Assembly: GCA_030065875.1 (NCBI GenBank)
Contig: JASJCR010000013.1
Span: forward strand, 17,645 to 81,644
Source: Ardenticatenaceae bacterium
GTDB taxonomy: Bacteria > Chloroflexota > Anaerolineae > Promineifilales > Promineifilaceae
Direction: 5' to 3'
Length of the DNA stretch: 64,000 nt
A model generated the notes under the pieces. That model saw nothing but the letters and a program-made list of their open reading frames with translations. It was not told the DNA's origin and ran no database searches. Made by a program: the position numbers and the translations under genes. This document shows positions 1 through 64,000 of this stretch, piece after piece. Within the stretch, counting starts at the first letter, position 1. Each line of letters opens with the position of its first letter.

Positions 1-2
1 GC

Positions 3-3000
3 AATATCGATCCGGCCGCCGCGCCGGATGAGTTCGGTATCGTGATCAACGGCAGCAATCAGTGGGTGGGCGGAAGTGGCTCTTTGGTCTGGGCCCCGGC
101 CGCCGTCACGCAGACGTTTGCTGCGGCCGCCTTTTTGAACCCGCCACAGGACAGCTACCGGCTGACGGCCGGTTCGGTCGTCACGGCCGGCTATCACGCC
201 TACCGGCCGGACGCCACCGTCTCCACGACCGCCTGTGCAGGCTGCTTCTCTTCGGTTCAGGCGGCCGTCGACAGCGGGGCCAACGCCATTTTTGTCGAGC
301 CAGGTTTTTACACCGACTCGTTTTACCTGGTGCACGGCCTGAACCTGGTCGGCACGCGAGCTGACCTGACGATCATCGAAGGGAGCGGCTCGGCCACAGT
401 CACCGCTGAAGGGGTAAATGCTTCTCTCAGCCGCCTGACGCTCACTAGCTCGAGCGGTGGTAACGGGCTACAGGCCGAGCAGGGGGCGGACGTAACTGTT
501 TCGCGGACCATCATTCGCGACACGACCACGGCGGTGGCGCTTGACGGCAGCACCACCTCGGCCGAGCTGATCAACAGCAATCTGGTTAAAAACAACGCGG
601 GTGTAGTTTCCACCGCCCAGGCCGGTTTTAACATGCGCAACTCGATCATCGCCTACAATACCGGTATTGGTCTGAGCCACGCGGCCAACGCCAGCCAGAG
701 CGCTCACACCTATAATTTGTTCTGGCAAAACGGGGCCGATTTTGGCCAGGGGGCCGGTGCCGGTGCTGGGGAACTCTTCCTCGACCCGCTCTTTATCGAT
801 CTGGCGGCCGATGATTATCGCACCACCGACTTCTCACCGGTCATCGATGCCGGTGATCCGGGGGATCCGGCCCCGGCCAACAGCGGCACCGTGGATATCG
901 GCTTCCTCGAACAGGGGGTGGGCGGCATCTTTGTCGATGACGATTACTGCCCCACCTGCGCCAACGACGGCCTCGCCTGGGGTGTCGACGCCTTTGCCAC
1001 CATCCAGGAGGCCCTCGACGCGGCTGAAGCCCGGCTAATCGCCGTTGGCGACGCCCTTCTAGAGCGGCGATTGACCGTTGCGGTGGCCCCCGGCAGCTAC
1101 AGCGAAAACGTCACCGTGCCCAGCTATGTCAGCCTGAGTGGGAGCGGGCCGGATCAAACGGTTTTGACGGCCGCAGCGGCCGGTTCAACCGTCACTTTTG
1201 AAAACGTGACCCAGGCCACCCTCTCCGGTTTTCACGTGCAGGGGGCCAGCGGCGCGGGCTCAGCCAACGTCATGATCCGCACCGGCAGCCTGATCTCCGT
1301 GACGCGGAGCTTGCTCACCGGCTCGACCGGCGGGGCGGCGGCTATCCGTCTTGAGGCGGGCAGCACGGCGGACATCCAGTTTAATACGCTGGTCGTCAAC
1401 GAAGCCGGTATCCAGGTGGACGGTGCCCAAAGCTGGGCGGCCGTGCAAAACAACATCGTGGCCGACTCAGCCGGGGCTGGGCTGGCGTCCATTGGAGGAG
1501 GCCGCTTCTTTAACGATTACAACCTCTTCTACAACAACGCACCCGACTTCGGGAGCGGGTTGGTGGCTGGTGACGGGGACCTTACCGGTCAGAATCCGCA
1601 GTTCGCCCCGTCGTTTTACCGGCTGACGGCTACCTCTCCGGCCGTCGACCGGGCTGACCTGCTGGCTGAGGTGCCCGCAGGCGGCGGCGTGCGGGCCGAT
1701 ATCGGCTATCACGAGCTTCTGGCAGCGCCGGTGACGGTGCTGCTGGGGGATATCGACAACTCCAGGGCGCTAGCCAACTCCGGTGTGGCTCTGGTGGAAG
1801 TGGGGGTGGTGGCCGTGGCCGACGGCTCCCAGCCGGTGACGGCCACGCTGCCGTCAAGCTGGACCCCGGTCACGCTGCTCGGCAGCGCGGGGGATACGGT
1901 GCGCTTCTGGTCGGCCGATGTGCAGCCCGACAACGAAGGGATTTATCGCATTTACAGCCGGGCCACCGATGCTGAAGCCAACGGTGAAGCGGATGAAACG
2001 GTCTGGTTTGAAGGGACATTTTTGGCCGATGGGGTTGCCCCGGTTGTCACCAGCCCGACCGCTTCCAGCAGCTCGATCTCGCCCCTGGAACTGCGAGCCA
2101 CCACCTCCGATTTTGTGGCCGGTGAATTCACCATCGAGCAGGTTGGCTTTGTGGTCAACGGCCAGCCGGTGGCGGCGGAATGGGTTCCAGAGCCTTGGGA
2201 CGCTGCCGCGCAGCAGCCACGGGCCTTCCGGGCGCTGGTTGATCTGTCGGTGGGCAGCTACACGGTCACGGCCGTAGCCACCGATCGCTCGGGCCGGACC
2301 ACCACCTCGACCCCTCTGGCTCTGACAATTACCGGCCAGGCGTTCGACACGACCCCTCCCGGTCTGACTTTCACTGGGGCGTCGTCTCCTGGCGATAACA
2401 ACGTCATTGTCCTGGAAGGGACGGCCGGTGACGATACCGCTCTGCTGGGTGTCGAAGCCAGCTTTGATAACGGGCAGACGTGGCATCCGGCCGCCCTGTC
2501 CGGCAGCGATTGGACCCTGACCTACCAGGTGCAGGACGACCAGGAATATGTGACGTATGCTACCCTGCTCCGCTCGCGGGACGTGGCCGGCAACGTGGTC
2601 ACCCAAACGACGACGGTGACCTTTGACGACCAGCCGCCGCGCGGACTGGGCACCCTGCAGTTTGATCCGCCGCTGGGCAGTCATCTCGATTTTGCCCAGA
2701 CGCTGAGCGTGACCTGGGATGCACCGTTTGACGGTTCTGGTGTCGCTGAGGTCCAGGTGTTGATCGACCAGCTGCCGGAAAGTGAACCGACGACAACCGT
2801 GTTCGGTACGTCGACCGGGCAGTCGCTCAACGCCAACGGCCAGTGGTACGCTCACGTGGCCATGGAGGACAGCGGCGGCAACCGCATCTTGCGCCACTAC
2901 GGCCCTTGGTACGTCGGCGACATCAGCGGGGCGTGCCCCGACCGGCGGCAGTCTATCGTGCTCGATGGGGTCCTGAACTTTGAAGTTGACGAGTGGCTCC

Positions 3001-5885
3001 CGGCCGGGGAACTGCTCGATGATGACGAGCGGCCGCTTAACCGGGATACCCAGCTGCTGTTTGCCGCCTGGGATGCCGAGCACATTTACCTGGCCTGGCA
3101 AGGTGGGTGGTGGAATACCGACGGTTCCTTGTGGGCGTATCTCGATGTTACTGGCGACGGGAGTACAATCGCCCAGCAGGGTGGTCATGTTCTACCGTTT
3201 GCCGCTGATTACGCCGTTGAAATCGCCAGCGACAGCAGCGGCACCCTGTGGCAATACAGCGGCGGCAGCTGGGTCGACCAGGGAGCGGTTGACTTCATCC
3301 AGGGAGATTCCGGCGGCACCGAAATTGCCCTGCCGTTTGGCACCAACAGCTACAGCACCAACGTCAGGCTCTTCGCTTATGCCGAGGACGATCAGAGCGG
3401 CGTTTGGAGCACCTTCCCGACGACCAATCCGTTAAGCGGCAGCTGGACGAGCGCCTACAGCTGGGCCAATCTGTGCAGCAGTGTCCTGCCGAACGCCAAT
3501 CAGCCGCAGTCGAAGAATCTGGCCGTGAGCGTTTCCAGCCCGCAGTCAACCGGCACGCCGTGGGGCCCGGGGGAAACGCTGTCGTATGCAATCGAAGTGA
3601 CCAACAACGAAATTAGCGGCTTGCTTTCGGGGGTTGAACTTGCGGTTGAGGGCACGTCTGGTCTGGGCTATCAGAGCAGTCAGGGTGCGGTCTGTACTGA
3701 CTGTACTCCGGGTGCCGGCAGCTGGACGCTGGCGCTTGATCCGTTTGTGCCTGGAGAAACACAAACGGTCATCGTGACCGGCACGTTGGAGACCCAGCCT
3801 GTTCTGGCTGCCGTGGACCAGGTCACCACCACCGTCACGGTGGTGCGCAATGCGGTTGAGTTGGCGGTTGACAGTTTGGTTCACGCGGTAGACGGCAAGC
3901 CGCCGACGGTAACCCTGACGATCAACGACGATCTGTCGATTTTGCCCGGCGCGCAGACATTAAGCGGTGCGGCGGCCGATGCCGGTGGTTCCGGGATCGA
4001 TTATGTGCAGGTGCGTCCGGCCGGCGGGAGCTGGTCACCCGCCGCCGGCACGACGAGCTGGACATTTGACCTGACTGTTCCGCTTGTGACGACTTACACG
4101 GTTGAGCTGCGGGCGTTTGATCAAAACGGCAACGCCAGCCCGATTGTAAGCGTACCGCTGGTGGTCGATCAGACCGCCCCGCAGATCGATTTCTCACTGC
4201 CGGTTTACGTCACCGACACGCTGGCTGCTCTAAGCGGCACGGCGGCCGATCCTGCTCCTGTCGGTGGCTCAATCGCGGATGTGGCCCTGCAGTTTGAGGA
4301 CCCATCGGCCCCCTTCGCCTCAGCCATCGTTTATGATCCCGATCAGGCCGGGCAGCAGGGGTGGCTCTACGGCTGGACGACGCCGAGCCTCGATGGCCAG
4401 GTCGTGCAGGTGCGGGCTCAGGCCACCGACGCGGCCGGCAATCAAATGGTGACCGGCTGGCTGACGACGACGGTTGATACCCGCCTGCCGGTCATCACCG
4501 CCACGCAGATGATCACCACCGTGCTTTTTGACGAGTATTATTTAGCGGCCGTCGGTCCGGCGGTCCTGAGCGGTCAGGTGACCGACAACCTGCTGGACGA
4601 AGTCTGGATCGAGCTGCACACTCCAGCTAGCGAAGTGTACATTTTCCCTCAGACCATATCTGGGGATGAGTGGGCGTATGATTTTGCTCTGCCGACCAGC
4701 GAGGCCGGTCTTTATCTGGTTTGGATCCACGCTACCGATTTAGCCGGCAACCGGCAGATCGAAGGGCCGTTTGAAATCGTCGTTGAGCCCACGGCCGATC
4801 TGCTGCTGGACAAGCGGGTCTCCACCGGTGCGGCCGTGCCGGGTGATGAGATTCAGTACACGCTGACCTTCACCAACAGCGGCTTGCTAACCGTCGATGA
4901 CGCGGTCCTGAGTGATCCACTGCCGGGAGAGCTGGTCAACCCCAGCTTTGAATCCTCGGTGCCGGTTACGACTACCGGGTCAACCCCGTATCGCTGGCTG
5001 CTGCCGCCATTGACGCCCAGCATGTCTGGGATGATTACCGTTACGGCCGAGATCCAAAATCCGCTGACCGGCACGGTCACCATTACCAACAGCGCCACGC
5101 TAAGTTCCGCCGGGGTATTTGATCTCGACGGGGGAAATAACGGGGATTCGGCCGTCGTGGCTGCGGCCGATGTGGCCATTTCCGGTCTGGCGGCCAGCAA
5201 CAGTGGCCCGGTGGCGGTCAACCAGCCGGTTTTGGTGGCGGCAGCCGAAACGGTCGGGACCAACGTGCACTACAGCTGGGATCTGGGTGACGGCAGCAGC
5301 GGCAGCGGTTCTCAGGTGACCCATACGTTTGCCGCTCCGGGAATATACACGGCCACCGTGACGGCCACCAACGGCACGTCGCAGGTCACTGCAGAAACGG
5401 AGATCGAGGTCGTAGAAGCGTTTTACACCTATTTGCCGGGGGTGATGCATGAATATTTCCCACCTGCTCCGGATCTGGTGGTCTCTGGAATTAAGGCTAC
5501 AACCGGTGGTGTTGAGATCACAATTGAGAATATCGGCGGGGCCTCAGTGACCGATGGTTTCTGGGTCGAGCTGTATCTCAACCCGGATGTGGTGCCGTCG
5601 GAGGTGAACCAGATTTGGCCGGATCTGGGGGATCGCGGGGCGACCTGGGGCGTGACGGCCGAGGCTCTGCCGCTCGAGCCAGGTGAGACGCTGGTTTTGA
5701 CGCTGGAAGACGACTATTTTGTAGCGGAGTACAGTGTTTGGCGCGACGCCCTGCGTTCAGGGACGGTAGTGTATGCTCAGGTGGATTCGGCCGCGGCCAG
5801 CACGACCTATGGTGGGGTACAGGAGAGTCACGAAATCAGCGGCGGGGCGTATAACAACGTCAGCGGGCCGGTGGTGATTCCATAG
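3..5885 (+). CDS. Giant secreted/surface multidomain protein (5'-truncated by window): parallel beta-helix repeats, Ig-like/bacterial adhesin repeats, DUF11-like, PKD domain
   Basis: Open frame continues upstream of the listed start (codons 3-41 read NIDPAAAPDEFGI); beta-helix-like segments (VDDDYCPTCANDGLAWGVDAFATIQEALD), DUF11-like LLLDKRVSTGAAVPGDEIQYTLTFTNSG, PKD YSWDLGDGSSGSG..HTFAAPGIYTATVTA. Confidence 0.85.
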   Translation, partial: NIDPAAAPDEFGIVINGSNQWVGGSGSLVWAPAAVTQTFAAAAFLNPPQDSYRLTAGSVVTAGYHAYRPDATVSTTACAGCFSSVQAAVDSGANAIFVEPGFYTDSFYLVHGLNLVGTRADLTIIEGSGSATVTAEGVNASLSRLTLTSSSGGNGLQAEQGADVTVSRTIIRDTTTAVALDGSTTSAELINSNLVKNNAGVVSTAQAGFNMRNSIIAYNTGIGLSHAANASQSAHTYNLFWQNGADFGQGAGAGAGELFLDPLFIDLAADDYRTTDFSPVIDAGDPGDPAPANSGTVDIGFLEQGVGGIFVDDDYCPTCANDGLAWGVDAFATIQEALDAAEARLIAVGDALLERRLTVAVAPGSYSENVTVPSYVSLSGSGPDQTVLTAAAAGSTVTFENVTQATLSGFHVQGASGAGSANVMIRTGSLISVTRSLLTGSTGGAAAIRLEAGSTADIQFNTLVVNEAGIQVDGAQSWAAVQNNIVADSAGAGLASIGGGRFFNDYNLFYNNAPDFGSGLVAGDGDLTGQNPQFAPSFYRLTATSPAVDRADLLAEVPAGGGVRADIGYHELLAAPVTVLLGDIDNSRALANSGVALVEVGVVAVADGSQPVTATLPSSWTPVTLLGSAGDTVRFWSADVQPDNEGIYRIYSRATDAEANGEADETVWFEGTFLADGVAPVVTSPTASSSSISPLELRATTSDFVAGEFTIEQVGFVVNGQPVAAEWVPEPWDAAAQQPRAFRALVDLSVGSYTVTAVATDRSGRTTTSTPLALTITGQAFDTTPPGLTFTGASSPGDNNVIVLEGTAGDDTALLGVEASFDNGQTWHPAALSGSDWTLTYQVQDDQEYVTYATLLRSRDVAGNVVTQTTTVTFDDQPPRGLGTLQFDPPLGSHLDFAQTLSVTWDAPFDGSGVAEVQVLIDQLPESEPTTTVFGTSTGQSLNANGQWYAHVAMEDSGGNRILRHYGPWYVGDISGACPDRRQSIVLDGVLNFEVDEWLPAGELLDDDERPLNRDTQLLFAAWDAEHIYLAWQGGWWNTDGSLWAYLDVTGDGSTIAQQGGHVLPFAADYAVEIASDSSGTLWQYSGGSWVDQGAVDFIQGDSGGTEIALPFGTNSYSTNVRLFAYAEDDQSGVWSTFPTTNPLSGSWTSAYSWANLCSSVLPNANQPQSKNLAVSVSSPQSTGTPWGPGETLSYAIEVTNNEISGLLSGVELAVEGTSGLGYQSSQGAVCTDCTPGAGSWTLALDPFVPGETQTVIVTGTLETQPVLAAVDQVTTTVTVVRNAVELAVDSLVHAVDGKPPTVTLTINDDLSILPGAQTLSGAAADAGGSGIDYVQVRPAGGSWSPAAGTTSWTFDLTVPLVTTYTVELRAFDQNGNASPIVSVPLVVDQTAPQIDFSLPVYVTDTLAALSGTAADPAPVGGSIADVALQFEDPSAPFASAIVYDPDQAGQQGWLYGWTTPSLDGQVVQVRAQATDAAGNQMVTGWLTTTVDTRLPVITATQMITTVLFDEYYLAAVGPAVLSGQVTDNLLDEVWIELHTPASEVYIFPQTISGDEWAYDFALPTSEAGLYLVWIHATDLAGNRQIEGPFEIVVEPTADLLLDKRVSTGAAVPGDEIQYTLTFTNSGLLTVDDAVLSDPLPGELVNPSFESSVPVTTTGSTPYRWLLPPLTPSMSGMITVTAEIQNPLTGTVTITNSATLSSAGVFDLDGGNNGDSAVVAAADVAISGLAASNSGPVAVNQPVLVAAAETVGTNVHYSWDLGDGSSGSGSQVTHTFAAPGIYTATVTATNGTSQVTAETEIEVVEAFYTYLPGVMHEYFPPAPDLVVSGIKATTGGVEITIENIGGASVTDGFWVELYLNPDVVPSEVNQIWPDLGDRGATWGVTAEALPLEPGETLVLTLEDDYFVAEYSVWRDALRSGTVVYAQVDSAAASTTYGGVQESHEISGGAYNNVSGPVVIP

Positions 5886-5993
5886 CAAATTAATGAACGA
5901 AGTCCCGCTACTAAAGCTTGAAATCGCCTGGGAATTTAGTTGATCGGCATAAATTCCCAATCTGCCAGTCGATTGGAGGTGCCGGTAGAAAAA

Positions 5994-7388
5994 TTAATTT
6001 CCTGAGCGCGGGCGTCCTTCTGGAAATAGCTGGTATCCTCCCTCCGGCTTCCCTCGCCAGTTGACTATAAATTGCGGGTGAGAAGGAGAAGGTTCGATTT
6101 TGCGGCGAAGGGAGGCGATGGTCTGATAAAGACTATCGTCGGTTACCCCTTTGATTTGAGCTGGCTCTGGCCAGGCTCCTTCAATGATTTCATTTTTTGT
6201 CAAACGAGCTCGGGGCTGGCCAACCATAAACGCGAGTACTTTTTGCTCTAGAGGTTGAAGTCCCGTCAAAGGATGAACGCCTTGAAAAATTTGTTTGGTT
6301 TCCTCATCAAACCAGATAGGGCCGCGAAGTCGGCCGCCTGCTTGCTCAAAATACGCCCCAACCAGGTTTGAGCAAATTGCTGGATCACCTGTAGGTGTGC
6401 AGATTCCCTTCCGTTTAAGAGATCGCCACAGCGACTTCCGGTTTAGGCTATTAACATTTTGAATCGCCGATGTGTTGTTTTTTGCTAACTCGCGCAAAAA
6501 ATTTATTTCGGCCACACTTAATCCAAATTCAATTTCACGCAACCGAGTCTTGAGCGGCGGATGCGCCAAAGCAGCGATCAGGGCCGGTTCCAAAGCTGGG
6601 TTTTGAGCCGCTACAGCTGGCCACCAATGGATCAAGGATTTAAGCAAAGATGGAAACCGGCCGGAAAGATTAAGCAGAAATTGGCGCTCACTATCATTTA
6701 AGGTCATATTTCCACGCAATTCCCGGTCGATCATTCCCTGGGCATCGGCTTCTGATAACATAGGTACCCAGCAGATATGGTTATCAATCACCTCATACAG
6801 CTCTCCTAAAATGGTGGGATCTGCTAAATAAGCTGCTTCCTGGCGCATGCCGACGATAAAGACCAGGATTCCTTTATAGCGATCGCGTAATCCCCGCAAC
6901 GCGTTAATCATATAGGGGGTAGCCATCTCACAAAATTCATCAAAGCGATCAAAAACCAATCCCAGACGCGTTTTATTCTGCTGAAAGTAACCGAGCAATT
7001 CTCTCAAAGCGCTCTGGGCCAGAAATGGGTCCTGGGTTGTCCGATACATTTCATATAAGGCGTTGGTTTTTTTCTGAAGTGGTTCCGGTAGGTTTGCTTG
7101 CCTTTCGTAAATGGCGCGCAGCAAAACGCGATAAAAAGTTGCTGGTGTTTCATCAGGAATATCATTAAGATCAACCGGAACAAGAATATAATGCAGCGAT
7201 TCCCCCTTAAATAATTTCTCCATCACATCCGGCCGATGGCAAATATATCGAAGTAGATTGGACTTTCCACTACCGGCCAGACCAATGACGCTGCCGCTGC
7301 GCCCCTCGCGCAGCCAGGTGACGATCTGCTCGATTTCTTTCTGCCGATAATTTGTCCCAAATGCCCGCCAATCAATCAAATCTGCCAT
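5994..7388 (-). CDS. AAA-type ATPase with C-terminal winged-helix (OmpR/PhoB-type) DNA-binding domain
   Basis: Walker A GLAGSGKSNLL near N-terminus; C-terminal LTKNEIIEGAWPE..VTDDSLYQTIASLRRKIEP..FIVNWRGKPEGGYQL typical of trans_reg_C. Confidence 0.8.
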   Translation of the reverse strand: MADLIDWRAFGTNYRQKEIEQIVTWLREGRSGSVIGLAGSGKSNLLRYICHRPDVMEKLFKGESLHYILVPVDLNDIPDETPATFYRVLLRAIYERQANLPEPLQKKTNALYEMYRTTQDPFLAQSALRELLGYFQQNKTRLGLVFDRFDEFCEMATPYMINALRGLRDRYKGILVFIVGMRQEAAYLADPTILGELYEVIDNHICWVPMLSEADAQGMIDRELRGNMTLNDSERQFLLNLSGRFPSLLKSLIHWWPAVAAQNPALEPALIAALAHPPLKTRLREIEFGLSVAEINFLRELAKNNTSAIQNVNSLNRKSLWRSLKRKGICTPTGDPAICSNLVGAYFEQAGGRLRGPIWFDEETKQIFQGVHPLTGLQPLEQKVLAFMVGQPRARLTKNEIIEGAWPEPAQIKGVTDDSLYQTIASLRRKIEPSPSHPQFIVNWRGKPEGGYQLFPEGRPRSGN

Positions 7389-7509
7389 ATTTCCTCTTCC
7401 TGATCATATCCTGAGCAATTTCTGATATTTATTTTCTCAAGATAATCTGCTCGAGATTTTTTATGCTGTAACCAGCTAGCCATTCAATAACGATACCGTT
7501 GAGCATCTC

Positions 7510-7581
7510 ATGAGCGAACCCGCCAGCGGGCTGGCCGGTTCGGGCGCCATTCTCAACGAGTTCATCCCGCGAAGGAGGTGA
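7510..7581 (+). CDS. Possible 23-aa upstream ORF (MSEPASGLAGSGAILNEFIPRRR) whose stop overlaps the Shine-Dalgarno of the next ORF
   Basis: ATG 7510, TGA 7579-7581 inside GAAGGAGGTGA; no clear RBS of its own. Confidence 0.3.
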   Translation: MSEPASGLAGSGAILNEFIPRRR

Positions 7582-7587
7582 CTCGAG

Positions 7588-7728
7588 ATGCTACGTGAAT
7601 GGTTTGGAAAACATTTGCGCACTGTAATGGTGGCCGGGTTGGCCCTGATGCTCATAGGGGCACCCATTGCCTCCCAGCCAGCATTTGCTGATTGCTCCGG
7701 TGCAGGTTCATCGACTTGCAGTGGCTAA
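7588..7728 (+). CDS. 46-aa secreted micropeptide: MLREWFGKHLRTVMVAGLALMLIGAPIASQPAFADCSGAGSSTCSG
   Basis: Strong RBS AAGGAGG (7572-7578) 9 nt upstream of ATG; charged N-term, hydrophobic core, A-F-A cleavage-like site, two Cys in a 12-aa mature tail; not in supplied ORF list (below length cut-off). Confidence 0.55.
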   Translation: MLREWFGKHLRTVMVAGLALMLIGAPIASQPAFADCSGAGSSTCSG

Positions 7729-7748
7729 ACCTCAGAGGGAGAGGCTGG

Positions 7749-8969
7749 TCATAATATGTGGCCAGCCAATTCCCTTTGCAGCTCACTATATTTATTGCCG
7801 TATTTGGCTGCCAGGTCATTAGCCCACTTATCATCAGGGTGCCTGGCAAAATAATCAAGCGCTTGTTGTAACAATGATGAGGCCCGATGAGCATTGCTTG
7901 TCGCCAGATTGACTTCCGCCAGACTGGCCAGAGCATTCCCCAGTTGCACTTCCTGGCCTACCCTTGGCCACACCTGGATCGCTTCTTCCAGGGCTTGCTC
8001 GGCGCGATCCAGCTGCCCCGCCTTAAATAGGGCGTACCCCAGGTTGGTGAGTACATGAGCAAGACGCCCCTCGTAACCCTGATTGGCTAAATACTCCCGG
8101 TTTATGTTTGAAAACAAACGCACCGCTTCCGGCCAATTTCCCTGAACAGCCTGTAAAAACCCTTGGTTAAGCTGAACGGTGGTTTTGTCAAACTCATAAC
8201 CTGAATTAGCCAATATCGACCAGGCAATAGACAGTTGTTGTTCCGCCTGCGGTATTTCCTCTGCGGCCTGGTAAGCAAGGGCCAGGTTGCTCCGAAAGCG
8301 AGCTTCATAAAGCGTTTGCTGGTTTTCATGGGCTAATTCAATGGCCTGGGAAAGATATTGTTTCGACTCCGCCAACTCACGCTGATAGCGCGCAGCCTCA
8401 CCCAGGGTGTTGAGAATCACAGCCAACCGTTTTTTCTGATTGGGAATTTTGGTAAAAAAATCCAGTGCCTGCCTGGCGTGTGCTTTGGCCTCAGGATAGC
8501 GACGAAGGGCGATATAAGCCTCCCCCAAATTGTAGTGGGTGATAGCGATTAATTGATCTTGTTGGATTTCGCGCGCCAGAGTCAAGGCATCCAGATGGAA
8601 GGATAATGCTTGTTGGGGCAAGTAGCGCATGCGGTGAATTTGACCGAGGCGGTTGAGCAATCGAATCTCGAGGCGCTTTTCGGAAAGCCCCATCTCACGA
8701 TAGGCAAATTCAAAATGCGGCAGCCAGTCAAGCCAATAATCTCGTCCTTCTACCAAATCACAGGCATCAAGAGCGGCTACAAGGGCATCTTGCTGTACAG
8801 CCGGTTCTTCCAACCCATAACGAATCACGTGAAAAAGATTGCTTTTTTCAGCATCAAGTTTCTGAAGCACCTGCTGATCAGGCCGGGCCAGCTGATTTTG
8901 CCAATACTGAACAGCAGCGGCCGTTTGGGCCGCAAAAATAGAATTGACGCGCGATTCCAAACTATTCAT
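7749..8969 (-). CDS. TPR-repeat protein
   Basis: Repeated TPR-like helices (ALAREIQQDQLIAITHYNLGEAYIALRRYPEAKAHARQALDFF etc.); overlaps upstream STAND ORF by ATGAATAG. Confidence 0.8.
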   Translation of the reverse strand: MNSLESRVNSIFAAQTAAAVQYWQNQLARPDQQVLQKLDAEKSNLFHVIRYGLEEPAVQQDALVAALDACDLVEGRDYWLDWLPHFEFAYREMGLSEKRLEIRLLNRLGQIHRMRYLPQQALSFHLDALTLAREIQQDQLIAITHYNLGEAYIALRRYPEAKAHARQALDFFTKIPNQKKRLAVILNTLGEAARYQRELAESKQYLSQAIELAHENQQTLYEARFRSNLALAYQAAEEIPQAEQQLSIAWSILANSGYEFDKTTVQLNQGFLQAVQGNWPEAVRLFSNINREYLANQGYEGRLAHVLTNLGYALFKAGQLDRAEQALEEAIQVWPRVGQEVQLGNALASLAEVNLATSNAHRASSLLQQALDYFARHPDDKWANDLAAKYGNKYSELQRELAGHIL

Positions 8970-10377
8970 ACATTTCCCGTTTCAAAATTTCTTGATGAAT
9001 AAAGGTGGATGTCAAACGGTGAATACCGTAACGTTTTTCTTTTAGGTCTCCGCGAACTTCCAAAAGGGATCGGGTTCGCAATTCGCCAACAGCTGGCCAA
9101 AAATGGTCCGCATTCAGCTGTGATATCTCCCTTAAGTAGTCCAGGGTACCGCCGGATTCACCGATCAGGGGCATTGCAAGCAGCAGGGTTTTGGCTGGAT
9201 CACTCAAAGTTTCCCAAGCGTAGCGGTAAATATGGGAATACATATCTTCAATATGCCCTGACTGGCCTTCTTCCAATCCCTTCAGCAGATCCCCCAGGTT
9301 CATCCAATCGAGAAGGCTAACAATCAATTTGAGAGCCAGTGGGTTTCCCCCAACTAGCGCGTAAATTGCTTCAATTTCGGCCTCGCCTGCCCTTGCCCAC
9401 GCAGCAACATTTCTTTCCTTAGCATAATTATTTAGAAGAGCGGCCGCATCGGTCTGAGACAAGGCGTCCACTTCAAAATGAAAGGCGGCGATTGTGGGAT
9501 CCAGGTGGGTGCGTGTAGTCAAGAGAAATTTTGACGGGTGGGTAAGCTGCATCAATTGGGAAGCGATATATGAGGTTTCTGCTTCCACTTCGAGATTATC
9601 AATCACAACTAAGCATGGTCGGCTGTTTAAAATTTGGCGCAGATGGAAAAGCTTATCCTTTCTAGAAAACACATCAACATGCGGGGCCAGGATCCTCATC
9701 ATGGCATCAATAACCGGGTCAAAGGATGGCTCCAGAGAGTGGTGGCGATGACGGACGTCCCTCAAATTAACTCGGACCCAAACGATGTCATCAAAGTGTA
9801 AGGCCTCTATAGCATCTCGGGCGAGAATATCCGCCAGAGCGGTTTTGCCAATACCTCCGATCCCCGTTAAAGTCAATACCCACGGACCAGCGGGCTGCAA
9901 GAGTTTTTTCCCTAGAAAAAGGCGCGTTTCTTTTAAACCAAACAACTGGGAGTAGCTTTTGGGGGGCAGACGGAGCTTGAGGCGGCCAATTCGGTCTTGT
10001 CGCAGGGCCAGTTCTTCTTCAAGAATAAGTTCCGAAAGCCTTCTGATCGCTTTTCGCTGGCGACGACTGATGGTATGCTCGCTTAGGCTCAGTTTGTTGC
10101 CGACCGTATACAGCTTGTTCTCTTCCATAAAGCGCAGACGAATTATCTGGGCTGCAACCTCATCATGGACGGCAAGCTGATCTAGTTGCTCTTCAATGAT
10201 TTCTTTGATCACCTCATAGGGATTTGTTGAGGATGTTGTGTGGGAAGCGAGCTTCTGTTTGACGATCTGAAAATCAGCGAGAGGAGCGGGGTTAACCATT
10301 TTTTTCCCCGACCATGATTTTAAAACCTGGTGAATTTTTTCCACAATTTCATCGATGTTATATCTTGTCATCACCAA
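8962..10377 (-). CDS. NB-ARC/STAND-family ATPase with N-terminal HTH-like region
   Basis: P-loop LTGIGGIGKTALA, Walker B-like CLVVIDNLE, FLLTTRT, GGNPLALKLIV motifs. Confidence 0.85.
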   Translation of the reverse strand: MVMTRYNIDEIVEKIHQVLKSWSGKKMVNPAPLADFQIVKQKLASHTTSSTNPYEVIKEIIEEQLDQLAVHDEVAAQIIRLRFMEENKLYTVGNKLSLSEHTISRRQRKAIRRLSELILEEELALRQDRIGRLKLRLPPKSYSQLFGLKETRLFLGKKLLQPAGPWVLTLTGIGGIGKTALADILARDAIEALHFDDIVWVRVNLRDVRHRHHSLEPSFDPVIDAMMRILAPHVDVFSRKDKLFHLRQILNSRPCLVVIDNLEVEAETSYIASQLMQLTHPSKFLLTTRTHLDPTIAAFHFEVDALSQTDAAALLNNYAKERNVAAWARAGEAEIEAIYALVGGNPLALKLIVSLLDWMNLGDLLKGLEEGQSGHIEDMYSHIYRYAWETLSDPAKTLLLAMPLIGESGGTLDYLREISQLNADHFWPAVGELRTRSLLEVRGDLKEKRYGIHRLTSTFIHQEILKREMYE

Positions 10378-10650
10378 ATTTGATCTCTCTCCCGAAGCGA
10401 TCCATGCTGTTCAAATGAGATTGTTCCACAATTAACAGGCAAATTGTAGTCTAAATTATACTGTTTTTGTCCAATAATTGAAAAACAGCGCAGGAAATCG
10501 CAGAATGATGACAAACTAATATCCATAACCGTATGGTACTATGGTTTGACCACCAAGAGGAAAATACACAACTTTCATCATCGCCTCATTGGGTTTGGCA
10601 GAAGTAGTATCGCGCCCGCTTACATATCATTTGTTCCTTATGTGATGGAA

Positions 10651-10683
10651 CAAAAAAGGCTCGTGGACAACCAACCACGAGCC
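10651..10683 (-). terminator. Intrinsic terminator downstream of the APH-like kinase gene
   Basis: Perfect 9-bp stem GGCTCGTGG(10658-10666)/CCACGAGCC(10675-10683), loop 8 nt, T-run on the minus strand. Confidence 0.75.
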
Positions 10684-10808
10684 ATTTCTCTTTTTATATT
10701 AAGGGGGTTGGCTGATTTGAATCAAAATGAACATTCTGGACCGGTGATGGGCAATAAAATGCGGCCAATGTGGTAATTTTTATTTCGTAATGATCTACAG
10801 TGAAAAGC

Positions 10809-12509
10809 TTACCACCAGGCCACTTCCGGCCGTTGCTGTTTACACAGGTTAGCAAGTTCTCTCAACCTCCCTCGCATTTCAAGATAACGGATTAAATTGA
10901 TAGAGAATTCGAGTTTTTCATTACCTGCGATTAGATCAACATCGATGTCAAGCAAAAACGGCAATGATCGCATTTCTACAAATGAAAAATGTTTAACCAA
11001 TCCCCGTTGCAGAACGCGACGATCAATTTCAACATGCTCAGGTAATTCCGATATAGGGGAAGTTTGGGATAAGGGAGAAATGGGCCGAGTATCTTCCGAA
11101 CAATCCGGAAAATTCCCCTGGGCCAAAGCCGCAGCGGTTGCCGCTCCCCAAAAGACACATTGGCGGGCAACGACTGATAGATTGTTAAATTTAATTGCTC
11201 CCAAGAACGTGAGGAATAAACCATCATAATACTCTTGCCAATTTCCTATTTGGAAAAATTGGGCTTGAGCTGCGCGCCTCAACATCAAAGTTAAAGCAAA
11301 TGGTGTTTCGAGACCAACTGACGATTTTGGATCACGGCTGTTTACCCAGGAACAATGTAGCTGGTTCAAGTAGTCAAATATTACTTCGGGTTTGATTTCC
11401 TTGTCTTTTTGGGTATCGACAAATAAGGAAGTAAAGATACTCAGCTCAAGCATGAAAAAATCGCGCAAGATTTGATCCCGCCGGGATTTGCCAAAATCAA
11501 TCACGTGAACGTTCCCACGTTTCGTTTCGACCATGATGTTGTTGAGATGGAGATCCCCATGAATAGAAGCTGTAAGGCTGTCGTATGAATTTTTGACGAT
11601 CTTTTTGTAAAAGTGAATGGGATTGGGGAGTTCAGTTCCCGCTATGACAATTTGGTTTTCCTGAGCGAAATCAGCGGCTGTGCCAAAGATTTCAACTATT
11701 TTTTTTTGCAAGAACGTATCTCGGGTATCAGTGATCATCCCTAAAATGGGCATCTGTAAGGGAATGCCAATTTCATAACCATCAATATCAGGAGCATTGG
11801 TTAGATAAAACCGAAACCTTGGATTGCCTTTTGGGGAATTAAAAAGGACCCTTTGCGTAGCCAGGTCGATTTCTTCGGGCTCGAATCCAAATATCTGTAC
11901 AATTTGACCCGCTTGCCAGTCCTGGAGGCGAAATGAACCTGGGGAAAGAAAATGAACGTCCAAACCCTCTTCAGGTAGATATTGAATTGTGAGGTTGGCT
12001 GGTAAATATGAGTCAAAAAAATTTTTAAGATGAAGGTCGTTTTCGATTTGACTCTGGCCCCATAACGCTTGAAAGCTAGTTAACAGCCGCTCAAAGACAT
12101 CTAAACATTCCTGAACGGTATGATTTTGAGCGTAATCTGAGAAGCTGCTAATCTCATATACCCCATCACCCGCAAGGGAATACCACAAGCCAGCTAATTG
12201 GCTTCCTGGTGGATAAGTGGGCTCCTGGCGTATGCTGGCAACGTCAGGCATACGGTTTTTGATGTACTTCTCATAGCCCGCCATTTCCCGCTCTATTTCG
12301 TGTACGCTGGCAATCTTGACAACCGCCTCTAGCTCGGCTCCAGTGCTGTGTATGGGGCGTACTTTGTAGACAAAACTGCCACCTAGCCCTTCAGAAAATT
12401 CATGTAAAATGTTGACTCGCGTATATTTGGAAAACATTGCGCGCAGGACGCGTTTCACCTTGTTGTCAAGCGGTTTGGAAAGACGGCTATCATCGATGGG
12501 GATGGTCAT
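10809..12509 (-). CDS. APH/choline-kinase-like phosphotransferase family protein
   Basis: Catalytic-loop-like HGDLHLNNIMV...HVIDFGKSRRDQILRDFFMLEL. Confidence 0.65.
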   Translation of the reverse strand: MTIPIDDSRLSKPLDNKVKRVLRAMFSKYTRVNILHEFSEGLGGSFVYKVRPIHSTGAELEAVVKIASVHEIEREMAGYEKYIKNRMPDVASIRQEPTYPPGSQLAGLWYSLAGDGVYEISSFSDYAQNHTVQECLDVFERLLTSFQALWGQSQIENDLHLKNFFDSYLPANLTIQYLPEEGLDVHFLSPGSFRLQDWQAGQIVQIFGFEPEEIDLATQRVLFNSPKGNPRFRFYLTNAPDIDGYEIGIPLQMPILGMITDTRDTFLQKKIVEIFGTAADFAQENQIVIAGTELPNPIHFYKKIVKNSYDSLTASIHGDLHLNNIMVETKRGNVHVIDFGKSRRDQILRDFFMLELSIFTSLFVDTQKDKEIKPEVIFDYLNQLHCSWVNSRDPKSSVGLETPFALTLMLRRAAQAQFFQIGNWQEYYDGLFLTFLGAIKFNNLSVVARQCVFWGAATAAALAQGNFPDCSEDTRPISPLSQTSPISELPEHVEIDRRVLQRGLVKHFSFVEMRSLPFLLDIDVDLIAGNEKLEFSINLIRYLEMRGRLRELANLCKQQRPEVAWW

Positions 12510-12719
12510 GCTAACTCCTTTGTGCTTGCCAAAAAAAACGAAAGCTTTGGTAATGGTGAAGGTTAACTGATATTTGCGCGGCCGTTATTAAAGCTAAAAT
12601 CAAGCTCTACTGTCAAATTTTCGTAATTTGCTACGTTAATTGTAAAACGATTTTATTAATGATGCACCCTGAAATCCAAGTAAATGTTGGCAATCAGCGA
12701 AAAAAGGGCTGATAATGCA

Positions 12720-12870
12720 GAAAGCCGCAAATTTTCTCCAAACAGTGTTGTCATTCCCGCGAAAGCGGGAATCCATTGCCCTGCCACCGATGGATCCCCG
12801 CCTTCGCAGGGATGACAGGCCTTTTTGAAGGATATCAGTATTTATTTGTAAATCCTCAATAATGCGGGAC
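12720..12870. repeat. Dispersed repeat containing GTCATTCCCGCGAAAGCGGGAATCCA; related to the 55273-55480 element
   Basis: Near-identical core to 55325-55375 and shared tail ATTTATTTGTAAATC(C/T)TCAA. Confidence 0.7.
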
Positions 12871-12882
12871 AACCCCTTAGCA

Positions 12883-12922
12883 GTCGGTTTTAATCGACGG
12901 GTATCGGTTTTAATCGACGGTA
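12883..12922. repeat. Tandem palindrome repeat (CGGTTTTAATCGACGG x2)
   Basis: Two copies about 20 bp apart; inverted relative of 34681-34720. Confidence 0.65.
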
Positions 12923-12989
12923 AGAGTAGTGGTTCGTGTGCTTTGCTTGTTGGGCTTATCGATTTCGCGGTACGCCCAGCGAATCTCTT

Positions 12990-13820
12990 TCAAGTATGAA
13001 AGTTCAGGATGACCCGTTTTTTTTCTTCAGCAACGCCCGTGACAAAGTAGCGGTATAGGTGCAGCCACTGCTCGAGGGAGAGGTGGCTGGGCAGGGCCTC
13101 GCTGGGAAAGCGGCCGTCTTTGGCCAACCGTTTCCACTGATTGTGGGTAAAAACGTTTTTGTACCCGATTTTAAGGTTTTTTCGCCAGCGGCGAAAGCCA
13201 TAGGTGACAAATTTGTAATACAGATCTTTATGATGAGGTTCGAGTTGGGGGCTGACCCGTTTTTGCATGTGCAGCAGGGTTGCATCGACTCTGGGCACCG
13301 GCCGAAATTCAAAGCGATTGATGTTGGCCAGGTTTTCAAACGTAAACCACGGCTGAAAGAGAATTGAAGATTCGGTTGAGGCATTCTGGCCGATAAACTT
13401 GTCGGCCGCTTCCCGCTGCATGATGAAGTAGGCGTCGTGTGGCGGATGATTGGACCGCCACAGCTTGAGCATGATGGGGGCGGTAATATTGAACGGGATA
13501 TTAGAGAAGATGTTGAACGGCTTGGTGGGCAAGCTCGTTTTCAGAAAATCCCCGTTTTTGATTTCCACGTTTGGTATTTTGGCGAGGGATTTGCGCAGGT
13601 TGGCGGCGAGCTGGTGATCTATTTCGATGGCCGTGACCCGGCCGGCCCTTTTGGCTACTTCTCGGGTAATGATCCCTTCACCCGGTCCGATTTCCAGAAC
13701 GAGATCTTCGGCCGAGAAACCAGCTTTGCCCACCAGCTGCCGCACCGTTTTGGCGTGGATCAGGAAGTTTTGGGCGAAATCTTTTTGCTGCCTGTTTTTT
13801 CTTGAATCGCTCAACCACAC
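12990..13820 (-). CDS. Erm-type 23S rRNA (adenine-N6)-methyltransferase-like protein
   Basis: QNFLIHAKTVRQLV, VLEIGPGEGIITREVAKRAGRVTAIEID, NIFSNIPFNITAPIM (Erm-like motif IV). Confidence 0.75.
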   Translation of the reverse strand: MWLSDSRKNRQQKDFAQNFLIHAKTVRQLVGKAGFSAEDLVLEIGPGEGIITREVAKRAGRVTAIEIDHQLAANLRKSLAKIPNVEIKNGDFLKTSLPTKPFNIFSNIPFNITAPIMLKLWRSNHPPHDAYFIMQREAADKFIGQNASTESSILFQPWFTFENLANINRFEFRPVPRVDATLLHMQKRVSPQLEPHHKDLYYKFVTYGFRRWRKNLKIGYKNVFTHNQWKRLAKDGRFPSEALPSHLSLEQWLHLYRYFVTGVAEEKKRVILNFHT

Positions 13821-13995
13821 CTCCTGTTTTCAGACCAACAAAGCTCCCCTCCCGATTCGGGAGGGAGTTAGGGGGCGGGTATGTTGACCGTCAAAATACC
13901 CCTCCCCGACGCGGTTCAAGGGCTATCCATTCTAACTAAAAAACCCATTGTCTCATACCGGTTCAGGGACTGCTTTTACGCCACATCGCCATTTT

Positions 13996-14023
13996 GTAGG
14001 GCCGCAGCATGCTGCGGCCCTAC
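13996..14023. repeat. 28-nt perfect palindrome GTAGGGCCGCAGCATGCTGCGGCCCTAC
   Basis: Self reverse-complementary; same architecture as 36875-36902. Confidence 0.8.
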
Positions 14024-14295
14024 GGCGCAAGATGCATCCACCACGTCCTATCCGATTATAACCTTGAACCTACACGCCCCTGAGCCGAGCGAAGGATCCC
14101 GTCCACTCACATGCAGGTGAAGGTGGCTAAGAATGGGCTTGTAACACTCCAAATCGGGTCTTCTCTTACTGAAGCTTGGTGAGATTCTTTACTCCGCTGC
14201 GCTCCGTTCTGAATGACAGGCGATTTTCAGCTTACCTCCCCGCCCCTGAGCCGAGGAGGGGAGCATGTCAGTGTGTTTATATAAAGCTTACTTTA

Positions 14296-15138
14296 TCAAA
14301 CCCAGCGCAGTTTGTCAGGGTTGCGCATAAAGTAGATATTGTTGATTTTTTCCCCTTCAAGGTCGAGAACCATGGCTGTAATTGGCTTCTCGTTTTGCCA
14401 GACCACCATGCCCAGCCGGCCGTTGAGCCGCTTGAATTCCAGCCGGACATCGGCCGGAGCCAGGCGAACCAGACCCAGCATAAAGCGGGCCGCCTTGTCG
14501 ACCCCATAGACCGGATGACGAGCGGCTGGAACTTTGCCCCCGCTGTCAGACCACACGGTAATCTCATCAGAAAGAAGCCCCACGAGGTCGTTGAGATTGC
14601 CCGATTGGCAGGTGGCGATAAATTGATAAAACAGGCGGTCGTGGGTCTCTTCCGGGGTTGAAAAGCGATTCGATCCGCTTTTTAAATGCCCTTTGGCCCG
14701 GCTAAAGATTTGCCGGCAGTTTGTGGCGGTGCGTTCGACTACCTTACCAATCGTTTCATATTCAAAGCCAAACGCCTCGCGGAGCAAAAATACCGCTCGT
14801 TCTACCGGAGAGAGGGTTTCGAGCAGAACGAGCAGGGCATAAGAAAGGGTTTCGTGGCGCAGGTAAGGGGCATCGGCCGGCTCCATTACCACTGGTGTGG
14901 GCAGCCAGGGACCGGTATAGGTTTCGCGCTGTTTTTGCAGGACGCGCAGCCGGTCGATGCATAACCGGGTGACCACGGTAGTGAGCCAGCCGCGGGGGTT
15001 ATCGATGCGAGTTTGGTCCGCCTCATGCCAGCGGATAAACGCTTCCTGCACCATGTCCTCTGCCTCAGGGACTTCACCCAACATGCGATAGGCGATGGCC
15101 ATCAGGCGCGGCCGGAATTCTTCAAATAAATCATCCAT
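14296..15138 (-). CDS. ECF RNA polymerase sigma factor, ECF41/SigJ-like with SnoaL-like C-terminal extension
   Basis: RPRLMAIAYRMLGEVPEAEDMVQEAFIRWHEA, sigma4 region YETIGKVVERTATNCRQIFSRAKGHL, about 110-aa C-terminal extension. Confidence 0.85.
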   Translation of the reverse strand: MDDLFEEFRPRLMAIAYRMLGEVPEAEDMVQEAFIRWHEADQTRIDNPRGWLTTVVTRLCIDRLRVLQKQRETYTGPWLPTPVVMEPADAPYLRHETLSYALLVLLETLSPVERAVFLLREAFGFEYETIGKVVERTATNCRQIFSRAKGHLKSGSNRFSTPEETHDRLFYQFIATCQSGNLNDLVGLLSDEITVWSDSGGKVPAARHPVYGVDKAARFMLGLVRLAPADVRLEFKRLNGRLGMVVWQNEKPITAMVLDLEGEKINNIYFMRNPDKLRWV

Positions 15139-16399
15139 GATGGCTTATGATCATAGCGACATCGCGGGCGCTGGCCAAGCTAGTATCGGCCAGCATCCCT
15201 TCTGCATCAACCCAGTCGCCAATGACGTACACGTTTGGTGAATCTTCAATGACGATAGACGGCCGCGGTCGGGCCGCTTCAACCAGGGCATGGGTGACGG
15301 TCATGCGCGGCAGAAAATCACACAGCACCGCCTCCTGGCGCCAGCCCGGCTGCAGCTGATCGAGCGCCTGTTCCATAAAGGCTCGGTGCTCTTCAGGAGA
15401 ACGGTGGTCGTCCGGAGCGATGTAAACGGCCGTGTGAACGAGGGTGTGGCCGGCCGGAGCCAGCCTGGCCGATTTAGAGTGCACCACGTGATAGTATGAC
15501 AAGCCAACCCCCAACCCGAGCTGGATGTCGGGGTTGGGCAGGCGGCGCAAACCAACCGTCAGGCAGGCCGCCTGGATGGGACGTAGCCGGTCGACCACCT
15601 GGGCCAGGGATTCACTTGCCGGGAGCAGATCAACGGCTGCGGCCGGTGGGATAGCCAGCACCACGTGGCGGGCAAAAACCGCTTTTTCCCGGGCAAACTC
15701 GATTTTGTAGCCATCGGTTGACTCTTTGAAAATCGCCGTAGCCCGAGCCTGGGTCATCATTGGGATACCTGCGGCCGCCGCTTTTTGACGCAGGTCTGAT
15801 ACCAGCTGCCCCCAGCCGCGGTCGAGATAAAGCACATTCGAAGTCAGAGCCAGCTTGACTTGAGCCAGGGTGGCCCCGGCGCTCATGCGGTCCGGGTCGT
15901 TGGCATAGGTGGTCAGGCGGCTGGTTGTTTCAAACAGGACGCGGAGGCGGTGATCGGAGATGTTTTGATCGAGCCACTGTCGCCAGGTCATCTGGTTTAG
16001 GCGCGCCGATGGTTCATGACGCACCATTTTTAGCAGCCCCTGCAGATACCCCAGCCGCCGGCCGCGCAGCATTTTACTTCTAAAAAATGCGCCGGGGGTC
16101 AGCGGCAGATGATCGAGGCCGGACCCGGTTAGGGCGGTTGGGGATTTGCCGAAGCCCGGTGTTTTCCCCTGGGGTTGAATGCCCAAGCCATTGAGTACCT
16201 TCATCCCTGCTCCGCCGCGGTAGAGGGCGTGTGGACCTAAGTTGAGGTAATACCCATCTTTTTGCCGAGTGTGGGCCCGGCCGCCGAGGTGCTGTGATTT
16301 TTCAAAAACTGCGACCTGCTGACCCTGTTTTTGCAGTAGCAGCGCGGCCGAAAGTCCGGCCAGCCCACCCCCGATGATAACGGTGTCGAAATTGTTCAT
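15131..16399 (-). CDS. FAD-dependent oxidoreductase (phytoene desaturase/amine oxidase-like)
   Basis: MNNFDTVIIGGGLAGLSAALLLQKQGQQVAVFEKSQHLGGRAHT; C-terminal VYVIGDWVDAEGMLADTSLASAR; overlaps sigma ORF by 8 nt. Confidence 0.85.
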   Translation of the reverse strand: MNNFDTVIIGGGLAGLSAALLLQKQGQQVAVFEKSQHLGGRAHTRQKDGYYLNLGPHALYRGGAGMKVLNGLGIQPQGKTPGFGKSPTALTGSGLDHLPLTPGAFFRSKMLRGRRLGYLQGLLKMVRHEPSARLNQMTWRQWLDQNISDHRLRVLFETTSRLTTYANDPDRMSAGATLAQVKLALTSNVLYLDRGWGQLVSDLRQKAAAAGIPMMTQARATAIFKESTDGYKIEFAREKAVFARHVVLAIPPAAAVDLLPASESLAQVVDRLRPIQAACLTVGLRRLPNPDIQLGLGVGLSYYHVVHSKSARLAPAGHTLVHTAVYIAPDDHRSPEEHRAFMEQALDQLQPGWRQEAVLCDFLPRMTVTHALVEAARPRPSIVIEDSPNVYVIGDWVDAEGMLADTSLASARDVAMIISHHG

Positions 16400-16414
16400 G
16401 AGAACCTCCTTATG

Positions 16415-16488
16415 AGACAACAGACTTCAGACCCCCGACTACAGCAGCGCTGGTTTTCTGATATCTGAAGTCCGAGGTCTGTAGTCTT
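16415..16488. repeat. Heptamer-period inverted array (AGACNNC word)
   Basis: AGACAAC AGACTTC AGACCCC CGACTAC ... inverted arm CTGAAGT CCGAGGT CTGTAGT. Confidence 0.75.
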
Positions 16489-16526
16489 TATATGGTTGAC
16501 GAACGAGGTTCCGATTTTGTGACATC

Positions 16527-16604
16527 AGAAGACAACAGACGACAGACCTCAGACCGCAGAGGGTTGGTTCTCTGAAGTCTGTGGTCTGTTGTCTGTCGTC
16601 TTTT
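16527..16604. repeat. Heptamer-period inverted array (AGACNNC word)
   Basis: AGACAAC AGACGAC AGACCTC AGACCGC AGA ... TCTGAAG TCTGTGG TCTGTTG TCTGTCG TCT. Confidence 0.85.
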
Positions 16605-16968
16605 CACACTTATTGAGCGCCTCACACCGACACATCTGCCATTCCTTCAGGGAATTTTTCATCCGTTCGATTTGGGCGATTTGCCGATTAAGCTCTGTGA
16701 TTTTGGCGTCGATCAAGGTTTTGGTGTGAGGAGAAGGAGGTTGGTCCAACCGCTGATTTTGAACGAGTTGCTGACATTCAGAGATTGTCAGCCCATTTTT
16801 GCGGCCGTTTTGAATCAAATTTAGGTGCAGTATAACCACTTCTGTGTATTGTCGACGGCCGTTGACGCGTTTTGGCTGGGGTAAGAGCCCCACCTGTTCA
16901 TAATAGCGAATGGCGGAGGTGCGCAGGCCGGTCATGCGACCGATTTCACCGATTGAGAAAAGCTGCAT
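16549..16968 (-). CDS. MerR-family transcriptional regulator
   Basis: MQLFSIGEIGRMTGLRTSAIRYYEQVGLLPQPKRVNGRRQYTE; C-terminal CRCEALNKC. Confidence 0.88.
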   Translation of the reverse strand: MQLFSIGEIGRMTGLRTSAIRYYEQVGLLPQPKRVNGRRQYTEVVILHLNLIQNGRKNGLTISECQQLVQNQRLDQPPSPHTKTLIDAKITELNRQIAQIERMKNSLKEWQMCRCEALNKCEKTTDNRPQTSENQPSAV

Positions 16969-16979
16969 ATCTTCTTTCC

Positions 16980-17010
16980 TTGACTTCAAGTGCACTTTAA
17001 ATGGTACCGT
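16980..17010 (+). promoter_or_regulatory. MerR-type promoter/operator with 19-bp spacer
   Basis: TTGACT (16980-16985) - 19 nt containing AAGTGCACTT palindrome - TACCGT (17005-17010), between merR-like gene and divergent 17048 ORF. Confidence 0.65.
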
Positions 17011-17047
17011 TTTGGTTATCGATTATGAAATAAAGGAGTAGGATTTC

Positions 17048-17386
17048 ATGAAACAACAATTGATCTGTGATGTCAATGCGATTCAACTGGCCGAACGGGC
17101 GTCCCATCAAGCCTTGACGGATCGTCTGTTTCAGGACGAAGTGCGAGAAGTAAGGGAAGTAGGAGATGGTTATGGTTTCCAATTTTCAGAATCGTTATTT
17201 GAAGACCTGTGTCTTTACGTTAAAAATGAACGCCTTTGCTGCCCATTTTTTCATTTTGAAATTGTGGTGAACGCTGCCCGAGGACCCATTTGGCTCAATT
17301 TGCGGGGACCGGATGGGATTAAAGCGTTCATCGCTCAGGAGCTAAATTTAGCCGAACAGCATGAGAGAGATGAAGATTGGCAATAA
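17048..17386 (+). CDS. Small conserved-looking protein with ERLCCPFFHFEI motif, divergent from MerR regulator
   Basis: ORF with ATG and upstream AAAGGAG; CC motif. Confidence 0.6.
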   Translation: MKQQLICDVNAIQLAERASHQALTDRLFQDEVREVREVGDGYGFQFSESLFEDLCLYVKNERLCCPFFHFEIVVNAARGPIWLNLRGPDGIKAFIAQELNLAEQHERDEDWQ

Positions 17387-17412
17387 TCCGGTCCTTCATT
17401 GACTTGGTTGCT

Positions 17413-17456
17413 ACCTATCACCCAACACCTATCACCCATCACCCAATACCCACTCC
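17413..17456. repeat. Heptamer-period array (CACCCAT/CACCCAA word)
   Basis: CTATCAC CCAACAC CTATCAC CCATCAC CCAATAC CCACTCC. Confidence 0.8.
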
Positions 17457-18445
17457 GCCACCTGCATCGCGATATCGTGTGGCATATCAACGCTGCCCTG
17501 ATTGTAAAGCGTGATGATCGTGTATTTCTCATCCGGGTAATGGGCCAGGGAGGAAGTAAACCCAAGGATATTGCCGTTGTGGCCCAAAAATTGACGGTTG
17601 TTAAACGTGACCTTATACCAGCCCAGGCACATCACAAAGTTAAGCTGCTTCTCGTTGCCGGATTTTGAGGGGTGGGGGGTCCACATCAGCCGGCGATTTT
17701 TTTTACTGAGCAGCTGGTCGCTGTAAAAAGAGCGTTCCCAGCGGACCAGATCGGCAACAGAGGAGAGCAAGACGCCGGCCGAGAAGGTGCCGGAGGTGCT
17801 GTAATACGCTTTGTTCTTAAGTTCGCCATTTTCCAATGAGTAACCGGCCGCCCGGTTTTTGACGATGGCATACGGATCATTGACGCGGGTACTGTGCATG
17901 CGCAGCGGATTAAAAATCCGGTTTTTGAGCACTTCTCCATATGTTTGACCGGTTACATTTTCAAGAAGTAGTCCTAGCAGATAGTATCCGGTATTGTCAT
18001 AGCTGTGTTTTTCTCCCGGATCAAAGAGGAGAGGTAGGTCGGCCACGAGGTCGAGAATCGCCTGGCGGGAAATATCGAGGCGGGTGGTTTCCCAATATTC
18101 CGGCACTTCGGTATAGCTTTTGATACCGGACTGGTGGGCCAGGATGTGGCGGATGGTAATCGGCTGCCAATGGTTGGGTAAATCGGCCAGATAGCGGCCG
18201 ATGGGATCCTCAAGGGCGATTTTGCCGTCCTGAACGAGCTGCAGCACGGCCGTGGCCGTAAACATTTTGGTCAGCGAGGCGATTTCAAATACCGTGTCCT
18301 CGGTAACCGGGAGATCATGTTCTAAATTCGCATAGCCATAACCCTTGACGAGCCGTGATTCTCCCCAATGGATAACCGCCAGGGCCAGACCGGGAACGTG
18401 ATGTTTTTCCATTGCTTGGTTAATGAGTTGATCGATTGGAATCAT
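17432..18445 (-). CDS. Serine hydrolase, beta-lactamase class C/PBP-like family
   Basis: SLTK motif (FEIASLTKMFTATAVLQLV), YDNTGYYLLGLLLE, HNGNILGF. Confidence 0.85.
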   Translation of the reverse strand: MIPIDQLINQAMEKHHVPGLALAVIHWGESRLVKGYGYANLEHDLPVTEDTVFEIASLTKMFTATAVLQLVQDGKIALEDPIGRYLADLPNHWQPITIRHILAHQSGIKSYTEVPEYWETTRLDISRQAILDLVADLPLLFDPGEKHSYDNTGYYLLGLLLENVTGQTYGEVLKNRIFNPLRMHSTRVNDPYAIVKNRAAGYSLENGELKNKAYYSTSGTFSAGVLLSSVADLVRWERSFYSDQLLSKKNRRLMWTPHPSKSGNEKQLNFVMCLGWYKVTFNNRQFLGHNGNILGFTSSLAHYPDEKYTIITLYNQGSVDMPHDIAMQVAEWVLGDG

Positions 18446-18462
18446 GGGTTTATTGTACCTCG

Positions 18463-18515
18463 GGATGGGTGATGGGTGATGGGTGATGGGTGTTGGGTGT
18501 TAGTTAGTGGGTGAT
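18463..18515. repeat. Heptamer-period array (GGGTGAT word)
   Basis: GGGTGAT x3, GGGTGTT x2, then degenerate units; opposite orientation to 17413-17456. Confidence 0.85.
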
Positions 18516-18656
18516 CTATTCGTGGGGAAGGGAAGGCAGCAACATAGATTAAAATTACCCAACAGTCAACAGATAACCATCAAAGAATCACGATTATCGG
18601 GTAAAATCAGCAACCATCCGCGAGACCCGCGGCAAAAAAAAGAAAAAGAGGAAAAA

Positions 18657-19169
18657 ATGATCATAAATGAAAAAGTTGTCGAGGCGATGAACGCGCAAAT
18701 TCGCAGTGAATTTGGGGCATCAGCCCAGTATGTGGCGATTGCCGTCTATTTTGACGAAGAAGGGCTGCCGGATCTGGCCGCTTATTTTTATCGTCAATCG
18801 GAAGAAGAGCGGATGCACGCCATGAAATTCGTTCATTTTATGTTGGAAACCGGGGCCAAGCCGATCATACCCGGGCTGCCGGAGATGAGAAACGAATTTT
18901 CATCGGCCGCTGAGGCGGTGCAGTTTGCCCTCGATCAAGAGATGCGAGTGACCGACGAGATCAACAACCTCGTCTCGCTGGCGGTTCAGGAAGGGGACCA
19001 CGCCAGCAACCAGTTTTTGCAGTGGTTTGTGACCGAGCAGGTCGAAGAAGTGGATTCGATGTCGACGCTGCTGCAGACGATCAAGCACGCGGCCGGTAAC
19101 CTGCTCTTTGTCGAGGATTACGTGCGCCGCAACGCCCAGATAATGGATGTGTCGGCCGCTGAGGAATAA
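18657..19169 (+). CDS. Ferritin
   Basis: MIINEKVVEAMNAQIRSEFGASAQYVAIAVYFDEEGLPDLAAYFYRQSEEERMHAMKF. Confidence 0.9.
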   Translation: MIINEKVVEAMNAQIRSEFGASAQYVAIAVYFDEEGLPDLAAYFYRQSEEERMHAMKFVHFMLETGAKPIIPGLPEMRNEFSSAAEAVQFALDQEMRVTDEINNLVSLAVQEGDHASNQFLQWFVTEQVEEVDSMSTLLQTIKHAAGNLLFVEDYVRRNAQIMDVSAAEE

Positions 19170-19172
19170 TCT

Positions 19173-19766
19173 CTATTCCCTTTCGCCCATCCCCCGTAAA
19201 GCTTTTCTTGTCGCCGAGACAATCAGCTCGTGTTCTGCGCCATGGAGGCGGGCTGCGAACGTGTCCAGGGTATCATGTGGCTCAAAACCGACCTCGCGGT
19301 ATTCGATGACCGGCCCGGCATCCACTTCCGGAATCGCGTAGTGAACCATACAGCCGGAAGCGGTAATTTCTCCGGCTTGAAAAGCGGCAAACGCCCTTTC
19401 AATGGCTCGGGTACCGGCAAACCGGCCAGGCAGGGCCGGGTGCAAATTAATGACCCGGCCGGGAAATTGATCGAGAAAGGCGGGGGATAAAATGCGCATA
19501 AAACCGGCCAGGACGATTAAGTCCGGCCGGTGCTCTCTCACCATCCGGGCCAGCGCCACATCATAACTTTCTCGATCAGGGAACCCTTTTGCCGACAAAA
19601 ATATAGACGGGATTCCCACTGCGGCCGCTCGCTCTAGCCCGTAAGCGCTTTTTTTATTGCTGATAACGGCCGCAATATCGGCCGGCAGATGGCCGGATTG
19701 AGCGGCGTCAATCAAAGCCTGCAAATTGCTGCCCCCACCGGAAATAAGCACGACAAGACGACTCAT
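19173..19766 (-). CDS. purN: Phosphoribosylglycinamide formyltransferase
   Basis: VVLISGGGSNLQALIDA; INLHPALPGRFAGTRAIERAF. Confidence 0.93.
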   Translation of the reverse strand: MSRLVVLISGGGSNLQALIDAAQSGHLPADIAAVISNKKSAYGLERAAAVGIPSIFLSAKGFPDRESYDVALARMVREHRPDLIVLAGFMRILSPAFLDQFPGRVINLHPALPGRFAGTRAIERAFAAFQAGEITASGCMVHYAIPEVDAGPVIEYREVGFEPHDTLDTFAARLHGAEHELIVSATRKALRGMGERE

Positions 19767-20803
19767 TGACGATCCAGGCCCGTTATCTGCACAGTTTGCT
19801 CCCCGGCGATGATTTTTCCCACCACAAAGAGATCGTCACCCAACGCCCGCTGCGCCAGGGTGACGTGATTGGCCGGCACGACGATGAGCATCCCCAGCCC
19901 CATGTTGAACACTCGAAACATTTCCCGTTGAGAAACCTGGCCCAACTGACGCACAAGGTTAAAAATCGGCTGCTCCGGCCAGCTGCCCCGCTCGATGACG
20001 GCGGCCGTATCTGGTGGGAGGATACGCGGTAAATTTTCGATGATGCCCCCTCCCGTGATGTGGGCCAGACCATGTATTTCTACTTCATTGGCCCTCAGCT
20101 GATTGATGTGGGATAAATAAAGCTTGTGCGGGGTTAGCAAAATTTGCCCGATCTCGCGCCGATCAAGCTCCGCCACCGGCTCCAGCCAATTTTCATCAGC
20201 CAGAGCGGCGCGGGCCAGCGTGTACCCGTTGGTATGCAGCCCCGATGAAGCCAGACCCAGGATCACATCTCCTGTTTCGATTTGGGAGCCATCGATCAAT
20301 TTCGGCTCGTCAACAACGCCGACGATGGTGCCCACCACATCAATTTCTTCATCGGCATACACCCCCGGCATCTCGGCCGTTTCACCCCCCAAAATGGCGC
20401 ACCCGGCCGCCCGGCAGGCGTCGGCCATCCCTTTGACGATCAAGGCGGTTTGCTGAGGATCAAGTTTGGAGGAGGCGATGTAGTCGAGAAAAAAAAGGGG
20501 TTGGGCCCCCTGAACCAAGATGTCGTTGATACAGTGGTTAACTAGGTCGTGACCGATCGATTCCCATCGATTGAGGCGGGCGGCCACGCGCGTTTTGGTG
20601 CCTACGCCATCCGTCGAAGCGACGAGAATCGGATGGTTCATATTTTTGAAGGCGGCCGCTGAATACAACCCGCCAAACGATCCTAATCCCGCCAACACTT
20701 GAGGGGTATAAGTTGACTGAACCGCATCTTTCATCAATTTGGTGGCGGTCTGACCGGCATCAATGTCAACACCGGCGCGGGAGTATGCGCTGTTACTGCT
20801 CAT
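19763..20803 (-). CDS. purM: Phosphoribosylformylglycinamidine cyclo-ligase
   Basis: YSRAGVDIDAG; VASTDGVGTKTRVA; LGGETAEMPGVY. Confidence 0.95.
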   Translation of the reverse strand: MSSNSAYSRAGVDIDAGQTATKLMKDAVQSTYTPQVLAGLGSFGGLYSAAAFKNMNHPILVASTDGVGTKTRVAARLNRWESIGHDLVNHCINDILVQGAQPLFFLDYIASSKLDPQQTALIVKGMADACRAAGCAILGGETAEMPGVYADEEIDVVGTIVGVVDEPKLIDGSQIETGDVILGLASSGLHTNGYTLARAALADENWLEPVAELDRREIGQILLTPHKLYLSHINQLRANEVEIHGLAHITGGGIIENLPRILPPDTAAVIERGSWPEQPIFNLVRQLGQVSQREMFRVFNMGLGMLIVVPANHVTLAQRALGDDLFVVGKIIAGEQTVQITGLDRQ

Positions 20804-20822
20804 ATTTTTAACGGATTTGTGT

Positions 20823-20936
20823 CTAATGGTTTAATAGTTTATTGATATATTGGTGTATTGATGGGTAAGAATGGCGCGATGATCATTCGACTATTAAACC
20901 AATAAACCTATACACAACATTTAAACCAATAAATAG
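20823..20936. repeat. Heptamer-period inverted array (TTTATTG/CAATAAA word)
   Basis: Arms TAATGGT TTAATAG TTTATTG ... ATTAAAC CAATAAA CCTATAC ... CAATAAATAG. Confidence 0.65.
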
Positions 20937-22229
20937 TTACGCCCTATATTCCCCAATATCCTTCCGAAAGTGAACCCCATCAAAATGGATTTTGGATACG
21001 CCTTTGTAGGCATTTTGCAGGGCTGTGGTCAAATCATGTCCATGACCGCTGACGGCCAGCACCCGACCACCGCTGGTGATTAGCTGCTCGTTTTCCAAGG
21101 TTGTTCCAGCGTGAAAAACCGACACACCCGATAAACCGGCGGCTTCATCCACGCCGCTGATCGGCAGCCCCTTCGGATAGCCGGCTGGATACCCGGGTGA
21201 GGCCATCACAACAGTTGCACACACGCCTTCTTCAAAAGATAAATCAATCTGATCGAGCTGGCTTCTGGTACAGGCCAGGATAAGGTCTACCAAATCATTT
21301 TTTAACAGAGGCAAAATGACCTGGGTTTCTGGATCGCCAAAGCGGCAGTTAAATTCCAGAACCTTGGGTCCATCATCGGTTAACATGAGACCCGCATATA
21401 GAACGCCAATGTAAGGCATGCCCATAGAGGCCATGCCGTTAATTGTCGGCTGGAGGATCCGTTCCGTAATTTCCTGCACAAATTTCTCTTCAATTTCCGG
21501 AACCGGGGCAAATGCCCCCATCCCGCCGGTGTTGGCTCCTTCATCCCCATCAAAGGCGCGTTTGTGATCGCGGGCGCAAATGAGCGGCCGTACCGTTTTC
21601 CCGTCCGAAAGGGCCAGGAGCGAGATCTCGGGACCGGACAGCTTCTCCTCAATGATGATTTCAGCCCCGGCCGCGCCAAAAGCGTTATCTTGCAGCATAA
21701 GCGTGACGGCCGTTTGCGCCTGACCCAGTCCGGAACAAACCACCACCCCTTTTCCGGCCGCCAGGCCGCTGGCTTTGACTACGACCTGCCCATTAGGGGC
21801 GGTCGCTGCCAGGTAAGCCATCGCTTCGTTGTAATCGGTGAAGGGTTCAAATGAGGCGGTAGGAATCCCCATATCGCGCATAAACGTTTTGGAAAACAGC
21901 TTTGATGATTCCAGTTGGGCTGCCGCGGCGGTTGGCCCGAAAATGCGCAGGCCGTCCCGATGGAAAAGATCGACGATCCCATCGGCCAGCGGTGCTTCCG
22001 GACCTACAATGGTCAAATCAATATGATGATCACGGGCAAATTTGCAAAGCTGTGTTAAATGGCTGACCGGGATGGCCACGTTTTCTGCAGAAGCGCGACC
22101 GTTAGCTGCCGGCCAGCTGGTTCCACCGTTGCCTGGAGCAACGTAAATGTAGGAGACGCGGGGAGATTGAGCCACTTTCCAGGCCAGGGCGTGCTCTCGG
22201 CCGCCAGATCCTATGATAAGTACTTTCAT
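20937..22229 (-). CDS. purD: Phosphoribosylamine-glycine ligase
   Basis: MKVLIIGSGGREHALAWKV; VVKASGLAAGKGVVV; EFNCRFGDPETQV. Confidence 0.95.
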   Translation of the reverse strand: MKVLIIGSGGREHALAWKVAQSPRVSYIYVAPGNGGTSWPAANGRASAENVAIPVSHLTQLCKFARDHHIDLTIVGPEAPLADGIVDLFHRDGLRIFGPTAAAAQLESSKLFSKTFMRDMGIPTASFEPFTDYNEAMAYLAATAPNGQVVVKASGLAAGKGVVVCSGLGQAQTAVTLMLQDNAFGAAGAEIIIEEKLSGPEISLLALSDGKTVRPLICARDHKRAFDGDEGANTGGMGAFAPVPEIEEKFVQEITERILQPTINGMASMGMPYIGVLYAGLMLTDDGPKVLEFNCRFGDPETQVILPLLKNDLVDLILACTRSQLDQIDLSFEEGVCATVVMASPGYPAGYPKGLPISGVDEAAGLSGVSVFHAGTTLENEQLITSGGRVLAVSGHGHDLTTALQNAYKGVSKIHFDGVHFRKDIGEYRA

Positions 22230-22292
22230 AAAAAGTCCTGAGTGAGTGAAAAGTAAAGGTGTTTAAACGATGAGAGATTGAGAGACGACCCC

Positions 22293-22329
22293 AATCGTAA
22301 ATCGTAAATCCTAAATCGTCAATCGCATC
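22293..22329. repeat. Heptamer-period array (ATCGTAA word)
   Basis: ATCGTAA ATCGTAA ATCCTAA ATCGTCA ATCGCAT. Confidence 0.8.
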
Positions 22330-22332
22330 TCT

Positions 22333-23922
22333 CTAACCCCACATATCTTCAAATTCAAATTTCCCTCGCTCCTCTGAAAAAAGCCAATCGGGTACATCGA
22401 GAGGATAATTTCCTGAAAAACAGGCGGTACAGTGACCGGATTTTTCACTTTTAACCCCTTGTTTAACCGCCTTTTCCATACCGGGCAAGCTTAAATAAGC
22501 AAGTGAATCCGCCCCGATTTTGCGCCGAATCCCGTTGATGTCCATCCGGTGACCGATGAGCTGATTATAGGTCGCCATGTCAATGCCCATAAAGCACGGG
22601 TGGCGAACCGGTGGGGAGGAAACGCGCACGTGCACTTCAATTGCCCCCGCCTCTCGTAAAAGAGAGATAATCGGACCGATGGTGTTCCCACGAACGATCG
22701 AATCATCAATTAAAATGACCCGTTTTCCGGCCAGGTTGCTGGGCAGGGGATTGTATTTGAGACGAACGCGCTCTTCGCGCATTTCGTTGGTAGGTTGAAT
22801 AAAGGTCCGGCCGATGTAGCGATTTTTGGTCAAGCCTTCATTAAATGGAATCCCGGTCGTGCGACTGTAGCCGATCGCTGCCGGGATGGCTGAGTCGGGC
22901 ACACCCATCACAAAATCGGCCTCTGCCGGTGCTTCGGCCGCCAATTGTTCACCTAAACGCTGCCGCACTTCGTGGATGATTTGCCCCTCGAACATCGAAT
23001 CCGGCCGAGCGAAATAGACGTATTCAAAGATGCAGAGCGCCTGTTTAGGCGCTTCCGCCCGGGCGATGGTGGTGATCCCGTTTTTGTCCAGGCGAATGAT
23101 CTCGCCGGGCTCAACGTCGCGCACAATTTTGGCACCCATCGTCAGGATGGCGCACGTTTCTGAAGCCACCACATACCCGTCATCGAGTTCCCCAATCGAC
23201 AGCGGCCGCAATCCAAGTGGATCCCGCATGGCGTATATCCCCTCAGCGGTGAGCAGCACCAGAGAAAAAGCCCCCTGGGCCACTCGCATAAAGGTAGTGA
23301 GGCGCTTTTCCCATACCGAATTTGATTTTTGGCTAAAGCCGTTCATCAATTCAGGGGATGGATTGACTTTTCCGGTAAAATGGCCGCCGCCGTTAAAAAC
23401 GGTGAGGGGTATGCTCGTTTCTTCTTCAATTTCACTGGCCCAGGCGGAGGACGGGCTGGCCAAGACCTGAGTGATGACCTCGCTGTCGGTCGTTGACGAC
23501 AACCCCACCCCGCGCTGGAGAAGCTTATGTCGCAAATCCAGAGCGTTGGTTAAATTCCCGTTGTGTCCCAGAGCGAGCGGACCATAAATTGTTTCGATCA
23601 GGTGCGGTTGGGCATTGCGCAGATGGGAGGATCCGGTAGTAGAGTAGCGTACGTGGCCTATGGCCATATGGCCGGTCAGTCGCTTGATGTGTTCCTCAGT
23701 AAAAATTTGGGGCACCAACCCCATTTCTTTGTGCTGATGGGTTGTCCGGCCGTCGTAGGTGCAAATTCCGGCGCTTTCCTGACCGCGATGCTGCAGGGCA
23801 TGGAGACCAAAATAGGTCAGGCGCGCCACGTCTTGACCTGGGGCATAGATGCCAAAGATGCCACATTCATCATGAAATTTATCGTCACCCCACCATTCGT
23901 TATCATGTTGCTCCTGCTTCAT
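22333..23922 (-). CDS. purF: Amidophosphoribosyltransferase
   Basis: CGIFGIYAPG; RHVRYSTTG-like GHVRYSTTGSSHLRNAQPH; VILIDDSIVRGNT. Confidence 0.95.
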   Translation of the reverse strand: MKQEQHDNEWWGDDKFHDECGIFGIYAPGQDVARLTYFGLHALQHRGQESAGICTYDGRTTHQHKEMGLVPQIFTEEHIKRLTGHMAIGHVRYSTTGSSHLRNAQPHLIETIYGPLALGHNGNLTNALDLRHKLLQRGVGLSSTTDSEVITQVLASPSSAWASEIEEETSIPLTVFNGGGHFTGKVNPSPELMNGFSQKSNSVWEKRLTTFMRVAQGAFSLVLLTAEGIYAMRDPLGLRPLSIGELDDGYVVASETCAILTMGAKIVRDVEPGEIIRLDKNGITTIARAEAPKQALCIFEYVYFARPDSMFEGQIIHEVRQRLGEQLAAEAPAEADFVMGVPDSAIPAAIGYSRTTGIPFNEGLTKNRYIGRTFIQPTNEMREERVRLKYNPLPSNLAGKRVILIDDSIVRGNTIGPIISLLREAGAIEVHVRVSSPPVRHPCFMGIDMATYNQLIGHRMDINGIRRKIGADSLAYLSLPGMEKAVKQGVKSEKSGHCTACFSGNYPLDVPDWLFSEERGKFEFEDMWG

Positions 23923-23948
23923 TGATGTTTCTCCTTGGTTAGCCTTTT

Positions 23949-24051
23949 AGCACGGTGCTCTGCACCTGTCAGCACGCCGCTTTGCGGCTTTCAGCTATCA
24001 GCTGCTAAGAGGCGCGGATGCGCCGAGCTGACAGGGCCAACAGCCCGTGCT
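23949..24051. repeat. Multi-hairpin structured repeat between purF and purK
   Basis: Nested outer stems AGCACGG/CCGTGCT and CCTGTCAGC/GCTGACAGG enclosing GCCGC-TTT-GCGGC, CAGCT-ATC-AGCTG, GGCGC-GGAT-GCGCC. Confidence 0.7.
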
Positions 24052-25180
24052 ATCGCGCTAGCTTCAATCTCTCTCTCGCGGCCAAAACGATCTCTCTTGC
24101 CGCTCTCACTTCTTCTGTACATACGGTTAAATGCCCCATTTTACGGCCGGGGCGAGCCTCTTTTTTGCCGTACAGGTGAACTTTGACCATCCCGTTCGGT
24201 GTGGCTCGATGCCACTTGGGTTCACCCTCAAGCCATAAGTCACCAAGCAAATTTGCCATGGCGGCCGGCCGCTGTTGAGAAGCGTCACCAACAGGCAGCC
24301 CGCAAATGGTGCGCAGCTGCTGTTCAAATTGGCTGGTCACGTGCCCTTCGATAGTTAAATGACCGGAATTGTGGGGGCGAGGGGCGATTTCGTTGACCAA
24401 AAGTTGACCATTTGACGCTATAAAAAATTCTACACAAATAACCCCAATCAGGTCTAGCGATGTGGCGATGGTATGGGCATTTATTAACGCCATTTTTGTG
24501 ATGTTTGGATCCACCTCGGCCGGACACAGCGACAGGTCAAGAATATGGTTGACGTGGTTGTTTTCGATAGGGCCATAGGTCACCATATTTCCCTGCACAT
24601 CCCGTCCAATAATGACCGAGATCTCTTTTTCGAGATCGATAAACGATTCCAAAACAGCCGATTGCCGGCCGATCGCCTCCCAGGCTGAGGCGGCCGCGCC
24701 ATGCTCTCTAATTACAACCTGTCCCTTGCCGTCATAACCGGATTCGGCGGTTTTGAGGACGGCCGGTAAAGGCCAATCAAACGGGGCAAAATCAGATTCG
24801 CTGTTAATGATGCGGAACGGGGAAACCGGCAGCCCATTTTCCTGCAAAAAAGATTTTTCTCGCTGACGATTTTGGGCTACTTGCAGGGCGGTTATCCCCG
24901 GCCGGAGGGGGCAAATTTCGCTGACCGCTTCGGCCGTGAGCAGCGGAATATTTTCAAATTCATAGGTAACGACGTCAACCGCTTGGGCAAACGCCCGTAC
25001 CTGTTCCAGATCTTCGTAGGGGGAGGTCCAGGAAACATCGGCCAGCTGACCGGCAGGGGAATCCGGTCCGGGGCCATAAACGTGAACCCGATATCCCATC
25101 CGACGGGCAACGCTGGCCAACATCCGACCCAGCTGACCGCTGCCCAGAATACCGATTGTGGAGGGAGGAAGAATGGACAT
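24050..25180 (-). CDS. purK: 5-(carboxyamino)imidazole ribonucleotide synthase
   Basis: TIGILGSGQLGRMLASVARRMGY; LVNEIAPRPHNSGHLTIEG. Confidence 0.95.
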   Translation of the reverse strand: MSILPPSTIGILGSGQLGRMLASVARRMGYRVHVYGPGPDSPAGQLADVSWTSPYEDLEQVRAFAQAVDVVTYEFENIPLLTAEAVSEICPLRPGITALQVAQNRQREKSFLQENGLPVSPFRIINSESDFAPFDWPLPAVLKTAESGYDGKGQVVIREHGAAASAWEAIGRQSAVLESFIDLEKEISVIIGRDVQGNMVTYGPIENNHVNHILDLSLCPAEVDPNITKMALINAHTIATSLDLIGVICVEFFIASNGQLLVNEIAPRPHNSGHLTIEGHVTSQFEQQLRTICGLPVGDASQQRPAAMANLLGDLWLEGEPKWHRATPNGMVKVHLYGKKEARPGRKMGHLTVCTEEVRAAREIVLAARERLKLAR

Positions 25181-25182
25181 GT

Positions 25183-25230
25183 GAAGTACGAAATACGAAA
25201 TATGAAATACGATTTACGATTTTAGATTGA
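25183..25230. repeat. Heptamer-period array (GAAATAC word)
   Basis: GAAGTAC GAAATAC GAAATAT GAAATAC GATTTAC GATTTTA. Confidence 0.8.
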
Positions 25231-25242
25231 AGTGTCTCTTGT

Positions 25243-25274
25243 TTGATGTCTGTGGTCTGAAGTCTGAAGTCTAT
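25243..25274. repeat. Heptamer-period array (GAAGTCT word)
   Basis: GATGTCT GTGGTCT GAAGTCT GAAGTCT. Confidence 0.75.
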
Positions 25275-25780
25275 TCCAATATGCTTTTTTCAACTTCCTG
25301 CGCCCGACTAGCCCGAAAATCAGCCAGCTTTTGCCGCAGGTCATCGTCGTTGAGAGCCAGGATGCCAACAGCGGTCAGGGCCGCGTTAATCGCTCCGGCC
25401 CGGCCGATGGCCATCGTTGCTACCGGCACGCCGGCCGGCATCTGCACAATCGATAACAGGGAATCCAGGCCGTTGAGCGCCCGACTTTGAATCGGGACCC
25501 CGATGACCGGTAGGAGAGTATGACCGGCCGTCATGCCCGGCAAATGGGCAGCGCCCCCTGCCCCGGCAATGATCACTTTTAAACCCCGACCGGCCGCTTT
25601 TTCCGCATAGTCAACCATCAAGGTTGGGGTACGATGGGCCGAGACCACCTTCTTCTCAAAAGGAACCCCAAATTTGATTAACGTTTCGCACGCGTGCCGC
25701 ATCGTTTCCCAGTCTGAGGTGCTGCCCATGATGACTCCGACGTGAGGTTGATCCGCCATTTTGTCTCCTTCAACATTCAT
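25271..25780 (-). CDS. purE: 5-(carboxyamino)imidazole ribonucleotide mutase
   Basis: [37 protein letters not shown]. Confidence 0.95.
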
Positions 25781-25782
25781 GG

Positions 25783-27708
25783 TTATTTCGCCACCATTTT
25801 GATTTGCTTTAATATCAGCCAGTTTTCATTCCCTTCATGGGTCAGGGGGGAACCCGTTTGGGGATCGATTACGCGCACAACCAGCTTGTAAACCCCGGCC
25901 GGGATCTCCGGATTGACCACAATATCAAAATCCCACCGCACAATTTCACCCGGCTGCCATGATTGAGGTGGATAAAAACGACGGAGGTCATTTTCCCGCT
26001 CGATGATGCCGCCCCAAACGTTGCCCTGCTCATCTTCGAGCATCACGGTGGGCATGAATCCGGCCGGCAAAGGGGAGTCTACCGACCAATAAAGGGTGAC
26101 CGGAATCCAGGTGCTAGGCGGATGAAGAAAGTGATCGGCGGTCATAAAAGAATCCTGAGCCAGGCGATATCCTTCCAGGTTAACGCTGTTTGGATAAGAG
26201 ACGCGAAGTGGGGTGGCCGAGAGGGGGAGATCGGAAAATTGATATTGCAGCGCGTACGCTTTGACGTCAACCCCGGCCGGAAAAACCTCGGTGACCAGCG
26301 GAAACCGTTCTCCCAACCAGTTTTGCACGATTCTTCTTTGATCACCCAGGTAATTTGGCAAGCCGTTTCCGGGTGCGTCGGTACCCGCCTGAACGAGCCA
26401 CAATACGTCAGAGTCAAAATAGGGAGTCAACCCTTCTGCAATCTCCTCCTCAGTTTCAACGTTATTTGACAGCGGGGTTTCAAACGGCTGCTTAAAATAG
26501 TGGCCAAAAATCATTTGATACCAGTTGAGGTGAATGACCACCGTATCGCTATCTGTTTTTTGCCGTTCCACAAACTCGGCCGCCGCCCGAAAATTTTCCT
26601 GCTGTTTAATCGGCTGTCGCATCTCCTGCTGACCCGCGAACATAAATAGAAAAATCGCGCCGATAAAAACACCCTGAAACCAGTTAATCTTCCCGTTTTT
26701 GCCCAGTATGGCCGTCGAAAGGATAAAAGAGAGGGGAATGATGGCAAACGAAAAGGGTTTAGTGGTGAAAAACTGGACGGAAACAATGACGTATACGATC
26801 AGGCCAAAGGAGGTCAGCAGCCACAGCGTCCAGGCGTAGGACGAGGCCCAGTCGCGAAAATTGGCTATCGCCACCGCCAAAACCAGAAGAAGCAGGAGCA
26901 GGCCCTCGTTCCCTGAAAAATTTAAAAGCGATTGAAAATCGAGAAGGGTTTTGGCTGCCCCCAAAAAAGTGGGATAAAGATTTCCAATACCGAGATCGCC
27001 CCCGCCCTGGGTCCCGGTGGTAAAAATGTTGTAGAAGTATGGCAGAATGGCCAGCCCGACCAGCGAAAGGGGGACTAATCCAAACAGAGCCTCGGCCGGC
27101 CGGCGCGGTGCCCGCCAAAGAAGCAGCAAAGCGATGACGGGGATAGCGGTGACGGCCAAGACGTGCATGTAAACCGCTGCGGTGAGGGTCACAAAGATAA
27201 TCGCCAGGCGAACCCACAGCGGCCGCGTTTTTTGATAATCGATGGTCAGGGCCGCCCATACGGCCGTGGCGGTCAAAAATAAGACCGGGGAGTACATGCG
27301 CACATCCTGATGTTGATAAACGATCAGGGGATTTAGGGCGAACAACAGGGTTGCTACGGCCGCGCGCGGGTGCCCCATCTCTTTTTTGCCGATCTGGTAG
27401 ACGATCGCTACCGTTAACATGCCGAGTAAGGCGGGGAGGGTTCTGAGCGCTAAATCGGTATCGCCCGTCAGCTGACGCCACGGTTTGATAAAGGCGAAGA
27501 AAAATAGCGGATGGCGATTCAGGGTTAAATCCGCCATATGTGTAAACAAGGTGCTGTACGGCAGGTCAGAAAAATGCAGGCTGGCCCCTTCATCGCCACC
27601 TAGACTTCGCCAGGTGAGTTGGGGCAGACGCGTCAGGGCGGAAATTAGCAAAATGCCAAGATAGGTGAGCGTGCGAGAAGCCTGGCTAGATAATTTTAGC
27701 GAGGTCAT
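25783..27708 (-). CDS. GT39/PMT-like polytopic membrane glycosyltransferase with C-terminal beta-sandwich-like domain
   Basis: Multiple TM segments; [30 protein letters not shown]-terminal domain similar in layout to 42829-44871. Confidence 0.7.
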
Positions 27709-27752
27709 TTTTCTCTCGACTATGAAATCTGACAGCGTCATAAAAAAGAAAA

Positions 27753-28706
27753 TTATCCTTCAAGAAGGGCGATCTGACGTCGGATGCGCGGTTCGGCCGG
27801 AATCTCGGCCGGCTCAAATGTCCGGCCGGTCAATTTTTCATAGGCGGCGATATACCTTTCGGCCACCGCGACCCGGAAATCATCCGGCATCTGGGGTGGC
27901 TCGCCATCACCACGATAACCCTGTTTGGCATACCATTTGCGCAAAAATTCCTTGTCGAAGTTTTCCGGTTCACGGCCGTGTCCCCAGCTGTCAGCGATCC
28001 AAAAGCGGCTTGAGTCCGGCGTGTGAATCTCATCGATCAGGGCTAGACGGCCGTTGATTATCCCCATTTCGTATTTGGTATCCACCAAAATCAAGCCCGC
28101 CGCGGCCGCCAGCTTCTGACCGCGTTTGAAAACCGCGATCGCCGCTGCCTTAATTTCTTGCCACATCTCCGGTGAGACAATCTGCCGGGCTAATATTTCT
28201 TCTTCAGTAATGCGCTCGTCGTGTTCCCCCTGAGCGGCCTTTGTGGTCGGGGTGATGATCGGCTCCGGCAGCCGGTCGTATTTTTGCAGCCCATCCGGCA
28301 GTTCAATTCCGTAGGGGTGCCGGTCACCCTGCTCGTATAAATACCACAGGGAGGTTTTGGTGACGCCGGTGATATAGCCGCGGACCACCACTTCTATGGG
28401 GATCGGTTCCGCCTCGTGAGCCACGGTCACGTTAGGATCAGGCGAGCTGATGACGTGATTATCGACCAGATCGGCCGTCTGTTCAAACCACCACAGGGCC
28501 AGCTGATTGAGAACCTGCCCTTTATACGGGATCAATCCCAAAATTCGGTCAAAGGCGCTTACTCGATCGGTGGTGACCAGTACTCGCCGGCCGTTTTGCA
28601 AATAAACGTCGCGCACTTTCCCCGCATATTTTGGCCCCAATTCATCCAAATGGGTTTCGGATAAGCAGTGGGGGAGCGAGTTGTGAAGTTGGGCTGTCGG
28701 AATCAT
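27753..28706 (-). CDS. purC: Phosphoribosylaminoimidazole-succinocarboxamide synthase
   Basis: GKVRDVYLQNGRRVLVTTDRVSAFDRIL; VVRGYITGVTKTSLW; LVDTKYEMG. Confidence 0.95.
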   Translation of the reverse strand: MIPTAQLHNSLPHCLSETHLDELGPKYAGKVRDVYLQNGRRVLVTTDRVSAFDRILGLIPYKGQVLNQLALWWFEQTADLVDNHVISSPDPNVTVAHEAEPIPIEVVVRGYITGVTKTSLWYLYEQGDRHPYGIELPDGLQKYDRLPEPIITPTTKAAQGEHDERITEEEILARQIVSPEMWQEIKAAAIAVFKRGQKLAAAAGLILVDTKYEMGIINGRLALIDEIHTPDSSRFWIADSWGHGREPENFDKEFLRKWYAKQGYRGDGEPPQMPDDFRVAVAERYIAAYEKLTGRTFEPAEIPAEPRIRRQIALLEG

Positions 28707-28711
28707 GAGGG

Positions 28712-28812
28712 CTGAGTCCTGAGTCCTAAGTTCTGAGTCCTGAGTGCGAATTGAGCGTACTATCTTAGCACTTTCAACTCAGGACTTTGCACTTCTTTTT
28801 AGGACTTCTCAC
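28712..28812. repeat. Heptamer-period inverted array (GAGTCCT word)
   Basis: CTGAGTC CTGAGTC CTAAGTT CTGAGTC CTGAGTG ... TCAGGAC TTTGCAC ... TTCTCAC. Confidence 0.75.
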
Positions 28813-29464
28813 TTAATTTTTCTAAAATATCGGCAATCGTCATCTCTTCTAATGAATTCAATATCAAATCCGCCTGACTAAAATCAAGCTGTTTGGTGAC
28901 GGCATTGGGCACGGCAACCGCTTTCATCCCGGCTTCTTGGGCGGCGATCACCCCGTGGAGCGAATCTTCCAGCGCCACCGCCCGCGAGGGATCAACCTTT
29001 ACGGCCGCGCAGGCGGCCAGATATACGGCCGGATCCGGCTTGGTGCGATTATCAACATCTGTTGAGGTGCGAACCGCGTCAAACTCAAACATCAGACCCA
29101 ACCGAGGCAAATGATAATTGAGCCAGCGAGCCGGTGAGCTGGAGGCGATGGCCATCTTTAAGCCGAGCGTTTTGGCCTCTGCCAGCCGATCAAGTACGCC
29201 GGCCATTGGCCCTCGTTGGGCGATGATTTCCTGATCCCGCTGTCGAACCGATTGATATACTTCTTCTCGGTTAACCGGCCGGTCAAGGTGTGATTCTAAA
29301 TATGCCAGCGCGTCAAACGTGTCCATCGAACCGACATTTTCAAGCCAGCGATCCACCGGGAATTCCAGATCAAACTCGCGGTATATTTCCGACCACGCTT
29401 CAACCGAAGAAGACTCGGTGTCTAGAATGAGGCCATCGAAGTCGAAAATTACTGCATCAAACAT
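28799..29464 (-). CDS. HAD-superfamily hydrolase (beta-phosphoglucomutase-like)
   Basis: FDAVIFDFDGLILDTE; MAIASSSP; VALEDSLHGVIAAQEAGMKAVAVP. Confidence 0.9.
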   Translation of the reverse strand: MFDAVIFDFDGLILDTESSSVEAWSEIYREFDLEFPVDRWLENVGSMDTFDALAYLESHLDRPVNREEVYQSVRQRDQEIIAQRGPMAGVLDRLAEAKTLGLKMAIASSSPARWLNYHLPRLGLMFEFDAVRTSTDVDNRTKPDPAVYLAACAAVKVDPSRAVALEDSLHGVIAAQEAGMKAVAVPNAVTKQLDFSQADLILNSLEEMTIADILEKLSEKS

Positions 29465-29468
29465 AAAT

Positions 29469-29600
29469 AATGGTTGGTTGTTGGTTTATTGGTTATTAGT
29501 TTATTGGTTTAATTGTTTATTGGTCTACTATTTCACAGCTACATAAATACACCAATAACCAATACACTATTACACCATTAGACTGATACACCAATAACCC
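29469..29600. repeat. Heptamer-period inverted array (TTATTGG/CCAATAA word)
   Basis: TTGGTTG TTGGTTT ATTGGTT ATTAGTT TATTGGT ... ACCAATAACCAATACACTATTACACCATT ... ACCAATAACCC. Confidence 0.75.
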
Positions 29601-29601
29601 G

Positions 29602-32600
29602 CTACCTAATTGCTTTGATTCCATTAACAAACAGCGCCAGCCCCAAATTGCCGGCCTGGCCGTGATGATAACCGGGATGCTGCCAGGGGAATACGTGATC
29701 TTCCGGATGGGGCATCAACCCCATCACGTTGCCGGCCTCGTTACAGATCGCGGCCACCTGACCAACCGAGCCGTTGGGGTTGTATGGATAAACTGCCTGA
29801 CCGTAGGTTAGGGTAATCCGATTTTCTCGCTCCAGCTGGGCCAGAATCGACTCATTGGCCACGGCAAATCGCCCTTCTCCATGGGCGACCGGGCAGTAGA
29901 TCGGTTCTGTTAACCGTTCGGTAAAGAGGCAGTGGCTGTGTAAATTGGGTTCTAAAACCACCCAGCGACATTCAAAGCGGCTGTCCTGATTGTAAGTTAA
30001 GGTAAACGGCCGCTCATGCGCAGATTTTAATCCACCCGACAGCAGACCGGATTTTACGAGAGCCTGAAAGCCGTTGCAGATGCCCAAAACCGGCCGGCCG
30101 CTGGCGACAAAATCCGCCAGGTGCTCGCTCAAAAAATGGCGCAAATCCGCCGACCAAACAACGCCTGCCCCCAAATCATCACCATAAGAAAAACCACCCG
30201 GAACCACCAGCATATGATAATCGGCCAGAGATTTATCACCGGCAAGGAGCTGATTCATGTGGATGATTTCTGGCGCGCCACCGGCCAGCTGACACGCCAG
30301 AGCGGCATCGCGATCGCGATTGGTGCCGTTGGCGTGCAAAATTAACACTTTTGGCGCAGATTTTAACGCCGGGGTTGTGGGTTGCGGGCTGCCGTTTGTT
30401 GAAGGAGAAATATCGATGGCGGACGGGGCGCTGCTGATCGTGTGACCGCGAAATGCCTGGTCTAATTCGGCCGCTGTAGAGCGAATCACCCCTCGACCAT
30501 CAACGGTGACCGTCAACATATCCGAAGCGGTGACGTCACCGATTTTCGCCAGGGTTAACCCTTCAAAAAGCGCCTCAAATTTTTCCTGTTTGGCTTTCGG
30601 CACTGTAACCACCAGCCGGCCTAATGACTCAGAAAAAAGAACCTGAGCTTCAGTCAATGGTTGATCGGTTGGCACCTGATAGAGATTGATTTGAGCGCCC
30701 AATCCACTGGCCAGAACCATTTCAGCCAGGGTGACGGCCAGGCCCCCTTCTGAACAGTCGTGTGCGGCTGAAACCAGTCCGGCTTGAATTGCCTGATAGA
30801 GGGTCCGATAAACCGCTAAGCTCTCTTCACTCGGTTGAGGGCAAGTCGAGAGAGACGGATCGATATTCATGATCTCGGCATAGTGGCTGCCCCCGATTTC
30901 ATCTCGGGTGAGGCCCAGGAGATAAATCCCTTCACCGGCCGCTTTAAACGGCATGGTGATCGATTTGGCGACATCCGGCACGATACCCATCGCTGAAATC
31001 AGAAGGGTGCCGGGAATGGCGTGTTTCTGCCCATCTGCTCCAGTGTACTCGTTATTAAGGCTGTCTTTGCCGGAAATATACGGGGTGCCGTAAGCAACGG
31101 CCGCATCGTAGCACCCCTGGGCGCAGCGCACCAGGGCCCCTAATCGGTCGGGTAAATTGGGATTGCCCCAGCAAAAGTTATCTAAAATAGCGATTTGATC
31201 CGGGTCAGCGCCAACAGCTACTGCGTTGCGGATCGCCTCGTCGATAGCCGCCCAGGCCATCGCATAGGGGTCGATTGCTGAAAATTGAGGACACAGACCA
31301 TTTGCCAGGGCGACCGCTTTGACCGGGCCTCCATTTTGGCTGAACTGCGTATCCAGCGGCACGAGCACGGCCGCATCACTTGGACCATGCTGGGCGCGGC
31401 CGACCAGCGGCTTGACGGCGGTGCTGCCCTGCACTTCATGATCGTATTGGCGAATCGTATCTTCTTTGCTGCGAATGTTGGGATGAGCCAGAAGTTTGAG
31501 CAGCGCCCACTGCGGCGGCTTGGGTGGAGCCGGGGGAATTAAATCCAGCGGTGCGGCCGGTGACCATTTGGCGGTCATCCGTCGCTGAGGCAGCCCATCG
31601 TGTAAAAATGCTTCGCTTAAATCACCGACCAGTCGATCCCCGTAAAAAATCTGGAGGCGGGCATCCCCGGAAAATGAACCCAGCACGGTTGCTTCGACAT
31701 CCTGCCGGGCACAAATCTCTTCCAAACGGGCCAAATTTTCGGCCGGGACCGCCAGAACCATCCGCTCCTGAGCTTCACTAAGCCACAATTCCCACGGCTG
31801 CAGACCGGGGTATTTGACCGGAATATTTTTAAGTTGAACGGTGGCCCCCAATTCTTCGCTCATTTCGCCAACGGCCGAGGAGAACCCCCCGGCGCCACAG
31901 TCGGTAATGGCGGTATATAAATTTTCATCGCGAGCGCGCAGAATCACCTCTAGGGTTTGTTTTTCCATGATCGGGTGGCCGATTTGCACGGCCGTACCGG
32001 CAATCTCGGTGGTCGAGGTGTCCATCTCCATGCTGGAGAAGGTCGCTCCCCGCAGGCCGTCGCGGCCGGTTCGGCCGCCAACCGCCACGATCAGGTCGCC
32101 CACGTTGGGCGTGGTGGGGTGCGAGCCAACCGGTAAGATGCCCAGCGAGCCGCAGTAGACGAGCGGGTTGGCCGTATAGCCCACGTCGTAGATGATCGCC
32201 CCGTTGACGGTGGGAATGCCCATTTTGTTGCCGTAATCTTCGATCCCGGCAATGACGCCGGTTTGCACCCGCTGTGGATGGAGAACGCCTTCAGGCAGGC
32301 GGTCGGCCGGGAAATTTTGCGGTCCAAAACAGAGCACGTCGGTGTTGGCGATCGGCCGGGCGCTCACGCCGATGATGTCGCGGATGACGCCTCCGATACC
32401 GGTGTTCGCCCCACCAAACGGTTCGAGGGCTGAGGGATGATTGTGGGTTTCAACTTTAAACGCCAGATCAAATTGATCGGTAAACGCCACAATACCGGCA
32501 TTATCCACAAAGGCGGATTTAACCCACGGTTTGGCTACTTCTTCAGTGGCGGCCCGCAAATAGGTGTTGAGAATTCCGGGAACGGTTTCGCGCTCTCCAT

Positions 32601-33333
32601 CAGGGCCTTCATAATCGATTAAGGCGCGAAAGGTTTTGTGCACGCAATGTTCCGACCACGTTTGGGCCAGCATTTCCAGCTCGATATCGGTTGGTTCTCG
32701 TCCTTCCTGCTGAAAGTAGGTGCGGATCGCCTGCATTTCGGCCAGATTCATCGACAGACGGCGCTCTTTGCTGATCGCTTCCAAAGCGGCGTCATCGACC
32801 TCGGTCACCGGAACCGTTTCCACCAGCCCGGATGCTTCGTGATATTCGATAAACGGCGGGGCAATCGGGGCAACGGCCGTTTGCTGTATGACCGGATTGG
32901 ACAGGAGTTGGGTAGCCAGTTGATCCGCATGCGCGGCGGAGAGCTTACCCCGCAGCAAATACGTTTGGCCGGTGGCGGCGGCCGCGATGTCATAACCCAA
33001 TGACCGGACAGTGCGCACCAAATTTTCGGCGGCCGGGTCAGTTACTCCGGGTAAATAGGTGACGTCGATCTGAATATCGCCATCCTGAACAAGGTCTGAA
33101 AATCCATTTTCGGCGATGGCAAATCGTTCGGTGACCGGGTCAGCTAAAAGAGTCTGGGCAATTTCTTCGACAGCTGATGGCTCAAATGTGCCCTCTAGAA
33201 AATACAGGCGGGCGGGATAACAGCCCTTTAACTTCTCAAAACCCATTCCCTGGGCGGTCTGAACCAAAGAGTGACCGGAAGCGTTGCTCTCCCCCGGCCG
33301 CGGATACACAACAATGCGGACCGTATTAGACAT
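29602..33333 (-). CDS. purL: Phosphoribosylformylglycinamidine synthase, fused form with two PurS-like N-terminal modules, PurL core and C-terminal PurQ-type glutaminase
   Basis: Two N-terminal PurS-like repeats; TWSEHCVHKTF; GGLGVT-type motifs; C-terminal VLILHANGTNRDRDAA..VVPGGFSYGDDLGAG..GICNGFQALV. Confidence 0.93.
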   Translation of the reverse strand: MSNTVRIVVYPRPGESNASGHSLVQTAQGMGFEKLKGCYPARLYFLEGTFEPSAVEEIAQTLLADPVTERFAIAENGFSDLVQDGDIQIDVTYLPGVTDPAAENLVRTVRSLGYDIAAAATGQTYLLRGKLSAAHADQLATQLLSNPVIQQTAVAPIAPPFIEYHEASGLVETVPVTEVDDAALEAISKERRLSMNLAEMQAIRTYFQQEGREPTDIELEMLAQTWSEHCVHKTFRALIDYEGPDGERETVPGILNTYLRAATEEVAKPWVKSAFVDNAGIVAFTDQFDLAFKVETHNHPSALEPFGGANTGIGGVIRDIIGVSARPIANTDVLCFGPQNFPADRLPEGVLHPQRVQTGVIAGIEDYGNKMGIPTVNGAIIYDVGYTANPLVYCGSLGILPVGSHPTTPNVGDLIVAVGGRTGRDGLRGATFSSMEMDTSTTEIAGTAVQIGHPIMEKQTLEVILRARDENLYTAITDCGAGGFSSAVGEMSEELGATVQLKNIPVKYPGLQPWELWLSEAQERMVLAVPAENLARLEEICARQDVEATVLGSFSGDARLQIFYGDRLVGDLSEAFLHDGLPQRRMTAKWSPAAPLDLIPPAPPKPPQWALLKLLAHPNIRSKEDTIRQYDHEVQGSTAVKPLVGRAQHGPSDAAVLVPLDTQFSQNGGPVKAVALANGLCPQFSAIDPYAMAWAAIDEAIRNAVAVGADPDQIAILDNFCWGNPNLPDRLGALVRCAQGCYDAAVAYGTPYISGKDSLNNEYTGADGQKHAIPGTLLISAMGIVPDVAKSITMPFKAAGEGIYLLGLTRDEIGGSHYAEIMNIDPSLSTCPQPSEESLAVYRTLYQAIQAGLVSAAHDCSEGGLAVTLAEMVLASGLGAQINLYQVPTDQPLTEAQVLFSESLGRLVVTVPKAKQEKFEALFEGLTLAKIGDVTASDMLTVTVDGRGVIRSTAAELDQAFRGHTISSAPSAIDISPSTNGSPQPTTPALKSAPKVLILHANGTNRDRDAALACQLAGGAPEIIHMNQLLAGDKSLADYHMLVVPGGFSYGDDLGAGVVWSADLRHFLSEHLADFVASGRPVLGICNGFQALVKSGLLSGGLKSAHERPFTLTYNQDSRFECRWVVLEPNLHSHCLFTERLTEPIYCPVAHGEGRFAVANESILAQLERENRITLTYGQAVYPYNPNGSVGQVAAICNEAGNVMGLMPHPEDHVFPWQHPGYHHGQAGNLGLALFVNGIKAIR

Positions 33334-33375
33334 ATATCCCCTTCTCTTCCTTAACCATAACCATAAACAAAAGTT

Positions 33376-33587
33376 GGGAGACAATCTCAAGAAGATTGTC
33401 TCCCATTTTTGTCGCTTCTGGCAAAAATTTTTGACGCTGTAACAGAGAATCGGCGCATTTTTTGGGATGCGCTTAAAAATTAAAGATCTGTACAGGTTTC
33501 AAAATAAAAGCCCTCGCAACAGTTAAATTTACGAGAGCCTGACTGTTAAATTTGGGGTTGTGGGGCGAGGTTTACCATCGTAAACCT
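33376..33587 (-). promoter_or_regulatory. Structured leader/terminator region upstream of purL (four consecutive hairpins)
   Basis: AGGTTTAC-CATC-GTAAACCT (33568-33587); GCCCTCG/CGAGAGC followed by T-rich run on minus strand (33501-33538); GCGCAT/ATGCGC (33453-33472); GGGAGACAATCT/AGATTGTCTCCC (33376-33404). Confidence 0.5.
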
Positions 33588-33655
33588 GGCTCCCATATTA
33601 TAACCTGTGTTTTGGGTTTGGCGACTGTACTTTTTTTCACAAACAGAGTAAAGAC

Positions 33656-33785
33656 ATCAGACTTCAGATCACAGACTACAGCAGATTAGAGACAAGAGAC
33701 CAAAGATGAGAGATGGGTTTGGTGTAAGGATGAAGAGATTGATTACGAATGAAGTCTGAAGTCTGTCGTCTGAGGTCTGTGGTCT
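33656..33785. repeat. Heptamer-period inverted array (CAGANNN / GTCTGNN word)
   Basis: CATCAGA CTTCAGA TCACAGA CTACAGC ... GAAGTCT GAAGTCT GTCGTCT GAGGTCT GTGGTCT. Confidence 0.8.
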
Positions 33786-33789
33786 CTTC

Positions 33790-34584
33790 CTAACTCAGAG
33801 TCATCCCCACCATGATCGCTGCGGTTGTGATAAGCAAAAGAAAAGTCAGAATTGGCAGCCACAGCGGCTGCTTGAGTGCGTGACGCAGGCGGGGTGGATC
33901 AAAGGCAATTTCTAGCAGCACAAGGGCCAGCAAACCGGCCAGGAAGGGCTGTCCCGTCAAACCCCACACCCGGCCAAAATAGGCGGCCAGGTAAGCGGCG
34001 GCAAAGACCATCATCAGATTGATGAGAGACAGCGAAACAAATTCGGTTACCGCATAGCGATTTAACCCGGCCGAAATGCGGCGCTGCGTAGGCAGCAGCA
34101 TGGCCGCCAAATACAGCACCCCGACCATCAGCCATAAGAAAAGAGGGCCAAAAGAGTAGTAAAGGGTAATTTCACCCTCATGCCCGTATGATTCCGGCCG
34201 AGACATCAAGGCCAGCATGCTTTCCGTTGCCTGATTGAGATCGATTTGCACGATTAAAAATCCGGCGATCACCAGGAGCGCCAGAACACCAGTGATCCAG
34301 CTGCTGCGAGTAAAATCAACCGTTTTTAAATATTTAAAAGCCGGTCCAGGCTGGGCATCCAGTCGTTTTAGGGCGTTCACGGAAAACGCAAAGGCGACGT
34401 AAACGATTAAAAAGATCATGCCGCCGCGAATGGTTTGGGCTGTGAAAAGCCTGTTAAGGGGAGAAAAAAGGGTGAAGAGCAAAATTAAACCGAGGATATC
34501 GGCCGCCACGGCCGGCAAATAATTAGGTAGAGAAGTGGTTTGGGAAGTGCTCACGTGTGAATTGTTCATGGGGTTAATTATCAA
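33790..34584 (-). CDS. Polytopic membrane protein of unknown function
   Basis: Several hydrophobic segments; no family recognised. Confidence 0.6.
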   Translation of the reverse strand: MIINPMNNSHVSTSQTTSLPNYLPAVAADILGLILLFTLFSPLNRLFTAQTIRGGMIFLIVYVAFAFSVNALKRLDAQPGPAFKYLKTVDFTRSSWITGVLALLVIAGFLIVQIDLNQATESMLALMSRPESYGHEGEITLYYSFGPLFLWLMVGVLYLAAMLLPTQRRISAGLNRYAVTEFVSLSLINLMMVFAAAYLAAYFGRVWGLTGQPFLAGLLALVLLEIAFDPPRLRHALKQPLWLPILTFLLLITTAAIMVGMTLS

Positions 34585-34615
34585 TAATCAATGGTCAATA
34601 GGCAATAGCCAATGC
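34575..34615. repeat. Heptamer-period array (CAATANN word)
   Basis: ATTATCA ATAATCA ATGGTCA ATAGGCA ATAGCCA ATGC. Confidence 0.7.
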
Positions 34616-34680
34616 TTGGTTCTGTTGACGTTTGATTCAATTATGATGTTTTATTTTCAATTTTGCGATTTTTTTTACGA

Positions 34681-34792
34681 CCGTCGATTAAAATCGATAC
34701 CCGTCGACTAAAGCCGACGGCTAATGGGCTGGTTATCTATCAGGTTAGGCCCTTTAGCCCCGCATCCTTTAGCCCCGCATTTTAATGCGGGG
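34681..34792. repeat. Cluster of TAAA/TTTA-centred palindromes
   Basis: CGATTAAAATCG; CCGTCGACTAAAGCCGACGG; CCCCGCAT-TTTA-ATGCGGGG. Confidence 0.65.
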
Positions 34793-34999
34793 GTGAAGAG
34801 ATATCCCGAAGGCCAACCCAACGTTGATCGATCTATTAAGCGTTTCTTACGCCACGGCCAGGTCGTAACACTTCTCGTTATTCTTACCCTATGTTGCAGC
34901 TTTAACGCGATCAATAGCGTTTTGGTCTCAATGACTGATGAATTGATTCATCGGGATGATAGTGCATCATTTTGCGACGAAAATTTGAAAAGGAACAGA

Positions 35000-36580
35000 A
35001 TGATAAAAAAAACGATATATAAAGTAACACTTCTCCTCTTGCTATTCCTGGCGGCCTGTGGACCGGTTCCGGTGGGCACACCGACACCCCCACCGGAGGC
35101 CACCGAAGCAGAAGAGGAAGAAAATTTTGAGGAAACAGGGGACGAGGGTGATGCCCAGGATATGGACGAAGAAATGTCCGATGTCACTGAAGAAGATGAG
35201 CCGCCGGCTGAGGAATCGAGTGCCCCAGGTCCGGCCGCTGCATTTGATCCGGCAATTTATGATGATTTGCGATCTACCGATCCGGACCTGGCTCGGGAAG
35301 CGGTTGAGCGGTTGGCCAACTCTGGCGATCTCAACAACACCGCCATCCTGCTGGAAATGTTCCGGGCCGCTCAAATCGGCCTGGTTGAGGTCGCGCCACC
35401 TGTCGCCGCCGAAGCATTGATGACCCTGACCGGTCAACCATTTGGCGGGGATTGGCCGGCCTGGGTTGAATGGTATGGCACGACCGACCTGGTCCCTCCG
35501 GAGGGATTTACCACCTGGAAAGGTGAACTGCTGATCCCGATTGATCCCCGCTTTACTGATTTTCTTCAGGATGAACACCCGGTTAACGTCCGCGTTGAAG
35601 AAATTGTTTGGGGTGGGGTGCGGGTCGATGGGATACCTGCCCTCGATAACTCACCGATGATTCCGGCCGCTGAAGCGGTTTACATGATGGCGGATGATGT
35701 GGTATTTGGATTGTCGATCAATGGGGACAATCGGGCTTATCCCCTCAAAATTCTCGACTGGCACGAAATGGCCAACGATGTGGTCGGTGGGGTTCCTGTC
35801 TCGCTGGCCTACTGCACCCTTTGCGGGGCTGCTGTGGCTTATGACGGCCGGGCCTCAGATGGAGAAACTTACACGTTTGGCTCGTCCGGTTTTCTCTTTC
35901 GCAGCAACAAGCTCATGTACGATCGGGAAACCCGTACCTTGTGGAATCAACTTACCGGCGAACCGGTCCTGGGTGAGCTGGTTGACACCGGCGTGACGCT
36001 CGATATTTTGCCGGTGGTGCTGACCACCTGGCAGGAGTGGCAAAATCAACATCCCGATACGCTGGTTTTAGACGACAACACCGGTTTCCAGCGGCCGTAT
36101 GTTGCCGGGGCCGCTTACGGGGATTATTTCTCGGCCAGCGACACTATGTTTCCTGTCTGGCAGCGCAGCGAACTGCTTGAAGACAAGTCACAGGTCTATG
36201 CGCTGCGCCTTAACGGGATTCCAACCGCCTACCCGCTGGACCTCTTGGCGCAAGAGCGGGTTGTCAATCACGCCGTTGGTGAAACCAATGTCGTGGTCCT
36301 TGGCGGCGACTTGCTAGAGGTTGACGGGTTGAGCCGCCGTGCAGGAGAGGTGACGTACACGGCCGGCAGCGAGGTGCGCGCTTATGATCGTGGTGAGTTG
36401 ACGTTTGCGCCCGGGGAGGCGGCCGATCAGATAATGGATCAGGACGGCAGCGTGTGGCAGGTCACGGAAGATGCCCTGATCGGTCCCGATGAGCAAACCT
36501 TGCCCCGCCTCGGCGGCCATCTGGCTTACTGGTTTGGCTGGTTTGCGTTTTTTCCAAATACGGTTGTCTACGGAAACTAG
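35000..36580 (+). CDS. DUF3179-domain lipoprotein
   Basis: Lipobox MIKKTIYKVTLLLLLFLAACG; acidic linker; DUF3179-like NRAYPLKILDWHEMANDVVGGVPVSLAYCTLCGAAVAYD. Confidence 0.85.
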   Translation: MIKKTIYKVTLLLLLFLAACGPVPVGTPTPPPEATEAEEEENFEETGDEGDAQDMDEEMSDVTEEDEPPAEESSAPGPAAAFDPAIYDDLRSTDPDLAREAVERLANSGDLNNTAILLEMFRAAQIGLVEVAPPVAAEALMTLTGQPFGGDWPAWVEWYGTTDLVPPEGFTTWKGELLIPIDPRFTDFLQDEHPVNVRVEEIVWGGVRVDGIPALDNSPMIPAAEAVYMMADDVVFGLSINGDNRAYPLKILDWHEMANDVVGGVPVSLAYCTLCGAAVAYDGRASDGETYTFGSSGFLFRSNKLMYDRETRTLWNQLTGEPVLGELVDTGVTLDILPVVLTTWQEWQNQHPDTLVLDDNTGFQRPYVAGAAYGDYFSASDTMFPVWQRSELLEDKSQVYALRLNGIPTAYPLDLLAQERVVNHAVGETNVVVLGGDLLEVDGLSRRAGEVTYTAGSEVRAYDRGELTFAPGEAADQIMDQDGSVWQVTEDALIGPDEQTLPRLGGHLAYWFGWFAFFPNTVVYGN

Positions 36581-36664
36581 AGACAACAGACGACAGACCT
36601 CAGACTACAGAAGTTCCTCCAAGCGAATCATCTGTTGTTTGAGGTCTGAAGTCTGTTGTCTTTT
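36579..36664. repeat. Heptamer-period inverted array (AGACNNC word)
   Basis: AGACAAC AGACGAC AGACCTC AGACTAC AGA ... TCTGTTG TTTGAGG TCTGAAG TCTGTTG TCT. Confidence 0.85.
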
Positions 36665-36718
36665 AATTCTTATTGATTGATAATTGGACCAACAACTCGT
36701 ATCAATTTGGAGAATTAC

Positions 36719-36829
36719 ATGGAAGGTAATTTGTTTATGATCGCCTTTCTGATTTTGATTGTCCTGTCCATTTTGATCCCGCAGGTTCAACAGTGGAGAG
36801 AACGCCGTCAATCAAGTCAGGAAGAATGA
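36719..36829 (+). CDS. 36-aa single-pass small membrane protein candidate (MEGNLFMIAFLILIVLSILIPQVQQWRERRQSSQEE)
   Basis: ATG preceded by TTGGAG; one TM helix followed by basic tail; below supplied ORF cut-off. Confidence 0.45.
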   Translation: MEGNLFMIAFLILIVLSILIPQVQQWRERRQSSQEE

Positions 36830-36874
36830 GCGGATTAATTTTGGCAATTGAGAAATGAATGGGTTTCTACATTT

Positions 36875-36902
36875 GTAAGGGCTTGGCTAGCCAAGCCCCT
36901 AC
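36875..36902. repeat. 28-nt near-perfect palindrome GTAAGGGCTTGGCTAGCCAAGCCCCTAC
   Basis: Same length and GTA-RGG...CCCTAC termini as 13996-14023 with different arms. Confidence 0.75.
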
Positions 36903-36955
36903 ACCGGTTTCATCCTGACCCCTGTCCACAGCTTGAGCGCGGCCCGAAGTTTGTT

Positions 36956-37807
36956 TTACTGTTTTGGCGCGGAAGCGGCCGGAACGTTGGGCAGCTCAAT
37001 CGAGATCGGATAGGGGATGACAATCCCTTCACGCCGATACGCCTCGTTGATCGCCTGCAGCACCCCGTCAAACGCCTGGATTTCCGATGTTTCGAGAATG
37101 TTGATCCAGAAATATGCCACCAGGTTGATGGCCGAGTCGGCAAACCCCTGATAGAGAATTTCGGGAGCGGGATTTTTCATGACGAAGGCCACGCTTTCAA
37201 CCGCTTTGAAGGTGACGTCCTTGATGTGATTTAAATCGTCATCATAAGAGATGCTGATGGGTAGGCCGAGGCGAATGTCGGGGTCTTTGGTGAAATTGGT
37301 GATGGGGTGGGTGAGCACGTTGTAGTTGGGAATGAGCACGTCCCGGCCGTCGAGGGTGCGTAGAGTCGTCGTGCGAATGTCGATGGCGGTCACATACCCC
37401 TGAAATTCTTCAATTTTGACCAGATCGCCAATTTCAAACGGCCGCTGCACCAGCAGCAGCAAACCGGAAATGATATTTTGAGTGATGTCCTGCAGAGCGA
37501 AACCGATTGTAAACCCCAATATCCCCAACCCGGCCACGAAGGCGGTTAAATCAAAATCAACCTGCTGCAGGGAGACGATGACAATCAGGATGATGAGGGT
37601 CCAGCGACCGTAATTGCTGATAAACTGGGTGACTTCGGCCGGCACACGCCGTTTTTCAAGGGCGCGCACCAGCAGCTTGATCAGCAAATTTACCAGATAA
37701 AGCCCCACGACAAATATAGTCAGGGCCGCGATCAATTTTGGTAAAAACAGGAGAATTTCCTGATAAATTGCGTTTAGGGTCAGCGACAATTCTTCGATAT
37801 CGGTCAT
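36956..37807 (-). CDS. MscS-family mechanosensitive ion channel
   Basis: GLGILGFTIGFALQDITQNIISGLLLLVQRPFEIGDLVKIEEFQGYV; NYNVLTHPITNFTKD. Confidence 0.9.
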   Translation of the reverse strand: MTDIEELSLTLNAIYQEILLFLPKLIAALTIFVVGLYLVNLLIKLLVRALEKRRVPAEVTQFISNYGRWTLIILIVIVSLQQVDFDLTAFVAGLGILGFTIGFALQDITQNIISGLLLLVQRPFEIGDLVKIEEFQGYVTAIDIRTTTLRTLDGRDVLIPNYNVLTHPITNFTKDPDIRLGLPISISYDDDLNHIKDVTFKAVESVAFVMKNPAPEILYQGFADSAINLVAYFWINILETSEIQAFDGVLQAINEAYRREGIVIPYPISIELPNVPAASAPKQ

Positions 37808-37878
37808 AAAATTAATTCTCTTTCCACCAGTAGATAGATCATTATAAATTTTATAGCCTGAAATTTAGAGCGGCCAAT

Positions 37879-38325
37879 TTAATCCAAAAGATGGCCGCAT
37901 TCAGCACATTTTTCAATCGTTTTCACGTAAGTTCTGGAGCAGCGAGGACAGCTGCGGCGTGAAGAACCGGCCGCTTTTTCAATCACCTCTTCCACAAATT
38001 CGGAGGCAAAGCCCTGGTTTAGCAGCTTTTGACGAGCCATTTCGATCGGAGTACCAGACTGCAAATCAATTTTTATTGGAAACGCATGGCGTTCCACGGC
38101 GGTGAGGGGTTTACGCTGCAATATTTCTACCGCGTATTGACGAAAACAATGTTGGCACTCAATGAACTCCCCCTGGTCCTTCAGGGGAATTAAGGGAATA
38201 AAGAAAAAAGAGAAATAAAGTTTTGACCGTTTATGGTCATATAAGCGAGTTTTGCCGCAGTGAGGGCAATCAAAAGAACCGCTTTTTACTTTTTTTGCGC
38301 GACTATTTAACCCAACAATGATCAT
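37879..38325 (-). CDS. Zinc-ribbon domain protein
   Basis: CPHCGKTRLY..FIECQHCFRQY and C-terminal CPRCSRTYVKTIEKCAECGHLLD. Confidence 0.7.
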   Translation of the reverse strand: MIIVGLNSRAKKVKSGSFDCPHCGKTRLYDHKRSKLYFSFFFIPLIPLKDQGEFIECQHCFRQYAVEILQRKPLTAVERHAFPIKIDLQSGTPIEMARQKLLNQGFASEFVEEVIEKAAGSSRRSCPRCSRTYVKTIEKCAECGHLLD

Positions 38326-38458
38326 AGCTTTTTTGTGCTTTTTGAGCGGCGACGGCCGGTATTTTGCGGCCGTTAGCGCAAGAGTAGCATAGAAACATTA
38401 ATTTTTTACTTGCCTTTTCGCGCTCGTTCTATAATAATTAGATGTCCTTTTCTGGCCT

Positions 38459-38531
<73 letters not shown>

Positions 38532-38536
38532 CAGGA

Positions 38537-38585
38537 ACAATGATCAATTACCAATAGCTAATTGTTAATTGCTAAATACTAAATC
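38537..38585. repeat. Heptamer-period array (TAATTGC/CAATAGC word)
   Basis: CAATTAC CAATAGC TAATTGT TAATTGC TAAATAC TAAATC. Confidence 0.65.
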
Positions 38586-38805
38586 GGCTGTGATCAGGAG
38601 TAGTAAGCGCGCCGCAAAAAAGAGAATCATGCCCAGGCTGAAAGCATGATACGCAAAGCGCTGAACTCGCCTGGAAGCTGCAGTGGTGAACCTAAATTAG
38701 CCGCTGCCGATTAGCACTCGTTACGTGTGTGAGAGGATGATGCCGGCTCTTTTTCGAAATAATAGGCCTAGTCAAATCAACAAATTTGCATTTTAGGTCT
38801 TGTTC

Positions 38806-38841
38806 ATTGATAATTGGCAATTATCAATTGACAATTGAATG
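38806..38841. repeat. Heptamer-period array (AATTGNC word)
   Basis: CATTGAT AATTGGC AATTATC AATTGAC AATTGAA. Confidence 0.7.
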
Positions 38842-38848
38842 TTTTCCC

Positions 38849-38921
<73 letters not shown>

Positions 38922-39022
38922 CAAGTAAGAAATAGAGACCACGCATCATCAATCAGAGTGGTACCGCGGAGTCCCCTTCGTCTCTGAACGAAAGGGGACT
39001 TTTGTGTTTTTAGGAGTAAAAC

Positions 39023-39133
39023 AAAGTGCAGAGTCCTTAGTTAAAAGTCCTGAGTAATAAATTTGAGTGGGGACTTGACAGGGTGATAACAGACCTCATC
39101 CTAACTCAGCACTCAGCACTCAGCACTCAGGAC
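39023..39133. repeat. Heptamer-period inverted array (GAGTCCT / ACTCAGC word)
   Basis: AAGTGCA GAGTCCT TAGTTAA AAGTCCT GAGTAAT ... ACTCAGC x3 ACTCAGG. Confidence 0.8.
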
Positions 39134-39147
39134 ATTTCTGTTTTTGC

Positions 39148-39732
39148 ATGAAAGAAATTTGGATCAACACCCCCCGCGGCCGCATTTTTGGAATGACGGC
39201 CGGAAAAGAATACGATCCGCTGATCATCGGCCTCCACGGGTGGAGCCAGCGCAACGGCTGGCACACCTGGGAACCGGTCATCGAGCCGCTGGCTGCGGCC
39301 GGTTATCGGGTGATCTCCGTTGATATGCCCGGCTGGGGCCAGAGCCCGGCCTGGGAAAAAACGGCCGGCAAATCGGCGGTAGTCGCCATGCTGGATGCCC
39401 TGGAAATCAAACAGGCGGCCGCCCTGATGGGCAAAAGCTGGGGTGGTGGCGTGGCCCTCGATCTGGCGCTGAGTTTTCCGGAGCGGGTTGAAAAGCTGAT
39501 CTTGACCGCCCCGGCCTTTCGCGGCAGCCCGGCCGATCTCCAGCGACTTACCCAGGCGGTGCTGATGGCCTGGGCCGAGGATGACCCGGTGATCCCAATA
39601 GCGGTCGGCCGGCAGCTCATCCGGTCAATCCCCAATGGGAAATTGATCACGTACGCCACAGGTGGACACAGCGCCGCCCCCGAAAATGCGGACGATTTTG
39701 CGCCAAAAGCAATCAATTTTTTGAAGTCCTAA
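39148..39732 (+). CDS. Alpha/beta-hydrolase
   Basis: IIGLHGWSQRNGWHTWEPVIEPLAAAGYRVISVDMPGWGQS; MGKSWGGG nucleophile elbow. Confidence 0.88.
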   Translation: MKEIWINTPRGRIFGMTAGKEYDPLIIGLHGWSQRNGWHTWEPVIEPLAAAGYRVISVDMPGWGQSPAWEKTAGKSAVVAMLDALEIKQAAALMGKSWGGGVALDLALSFPERVEKLILTAPAFRGSPADLQRLTQAVLMAWAEDDPVIPIAVGRQLIRSIPNGKLITYATGGHSAAPENADDFAPKAINFLKS

Positions 39733-39812
39733 GTGCTGAGTGCTGAGTCAAAAGTTGACTCCCAAATCAAGATTCTACTCAGGACTCAGGACTTAGAACT
39801 CAGTACTTACTT
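39724..39812. repeat. Heptamer-period inverted array (AAGTCCT / ACTCAGG word)
   Basis: AAGTCCT AAGTGCT GAGTGCT GAGTCAA ... CTACTCA GGACTCA GGACTTA GAACTCA GTACTTA. Confidence 0.8.
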
Positions 39813-39825
39813 TTAAGGTAGAAAG

Positions 39826-42294
39826 ATGACTAAAAGCTATAATCATCAAGAAATCGAGGCCAAATGGCAGAGCAAATGGGAAAAAACCGGTTTGTACCGC
39901 CAGGTGGTTGACAAATCAAAACCAAAACATTACGCCCTGACGATGCTGCCCTACCCGTCGGGCGATCTGCATATCGGGCACTGGTACGCGATGGTCCCCA
40001 GCGACTCCCGGGCGCGCTACATGCGCATGAACGGCTACAACGTCCTGTTCCCGATGGGATTTGATGCGTTTGGGCTGCCGGCGGAAAATGCAGCCATTAA
40101 AAACAATATGCATCCCAACATCTGGACGTACAGCAACATCGAGCGGATGCGCAAGCAAATGCGCTTGATGGGGGCGATGTTTGACTGGGAAAGGGAAGCG
40201 ATTAGCGCCGACCCTCTGTTTACCCGATGGGACCAGTGGTTTTTTAAGAAGCTGTATGAGCTGGATCTGGCGTACCGTAAAAAAGCGGCCGTTGACTTCT
40301 GCCCTTCATGCAATACGACCCTGGCCCGCGAACAGGTGTGGGGTGAAGATCGCCACTGCGAACGGTGCGGCACGCCGGTAATTAAAAAAGAGCTGGAGCA
40401 ATGGTTCTTTAGAACGACCAAGTACACCGAAGAACTGCTGGACTTTTCGCAGATTGACTGGCCGGAGCGGGTCAAGGTGATGCAAACCAACTGGATCGGC
40501 CGTTCAGAAGGAGCGGAAGTGGTCTTCAAAACTGAACAGGGCGACCCGATGCCGATCTTTACGACCCGGCCGGATACGCTGTGGGGTGCGACCTTTATGG
40601 TGATGGCTCCGGAGCATCCGCTGGTCGATAAAATTGTTAGTGACGAACAGCGGTCGGCCGTTGATCGCTACAAAGAAGGGGTCGCTCGTCTGACAGACAT
40701 CGAGCGCGAGTCGACCACCCGCGAAAAAACCGGCGTTTTCTCGGGTGGATACGCCATCAATCCGGTCAACCAGGCTCGCATTCCGATCTGGATCGCTGAT
40801 TATGTGCTGATGGGATATGGGACGGGAGCGATTATGGCGGTTCCGGCCCACGACCAGCGTGACTTCGAGTTTGCCCGTCAATTTGGGCTGGAAATCGTGC
40901 CGGTGATTCAGCCGAAAGGGATGAATGAGCCGCTGACGGCCGCCGCCATGGAAGAATCCTACGTCGGGCCAGGCGTTATGATCAACAGCGATCCAATTAA
41001 TGGGGTGGCCACCAACGTCGAGAAAGGGCGTAAAAACCCCTCGATCGCGGCCACCATCGACTGGCTGGAGGCCAATGGGACCGGCAAAGAGGACGTCAAC
41101 TACCGGCTGCGCGACTGGCTGATCAGCCGGCAGCGCTTCTGGGGCGCCCCGATCCCCATAATCTACTGTGAGACCGACGGGATTGTGCCTGTGCCGGACG
41201 ATCAGCTGCCGGTGCTGCTGCCGGAAAATGTCGACTTCGATCCCAACGGCAAAAGTCCGCTAAAGACCCATGCTGAATGGTATGAAACGACATGTCCGAT
41301 CTGCGGTGAAAAAGCGATTCGCGAAACCGACACCATGGACACCTTTTTTGGGTCGTCCTGGTATCAGTATCGCTATCTGAGCCCGCATAACGAAGAAGCG
41401 CCTTTTGATCCTGATGAGGGGGCGTACTGGCTGCCGGTTGACCAGTATACCGGCGGCATCGAGCACGCCACGATGCATCTGATCTACACCCGCTTCTTCA
41501 CCAAGGCGATGCGGGAAATGGGGCTGGTTGATTTTGATGAACCAATGCTCAGCCTGAACAACCAGGGGATGGTGCTGGGTGAAGACAACGAGAAAATGTC
41601 GAAATCACGCGGCAACGTTGTTGCCCCCGACGCCCTGGTCGAGCAGTACGGGGCGGATACGGTGCGTACCTACCTGATGTTCTTCTCCCGCTGGGAGCAG
41701 GGTGGTCCCTGGAATTACGACGGCATCAAGGGGCCGCAGCGTCTGCTGAGCGACGTGTGGCAGGCCGCTCTGGCCACCTATGAACCGAACTCGGTTTCAG
41801 AAAAGGCTACAAAAGTGATGCGCCGCAAGACCCATCAGACGATACAAAAAGTCACGGATGACATGGAAACATTTTCTTTCAACACGGCCGTGGCGGCCAC
41901 GATGGATCTGCGCAACCACATCCTGCGGGCGCTGGATTCGGCTGATGTGACGCGGGAGGCAATCGATGAAGCGATTGAGTCGATCTTGCTGCTGCTGGCT
42001 CCCATCGCGCCGCACATGACCGAGGAGCTGTGGGAGATGCGGGGCAAACCGTACAGCATTCACACCGCTTCCTGGCCGAAGTGGGATGAGGAAGTGGCCA
42101 AAGAAGAGTCGATCACCCTGATCGTGCAAATCAACGGCCGGGTACGCGACCGCATTGAGGTCCCGGCCGACGTCAGTGAAGAAGAAGCAAAGGCCAAGGC
42201 GCTGGCTTCACCAATTATTCAGGAGCGTCTGGACGGCGGTGAACCCCGGAAAATTATCGTGGTTCCCGGCCGATTGGTCAACATCGTTGCCTGA
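39826..42294 (+). CDS. leuS: Leucyl-tRNA synthetase
   Basis: MLPYPSGDLHIGHWY; KMSKSRGNVV; CP1/editing domain TTRPDTLWGATFMV. Confidence 0.97.
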   Translation: MTKSYNHQEIEAKWQSKWEKTGLYRQVVDKSKPKHYALTMLPYPSGDLHIGHWYAMVPSDSRARYMRMNGYNVLFPMGFDAFGLPAENAAIKNNMHPNIWTYSNIERMRKQMRLMGAMFDWEREAISADPLFTRWDQWFFKKLYELDLAYRKKAAVDFCPSCNTTLAREQVWGEDRHCERCGTPVIKKELEQWFFRTTKYTEELLDFSQIDWPERVKVMQTNWIGRSEGAEVVFKTEQGDPMPIFTTRPDTLWGATFMVMAPEHPLVDKIVSDEQRSAVDRYKEGVARLTDIERESTTREKTGVFSGGYAINPVNQARIPIWIADYVLMGYGTGAIMAVPAHDQRDFEFARQFGLEIVPVIQPKGMNEPLTAAAMEESYVGPGVMINSDPINGVATNVEKGRKNPSIAATIDWLEANGTGKEDVNYRLRDWLISRQRFWGAPIPIIYCETDGIVPVPDDQLPVLLPENVDFDPNGKSPLKTHAEWYETTCPICGEKAIRETDTMDTFFGSSWYQYRYLSPHNEEAPFDPDEGAYWLPVDQYTGGIEHATMHLIYTRFFTKAMREMGLVDFDEPMLSLNNQGMVLGEDNEKMSKSRGNVVAPDALVEQYGADTVRTYLMFFSRWEQGGPWNYDGIKGPQRLLSDVWQAALATYEPNSVSEKATKVMRRKTHQTIQKVTDDMETFSFNTAVAATMDLRNHILRALDSADVTREAIDEAIESILLLLAPIAPHMTEELWEMRGKPYSIHTASWPKWDEEVAKEESITLIVQINGRVRDRIEVPADVSEEEAKAKALASPIIQERLDGGEPRKIIVVPGRLVNIVA

Positions 42295-42311
42295 TCTCAC
42301 ACGGTTAAAAT

Positions 42312-42366
42312 AAGCCGCGGATTTTACGGTTTACCTAGCTAAACTGCGAACTCCGCGGCTTTTTTG
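42312..42366 (+). terminator. leuS intrinsic terminator
   Basis: AAGCCGCGGA (42312-42321) pairs with TCCGCGGCTT followed by T6. Confidence 0.7.
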
Positions 42367-42379
42367 TTAATCCTCCCCC

Positions 42380-42610
42380 ACGGGAGGCGGTCATCCGCCT
42401 CCCACTGTTCAAGGGCGGACAGGTAGGTTGCAAACCACCTGTCATTCAGAACGGAGCGTAGCGAAGTGATGAATCTCCTCAACCTTACAGCCAGGATGGC
42501 TGATTTGAAGAGATGATAGCGCCTGGATGGCAAGCAACACCTTTATGTCAGTTGGCGGGATCCTTCGCGAAGCCTGTCCTGAGCGAAGTCGAAGGGCTCA
42601 GGATGGCAGG
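42380..42610. repeat. Mixed dispersed repeats (CCTGTCATTCAGAACGGAGCG..., GCGAAGCCTGTCCTGAGCGAAGTCGAAGGGCTCAGGATG)
   Basis: First motif matches 14190-14230 in inverted orientation; GGGAGGCGG-TCAT-CCGCCTCCC hairpin. Confidence 0.65.
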
Positions 42611-42639
42611 GTGTCTGCGAACGCTGAGAAAATGTTTTT

Positions 42640-42690
42640 ACGTGGTTTACAAAATGTTTTATGAAATAAATGTCCGCAGATTAATTTATA
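42640..42690. repeat. Upstream repeat copy C (TTTACAAAATGTTTT...TGTCCGCAGATT)
   Basis: Aligns with 45061-45105 and 46910-46950. Confidence 0.65.
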
Positions 42691-42828
42691 AAAGTATCTG
42701 TGATTCACTTAAACACACTCTAATTTTCTAACAAGTTTTCAGAACCTAATAACATTCTGTTTCGCTGGTAATTGAGAGATGATCGAGATATAAGCCGGTG
42801 CAAGAGGAAAAAACAGGTGTGAGGAGGA

Positions 42829-44871
42829 GTGGTTCCCTTGGAGAAGAAATATTTAACGAAGTGGCAGATTGCCGCGGCGGCCGTCGTGATTGTGGTGACT
42901 CTGGTGACCCGTTTTTGGCTGCTAGAGGAGCGTGTCCACACGCTGTGGGTAGATGAAGCGTGGTTTAGCCTCCGCGGTCTCGATGTTTTAAGTCGCGCTG
43001 ATCTGATCCCGCTGGAAAAACCGGATTTGGGGGTTGGCGATTCCCTTTTTCAGATTTATGCTGCGGCAGCCATGTCTTTGATTGGTGCCCCCGAACCTTT
43101 TTCGTCCCGCTACGCCTCGGCCGTGGCCGGCAGCGTGCTGGTGGGGATCTTCGCCTTTTTTTGGATACGGCTGTGGCGGCCGCAGCTGGGGCGCGAACCG
43201 GCCGTGTGGGCGGGGATCATCGGCTCGTTTATTTTGGCAACCACATTTACCACGATTCTGCACAGTCGTCATGGTTTGCAAATGTCGGCCAGCGTGGCCC
43301 TGTCCCTTCTCGTTTTCTGGTTTTTGTGGCGGTCGTTTTTTTACTTCAAAACCCGAGATGCGGTTCTTGTCGGGCTGGCTTTGGCGATTTCATTTACCAC
43401 CTATGAGGCGGCGTTGGCCCTGCCAATCGTGGTCACAGCCTTCGGGGCGGTGCGTTGGTGGTCAGCCAGAGAAGAAAGGAGTCAGAAGCGGCGCATTTTG
43501 CGTCAGATGGGGATCATGATCGGCAGCACGGTTTTGTTTTTTACCCCTCTAATCATTTTTTATGCCAATAATCCGGGCATTTTCCTCGGTCATGTTGTGC
43601 AAACGCAGGCGATGGTTAGTGAACAATCGGTGACGTTTACCGACCGCCTGACCGATTTGATTTTTTCGGCCGCCAACGGCATATGGGTGGTTTTCAACAG
43701 CTTCTTTTTTGTTGGTGATGGGGCCCTGGGACGCAATATTCCCGGTCGACACCTGTTTGATTGGTTTGTGGCCATTTGGATTGTGATCGGTGCGGGTTGG
43801 GTCGTACGCACGCAGTGGCGTCGGGCGGAAGGACAGCTGGTGGGGATATGGTTCGGCGTGATGATTTTACCGGCCGCTTTATCAAATACCCTGCCGGCCT
43901 TCTCGCGGATGCTGCCGGTTGTTCCCCTGTTGGCCGGGTTAGGGGGGATCGGTGTCGTGAAGACCTACCGATGGGTTCGTCAGCGTCAGCCCGGTCTGCT
44001 TAAGGCCGGCATCCCGCTTTTGCTGGCCGGTTTCATCTTCAGCGCGGCTTCTTCATGGCGTGATTATCATAGCTGGACCCAGGATCCGGCACTGTTTGAT
44101 AAATTTTATCAGGGAGCGCGCTATACTGCCGACCAGGCGATTGCCCTGGCCGCCGAATCTGAAAATCTGGTTTTGGTAACCAATCAATCCGGTGCTTTTA
44201 CCCGCTATCCCTTTGAACTGCTGCTTGATCCGGTTGGCATTACGACATTTGACGTCAACCCGACTTGTTTCCCCCACCCGGCCAAGGGAGAGAAAACAGT
44301 CTGGTATGGGGTCATTCACAACCTGGATTCGGTGACCCCACAAATATTGCGGCAAGAATATGGCGAATCGATTTTGGACAACAGCCAGGTAATTCTCCAC
44401 CCGCTTTATGGAGACGAATTTGCATCGTTTTATCCGCTCTCGGCGGCTGATCATTTTGTTCTTCCCCAAAATGAGTTTCAGGCCACCTTTGAGGATCAAA
44501 TTTTGCTGGCAGGGTATGATTTATCGGTAAAAAATAATCAATTGAATTTAAAAACGTACTGGCAGGGGAGTGGCGCTCTGCCATTTGAGGCGCTTCTGTT
44601 TATCCATATCGGTGAGGGTGACAACAGTGACCCTTTATTTGCCCAGGCAAACAGCGTGCTTTGCCCCGGATTTACAACGCCAGTTTGGCAGCCGGGATTG
44701 ATGATGGTTCACGAGATGGAAATTCCCTTACCGGCCGATCACGATTTAAGCGCTGCTGATATTCGGCTGGGCTTGATCCATCCTCAAACCGGTGATCGGC
44801 TGACGGTGACCTCATCAATGGGCCGAATTGAAAATAACCGCCTAATTTTGGCACCCTTTCCTGATTCATAA
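42829..44871 (+). CDS. GT39/ArnT-like polytopic membrane protein with C-terminal beta-sandwich-like domain
   Basis: Multiple TM; LWVDEAWFSLRGLDVL (DE motif in first extracytoplasmic loop). Confidence 0.7.
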   Translation: MVPLEKKYLTKWQIAAAAVVIVVTLVTRFWLLEERVHTLWVDEAWFSLRGLDVLSRADLIPLEKPDLGVGDSLFQIYAAAAMSLIGAPEPFSSRYASAVAGSVLVGIFAFFWIRLWRPQLGREPAVWAGIIGSFILATTFTTILHSRHGLQMSASVALSLLVFWFLWRSFFYFKTRDAVLVGLALAISFTTYEAALALPIVVTAFGAVRWWSAREERSQKRRILRQMGIMIGSTVLFFTPLIIFYANNPGIFLGHVVQTQAMVSEQSVTFTDRLTDLIFSAANGIWVVFNSFFFVGDGALGRNIPGRHLFDWFVAIWIVIGAGWVVRTQWRRAEGQLVGIWFGVMILPAALSNTLPAFSRMLPVVPLLAGLGGIGVVKTYRWVRQRQPGLLKAGIPLLLAGFIFSAASSWRDYHSWTQDPALFDKFYQGARYTADQAIALAAESENLVLVTNQSGAFTRYPFELLLDPVGITTFDVNPTCFPHPAKGEKTVWYGVIHNLDSVTPQILRQEYGESILDNSQVILHPLYGDEFASFYPLSAADHFVLPQNEFQATFEDQILLAGYDLSVKNNQLNLKTYWQGSGALPFEALLFIHIGEGDNSDPLFAQANSVLCPGFTTPVWQPGLMMVHEMEIPLPADHDLSAADIRLGLIHPQTGDRLTVTSSMGRIENNRLILAPFPDS

Positions 44872-44944
44872 GCGCCGTGTTTTTTAACGCTTCATTCAAG
44901 TTGTTACCTCAAGTGGGTCAGAGGACAAAATTTAAAAACAAGAT

Positions 44945-45183
44945 TTCACGAATGACACGAATTTTCCAGCTTAAACCAGAAAATCCTATTAATTCGTGTC
45001 ATCCTGGTTTTAAAAATGAATTGTGACTTACTTCATTGATTTGTCTCACAAATAATTTAAGTGATTTACAAGATCTTTTCTAAAAAAATTGTCCGCAGAT
45101 TACGCAGATTAGAGAGAGAAATCTGTGAAAATCCGTGTTAATCCGTGGCTTTTTTTAACAATTCTTTTTGTAAATTACCGAAT
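44945..45183. repeat. Upstream repeat copy A
   Basis: TGTCCGCAGATTACGCAGATTAGAGAGAGAAATCTGTGAAAATCCGTGTTAATCCGTGGCTTTTTTTAACAATTCTTTTTGTAAATTAC. Confidence 0.8.
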
Positions 45184-45197
45184 CCGTAGCTAAAAAT

Positions 45198-46700
45198 ATG
45201 AGATCGCTATTAACCCCTCCCCGTCGTATCGCCTTGGCGATTGTGGTTGTATTCATGGTCATCGGGCACGCCATGCTTCGCTACTCCCGCCCTCTGCATC
45301 TCAATCTCGATGATTTGCATACCGTACATCGCTTTTATCTCACCCGGTCAGAGGTCAGTATTCGCCTCGATTATGCAGAATTTGACGACAATGGGCCGGT
45401 TCTTTTGACGGTCTACCGGGAAAGCGAAAATTTGGGCGAAATTGAAGCGAATTATAACTACGACTTTTTTAGCCGAGAGCCGGCCGGGTGGGTGCATTAC
45501 TGGTGGATGGATGGGGATCTGTGGCCGGATGTCGTTATTTTGCCCAACGATGTCACCCAAAGCTGCTACGTGGTTTTGAGCCAAACCAACGAGCTGCAAA
45601 CGTGTGACGGCCGCAGCTCCACGGCCGAAGTGTCGCTCGATCAGCAAATTCCGACCCCGCCCGCCACCGCCCAGGCAACTTCAACGCCAGTGCTGAATCC
45701 CTCACCATCTTCCACGCCGGAATCAAATCCGACGGCCACCCCCACAAACGTATCCGAGCCGGTGCCCACCGCCACCCCAGACCCGCTTCTTCCGTTTACG
45801 CTGGCCGGTCTGCAGGCCGATACCTACCCGGCCGGTCAAATTCTTGTGACGGAAATTGTGGAGCAAACGGCCGCCTACACCCACAGTGCCATCACCTATC
45901 AGAGCGATGGCCTGACGATCACCGGTCGCCTGCATTTGCCGGCCGGAGAAGGGCCGTTCCCGGTCATTATTCTCATCCACGGCTACATGCCGCGCGAAGA
46001 GTACCGGTCGGGTTGGGGAACGTGGCAGTCGGCCGCCTACTTTGCTGAACACGGGTACATCGCCATCGCCCCCGATTTGCGCAGCTGGGGCGGCTCTGAG
46101 AGTGGACCCAGCCTCTTTCAAACCGGCCTGGTTCGCGACGTGCTGTATTTGATCAGCGCGATCGAGTCACTTCCGCAGGCCGACCCCTCCCGCGTGGGGC
46201 TGTGGGGTCACAGCATGGGTGGGGGGATCGCCACCAAGGCGGTGATTGTCGATTCACGTATTTCTGCGGCGGTTCTGTACGCACCGAACAGCGCAAACGA
46301 TGCCGATTTGTTGGGCCGCTGGGGGGCCGCCTGCCGACCGGGGCAGGTGGAAACGGCCGAGGATATTTGCAACCCGTCAGAGATTCTACCGGCCTCTCCA
46401 GAATTGATCGATGCTTACTATTCGGCCGCGGCTGATCCCCAAAAGCTGCAGGGGATCGCCCCGATCTATCATCTGGATAAAATTCAGGTGCCGCTGCACA
46501 TTCATATCGGCAGTGAGGATGGGCAAACCATCAACGGCACACCTCCTGAGTGGTCAGCCGCGCTGGCGGAGGGGTTAGAGGCGGCCGGGAGGGATTTTGA
46601 GCGGTTTGTCTACGAGGGGCAGGGGCATTTTTTGACCGGGGAGAGCTGGTTGTTGATGATGGAGCGTTCACTCGCTCTTTTTGATCAGACGCTCAAATAA
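45198..46700 (+). CDS. Membrane-anchored alpha/beta-hydrolase (dienelactone hydrolase/S9-like) with Pro/Thr-rich linker
   Basis: N-terminal TM; PTPPATAQATSTPVLNPSPSSTPESNPTATP linker; VGLWGHSMGGGIATKA. Confidence 0.82.
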   Translation: MRSLLTPPRRIALAIVVVFMVIGHAMLRYSRPLHLNLDDLHTVHRFYLTRSEVSIRLDYAEFDDNGPVLLTVYRESENLGEIEANYNYDFFSREPAGWVHYWWMDGDLWPDVVILPNDVTQSCYVVLSQTNELQTCDGRSSTAEVSLDQQIPTPPATAQATSTPVLNPSPSSTPESNPTATPTNVSEPVPTATPDPLLPFTLAGLQADTYPAGQILVTEIVEQTAAYTHSAITYQSDGLTITGRLHLPAGEGPFPVIILIHGYMPREEYRSGWGTWQSAAYFAEHGYIAIAPDLRSWGGSESGPSLFQTGLVRDVLYLISAIESLPQADPSRVGLWGHSMGGGIATKAVIVDSRISAAVLYAPNSANDADLLGRWGAACRPGQVETAEDICNPSEILPASPELIDAYYSAAADPQKLQGIAPIYHLDKIQVPLHIHIGSEDGQTINGTPPEWSAALAEGLEAAGRDFERFVYEGQGHFLTGESWLLMMERSLALFDQTLK

Positions 46701-46857
46701 AGATAGAAACCGCCCTCTAATTTAGCGTATAATAATCGTAGAGCCACCATCTAAGAGAGATCGAGCAGCAGAAACCCGCCTTTGCTATCATATTTTTATC
46801 AATAATTAATCCACCTTTCCCTTGGTTGCGACATGGTGCGATTTACAAAGGAATTGC

Positions 46858-47070
46858 AAAAAAAGCCACCGAATTTCGCGAATTTCACGAATTTTTCCAC
46901 CTTAGGTAAGTTACAAAATATTTTCTGAAATAAGGTGTCCGCAGATTGCGCAGATTTTCACAGATTAGAGGGAGAAATCTGTGAAAATTCGTGTTAATCC
47001 GTGGCTTTTTTTAACAATTCTTTTTGTAAACTACGTAAAGAGATAATCCTTTAAATTCGTGTCATCCTGA
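46858..47070. repeat. Upstream repeat copy B
   Basis: GTGTCCGCAGATTGCGCAGATTTTCACAGATTAGAGGGAGAAATCTGTGAAAATTCGTGTTAATCCGTGGCTTTTTTTAACAATTCTTTTTGTAAACTAC. Confidence 0.8.
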
Positions 47071-47134
47071 TTTTAAAAATTCAAGTGAGATGCACTTATT
47101 TTGGTGCATTGATAGGTTTGAGAAGGTGTATACA

Positions 47135-50100
47135 ATGTACGGCGTTGACAAACAAATTAAAAAGTTACGCGGCCGGTTATTGACAGCGGCCTTGTTTTGG
47201 TTTCTGCTTTTATCGATTGGGGTGGCCTGTCAGGGAGATCAACCCCCAGACCCAACCGAAACGATCAGCGAAGAGGCAATTGACCTGGTTGAAGAGATTC
47301 CGGAAGAAGGGATCGATGACGGTAGTGAAGCTGCTCCGGAGGAAAATGAGGTCGATTTTGAACCCCAGGTGCCGTTAACGGCCGAATTGGCCGGCTCAGA
47401 GCAGCTCGACGCCTTCCCCGCCTATGGCCGCCTGGTGGTCGAGTTTAACGAGACGATGGATGTGGGTAGTCCCCTACAACCGCTCATAATTGTGCCTTCC
47501 GTGGCCGGAACTTTTTCCTGGCAAGAAGATGGCCACACGGTTGAATTTTCTCCAGAAAGAAATTTAGGCTTTGAAAAAGAGTATGAGGTCCGCGTAAACC
47601 CCATGCTCAAAACCGTTGCCGGCGAAACCGTTGGGGAACTACCCGGGTGGACTTTAACGACCACAACCGGGCCAAAACTGCTGCGAGTGAGCCCCACCAG
47701 CACCCTCATCAAAGAAAATCAGCCGCAGATTCAGCTGATTTTTTCCCAACCGGTTGATTATCAAAGCGTCATCGATGCGGTTTTCACCGATCCCCCCCTT
47801 GACTTTGAAGTGATTAGCGTGGATGACGAAGACACAGTGTTTCAACTCGCTTTGCAAGAGGGGATGGAGAGCGATCAAAATTACATCTTTTTTGTCGAAC
47901 CGCAAATCAAAACGACGGCCGGAATCCCCCTGAATATTTCACGGTCCTGGGAATACACCCTGGCGCCGCTGATCCAGCGGGTGAGCGTACCCGATGAGGC
48001 GCATGCGGACCGGCCGCTGACCGTGTACTTTAACTATGCCATCGATGAGGCTGAGTTGGAGGATGCTTTTGTGGTGGAGCCGGCCGTGGCGGGAGAAATC
48101 ACGATGTCCGGCACCCAGACCGCCGTATTTACCCCGATCAGCGGGTGGGCATCGCGGACGGAATACTCCTTCAGGCTGGAGGACTCGCTGGAAACGAAAA
48201 ACGGCATTCTCTTTGAGCCGCCTCCGCCTTTGTCCTTTGGAGATTTGCCGGTCATTGTGGATGCCGCACCTAGAGGGGAACGTGCAAACCCAACCGGCCT
48301 GATTGTTATCACATTTGACCGGCCGATGGATAAAAGCGCAACCGAATCCCAATTCAATATATCCCCCGAGCTTTCCGGCCAGATTACCTGGGAAGGGGAA
48401 GCCAAAATGGTTTTTGAGCCGGAAGAGCGGTTTATGGCCCACTACACTGAATATACGGTCTCATTGCGCGAAGCATTTTCAGCAGAGGGAGAACAGCTCC
48501 TAGACCAGCCGTATACCTGGAATTTTCGCACCCAATCTTTTGAGGTTCAGGGAGGATTTGGTTGGGGACCCAATATTCAGCAGCTTCAGGCGGATGGGCC
48601 TCGATCGGTGCAATTTTTTGTCGACCTTCCCCTGGGATCGGAGACCGAATTTGAATTATTGGGCCTCAACCAGGCCCAATTTATCGAGCGTTACTCATCC
48701 GGCTTTCGCGGTGTAGCTGGGTATGACAAAAAACTCATTTCTTTGCAGGGAACCACGCCGGTAACCACCTGGTCTCATACCGTAGTCGAATCACCTGTTG
48801 AATATGGCAATGTACAGGAAACAAATATCCCAGGCGATATCCCAACCGGTCTCTATATTCTCAATTTGCGCATCAATGATCTCCTCACAGATCAACTTCT
48901 GGTGACGATTGGTGAGCAGACGATGACCGTCAAACGAGGTGACGCCCAGCTCACGACCTGGGTGTCAGACTTCTCGGGCAACAACCTGCCGGATACGCCG
49001 GTTTTCATCGTTGACCGCAGCGGGCAGGAAATCGCCAGCGGCCGCACGGATAGCAATGGCGTCTATATCGTAGATTTGGAAGGGGTCAACGTTGAGCCCT
49101 TAATGGTTATTGCCGGCGAAGAAGAGAATCAACTTGTTACCGGACTGACATACGAATGGCGATCGAGCCAGGGGTCACGCCGGTGGTGGGAACCTGAGAC
49201 CGTTATCAATGATTTTGCCGCTCATGTTTACACCAACCGGCCGATTTATAAGCCCGGGGAGACGGTATTTTACAAGGCGATCATCCGCCTTGATGATGAT
49301 GCGGTTCTCGATATGGTTCCGGCCGATACGCCGGTTACCGTGCGTCTGCGTGATGCGCGCAACAACGTCGTTTTGACCCAGGAGCGAACGACCAATTCTT
49401 TTGGTTCAATTAACGGCGATTTTCAGCTGGCGGATGGCGCGATGAGCGGCGAATACGTCGTAGAAATTGATATTGATGGTGAGCGTCACAGCGGCCGTTT
49501 TTCCGTACAGGATTACCGCAAACCGGAGTACAGCGTCGAGGTCACAGCGTCCGCCGAGCGCCTGGTGAGCGGGCAGGAAGTAGAATTGACCATCGACAGC
49601 CAATACTTTTTTGGCGAGCCGGTGGCTGAGGCTCAGGTGAGCATCCAGCAGCTTGAAACTTATCGTTATTACGATTGGGAGACGGGACGGAGCCTGGAAA
49701 ATTGGGCTTCATTTGACGGCAGCCCCATAGAAGGCCGCACAGATGAAAACGGCCTTCTTACCATCTCGGTCCCGGTGCGAACCGTATCGGAACAAAATAA
49801 CGGTTCTTACTACACTTCCGGTTTCCGCTGGATCGATCGGGTTTTTCAAGCCACGGTAGAAGACGGCAGCGGTCAATCAACGGCCGGCAGCGTGCGGGTA
49901 CGCGTGTATGAGAATGCGGAAGGGGTTTCGTTAAGCACAAATGGCTATTTGCACCAGCCGGACAACCCGGTTCCGATGACTGCTGTGGTCACCGATTATC
50001 AGGATAAACCGGTCGTCGGCCGTGAACTGCGGTTTACTCTTTCTCGCTGGGATCGATCCTCTCGCGAGTACAGCGATGTGCGCCAAACGTGGACGGCAAC

Positions 50101-52999
50101 GACCGACAGCCAGGGCTCCGCTAGAATTGATGGTGTGGTGCAAGAAGAAGGGTCTTACCGGCTGAGGGTTTCTGGTATCGATGCGGCCGGCCACAGCTTC
50201 TCCTATTCGCGCTGGATTTATGTTTACAGCGGCCGCAGCCGGTGGTTCGGGCGGCAAAATCAGGATGGGTTTAACCTTCAAGCCGATCAGGAAACCTATG
50301 CGCCTGGAGACACTGCTCAATTAATTATCGAATCTCCGGTTAGCGGTCCGGCCCTGCTGATGGTTGAGCGCGGGTCTGTCCGCCGCGTGCAGTCGATCGT
50401 GTTGGAAAGCCCGGTGACGACAATAGAACTGCCGATCATAGAAAGTGATGGCCCCAATATTTACGTGTCGATCAACACCTGGGAGCCACAAGAGATCGTT
50501 TTGGAGGCAGATACCTATTACAGTCTTTCTGACAGCCGGCTGTTGTCGAATAAAATTGAGCTCAAAGTGCCGGTGACCGACAAACAGCTAGAGGTTGTCG
50601 TGCAGGCTGATCGTGAAACATACGCTCCGGGTGACGAAGCCGAGATTACGGTGCGCGTCACCAATCAAAAAGGTGAGCCGGTGTCGGCCGAGCTGTCGCT
50701 GGCGATGGTTGATGAAGCGCTATTTGCCCTGGCGGATGATCTCAACGGACCGATGTTTGACAGCTTTTACTTCGATCGCAAGCACCTTATCGATACTTTT
50801 AACGCTCTTCACCCGTCCCGCTATCTGGGGTTTGGCGGCCGTGGGGGTGGTGGTAATGGCGGCATTTCCGGTCAGGCGCTGCGCATCGATTTTCCCGACG
50901 CGGTGATTTGGGAACCGGTTTTGCAAACTGATGCCAACGGGGAAGCGGTGGTCAAGGTTACCATTCCCGACAGCTTAACTACCTGGCGCCTAACCGCCAA
51001 AGCGTTTACCGCCGATACCCAGGTGGGTGAGGGGATTGCCAAAGTGATCGTGCGGCGCGATATTGTGGTGCGGCCGTTCCTGCCGGATGGGTTAACGGCC
51101 GGAGACCGGGTGGTGCTTTCCGCCATGATCCAGAATTTTAGCGATCAGCCTCAGACGCTGGACGTCACCATCAATTCTGAAAATGGTCGTCTGGTGGTGG
51201 TTGATGATTCGCTGCAAACCATCACCCTCGATCCGAATCAATCGCAAATCGTGGGCTGGCAGCTAACGGCTGAAGTGGCCGGTCGAGGTGAAATTACGAT
51301 TGAGGCCGGCCTTGATGGTGTCCGGCAAGACGGGGTCCGCCTGCCGCTTGACGTCCGGCCGCTGGCGGTGCTCGATCAGCAAAGTGAAACCGGCACGTTT
51401 ATTGGGGAAAAAGAAGTCGCCTTTGAATGGTCGGGCGAATCTCTGGAGCAAAGTTCGGTTCAAATCGACCTCAGCCGTTCCGTTGCCGGAACGCTGCTCG
51501 AAGGGCTCGAATATTTAACCGGCTTCCCCTATGGGTGTGTCGAACAGACGATGAGCCGGGCTCTGCCCAACGCCGTCGTCGGCCGCGTTTTTAACCAGCT
51601 GGGGGTGAGTAATCCCACCATGAGTGCGGATCTCCCGGCCCAAATCAACGCCGGCATTCAGCGCCTCTATGGGTATCAACACCAGGATGGCGGCTGGGGA
51701 TGGTGGTATGATGATGCCTCAGATGATTATCAAACCGCCTGGGTTATTTTTGGCCTGGTCAACACCCGTGAAGCCGGTTATGAGGTTGATGAACAGGTCA
51801 TCGGCCGCGGTGTAGCGTGGTTGGGTGATAATCTCGATACGTTTGATTCGCGGACCAGGGCATTTGCTCTTTACAGCATGGCGATATCCGGAGTTGAGTC
51901 GGTAGACCGGTATTCTCAAGACAATTATCAGGAAGTAGCCCGTGAGGCGGCCTTGGCTCTTTTGGAAGACCGCAGTTTAACCGATGCGTTTAGTCAGACC
52001 GCCCTGATTTTGACCCTGTGGGAGTTGGGAGAAGAAGAGCTGGCTGGTCAGCGGTTGGCCAATCTGGCTGATGAGGCCCGCACCAATGCGGATGGGCAGG
52101 TGTTCTGGCTGGCTTCCGATCAGGACGGGGCTTACTATCGCAAAACGATGGCCTCGACGGTGCGGTCAACCGCATTCGCCCTAAGCGCTTTTAGCAAAAT
52201 TGATCCTCAAAATGAGCTGATCCCGGGCATGGTTGAATATCTCATGGATAAACGGACCCCAAGAGGTTGGGGGACAACCAATGAAACCGCATTTACCATT
52301 ATCGGTTTGACCGATCATCTGCTGGCCACCAGCTTCCGCGATGCGGATACGGCCACCGGATATGAGCTGCTTTTAAACGGCGTAATCGTCGCAGAAGGGC
52401 TTCTAGGTCGCGGTGAACCGGCCGTCACCATAGAGATCCCGGCCGAAGAGCTGGAAAGTGGGCTGAATACGCTGGTCATGCGTCAGACAAGCGACAACCC
52501 CCTGTTCTTTGCCGTCAACCGGAGACAGTTTGTAGCTGAAAGTGAAATTGAAGCGGCCGGGGCGATTACGATTGATCGGCAATATCTCGATCTTGATGGC
52601 CAACCAATCGGTGAAGATGAGCTTTTGATCAATGACTATGTCGTGGTAGAGCTGGAGGTTAGATACGGTGAGACGCTCTCTTACGTCATCATCGAAGACA
52701 AGCTGCCGGCCGGTCTGGAGGCGCTAAATGAAGGGCTCAATACAACCAGCTACGTCCCTTACTTTGGATATGAGGAAAACCCGAATTATCAGGTAATCGG
52801 TTATAACCATAAGGATATCCAGGACGGGCGAGTGAGTTTCTTTATTACCGAGATGGCGGCCGGCAAAAAAGTGATTCGCTATACGGCGCGGGTGACTCAT
52901 GCGGGGACATTTGTAGCTCTGCCGGCCGAAGTTTATCCGATGTATGATGAGGCCACGTGGGGTCGATCAGCCAGCAATGTCCTGGTGGTCAAGGAGTAG
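47135..52999 (+). CDS. Bacterial alpha-2-macroglobulin family lipoprotein
   Basis: Lipobox LLLSIGVACQGDQ; thioester motif FPYGCVEQTMSRALPNAVV; MG2-like NRPIYKPGETVFYKAIIR. Confidence 0.92.
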   Translation: MYGVDKQIKKLRGRLLTAALFWFLLLSIGVACQGDQPPDPTETISEEAIDLVEEIPEEGIDDGSEAAPEENEVDFEPQVPLTAELAGSEQLDAFPAYGRLVVEFNETMDVGSPLQPLIIVPSVAGTFSWQEDGHTVEFSPERNLGFEKEYEVRVNPMLKTVAGETVGELPGWTLTTTTGPKLLRVSPTSTLIKENQPQIQLIFSQPVDYQSVIDAVFTDPPLDFEVISVDDEDTVFQLALQEGMESDQNYIFFVEPQIKTTAGIPLNISRSWEYTLAPLIQRVSVPDEAHADRPLTVYFNYAIDEAELEDAFVVEPAVAGEITMSGTQTAVFTPISGWASRTEYSFRLEDSLETKNGILFEPPPPLSFGDLPVIVDAAPRGERANPTGLIVITFDRPMDKSATESQFNISPELSGQITWEGEAKMVFEPEERFMAHYTEYTVSLREAFSAEGEQLLDQPYTWNFRTQSFEVQGGFGWGPNIQQLQADGPRSVQFFVDLPLGSETEFELLGLNQAQFIERYSSGFRGVAGYDKKLISLQGTTPVTTWSHTVVESPVEYGNVQETNIPGDIPTGLYILNLRINDLLTDQLLVTIGEQTMTVKRGDAQLTTWVSDFSGNNLPDTPVFIVDRSGQEIASGRTDSNGVYIVDLEGVNVEPLMVIAGEEENQLVTGLTYEWRSSQGSRRWWEPETVINDFAAHVYTNRPIYKPGETVFYKAIIRLDDDAVLDMVPADTPVTVRLRDARNNVVLTQERTTNSFGSINGDFQLADGAMSGEYVVEIDIDGERHSGRFSVQDYRKPEYSVEVTASAERLVSGQEVELTIDSQYFFGEPVAEAQVSIQQLETYRYYDWETGRSLENWASFDGSPIEGRTDENGLLTISVPVRTVSEQNNGSYYTSGFRWIDRVFQATVEDGSGQSTAGSVRVRVYENAEGVSLSTNGYLHQPDNPVPMTAVVTDYQDKPVVGRELRFTLSRWDRSSREYSDVRQTWTATTDSQGSARIDGVVQEEGSYRLRVSGIDAAGHSFSYSRWIYVYSGRSRWFGRQNQDGFNLQADQETYAPGDTAQLIIESPVSGPALLMVERGSVRRVQSIVLESPVTTIELPIIESDGPNIYVSINTWEPQEIVLEADTYYSLSDSRLLSNKIELKVPVTDKQLEVVVQADRETYAPGDEAEITVRVTNQKGEPVSAELSLAMVDEALFALADDLNGPMFDSFYFDRKHLIDTFNALHPSRYLGFGGRGGGGNGGISGQALRIDFPDAVIWEPVLQTDANGEAVVKVTIPDSLTTWRLTAKAFTADTQVGEGIAKVIVRRDIVVRPFLPDGLTAGDRVVLSAMIQNFSDQPQTLDVTINSENGRLVVVDDSLQTITLDPNQSQIVGWQLTAEVAGRGEITIEAGLDGVRQDGVRLPLDVRPLAVLDQQSETGTFIGEKEVAFEWSGESLEQSSVQIDLSRSVAGTLLEGLEYLTGFPYGCVEQTMSRALPNAVVGRVFNQLGVSNPTMSADLPAQINAGIQRLYGYQHQDGGWGWWYDDASDDYQTAWVIFGLVNTREAGYEVDEQVIGRGVAWLGDNLDTFDSRTRAFALYSMAISGVESVDRYSQDNYQEVAREAALALLEDRSLTDAFSQTALILTLWELGEEELAGQRLANLADEARTNADGQVFWLASDQDGAYYRKTMASTVRSTAFALSAFSKIDPQNELIPGMVEYLMDKRTPRGWGTTNETAFTIIGLTDHLLATSFRDADTATGYELLLNGVIVAEGLLGRGEPAVTIEIPAEELESGLNTLVMRQTSDNPLFFAVNRRQFVAESEIEAAGAITIDRQYLDLDGQPIGEDELLINDYVVVELEVRYGETLSYVIIEDKLPAGLEALNEGLNTTSYVPYFGYEENPNYQVIGYNHKDIQDGRVSFFITEMAAGKKVIRYTARVTHAGTFVALPAEVYPMYDEATWGRSASNVLVVKE

Positions 53000-53091
53000 T
53001 GATTTAATTCCCCCTCATACCAGGAGGGGGTTGACAGGGAAAAATTCCGTTCTCAAACGTCTGAAAACCCCCTGCCCGACACGGGGAGGTA

Positions 53092-53124
53092 GATTGGACC
53101 AATCTCCAAGATTGGTCCAATCTG
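53092..53124. repeat. 15-bp perfect inverted repeat AGATTGGACCAATCT-CCA-AGATTGGTCCAATCT
   Basis: Exact reverse-complement arms, 3-nt loop; each arm itself near-palindromic. Confidence 0.8.
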
Positions 53125-53285
53125 AGAACCAACATGGGAGGGGAATTTTGTAGAGCCTAATAGAGTTTCCCCCTTTTATTAAGCGACCTTTCCGAGAAAG
53201 TGTTTAAATCACAAGGTGCAGATGACCCAATCTCTCATTATTGGTAACATATCATCATTCCACAATTCCAGAGCGGGTGAAAGAT

Positions 53286-55274
53286 ATGAGTGAACCAATT
53301 CGTGAAGGCCAACTGCTGTGGGAGCCATCGGCCGAAATCATTAAAAATGCCAATTTAACTACCTTTATGCGCTGGCTGTCGGCCGTTGAAGGGCGACATT
53401 TTGAGAATTACGAGCAGCTTTGGTGGTGGTCGGTCACCGAAATTGAAGATTTCTGGTTTGCGATCTGGAATTATTTCGAGGTGGTGGCTTCCAGACAGGC
53501 CACTCATATCTTGCCCAATAGGCAAATGCCGGGGGCGGTTTGGTTTCCGGGAGCACGCCTCAATTACGCGGAAAATGTGATTGCCAAAATGCCGCTTGAC
53601 CGGCCGGTTATTTACTATCGAGATGAAGAGGGACCGGTCGTCGAAATAGGTAAAGATGATCTTGTCCAACAGGTGGCCGCCCTGGCGGCAGCGCTCAAAG
53701 AGATGGGGGTCAAATCGGGTGATCGCGTTGTCGCTTATTTGCCGAATATTCCCGAAACGATCATTTCTCTCCTGGCGGCCGCCAGTCTCGGAGCGATCTG
53801 GTCGAGCTGCTCCCCTGATTTTGGCTCCCGAAGCGTGCTCGATCGCTTTACCCAAATCGAACCGACCGTTTTAATTGCGGTTGACGGCTACCGGTACGGC
53901 GGCAAACCTTTTAATCGCCTCGGTGTAGTGGCTGAACTGCAGGCCAATCTACCAACGTTAAAAAAGACGATTTTAATTCCGCTTCTTTCTGATGGCCGCG
54001 CGGCCGACGCCCTGGCCCAAACGGTGCGCTGGTCAGACATTCAGGCGAAGCAGCCGCGGCTAGATCAGTTACAGTTAACCTTTGCCCAACTGCCTTTTGA
54101 GCATCCGCTGTGGGTGCTTTATTCATCCGGCACAACCGGACTGCCCAAGCCGATTGTGCAGGGGCACGGGGGAATTCTGCTCGAGCACGTCAAAGCCACC
54201 GCCCTGCATCTCGATCTCAAGAAGAACGATCGTTTTTTCTGGTACACCAGCACCGGCTGGATGATGTGGAATTTTATTGTGGGCGGGCTGCTCTCCGGGG
54301 CATCGATTGTGCTGTATAACGGCAGCCCCGGATATCCGAACATGAATGCGCTTTGGCGGTTAGCGGAGGATATCGGGATCACCTATTTTGGCACCTCGGC
54401 CGCATTTGTCAGCGCCTGCATCAAAGCAAAAATCAAACCCAACGAAAAATTTGATTTAAACGGGATTCGCGGTGTGGGATCAACCGGATCGCCGCTATCA
54501 TTGGCCGGTTTTCAGTGGATTTACGACTACGTTAACCGCCATCTGGCTCTTGAGTCTTTGAGTGGCGGCACCGATTTGTGTACTGCGTTTGTGGGAGGAG
54601 CACGCATCAATCCGATTTTTGCCGGTGAGCTGCAAGGGCCGTCGTTGGGGGCGAAGGTGTTGGCTTTTGATGAGCAGGGGAAGGTGGTTCTTGATGAAGT
54701 AGGGGAACTGGTGATTGCCGAACCGATGCCCTCGATGCCGCTTTATTTTTGGAACGATCCGGAAATGACCCGTTATAAAGAAAGCTATTTTGCCATGTAT
54801 CCGGGAATTTGGCGGCACGGGGATTGGATCAAACTTAACAAAAGGCGGGGGGCGGTGATTTATGGTCGCTCTGACTCCACCATAAATCGGGGGGGGATCC
54901 GCATGGGCACCAGCGAAATTTACCAGGTAGTTGAATCATTTGACGAAATTCTCGACAGTTTGGTGATCGATTTATCCATGCTGGAGCGCGAGCCGTTTAT
55001 GCCGATGTTTGTGGTTCTGCGGGAAGGAGCGGTATTGGATGACGAGCTGATAAGCCGCATTCATGAACGAATTCGCAGCGAAATTTCTCCGCGTCATATT
55101 CCCAACGAAATCATCGCCATCGAGGAGATTCCCTATACGTTGAGCGGGAAGAAAATGGAAGTGCCCATTCGCAAAATTTTGCTCGGCCGGGATGTGAAAG
55201 GGGCCGCCAATCCGGGGGCGATGCGCAATCCGCAAGCTCTGGAGTTTTTTATTAAATATGCCGGCGCTTTATAG
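53286..55274 (+). CDS. Acetoacetate-CoA ligase (acetoacetyl-CoA synthetase)
   Basis: LWVLYSSGTTGLPKPIVQGHGG; LWEPSAEIIKNANLTTFMRWL; STINRGGIRMGTSEIY. Confidence 0.9.
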   Translation: MSEPIREGQLLWEPSAEIIKNANLTTFMRWLSAVEGRHFENYEQLWWWSVTEIEDFWFAIWNYFEVVASRQATHILPNRQMPGAVWFPGARLNYAENVIAKMPLDRPVIYYRDEEGPVVEIGKDDLVQQVAALAAALKEMGVKSGDRVVAYLPNIPETIISLLAAASLGAIWSSCSPDFGSRSVLDRFTQIEPTVLIAVDGYRYGGKPFNRLGVVAELQANLPTLKKTILIPLLSDGRAADALAQTVRWSDIQAKQPRLDQLQLTFAQLPFEHPLWVLYSSGTTGLPKPIVQGHGGILLEHVKATALHLDLKKNDRFFWYTSTGWMMWNFIVGGLLSGASIVLYNGSPGYPNMNALWRLAEDIGITYFGTSAAFVSACIKAKIKPNEKFDLNGIRGVGSTGSPLSLAGFQWIYDYVNRHLALESLSGGTDLCTAFVGGARINPIFAGELQGPSLGAKVLAFDEQGKVVLDEVGELVIAEPMPSMPLYFWNDPEMTRYKESYFAMYPGIWRHGDWIKLNKRRGAVIYGRSDSTINRGGIRMGTSEIYQVVESFDEILDSLVIDLSMLEREPFMPMFVVLREGAVLDDELISRIHERIRSEISPRHIPNEIIAIEEIPYTLSGKKMEVPIRKILLGRDVKGAANPGAMRNPQALEFFIKYAGAL

Positions 55275-55480
55275 AATCCGGGATATTATTTGAATGTTAA
55301 TAAATAAATACCGATATTGTGTCGTCATTCCCGCGAAAGCGGGAATCCATTGGGTTGCCACCGGTGGATCCCCGCCGTCGTTTACCCCCGTGAAGACGGG
55401 GGCCAGGATGACGGGCTTGTATTGGAAGATGGTTCATATCCGCATTTATTTGTAAATCTTCAAAAAATATCCCGGATTCT
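55273..55480. mobile_element. MITE-like element with about 45-bp imperfect terminal inverted repeats
   Basis: Left AGAATCCGGGATATTATTTGAATGTTAATAAATAAATACCGATAT; right end reverse complement AGAATCCGGGATATTTTTTGAAGATTTACAAATAAATGCGGATATG; core GTCATTCCCGCGAAAGCGGGAATCCA. Confidence 0.65.
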
Positions 55481-55482
55481 GG

Positions 55483-56295
55483 TTAAGGCGGTGGCGGAAA
55501 CTGCCCATCGCCGGTCCAATCCACCGTGTTGGGATCAAATTGATCTAAATTCACTTTGCTGGTTTCGATCAGCTGGTTGCCAAACACATCGGTTACCCGG
55601 AAGGTGTGAAACCCCTGGCCAAACCCCGAACTATCTAAAAAGTAATTCCAATCCTGGCGCTCGAGATTGACCCAATTCCCACCTTTTTGTACTTCGACCG
55701 TGGCAATCGGATTGCGGTGGTTTTGAATTTGCACCGCCGTCCACCATTGGCTGCTGCCGTCTTTGTAGCGGAATTTGATCGGTCCATCCATCGGCGGGCT
55801 GACAAATTGCCAGGTAATCGGCACAAAACCGAGGGGGATGTCGTCGATTTCCGCAAACGCTTCGGGGCTGAGGTCGAGATGACCGCGCACGCAGCCGGCG
55901 TCCGGGCACTGGTCAACGATTTGGACGATAATGGTCCCTTTGCGGCCGGTGACTTCAGCAAAAGCCCCACACATCGTGGCTGTGGGGAAATTTTGACCGT
56001 TAATTTGCGGGCTGTTGTAATCTTGCCGATTCATAGCGGCCACATATTGCGGTTCGGGGAGTGAATCAAAGAGACAGTTTCCGCTTCCATCCGCTTCCCA
56101 GTAGTAGGTGGCATTGCCGCTGCGCTCAACATCAAAGGGGATGGTTTCTGTAGCCGGGTTCCCGGGTCCTTTGACAAACGGGAGATAGCCTATCGGTACT
56201 GGGGCCGCGGCGACCGGATCGTGGTTTGTAAAAGTAATCGCCGTTAACACGGCCGAGATTCCTATAAAAAGTAGGGTGATAGCACTGTGTTTCAT
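55483..56295 (-). CDS. Secreted bacterial expansin (EXLX-like, double-psi barrel plus CBM63-like domain)
   Basis: Signal-like N-term; ATYYWEADGSGNCLFDS; MCGAFAEVTGRKGTIIVQIVDQCPDAGCVRGHLDLSPEAFAEI; YKDGSSQWWTAVQIQNHRNPIATVEVQKGG. Confidence 0.85.
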   Translation of the reverse strand: MKHSAITLLFIGISAVLTAITFTNHDPVAAAPVPIGYLPFVKGPGNPATETIPFDVERSGNATYYWEADGSGNCLFDSLPEPQYVAAMNRQDYNSPQINGQNFPTATMCGAFAEVTGRKGTIIVQIVDQCPDAGCVRGHLDLSPEAFAEIDDIPLGFVPITWQFVSPPMDGPIKFRYKDGSSQWWTAVQIQNHRNPIATVEVQKGGNWVNLERQDWNYFLDSSGFGQGFHTFRVTDVFGNQLIETSKVNLDQFDPNTVDWTGDGQFPPPP

Positions 56296-56446
56296 GGTTT
56301 TCCTCCCAATTGGTGCGCCGTCATCCTACCCGACCTGATGAACGGGAGTGGTATACCGGTTTACATTTTTCGAATATTCACCACAAACACACAAAATACT
56401 CTGTAACAAATGTTTTCCTAACTTTTAACCTAGTTGCCCCTTTCTT

Positions 56447-56551
56447 GGCCGATGAATAAATCCATCGGCCATGGAGACCGAAACCGGATAAATCCGGTTT
56501 TTAACGCGATTTATCGCGTTTCGGTTTCCGTAGCGGCCGAATTTATTCGGC
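56447..56551. repeat. Tandem cluster of four hairpins with shared ATAAAT/ATTTAT core
   Basis: GGCCGATG-AATAAATC-CATCGGCC; AAACCGGAT-AA-ATCCGGTTT; AACGCGAT-TT-ATCGCGTT; GCCGAAT-TT-ATTCGGC. Confidence 0.75.
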
Positions 56552-56651
56552 TGCGGCAAAGAGGAGTATCTACAATTAAGAAGTTAAGAATATTTTTGTA
56601 ACAATGTACGAAATGCATTAAGAAAAAGATTTTGTGTTTTGCGGCTGGAAA

Positions 56652-57785
56652 TCAAATACGATGGGCTTCAGTTTCGCGGATATGTTTTTTGAGATAAACG
56701 GTAAACGGCGTTCCGCCCGTACCCACAGCGGTCTGCTGCCGGGCCGGTTTGAGGATATAGAGGGCGGCAAACTCGATATGCAGCTGGCGAAAGGCGGCCA
56801 GGGCGTCGATGGCGGCGTTATAAGCTTCGCGCAAGGTGGGGAAGCGGCCGCGATTGGCTTCGACAAACGGCCGGATCGTCATCGACCGTTCGAGGTGGGT
56901 GATAAAATCGCGATCTTGTCTGGGCATGTACTCGCGCATTTCGTTTAGATAGGCGCGCATGGCGTCATGTTCGTGGGATATGCCGAGGGCGGCATCGATG
57001 GCCGGGATGATGCTGCTTTGGGCGCCGGTTTCCCCACGAAATTCGACCGGCCGGCCACCAAAAGCGTCAACACCTTCGTAAATAAGGCCATCGGGAAGGA
57101 GGGGATTGTCTTTCCAGCCAAACATATACGGCCGCACGCGGTGGTAGTAAATGTCGGGATCACACCGTTCGGGCATTCGTTGAAGCAGGTGGTGGATGGT
57201 TTGGAGAACTGTCGAGATTTCGTGTAGCAAATCTGTGCAGCTGTTCGCATCCTGACGGGCGGCCGCTTTCTGAAGGGGGTCCAGTGCCTGGAGGGCCGGG
57301 GCCGACGCGGCTTCGATGGTCGTATGTATCGTGACAAACCACTCTTCATCCTGCCCGCCAAGAAAATTTTGCACAAGCGTTAAGTTGCCAACCTCGATTG
57401 GTTCATCCGTCTTGATGCGCCGCCAGTTGTAAATTGTTTGCGAGGCATAGGTCAAAACCGGTGGACGATGGACCCGCCTGGCCACTGCCACCCATCCGCG
57501 AGCAAGATTGGCCGGTAGGCGATTGACAATAGGATGATCTGGCGCCCAGAGATAGAGATTGGCCATATAGGAGAGAAGCGACATGGCGCGCTCGAGTTCG
57601 GCCGGGGTGTGCAGCAGCTCCGATGGCAGAGGAGGGAGGTCGTTGATTATCGGCCGGATGTGCCGGGTTAAGGCCAGCTTGGATAAGTCGCGCCCTACCG
57701 CTTCCCAGGCGTCAAATGGGGCAGGCAGGGAGATAAGGGGATCGGTGGTGGGGAGAAAGCCGTTGGTTAAAGAACGAGTCATCAA
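56652..57785 (-). CDS. Indoleamine 2,3-dioxygenase-like heme protein
   Basis: GGRPVEFRGETGAQSSIIPAIDAALGI; C-terminal GTGGTPFTVYLKKHIRET; RQLHIEFAALYI possible proximal His. Confidence 0.82.
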   Translation of the reverse strand: MMTRSLTNGFLPTTDPLISLPAPFDAWEAVGRDLSKLALTRHIRPIINDLPPLPSELLHTPAELERAMSLLSYMANLYLWAPDHPIVNRLPANLARGWVAVARRVHRPPVLTYASQTIYNWRRIKTDEPIEVGNLTLVQNFLGGQDEEWFVTIHTTIEAASAPALQALDPLQKAAARQDANSCTDLLHEISTVLQTIHHLLQRMPERCDPDIYYHRVRPYMFGWKDNPLLPDGLIYEGVDAFGGRPVEFRGETGAQSSIIPAIDAALGISHEHDAMRAYLNEMREYMPRQDRDFITHLERSMTIRPFVEANRGRFPTLREAYNAAIDALAAFRQLHIEFAALYILKPARQQTAVGTGGTPFTVYLKKHIRETEAHRI

Positions 57786-57870
57786 TCGTCAATTGTCAAT
57801 AATTAATGTTCAATTGTCAATTGGGGTGGTATTGATAATTGATTGTTGCCAATTGACTATTGATTATTGT
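57781..57870. repeat. Heptamer-period inverted array (GTCAATT / AATTGAC word)
   Basis: ATCAATC GTCAATT GTCAATA ATTAATG TTCAATT GTCAATT ... TATTGAT AATTGAT TGTTGCC AATTGAC TATTGAT TATTGT. Confidence 0.8.
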
Positions 57871-58390
57871 CTCTCGCTTTTTCTTTTTGCTGGGCCAGGT
57901 CAGCCTCCATCCGCGCCCGCTTGTGCTCGCTGGTTGCTCCCAGGGCGTTGCGTACTTTGTCGAGAACGGCCGCTTCCTTTTCGCTAACCTTTTCGCCGAT
58001 GCCAAGCACCTTTTCGCTGGCTGCCTCTGCAGTTGTTTGGCCAATCGCTACCAAAAAGTCGCGCACATCCTCACCTTCTGCCCGGCCAACTTTTTTCTTG
58101 AGGAGGTCATTTATTTTGGCCAAATTGCGAATTGCGTCATCTAGCCTGGTTTTCTTAATGTTGGTGGGAATATCCACGGTGTTGGCGATGATCGCCTGGA
58201 CCAACTCGCAGCGGCTTTCATACGTTTGCACGGCCGCCTGATATCCTTTTAGCTCTTTGACGTTGCGCAGGGTGGCTTTTTCCTGACGGGTGTCCGCCGC
58301 GCTAACGGCCGCGTAAACCCACGACGGGGCATTTTTGATTAATTCCCACTCTCTTTTTGAAAATGTTGATGCATTTGCCATGTAACTCAT
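57857..58390 (-). CDS. Hypothetical protein
   Basis: 177-aa ORF, helical, no family recognised. Confidence 0.55.
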   Translation of the reverse strand: MSYMANASTFSKREWELIKNAPSWVYAAVSAADTRQEKATLRNVKELKGYQAAVQTYESRCELVQAIIANTVDIPTNIKKTRLDDAIRNLAKINDLLKKKVGRAEGEDVRDFLVAIGQTTAEAASEKVLGIGEKVSEKEAAVLDKVRNALGATSEHKRARMEADLAQQKEKARDNNQ

Positions 58391-58535
58391 TCTCCTGATT
58401 GTGCATCAGCCAGCTGATAATTTTTTCTAAACCATCATACCAAGAAATACGCCAGGAGGACACGTAAAAACATGAGAAAAAACGGCCAGAGTTAATACTC
58501 TCGCCGTTCTTGATGATTGGTAGCCCACTGTTGCC

Positions 58536-59306
58536 TTATTGATTTGTACCAACCGTTGGCGAGGGTGCAAAAAATGGCTGGGCAAGACCCCAGAGCAGCG
58601 CACCGCTGGCCAGCAGCGTGGCGATCAGGATCGGAACCGCGCCCGGATCGACGGCTACAATTCCCCAAAACGCCCAGATTAGAACGAGGCCAAAGATGTT
58701 TGCCCGGTATTGACGAATCAAGAACCAGCCAATGGTGGCGGCGGTCAGAATCAGGGCCCCACCCCATACGGAGGCCGGTAAGCCAAACCCGACCCAGCCA
58801 ATGCTGACCAACCACTGGCTGATATTGACGATGGTAGCCACCGTGGTCCAGCCAAAAAAGAGAATGATTGGGGCACGAACGATCCAGTTAAATCCGCGAT
58901 CAGCTGTTGGTTCAAAGCTAACCAATGTCTTGAAGGCAAAAAAGAGGGAAACCAAGAGAGCTAAAATGGCCAAAACACTGCTTCCAATCGGGGTAAAAGC
59001 GGTAGCGGTGTTGCTGAGAAAAGCGGCCGTGATGGGCAGCCCCAGGGCATCCAAACGCTTGTCGGCGCGTTTGCTGGGTAGGGCCTGATAAACGATGAAA
59101 ATGATGACGCCCAGGAAAATTGGCAGCCAGACGGTAAATGTATAGGGAGCCGGTGAGACTGCGGTAGGGTACATGTCGTACATGGTTGCCCCACCGGCTT
59201 CAGGGCCGCTGCCGTCAAATCCGCGATTGCCGCTCAGAAAGAAATTGGCGTATACCATGATGATGCCGCTCAGGGCAACTAAAATTTGTCTCACTAAACC
59301 TTTCAT
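58536..59306 (-). CDS. TspO/MBR-like (tryptophan-rich) membrane protein
   Basis: Multiple TM, YTFTVWLPIFLGVIIFIVYQAL, tryptophans at helix ends. Confidence 0.6.
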   Translation of the reverse strand: MKGLVRQILVALSGIIMVYANFFLSGNRGFDGSGPEAGGATMYDMYPTAVSPAPYTFTVWLPIFLGVIIFIVYQALPSKRADKRLDALGLPITAAFLSNTATAFTPIGSSVLAILALLVSLFFAFKTLVSFEPTADRGFNWIVRAPIILFFGWTTVATIVNISQWLVSIGWVGFGLPASVWGGALILTAATIGWFLIRQYRANIFGLVLIWAFWGIVAVDPGAVPILIATLLASGALLWGLAQPFFAPSPTVGTNQ

Positions 59307-59328
59307 GTTGAATCTCCTATTTTAAAAA

Positions 59329-59348
59329 CTACCTTCTGGACGGTAGGT
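59329..59348. promoter_or_regulatory. TetR operator, site 1
   Basis: CTACCTTCTGGACGGTAGGT just upstream of the TspO-like ORF; matches site 2. Confidence 0.75.
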
Positions 59349-59371
59349 TTTTGATTTAAAAAAATATCTCT

Positions 59372-59947
59372 CTACATCAACCCTTCAAGAAAAAGGGTGA
59401 CGAGTTTGTTCGGGAAATCAGATTGGGAGACATATTGTTCAACAACCCCCATTTCACCCATCAAACTCAAAAACATCCACGTACTCAATTCGCTGTCATG
59501 CGGTTTTAATTCTCCTGATTCAATCCCTCCTTCAATTACCTGTTTGACTTTCATAAACTGTCCCTGCACAAATAGGTTTCCCAGGTGAGCCTGCTGCCCT
59601 TCAGACAAAAAGCGAAGCGAATCACTCATGACGTGTGATACCTCGCTGCTTTCAGCCAGGTTAAATTTGAGCAGGGCCTGAAGCTTTTCACGAACGTTTG
59701 CTCCAGCCAAAATCGCCTGTTGATACCCGGCCGCATGATGATTAATCATCCCTTCGAGCATCTCACCAACCAGCTGTTCTTTGCCGTTGGGGAAGTGATG
59801 ATACAGGCTGGCCTTGCGGATACCAACGCGGTCAGCCAGTTGATTCATGCTAACGCCGTTGTATCCAAACTCCTGAATGAGCCGGGCCATCATGTCAAGC
59901 GCGTTTTGGCGCGTATTTCGAGCATTTTCTGCCAGTGGTCTAGCCAT
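59372..59947 (-). CDS. TetR-family transcriptional regulator
   Basis: NALDMMARLIQEFGYNGVSMNQLADRVGIRKASLYHHFPNGKEQLV. Confidence 0.92.
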   Translation of the reverse strand: MARPLAENARNTRQNALDMMARLIQEFGYNGVSMNQLADRVGIRKASLYHHFPNGKEQLVGEMLEGMINHHAAGYQQAILAGANVREKLQALLKFNLAESSEVSHVMSDSLRFLSEGQQAHLGNLFVQGQFMKVKQVIEGGIESGELKPHDSELSTWMFLSLMGEMGVVEQYVSQSDFPNKLVTLFLEGLM

Positions 59948-59952
59948 AAAAA

Positions 59953-59972
59953 ACCTACCGTATGGAAGGTAG
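59953..59972. promoter_or_regulatory. TetR operator, site 2
   Basis: Reverse complement CTACCTTCCATACGGTAGGT; 5 bp upstream of the TetR start. Confidence 0.75.
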
Positions 59973-60090
59973 ATTAATCGATTTGTTGATTCCTGTCAAC
60001 CCCGCTAATAAAAAGTAAATAGATAGGACAGTTTGCTTATCTCGCTCACACCCGAGTGCTTGATCTGTATCGCTGAAGGCTTTATGCTTA

Positions 60091-60127
60091 CGGCTAATTG
60101 CTAATTGCTAATTGCTAATTGCCAACT
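60091..60127. repeat. Heptamer-period array (TGCTAAT word)
   Basis: GGCTAAT TGCTAAT TGCTAAT TGCTAAT TGCCAAC. Confidence 0.85.
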
Positions 60128-60131
60128 CATT

Positions 60132-60878
60132 ATGATTAATCTGCTCATCGTTGAAGATAACCCCCGCTTACGGCCGGCTATTGTGGCCGGATTTCAAAAT
60201 TTACCCTCGGTAAAGGTCTTGGAGGCATTTGACACCGGAGAAAAGGCGCTGGCCTACTGTTTTGATGGCGAATCGCCACCCGATGTCATTTTGATGGACG
60301 TTCAGCTGGCGGGAAAAATGAACGGAATTGAGGCCGCGGTCGCCATACGTCGAGAGTACCCTCGCCTGCCGGTCGTTTTTTATTCGATTCAGGATGATGA
60401 TGATTACTACCGCTCATTTTTGCGAGCGGGTATCCTGAGCCATTACGCATACGTCAAAAAATCAAACTATTTGCTGCCCGAGATGATCGTGCCGCTGCTG
60501 CAAGACGCCATCGCCGGCCGCAGCTTTATCGATCCGGAAATAGAATCTCGCGTGCAGGAGGTGCGCGTCAAGGATGCCAATGATCCCATGAGCCTGCTCG
60601 AACCAAATGAACAGGAAGTGGCCCAGATGGTTGCTCAGGGCATGAGCAATCTACAAATTGCCGGCCGGATGGGGTTTCGCGATAAGCGCACCATCAGCCG
60701 CATCAACGGCCAAATCTACACCGCCTGGGGATTAAATGAAACGACGACAGATGAAAAAGTAGCCCGAACCCGAGCCACGATCATTGTCAACTGCGGCCGT
60801 TTGCTCACCTGGGATGAACAGGGACGGCCATATGCTCTTGACGATCGGGGCACCTGGGTTTCGTGGGACGGCCGGTAA
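60132..60878 (+). CDS. Response regulator with LuxR/NarL-type HTH
   Basis: MINLLIVEDNPRLRPAIVAGFQ; VILMDVQLAGKMNGIEAA; YAYVKKSNYL; EQEVAQMVAQGMSNLQIAGRMGF. Confidence 0.88.
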   Translation: MINLLIVEDNPRLRPAIVAGFQNLPSVKVLEAFDTGEKALAYCFDGESPPDVILMDVQLAGKMNGIEAAVAIRREYPRLPVVFYSIQDDDDYYRSFLRAGILSHYAYVKKSNYLLPEMIVPLLQDAIAGRSFIDPEIESRVQEVRVKDANDPMSLLEPNEQEVAQMVAQGMSNLQIAGRMGFRDKRTISRINGQIYTAWGLNETTTDEKVARTRATIIVNCGRLLTWDEQGRPYALDDRGTWVSWDGR

Positions 60879-60894
60879 AGCGTGAGGCAAATCG

Positions 60895-63051
60895 ATGAGC
60901 CATAGCGTCTTTCTCAATTGGGCAGCCATCACATTGTCAATTTTTAACACCATTCTGCTGTTGTGGCTGGGCTTAACCGTGCTGCTCAATGCTGAACGAC
61001 GGGTCGTTGGGGTGTGGATCACCGGATCTGGATTAATTGTAGCGGCCGCATTTTTTATCAGTCACACGATTATTCTGCAGCGCGGTTTGTCTTATCCCGA
61101 TTGGCAATTTGCCTTTTGGTGGAAGGGAGCCGTACTGCCGGCCAATTTTTTGCCCTTTGCCTGGTACGTCGTCATGTTGTGGTATGCCGGTTACTGGCAG
61201 GAAGCTCAATCTCAGCTGGTTCGCCGGCACCGCTGGTGGTTTCGCCTGATCTCCCTGACGATGTTATTTGGCATGCTGATGCTCATTGTCATCCCCTCTC
61301 AACCAGCCAGCCCTTATGGTGATCGCTTCCTGGATATAATTGCACCGGGCAGCGCCTGGGCCCGGCCGTTTTTGATTTTCCTGGTGGTGGGGTTTTCCGG
61401 CTACATTACCCTGACCATGTTTCTGTCACTTGATGTCCTGCGCCATCCAGGTCCGGCTTCCCGCTTGATGGGAGACGTGGCTCGCCAGCGGGCTAAACCG
61501 TGGTTGATGGCCACCACCTTCGCCCTGCTGCTGGTAACGCTTCTGGTTACCTGGACCCTTTTATGGATATCACGCAATTTGCTTGAGGGGAATGTTTTTC
61601 TGTGGCAGCCGCAAACGTACGATACCCTAGCCCGCTTTGATTTGTGGATCGTAATCGTGCTGACGGCCGCGATTGTTTTATTGGGCCAGGCGACGGTGGC
61701 TTATGAGATTTTCACCGGGAAGAGCCTGCCCCGTTTTGGTCTGCGTCGTCAATGGTGGCGCGTGCTGAGTCTGGGGGTTATGTACAGCCTGGTGGCCAGC
61801 GGATTAATTGTGTTTGAATTCCCGCGGGTGCACGGCATTTTACTGCTGACGATTTTGACCACTGTTTTTGTGGCGCTCCTCGGCTGGCGTTCTTATGAGG
61901 AGAGACAGGGCACCATTGCAAGTTTGAGGCATTTTGTCAACAGCGAGCGGCTCTACGACCGGCTTCTTTCAGACAGCAGCGGCCGATCCGCCGATATTCG
62001 CCCTTCTTTTGTGGCTTTGTGCCGCGATGTTCTGGAAACCTCAGTGGCCTTTTTGATCCCGGTTGGACCCCTGGCCACCCTGGTCAATGAGCGGTACAGC
62101 TGGCCTACTCAAAAAAACCCTCCGGCCGTTGACTCTTTAATCGCCCGCAACCCTAAACCTGATGAAATTAGCATTCCCCTTGAGCCTGATGTGTGGGAGA
62201 GAGCTCGCTGGGGAATTCCTTTGTGGAATCAGCGTGGATTAATCGGGTTTTTGCTGTTGGGGGATAAGCTGGGTGGCGGATTGTATACGGAAGAGGAAAT
62301 TGAGGTGGCTCGCTCGAGTGGAGAACAGCTGATCGATCATCTGGCGACCAGCGAAATTGCGGCTCGCTTAATGACCCTGCAGCGCGAGCGCATGGTTGAA
62401 AGCCAGCTTCTCGATCAACAAACTCGTCGCATCCTCCATGATGACGTCCTGCCTCAGCTGCACACCGCCATGTTGACTTTGAGTGGTCCAAACGGCAAGC
62501 AGGAAGCGGTTTCTCTTTTGTCCGGCGCGCACAAACAGATATCAGATTTGCTGCACGCCATGCCGCGCACAGCCGCTCAGCCGGTGCAAAAATACGGGTT
62601 GGTAGAGGCGTTGGAAAGATTACTCCAAGAAGAGTTTACTCATGCCTTTGAGCGGGTAGATTGGCTGGTCGATGCGGCCGCACACAGGGCTTTTGATCAC
62701 CTAAACCCGTTGACGGCTGAAGTGACGTACTACGCCGCTCGGGAAGCGATTCGCAACGCGGCCAAATACGGCCGGGGTGTGGATGGGGAACGGCCGCTGG
62801 CGCTGACTTTGACGATGAAGGCCGGTCAGGAATTGATCTTTCAAATTCAAGATGACGGGGTTGGCGCGCAAAATCATCTGTTTGCCGGCCGTCAGGATCG
62901 CCATTCAGGCGGACACGGCTTAAATTTGCACTCCACCATGATGGCCGTGGTGGGGGGAGAGCTGGTGATTGATTCCCTTCCGGAAAAATATACTCGGGTG
63001 GAGCTCCGTTTGCCGCTTAAGGGACAGATAAATCAAGTGCCTGGATCTTAG
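60895..63051 (+). CDS. Membrane sensor histidine kinase (HATPase_c; NarX/DesK-like dimerization)
   Basis: N-terminal TM segments; RRILHDDVLPQLHTAML; AAREAIRNAAKYG; DDGVGAQNHLF..GGHGLNLHSTMMAVVGG. Confidence 0.85.
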   Translation: MSHSVFLNWAAITLSIFNTILLLWLGLTVLLNAERRVVGVWITGSGLIVAAAFFISHTIILQRGLSYPDWQFAFWWKGAVLPANFLPFAWYVVMLWYAGYWQEAQSQLVRRHRWWFRLISLTMLFGMLMLIVIPSQPASPYGDRFLDIIAPGSAWARPFLIFLVVGFSGYITLTMFLSLDVLRHPGPASRLMGDVARQRAKPWLMATTFALLLVTLLVTWTLLWISRNLLEGNVFLWQPQTYDTLARFDLWIVIVLTAAIVLLGQATVAYEIFTGKSLPRFGLRRQWWRVLSLGVMYSLVASGLIVFEFPRVHGILLLTILTTVFVALLGWRSYEERQGTIASLRHFVNSERLYDRLLSDSSGRSADIRPSFVALCRDVLETSVAFLIPVGPLATLVNERYSWPTQKNPPAVDSLIARNPKPDEISIPLEPDVWERARWGIPLWNQRGLIGFLLLGDKLGGGLYTEEEIEVARSSGEQLIDHLATSEIAARLMTLQRERMVESQLLDQQTRRILHDDVLPQLHTAMLTLSGPNGKQEAVSLLSGAHKQISDLLHAMPRTAAQPVQKYGLVEALERLLQEEFTHAFERVDWLVDAAAHRAFDHLNPLTAEVTYYAAREAIRNAAKYGRGVDGERPLALTLTMKAGQELIFQIQDDGVGAQNHLFAGRQDRHSGGHGLNLHSTMMAVVGGELVIDSLPEKYTRVELRLPLKGQINQVPGS

Positions 63052-63068
63052 AAAAGATCCAGGCACTT
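63035..63068. terminator. Bidirectional terminator hairpin shared by convergent genes
   Basis: Perfect 15-bp stem AAGTGCCTGGATCTT-AGAA-AAGATCCAGGCACTT; contains the histidine kinase stop codon. Confidence 0.75.
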
Positions 63069-63984
63069 AAATTATAGATACACCTCGCACCTTTCGCCAG
63101 TAGCGAATGATCCCGTCAACCGACATAAACGGTGGATTGCCGGTGATGTACTGGTGAATAACCTCTTCGCTGAGGCCAGCCGCCCGAAACCGCGCCTGCT
63201 CCCAGGCCACGAACTCTTCAAAAATCGTATCCCGATCTTTCCCCGCCTTTATGCCGTCACCAATAAAATCTGTGACCTGTGTCAGCAGCCTGGCCACGGT
63301 AGCAAAATGCTTTTTGGGATCGTCAATCCGACCAAAATGGGTTGGATAAATCGCCTCAAACTGGGACGGCCGGATCTTGCCAATTGACTGCAGCCACACT
63401 TCCATGTTGAATTCGGGAGGCGGTGCCGGAATATCGACCATAGGCCAACCGGGCACAATGTTGCCCCCCAGATCACCCACAAACCCGATATCGCCCAATT
63501 TGTAAACCATGTGATGGGTGGCGTGTCCGGGGGTATCAATTGCCTGAATTTCCAAATCGCCTACGGTGACGATATCCCCGTCATACAGTCGGGTAAGCCG
63601 TTCTTCCGGAATGGGGATCAATTCGCCCCACAGAGTATCCATTTGATCCCCATAAATGCGCGTGGCGCTGGCGACGAGGCGTGAGGGGTCGATCAGGTGG
63701 CGCGCCCCCACGTAGTGGACGTAGACGTGGGCTCCCTGCTGCGCCCACCACCCGGCCGCGCCGGCGTGATCAAAGTGAATATGGGTCACTAAAACGTGTT
63801 TGATATCTTGCGGAGAGTAGCCCAGGTCATTTAGACCGGCTAACATCGCCTCCAGACCGCTGGTGGGGCCGGTTTCGATTAGGGCCAATCCGCTTTCTCC
63901 CGCGATTAAATAAGAGGCGATCGTTTGGGGGACGCCTTGGTGAAAACAGTCGATGGTGTGAATGGAAAACATATAAATGGTCAA
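63067..63984 (-). CDS. MBL-fold metallo-hydrolase
   Basis: VLVTHIHFDHAGAAGWW; DTPGHATHHMVY; AIYPTHFGRIDDP. Confidence 0.88.
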   Translation of the reverse strand: MTIYMFSIHTIDCFHQGVPQTIASYLIAGESGLALIETGPTSGLEAMLAGLNDLGYSPQDIKHVLVTHIHFDHAGAAGWWAQQGAHVYVHYVGARHLIDPSRLVASATRIYGDQMDTLWGELIPIPEERLTRLYDGDIVTVGDLEIQAIDTPGHATHHMVYKLGDIGFVGDLGGNIVPGWPMVDIPAPPPEFNMEVWLQSIGKIRPSQFEAIYPTHFGRIDDPKKHFATVARLLTQVTDFIGDGIKAGKDRDTIFEEFVAWEQARFRAAGLSEEVIHQYITGNPPFMSVDGIIRYWRKVRGVSII

Positions 63985-64000
63985 TAATTAATGGTTAATA
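63970..64000. repeat. Heptamer-period array (GGTCAAT/GGTTAAT word), truncated by window
   Basis: GGTCAAT AATTAAT GGTTAAT A. Confidence 0.55.

Follow-up and report, generated by a model that had tools for sequence, protein, structure and literature searches.

The locus lies in a 64,000-nt stretch of a contig from an Ardenticatenaceae bacterium (the window), and comprises four minus-strand genes, all with intact ORFs, and a plus-strand micropeptide gene with its leader. The features, with the evidence for each, are:

5994..7388, minus strand: AAA/STAND-type ATPase with a C-terminal OmpR/PhoB-type wHTH, 464 aa (Pfam, PDB matches, alignment)
7492..7593, plus strand: structured leader RNA of the micropeptide (covariation; no Rfam match; single copy in the genome)
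7588..7728, plus strand: secreted-type two-cysteine micropeptide, 46 aa (homologues, codon evolution)
7749..8969, minus strand: TPR protein, proposed peptide/ligand sensor, 406 aa (Pfam, AlphaFold2 model, PDB matches)
8962..10377, minus strand: HTH (Sigma70_r4-like)-NB-ARC STAND ATPase, 471 aa (Pfam, PDB matches)
10658..10683, minus strand: intrinsic-terminator-like hairpin with a T-run after the TCAD9-EAD7 gene, separating it from the NB-ARC and TPR genes
10809..12509, minus strand: TCAD9 (APH-fold kinase-like) protein with a C-terminal EAD7 (about 10827-11006), 566 aa (Pfam)

The initial annotation had described these five genes as one block, and all of them are present on the strands that it gave. 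What does not stand is the reading of the block as a single operon, because the terminator (10683-10658 on the minus strand) follows the TCAD9-EAD7 gene and the micropeptide and AAA-wHTH genes diverge from a shared region of about 200 bp. The reported overlap of the NB-ARC and TPR genes is indeed found, as ATGAATAG at 8962-8969, and the proposal that their products form a two-part STAND sensor is strengthened by the recurrence of the HTH-NB-ARC and TPR genes as a conserved pair across genomes.

In Pfam searches, where every domain scored well beyond chance, the 8962-10377 protein matched NB-ARC (1.5e-14) and the Sigma70_r4 HTH (1.5e-6), the 7749-8969 protein matched TPR_12 (2.7e-23), and the 5994-7388 protein, which is conserved in a multiple alignment with its relatives, matched the Trans_reg_C wHTH (1.2e-8) and AAA/NPHP3_N (1.5e-5). 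PH0952, AfsR, Apaf-1 and plant NLRs are among the PDB matches of the HTH-NB-ARC protein, and PhoB/OmpR DNA-binding domains among those of the AAA-wHTH protein. The AlphaFold2 model of the TPR protein (pLDDT 94.9) matches both NprR and Rap; the quorum sensor NprR has the closest TPR fold by TM-score among the PDB matches listed, while LGN gives better E-values and the TPR fold matches are generic. The kinase-like protein (10809-12509) matches TCAD9 (4.6e-31), EAD7 (1.1e-8) and APH (1.1e-5), so the earlier guess of a ternary-complex-associated (TCAD) family was right, and the locus does have the suggested link to the systems of Aravind and colleagues. K65, H317, D319, N324, D338 and F339 are invariant across 11 related proteins; judged by these residues, TCAD9 keeps the catalytic Lys, HxDxxxxN and DF motifs of an active APH-fold kinase. 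PADLOC returned a generic TPR match and weak kinase matches on the locus, with no known defence system matched.

The micropeptide, MLREWFGKHLRTVMVAGLALMLIGAPIASQPAFADCSGAGSSTCSG, is preceded by a 10-nt Shine-Dalgarno match (AAGGAGGTGA) and has an N-terminus of secretion type. Its mature end is probably DCSGAGSSTCSG, with the cleavage site placed at AFA|D, and the usual C-terminal pattern of such micropeptides is [D/E]C-x(5-8)-C-xG. Homologues occupy the same position in many genomes and, in the signal part, dS clearly exceeds dN, a coding-type selection from which we conclude that the micropeptide is a real gene; its recurrence beside TPR genes and this mode of evolution rule out a spurious ORF. 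S, T and G are abundant in the mature tails, which are very short. Some pairs share an identical mature part, one same-genus trio has diverged in it, and the cysteine loop is strictly conserved in some pairs and altered in others.

The leader (7492-7593) carries compensatory changes in 15 of its 20 base pairs and, on this covariation, is a conserved structured RNA. Its elements, all on the plus strand, are:

7498-7503/7552-7557: helix P1 (covariation)
7507-7514: palindrome
7515-7523/7534-7542: helix P2 (covariation)
7543-7548: palindrome
7557-7562/7580-7585: helix P3, around the Shine-Dalgarno sequence at 7572-7581 (covariation)
7501-7507/7587-7593: helix P4, over the start codon (weaker covariation)

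The fold was obtained by setting the structure by hand on six close leaders, followed by covariance-model realignment; RNAalifold, applied to an unedited MAFFT alignment of 24 leaders, returned no structure because the P2 hairpin was misaligned there. The predicted helices can hide the ribosome site and the start codon. Neither the window region nor eight related loci matched any of 4227 Rfam families at E up to 1, ruling out a known riboswitch, and we regard the leader, with its strong covariation, as a candidate new class of regulatory RNA.

These elements recur together. Of 59 NB-ARC/TPR pairs, 26 have a convergent secreted micropeptide gene after the TPR gene, compared with 6 of 438 control gene ends, and the peptide-bearing pairs cluster on the NB-ARC tree and extend to more distant Anaerolineae. 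A genome search with the RNA alone recovered new micropeptides beside new TPR genes in the same family and in other Anaerolineae families, some of them without cysteines or a clear signal (L226, L229, L230); eight weak RNA matches with no such peptide downstream (L236, L238, L239, L333-L335, L337 and L338) were set aside. The recurrent add-on genes are AAA-wHTH, DJ-1/PfpI-like, TPR-CHAT and TCAD9-EAD7, with AAA-wHTH adjoining TCAD9 at ten loci; the ABC-F and SLFN/AlbA genes that lie close to some NB-ARC loci were left out of the module. TCAD9 is an optional addition, outside a constant core of NB-ARC/TPR, peptide and leader RNA. NB-ARC is not obligatory, since the micropeptide is also found with TPR-CHAT proteases, and the NB-ARC and TPR proteins for their part can do without the peptide, none being detectable in a large clade of them. 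The refuting outcome named in the initial annotation, homologues in unrelated neighbourhoods that do not co-occur, is contradicted by this repeated co-occurrence. The joint recurrence of sensor, peptide and RNA suggests a peptide-signalling or conflict system of an undescribed kind.

The reading that we prefer, with a probability of about one half, is that the locus is a peptide-signalling module consisting of the peptide, its leader RNA switch, a TPR/STAND receptor and DNA-binding and kinase outputs. The short peptide would leave the cell by the Sec route, its two C-terminal cysteines probably forming a disulphide that closes it into a loop, and its synthesis would be gated by the leader, in which P3 and P4 could hide the Shine-Dalgarno sequence and the start codon until a presumed trigger arrives. 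After a putative re-import, the cytoplasmic TPR protein would read the peptide and work with the HTH-NB-ARC STAND ATPase, whose ATP-dependent assembly may lead the HTH and the neighbouring AAA-wHTH regulator to alter transcription, with the divergent peptide gene among the likely targets. EAD7 would bring in the TCAD9 kinase as an effector arm, and the purpose might be kin/self recognition, density sensing or alarm. The peptide sensing suggested in the initial annotation fits the conserved secreted peptide. In favour of this module are the 26/59 recurrence, the clustering on the NB-ARC tree, the distant Anaerolineae members, the coding-type evolution, the covariation, the RNA-first discovery, the NprR-like fold, the DNA-binding domains on the NB-ARC and AAA proteins and the kinase residues kept in TCAD9; against it are the peptide-free clade, the TPR-CHAT association, the cysteine-less peptides, the generic TPR fold and the fact that no importer was found near the locus.

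Receptors of the RRNPPA group (Rap, Rgg, NprR, PlcR, PrgX, AimR) with adjacent propeptides have been described for Firmicutes (PMC9765709). The locus likewise has a TPR receptor adjoining a 20-120-aa ORF with a secretion signal and a short mature peptide, and NprR and Rap folds appear among the TPR-model matches. Unlike in RRNPPA, this receptor is in two parts and has an NB-ARC ATPase coupled to it, the peptide has a two-Cys loop and its leader RNA is structured; the HTH sits on the separate NB-ARC protein rather than on the TPR chain, and the locus proteins gave no RRNPP-type Pfam match. The module is best read as working like RRNPPA quorum sensing without being a member. STAND transcription regulators (AfsR/SARP, MalT, PH0952) share the order HTH, STAND ATPase, TPR, with AfsR and PH0952 among the matches, whereas here the TPR is encoded apart from the HTH-NB-ARC, in an overlapping gene, and a micropeptide is linked to the pair. 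FxSxx-COOH and HaaA RiPP systems (NCBIfam NF040586, NF041717) also have a small peptide gene beside that of a TPR/NB-ARC protein and gave weak profile matches, but scores in the equivalog test were far below the NCBIfam cut-offs, the peptide here has a different motif and a Sec-type leader, and no radical SAM or other modifying enzyme occurs among the neighbours examined.

No description of the module was found in the freely accessible literature searched. If the peptide is the ligand, it would be a genetically encoded peptide partner for bacterial STAND/NLR-like ATPases and would bring peptide signalling to an uncultured Chloroflexota group for which the same literature describes none. More tentatively, the system may serve undescribed communication or self-recognition across the class, with every lineage using an RNA-switched mRNA to produce a two-cysteine micropeptide of its own for a split NLR-like (STAND) receptor, so that a pheromone, a new RNA class and NLR-type proteins would form one circuit. 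Both the ligand claim and the leader-RNA claim can be put to a direct test in E. coli, for which short synthetic parts suffice.

A different reading, which we consider unlikely though the most serious competitor, makes the micropeptide the output: a secreted or membrane-acting small toxin or bacteriocin-like peptide, whose synthesis the leader RNA would block until the wHTH regulators and the STAND/TPR (or TPR-CHAT) sensor detect stress, phage or non-kin. The conflict-type partners (NB-ARC, CHAT, TCAD9, EAD7), the tightly occludable translation and the divergence of the peptide gene from a wHTH regulator would all suit such a toxin, but no immunity gene was seen, the tails are unlike membrane-active peptides in their shortness and composition, some pairs keep the loop strictly and others do not, and no known defence system was matched.

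Kaur, Aravind and colleagues have described EAD/TCAD conflict systems, and it is distinctly improbable that the locus is mainly one of these, relying on VMAP- or STAND-based proteins encoded in other parts of the genome, with a peptide gene of separate function beside it. TCAD9 and EAD7, which are listed as vWA-MoxR-VMAP-associated (PMC10910872), and STAND ATPases are common to the locus and to these EAD-coupled NTP-dependent systems (PMC7159879, PMC10910872), and AAA-wHTH stands next to TCAD9 at the ten loci. Elsewhere in the genome, EAD7 is found on an NB-ARC-TPR protein (C105), on caspases (C21 and C184) and on others, a further likeness, and these EADs on core STAND or effector proteins match that of TCAD9-EAD7 as putative partners; a genome search for EAD1 was uninformative because its controls were equally silent. 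However, no MoxR, vWA or VMAP gene was found among the window genes at 42-16420, and the peptide, its leader RNA and NB-ARC/TPR also occur together where TCAD9 is absent, the constant core being peptide, RNA and TPR.

A short hydrophobic peptide with a Shine-Dalgarno-sequestering leader is a combination known in type I toxins. An element of that sort, counteracted by an antisense RNA and unrelated to the TPR gene, is nevertheless very improbable here, given the constant association with TPR genes across many families, the conserved cysteine tail and the single copy in the genome. It is easy to over-call small ORFs, and the genomes come from fragmented metagenome assemblies, but a chance ORF and a chance structure beside ordinary regulators have a negligible likelihood, contradicted as they are by the recurrence, the codon evolution, the RNA covariation and the new members found from the RNA.

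We favor the interpretation of this locus as a peptide-signalling circuit, in which a leader RNA would gate the synthesis of a small peptide in response to a putative trigger, the peptide would be exported via Sec and recognised by a TPR/STAND pair, and transcriptional and kinase outputs would act on presumptive regulatory targets. The four minus-strand genes on which the initial annotation based its proposal of a signalling/conflict locus are present at exactly the positions it gave, and the overlap ATGAATAG that it described between the NB-ARC and TPR genes is confirmed exactly. The block comprises (domains from Pfam):

5994-7388, minus strand: AAA/NPHP3_N ATPase with an OmpR-type Trans_reg_C domain (AAA-wHTH)
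7588-7728, plus strand: micropeptide
7749-8969, minus strand: TPR protein
8962-10377, minus strand: Sigma70_r4 HTH and NB-ARC
10683-10658: terminator-like hairpin at the end of the TCAD9 gene
10809-12509, minus strand: TCAD9 and EAD7, with an APH signature

The hairpin closes TCAD9, and the block therefore exceeds one transcription unit. The window belongs to contig C168 of a 7.4 Mb genome, 95% complete, and its NB-ARC gene has its nearest named relatives in uncultured Anaerolineae labelled Ardenticatenaceae, Caldilineales, Anaerolineales or the like. The block, of 43-49% GC, adjoins a gene of 60-64% GC for a 1947-aa PKD/DUF11/beta-helix surface-type protein (42-5885), a contrast suggesting that it may have been acquired. 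Upstream of TCAD9 lie a dispersed-repeat-like hairpin (GGATTCCCGCTTTCGCGGGAATGAC) with a direct repeat CCGTCGATTAAAACCGA (12740-12930) and a ribosomal RNA adenine dimethylase family gene (12990-13820; PF00398, 5.6e-47).

A search for small ORFs 3' of each TPR gene revealed convergent ones that combine an N-terminus resembling a signal peptide with a two-Cys loop at the C-terminus, secretion being called from hydrophobicity and charge rather than by SignalP. With fixed criteria, the micropeptide accompanies 26 of 59 NB-ARC/TPR pairs versus 6 of 438 other gene ends at the same loci (Fisher p 1.4e-21, kinship ignored). When the NB-ARC proteins are placed on an IQ-TREE phylogeny, 21 pairs group in a single clade with full support that is devoid of the peptide, and the 26 peptide-bearing pairs fall among 33 others. 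The exceptions include peptides that are glycine-rich or have longer tails (L124, L146, L147; L-numbers denote fetched loci). Same-position peptides occur in more distant Anaerolineae. The 25 distinct loops span 5-8 residues and are 90% S, T, G, A or P. Across the signal part of aligned peptide pairs, dS exceeds dN by a wide margin, for example with 18 synonymous versus 6 non-synonymous changes between L121 and L122. The mature part is identical in L159 and L160 and in L162 and L163, and varies among the same-genus L121-L123, whose signal parts are nearly alike; because numbers are small, pherotype-like divergence is only a suggestion from these sequences.

Sequences upstream of the peptides share a nested structure, namely helix P1, a palindrome, hairpin P2, a second palindrome and P3, which contains the Shine-Dalgarno. 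In six leaders 98.3% of cells are paired (slid controls, at most 42.5%), with both-sided changes in 7 of 20 pairs. Realigning 20 leaders to the model gives both-sided changes in 15 of 20 pairs and 92.9% pairing (shuffles 74.5%, slid controls no more than 41.5%), in an alignment that leans toward the model. Helix P4 joins the 5' side of P1 to the start codon: 89% of cells are paired (25-49% slid), covariation is weak, and at least six of seven pairs are present in 10 of 11 further hand-picked leaders. Since P1 and P4 share bases, they are mutually exclusive. Folded singly, the window leader beats shuffles by only a moderate margin (z -2.0). The element is single copy in its genome (104.8 bits, next 15.9), and an Rfam search of the window region and eight related loci gave no match.

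The core region of 45 of 46 leaders holds a perfect palindrome 8 nt or longer, versus 9.2 in shuffles. In the window the two palindromes flanking P2 lie at 7507-7514 and 7543-7548, and the first reads CTCATGAG; across leaders the second is GGCGCC or GGCGCGCC. Their letters vary between loci while self-complementarity is kept (CTCATGAG, CTTCATGAAG, CTGATCAG, CACGCGTG, GCACGTGC; GGCGCGCC, GGGATCCC, GGGGCCCC). They could serve RNA dimerisation or as operator DNA for a co-evolving dimer; part of the leader conservation may therefore act at the DNA level.

RNA model R2 gave 31 matches across 24 of the 52 family genomes. Eleven were outside the training set. Seven of them mark the start of a new ORF with a signal peptide, and two that of a shortened, GGGSQSGCGG-tailed peptide next to TPR-CHAT; of the remaining two, one extends past the end of its contig and one is false. 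With stricter filters, a phylum sample of 399 genomes returned the window, one more match at 1e-4, two false ones and nothing else. More distant leaders have different sequences and the same plan; model R3, built from seven of these, gave 13 matches in 250 Anaerolineae genomes (E<1e-4). Each of the ten outside its training set opens a small ORF of secretion type, and for nine of them TPR, NB-ARC, DJ-1 or AAA-wHTH neighbours lie within 1.5 kb. Thus, the RNA and the peptide/TPR pair find each other independently. In another Anaerolineae family, L235 (G163:C1:21000-34000) carries a leader-like RNA and a glycine-tailed peptide, with vWA and tubulin-like genes nearby in place of the TPR gene.

Among 52 same-family genomes, relatives of NB-ARC occur in 44, of AAA-wHTH in 33 and of TCAD9-EAD7 in 15 (three via the EAD7 part only). 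In the fetched neighbourhoods, with the window counted, AAA-wHTH adjoins TCAD9 at ten loci (the others being L111 and L113-L120) and NB-ARC/TPR at seven (the others being L111, L117 and L121-L124). Most HTH-NB-ARC genes have a small DJ-1/PfpI-like gene running divergently from them (e.g., L117 6193-6675, L121 4948-5409), which the window lacks. At five loci a TPR-CHAT protease-like gene of ~1075 aa replaces NB-ARC/TPR; where TPR-CHAT genes share the leader RNA and the peptides, most of the latter ending in GGGSQSGCGG (L113, L114, L115, L118, L120, L226, L227), AAA-wHTH, TCAD9 and EAD7 genes usually follow.

The TPR model (pLDDT 94.9) has, among the 50 matches listed, its best E-value with LGN and its best TM-score with the quorum sensor NprR, a likeness that lends weak support because TPR folds are generic. 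Profiles match NB-ARC to plant NLRs, PH0952, AfsR and Apaf-1, and AAA-wHTH to PhoB/OmpR DNA-binding domains; the TCAD9 kinase residues are kept in 11 of 11 relatives. The locus would work like RRNPPA systems (PMC9765709), but departs from them in a defining feature, as it does from the vWA-MoxR-VMAP system. It has parts in common with EAD-coupled conflict systems (PMC7159879, PMC8195603, PMC10910872), and the main rival to peptide signalling is that the peptide is an effector of a conflict system. Further EAD7 copies in the window's genome (G000:C26, C105, C21, C174, C184, C16, C51; L023-L029) are fused to pentapeptide repeats, NB-ARC-TPR, caspase, caspase-FGE and FGE proteins, the EAD7-NB-ARC-TPR protein being a candidate EAD7 partner. 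A second TCAD9 in this genome lies in a cluster of GAF-histidine kinase, receiver-TCAD9 and AAA-wHTH (L030, G000:C140:6000-25000, 7255-13432), which is a two-component relay joined to the TCAD9 kinase fold; L130 has a similar arrangement.

Follow-up and report, generated by a model that had tools for sequence, protein, structure and literature searches.

A fast-diversifying family of small secreted cysteine peptides with a conserved leader RNA looks like a new cell signaling module in Chloroflexota

A short open reading frame (ORF) next to a divergent regulator gene may be a chance ORF or a peptide gene with a role of its own. We asked which of these applies to a 46-amino-acid ORF in the window (the whole 64,000-nucleotide stretch of DNA analyzed here) and what its product might do. 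The ORF is a coding gene with signal-peptide architecture, and it lies behind a conserved RNA structure in a conserved gene context, flanked on both sides by operons for regulators that resemble immune receptors. The features of the locus are listed below in window coordinates; start codons, cleavage sites, and the promoter are calls from the sequence.

5994-7388, minus strand: AAA/STAND-like ATPase with a C-terminal OmpR-type wHTH (Trans_reg_C; Pfam), divergent to the peptide gene
7462-7467, plus strand: candidate -10 element TATGCT at -126 (weak, by consensus only)
7497-7558, plus strand: structured leader RNA (covariance model R1, covariation), containing the next four elements
7497-7503/7552-7558, plus strand: P1, CGTTGAG/CTCAACG
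7507-7514, plus strand: palindrome CTCATGAG
7515-7542, plus strand: variable hairpin P2
7543-7548, plus strand: palindrome GGCGCC
7510-7581, plus strand: 23-codon upstream ORF (ATG 7510, TGA 7579-7581), probably an incidental reading frame within the leader RNA
7572-7578, plus strand: Shine-Dalgarno sequence AAGGAGG with a 9-nt spacer, predicted to lie within a hairpin that has the start codon among its outer pairs
7588-7728, plus strand: peptide ORF, 46 amino acids (ATG 7588, stop 7726-7728; family alignments and pN/pS)
7588-7689, plus strand: predicted signal peptide MLREWFGKHLRTVMVAGLALMLIGAPIASQPAFA, part of the peptide ORF
7690-7725, plus strand: predicted tail DCSGAGSSTCSG, part of the peptide ORF
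7743-7767, plus strand: terminator-like hairpin 3' of the peptide ORF, overlapping the 3' end of the TPR gene
7749-8969, minus strand: TPR protein of 406 amino acids (Pfam), convergent to the peptide gene; candidate peptide-binding partner
8962-10377, minus strand: NB-ARC protein with a sigma70 region-4 HTH (Pfam), operon partner of the TPR gene
10809-12509, minus strand: TCAD9-APH-EAD7 protein (Pfam), linked to AAA-wHTH in other loci too

The peptide gene and its relatives

The original prediction placed a secreted cysteine micropeptide at 7588-7728, and comparison with related genomes bears this out. The AAGGAGG ribosome-binding site is present, and the sequence is as described in its signal-peptide pattern and its mature tail of about 12 amino acids with C-x7-C. 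The predicted precursor consists of MLREWFGKHLRTVMVAGLALMLIGAPIASQPAFA followed by DCSGAGSSTCSG, with an AxA cleavage site (AFA/DC) and cysteines C36 and C44. A search of 59 related genomes gave homologs of equal length and identical end point (G018, G032, G028, G006, and G015), and further members turned up when 52 genomes of the family were searched with a profile. All genomes compared are metagenome-assembled genomes (MAGs), and some loci are cut by contig ends (G015 is split). About 40 relatives belong to a single uncultured family of Anaerolineae, and weaker ones lie outside it.

Conservation of the reading frame had been set as the check on the prediction, and the gene passed it. Pooled over seven pairs, pS was 0.386 and pN was 0.101 (pN/pS of 0.26); between G026b and G005, synonymous changes numbered 11 (4 of them in the tail) and nonsynonymous changes 2 (none in the tail). 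Because of this purifying selection, the ORF is very likely translated, and the comparison of same-architecture homologs confirms a gene for a putatively secreted 46-amino-acid Cys-peptide as more than a chance ORF.

Member peptides are 42 to 50 amino acids long, with a basic start, a single hydrophobic segment, and a hypervariable C-x5-8-C tail that usually has a final Gly (C-x-G). A -3/-1 cleavage site ending in A directly precedes the tail in 21 of 32 members. The tails diverge between loci yet are kept among close orthologs, and conservation in the family alignments is strongest at the two tail cysteines and the final Gly. Hairpins of 7 to 13 bp lie 3' of nearly all members (with a T-run in 11/32). 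Four other members carry a candidate -10 element at -117 to -133; a sigma-70 promoter scan of the window returned no scored promoter on the plus strand.

At one locus (L160, G003:C784), the leader RNA is followed by a Gly-rich secreted peptide without cysteine (ending in SLAGGGWSGGGSTNGG) beside an NBARC-TPR operon, and because of this peptide, the Cys pair is apparently not absolutely required. Another locus (G067:C35, L031, minus strand) holds a second, signal-less tail copy, VFADCSTSSSTNCSG followed by a stop, about 110 nt past the peptide stop, after the terminator and without a ribosome-binding site. This copy looks like a relic of tail duplication and may hint at a route of tail diversification.

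Class-wide profile matches outside the family proved in most cases to be the signal peptides of larger proteins, and we set them aside; the NBARC-TPR operon was the route by which members beyond the family were later found. The peptide has no named family in Pfam, NCBIfam, or PADLOC, and we found no prior description of this peptide system in the literature. Judging from these comparisons, the peptides are a Chloroflexota family without earlier description that diversifies fast and has the look of a novel type of cell signaling module.

Gene neighborhood and the candidate partner

With the window TPR protein as the query, we obtained 46 matches in 31 of the 52 family genomes, nearly all encoded downstream of an NB-ARC gene. 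Inspection of the opposite strand past the TPR gene showed that 29 of the 35 NBARC-TPR operons in the family end against a convergent peptide gene, including extra peptides too divergent for the profile. A strict fixed-rule scan found a peptide at 23/35 TPR 3' ends versus 4/394 control ORF ends. All four control positives were 3' ends of TPR-CHAT genes with the same kind of peptide, so that true controls gave 0/390. Among loci largely outside the family (NBARC-TPR loci of named Anaerolineae, Caldilineales, and other Chloroflexota MAGs), a peptide was present at 10 of 35 NBARC-TPR ends versus 4 of 334 controls, two of which resemble the same family.

The opposite flank of the peptide is occupied, in most loci where enough sequence is available, by a divergent regulator in which an N- or C-terminal HTH is fused to a STAND ATPase. 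The types were AAA-wHTH, HTH-NB-ARC-TPR, HTH-NACHT with membrane segments, and HTH-nSTAND1-like-WD40 (the last read from the sequence). Regulator type varies between loci, and the peptide and TPR protein are retained. The AAA-wHTH gene does face the window peptide divergently, as originally described, and it does so in 7 loci of the 32-member set and in 4 CHAT-type loci; the context is typical of peptide/regulator pairs, as suggested, and is repeated across dozens of loci.

In a second locus class (L171, L172, L173, and L176, the last cut before the sigma gene), the convergent genes encode a sigma factor, a protein of about 280 amino acids without a Pfam match, and TPR-CHAT, and the divergent genes encode AAA-wHTH/TCAD9. 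In this class, the peptides combine a long pro-region with a tail that hardly varies (NGGGSQSGCGG or a close variant). Two copies (G005:C23 [L174] and G026:C150 [L175]) have lost the signal peptide and the AAA-wHTH and sigma genes and retain the leader RNA and an intact GGGSQSGCGG tail beside TPR-CHAT. These could be decaying genes. Because the tail is unchanged beside TPR-CHAT despite the loss of the signal peptide, they also hint that the tail itself may be recognized in the cytosol.

Other features of these neighborhoods were recorded as well. A gene for a DJ-1/PfpI-looking protein of about 157 amino acids lies divergently upstream of the NB-ARC gene, about 2.9 to 3.7 kb beyond the peptide (14 genes in 11 genomes, e.g., L022 at 13213-13686, plus strand), and was not seen in the window. 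The window itself has a GC-rich (60 to 64%) ORF of 1947 amino acids with repeated Ig/PKD-like surface-protein segments adjoining the AAA-wHTH gene (42-5885, plus strand) and an RrnaAD-type rRNA adenine methyltransferase gene, KsgA- or Erm-like (12990-13820, minus strand; Pfam PF00398, 5.6e-47). The palindrome ACGGCCGT is highly iterated, with 730 copies in 649 kb of related loci (more than 1 per kb, where about 10 are expected for a random 8-mer) and only 11 in the 64-kb window.

The AF2 model of the TPR protein (pLDDT of 94.4) was best matched, among the Foldseek matches listed, by NprR (TMq of 0.65), Rap (0.62), and MalT domain III (0.60), although TPR folds, like NB-ARC proteins, are generic. 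NprR and Rap are peptide receptors. Tail divergence correlated with TPR divergence (Mantel r of 0.50; partial r of 0.25 given NB-ARC), whereas the partial r between tail and NB-ARC given TPR was 0.04; the tail-TPR correlation may partly reflect shared ancestry. Peptide type also tracks the convergent TPR partner instead of the divergent regulator: CHAT loci have the GGGSQSGCGG-type tails, and one and the same AAA-wHTH regulator is found alongside either peptide type. Given that the tails diverge in step with the TPR protein and that their type goes with the class of the convergent partner, we favor a tail that is read by the TPR protein. We give an even chance to the full reading, an RNA-gated exported signaling peptide with a tail read by TPR/STAND proteins, in which sensing, the disulfide, and gating are the parts that we infer. 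Points against a signaling module include the G003 peptide without cysteine, several members without a clean AxA site, and the result that no transporter, import permease, or processing peptidase recurs nearby.

The strongest rival is that the peptide reports export failure. The peptide would be exported constantly, and failure of Sec or the membrane (by phage or stress) would let the uncleaved precursor or the tail build up in the cytosol, where binding by TPR, TPR-CHAT, or STAND proteins would trigger defense or death. The NLR-like (NB-ARC, NACHT) and CHAT partners are typical of conflict systems, TCAD9/EAD domains lie nearby, and the signal-less peptides with an intact tail beside TPR-CHAT fit as well. 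Hypervariable tails, however, suggest partner-specific recognition among coexisting systems over a generic export gauge, the recurrent neighbors include no defense-island genes, and PADLOC system models gave only a generic TPR match to the core proteins. We therefore consider this rival unlikely, if worth keeping in mind.

A secreted bacteriocin-like toxin, with the neighboring regulators controlling it or giving self-protection, seems improbable. Such a product would be small, secreted, Cys-bearing, diversifying, and strongly regulated, like the peptides here, and Kaur et al. (2020) suggested a toxin-or-signal role for FxSxx-type peptides of AP-ATPase/TPR systems (PMC7159879). Against it, the tail of about 12 amino acids is small, Gly/Ser/Thr-rich, and neither cationic nor hydrophobic, and the neighbors include no recurrent gene for an immunity membrane protein or a dedicated exporter.

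The leader RNA

Most peptides are preceded by the consensus CGTTGAG-nn-TCTCATGAG-(hairpin P2)-GGCGC(GC)C-nnn-CTCAACG. Hairpin P2 has its own sequence and length (11 to 28 nt) in each member, yet it pairs with itself, and the spacing of the palindromes shifts with it. Comparing own with swapped arms gave z = -9.5 for P2 and z = -5.0 for P1 (pieces marked by eye). In an alignment of 9 sequences, 87% of the pairing cells could pair versus 70% in shuffled alignments, and covariation was 0.573 versus 0.263. The corresponding values for 18 sequences, an alignment that was fitted to the covariance model and hence leans toward it, were 89% (70% in shuffles) and 0.516 (0.212 in shuffles), neither of which any shuffle reached.

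Covariance model R1, trained on nine members with the window left out, matched the window leader at 47 bits (E of 5.9e-9), its sole match in the 7.4-Mb genome. In the 52 family genomes, R1 gave 23 matches at E <= 5.2e-4, every one of which (23/23) precedes a small peptide ORF with a ribosome-binding site; 8 of these led to new peptides, two without a signal peptide and one without cysteine. Across 396 genomes of the class, R1 is confined to the family except for 4 matches at E of 1e-3 to 1e-2, which we treated as chance. Matches in G019:C615 (inside an ABC-transporter-like gene), G068, and G027 were dismissed as false or unconvincing. Rfam 15 had no meaningful match to the leader. The leader has strong covariation and a conserved structure and is a putative new cis-regulatory RNA motif. 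It is not obligatory, because some members are without it (G018, G032, G028, G066, G067a, G013, G034, G010, and G061b).

The same elements could instead be DNA operators for the neighboring HTH proteins, since CTCATGAG, GGCGC(GC)C, and CGTTGAG..CTCAACG are palindromes or inverted repeats between promoter and ribosome-binding site. Operators would hardly account for a P2 that differs per member and always keeps its own arm paired, for palindrome spacing that varies with P2, or for 42 double-changed cells versus 14.9 in shuffles (18-sequence analysis). We think this quite improbable.

The original prediction also took a 23-amino-acid upstream ORF ending in the ribosome-binding site as a translational-coupling layout. 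The ORF is there, but coupling was not borne out, as neither length nor stop is conserved: it ranges from 3 to 23 codons across members, is absent in several, and runs past the main start in three. Its ATG falls within the leader motif CTCATGAG, in a region that is a covarying structured RNA. We rejected it as a conserved coupling device and judge it to be probably incidental.

In the window, the predicted fold favors pairing between the leader strand GCATCTC and the start-codon segment GAGATGC, at -42.3 kcal/mol, over P1, at -36.6 kcal/mol; the two pairings are a possible off/on switch. Complementarity to the start codon across members was -247 versus -162 +/- 11 in shuffles, but own versus swapped pairing gave no support beyond the consensus (P = 0.20); we rejected it as a conserved switch and keep it as a hypothesis only. 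The hairpin at the ribosome-binding site, P3, is weak by the same comparison (z = -2.2; P = 0.016).

A type I toxin-like membrane micropeptide, whose hydrophobic segment depolarizes the membrane and whose leader hides the ribosome-binding site as in tisB/hok mRNAs, would suit the 42 to 50 amino acids, the one hydrophobic segment, the structured 5' leader, and the Shine-Dalgarno sequence in a hairpin, but it is very improbable given the conservation peak at the tail cysteines and final Gly, the cleavage sites of most members, and the long pro-regions of the CHAT class.

Proposed mechanism and comparison with known systems

Under the signaling reading that we prefer, leader RNA, peptide ORF, and terminator-like hairpin would form a monocistronic mRNA. 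The divergent HTH-STAND regulator probably sets its transcription, and the leader probably controls translation, leaving the start codon accessible or masking it. The 46-amino-acid precursor would be exported by Sec and cut by signal peptidase I to the two-Cys tail of about 12 amino acids, which probably forms a disulfide loop outside the cell. As the specificity part, the tail would be bound by the convergently encoded TPR protein, allowing self-signaling. Output would then pass from the TPR protein to its operon partner, the NB-ARC protein with a sigma-r4 HTH, and, in the second class, through the TPR-CHAT protease with a sigma factor.

To our knowledge, inputs have been described for few bacterial STAND/NLR and TPR-CHAT proteins. 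A peptide encoded alongside such proteins, with a hypervariable tail and its own structured RNA, would be a directly testable receptor ligand. The analysis contributes, in addition, a putative cis-regulatory RNA motif that is new and a micropeptide family of about 40 members unnamed in family libraries. We found no description of a peptide quorum-sensing system for Chloroflexota in the literature. Only tentatively do we go further and see here a new class of bacterial communication or alarm by peptides, in Chloroflexota that are probably filamentous. In it, exported Cys-loop peptides of diversified specificity, under the translational control of a new riboregulator, would be wired directly into NLR-like (NB-ARC/NACHT) and caspase-like (CHAT) effectors.

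The module is a member of neither of the two peptide systems that it most calls for comparison with, RRNPPA and FxSxx-COOH. Haft and Basu reportedly described FxSxx-COOH peptide-processing systems in 2011. Those found with AP-ATPase/TPR conflict systems have a small diverging precursor, need a metallopeptidase, and carry other motifs (PMC7159879). The likenesses are a fast-diverging small precursor with a more conserved C terminus, linkage to NB-ARC/AP-ATPase and TPR genes, and multicellular bacteria as hosts. Here, however, there is a Sec signal peptide, the recurrent neighbors within 8 kb include no zincin or other metallopeptidase, no processing peptidase, and no radical SAM, and the tails (C-x5-8-C-x-G) have no FxSxx, RxD, or acidic C-terminal motif and no NCBIfam match.

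RRNPPA systems combine peptide-TPR logic with a one-protein HTH-TPR receptor (PMC11343458). Like Rap-Phr, NprR, PlcR, and AimR, the module has a small precursor, predicted to be exported, whose active part would be C-terminal and whose gene adjoins that of a TPR protein (an adjacent secreted propeptide in 29/35 operons, convergent); the TPR protein has the fold of the C-terminal peptide-binding domain of such receptors and resembles NprR and Rap in its model, within the limits of a generic fold. Unlike RRNPPA systems, it is hosted by Anaerolineae and not Bacillota, and the peptide gene converges on the TPR gene instead of following it in the same direction. RRNPPA receptors carry an HTH (or the Rap 3-helix bundle) in the same protein; here, Pfam found no HTH in the TPR protein, the DNA-binding domain being in the separate NB-ARC/sigma-r4 protein. 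Two conserved cysteines and a structured leader RNA set the module apart further, and no import permease (no Opp gene) or other transporter recurs within 8 kb.

The partner proteins have known counterparts too. As in MalT/AfsR-type STAND transcription factors, there is an NB-ARC ATPase, a TPR sensor, and an HTH output, and matches of the TPR protein include MalT domain III and the TPR part of AfsR; unlike in those factors, separate HTH-NB-ARC and TPR proteins carry these parts, and a peptide gene accompanies them. The second class, with its sigma factor, protein of about 280 amino acids, and TPR-CHAT, is like TPR-CHAT/sigma operons such as the Craspase TPR-CHAT with a sigma factor. Unlike Craspase-type operons, the CHAT-type loci, in which we noticed no CRISPR genes, have a peptide and its RNA leader at the CHAT 3' end.
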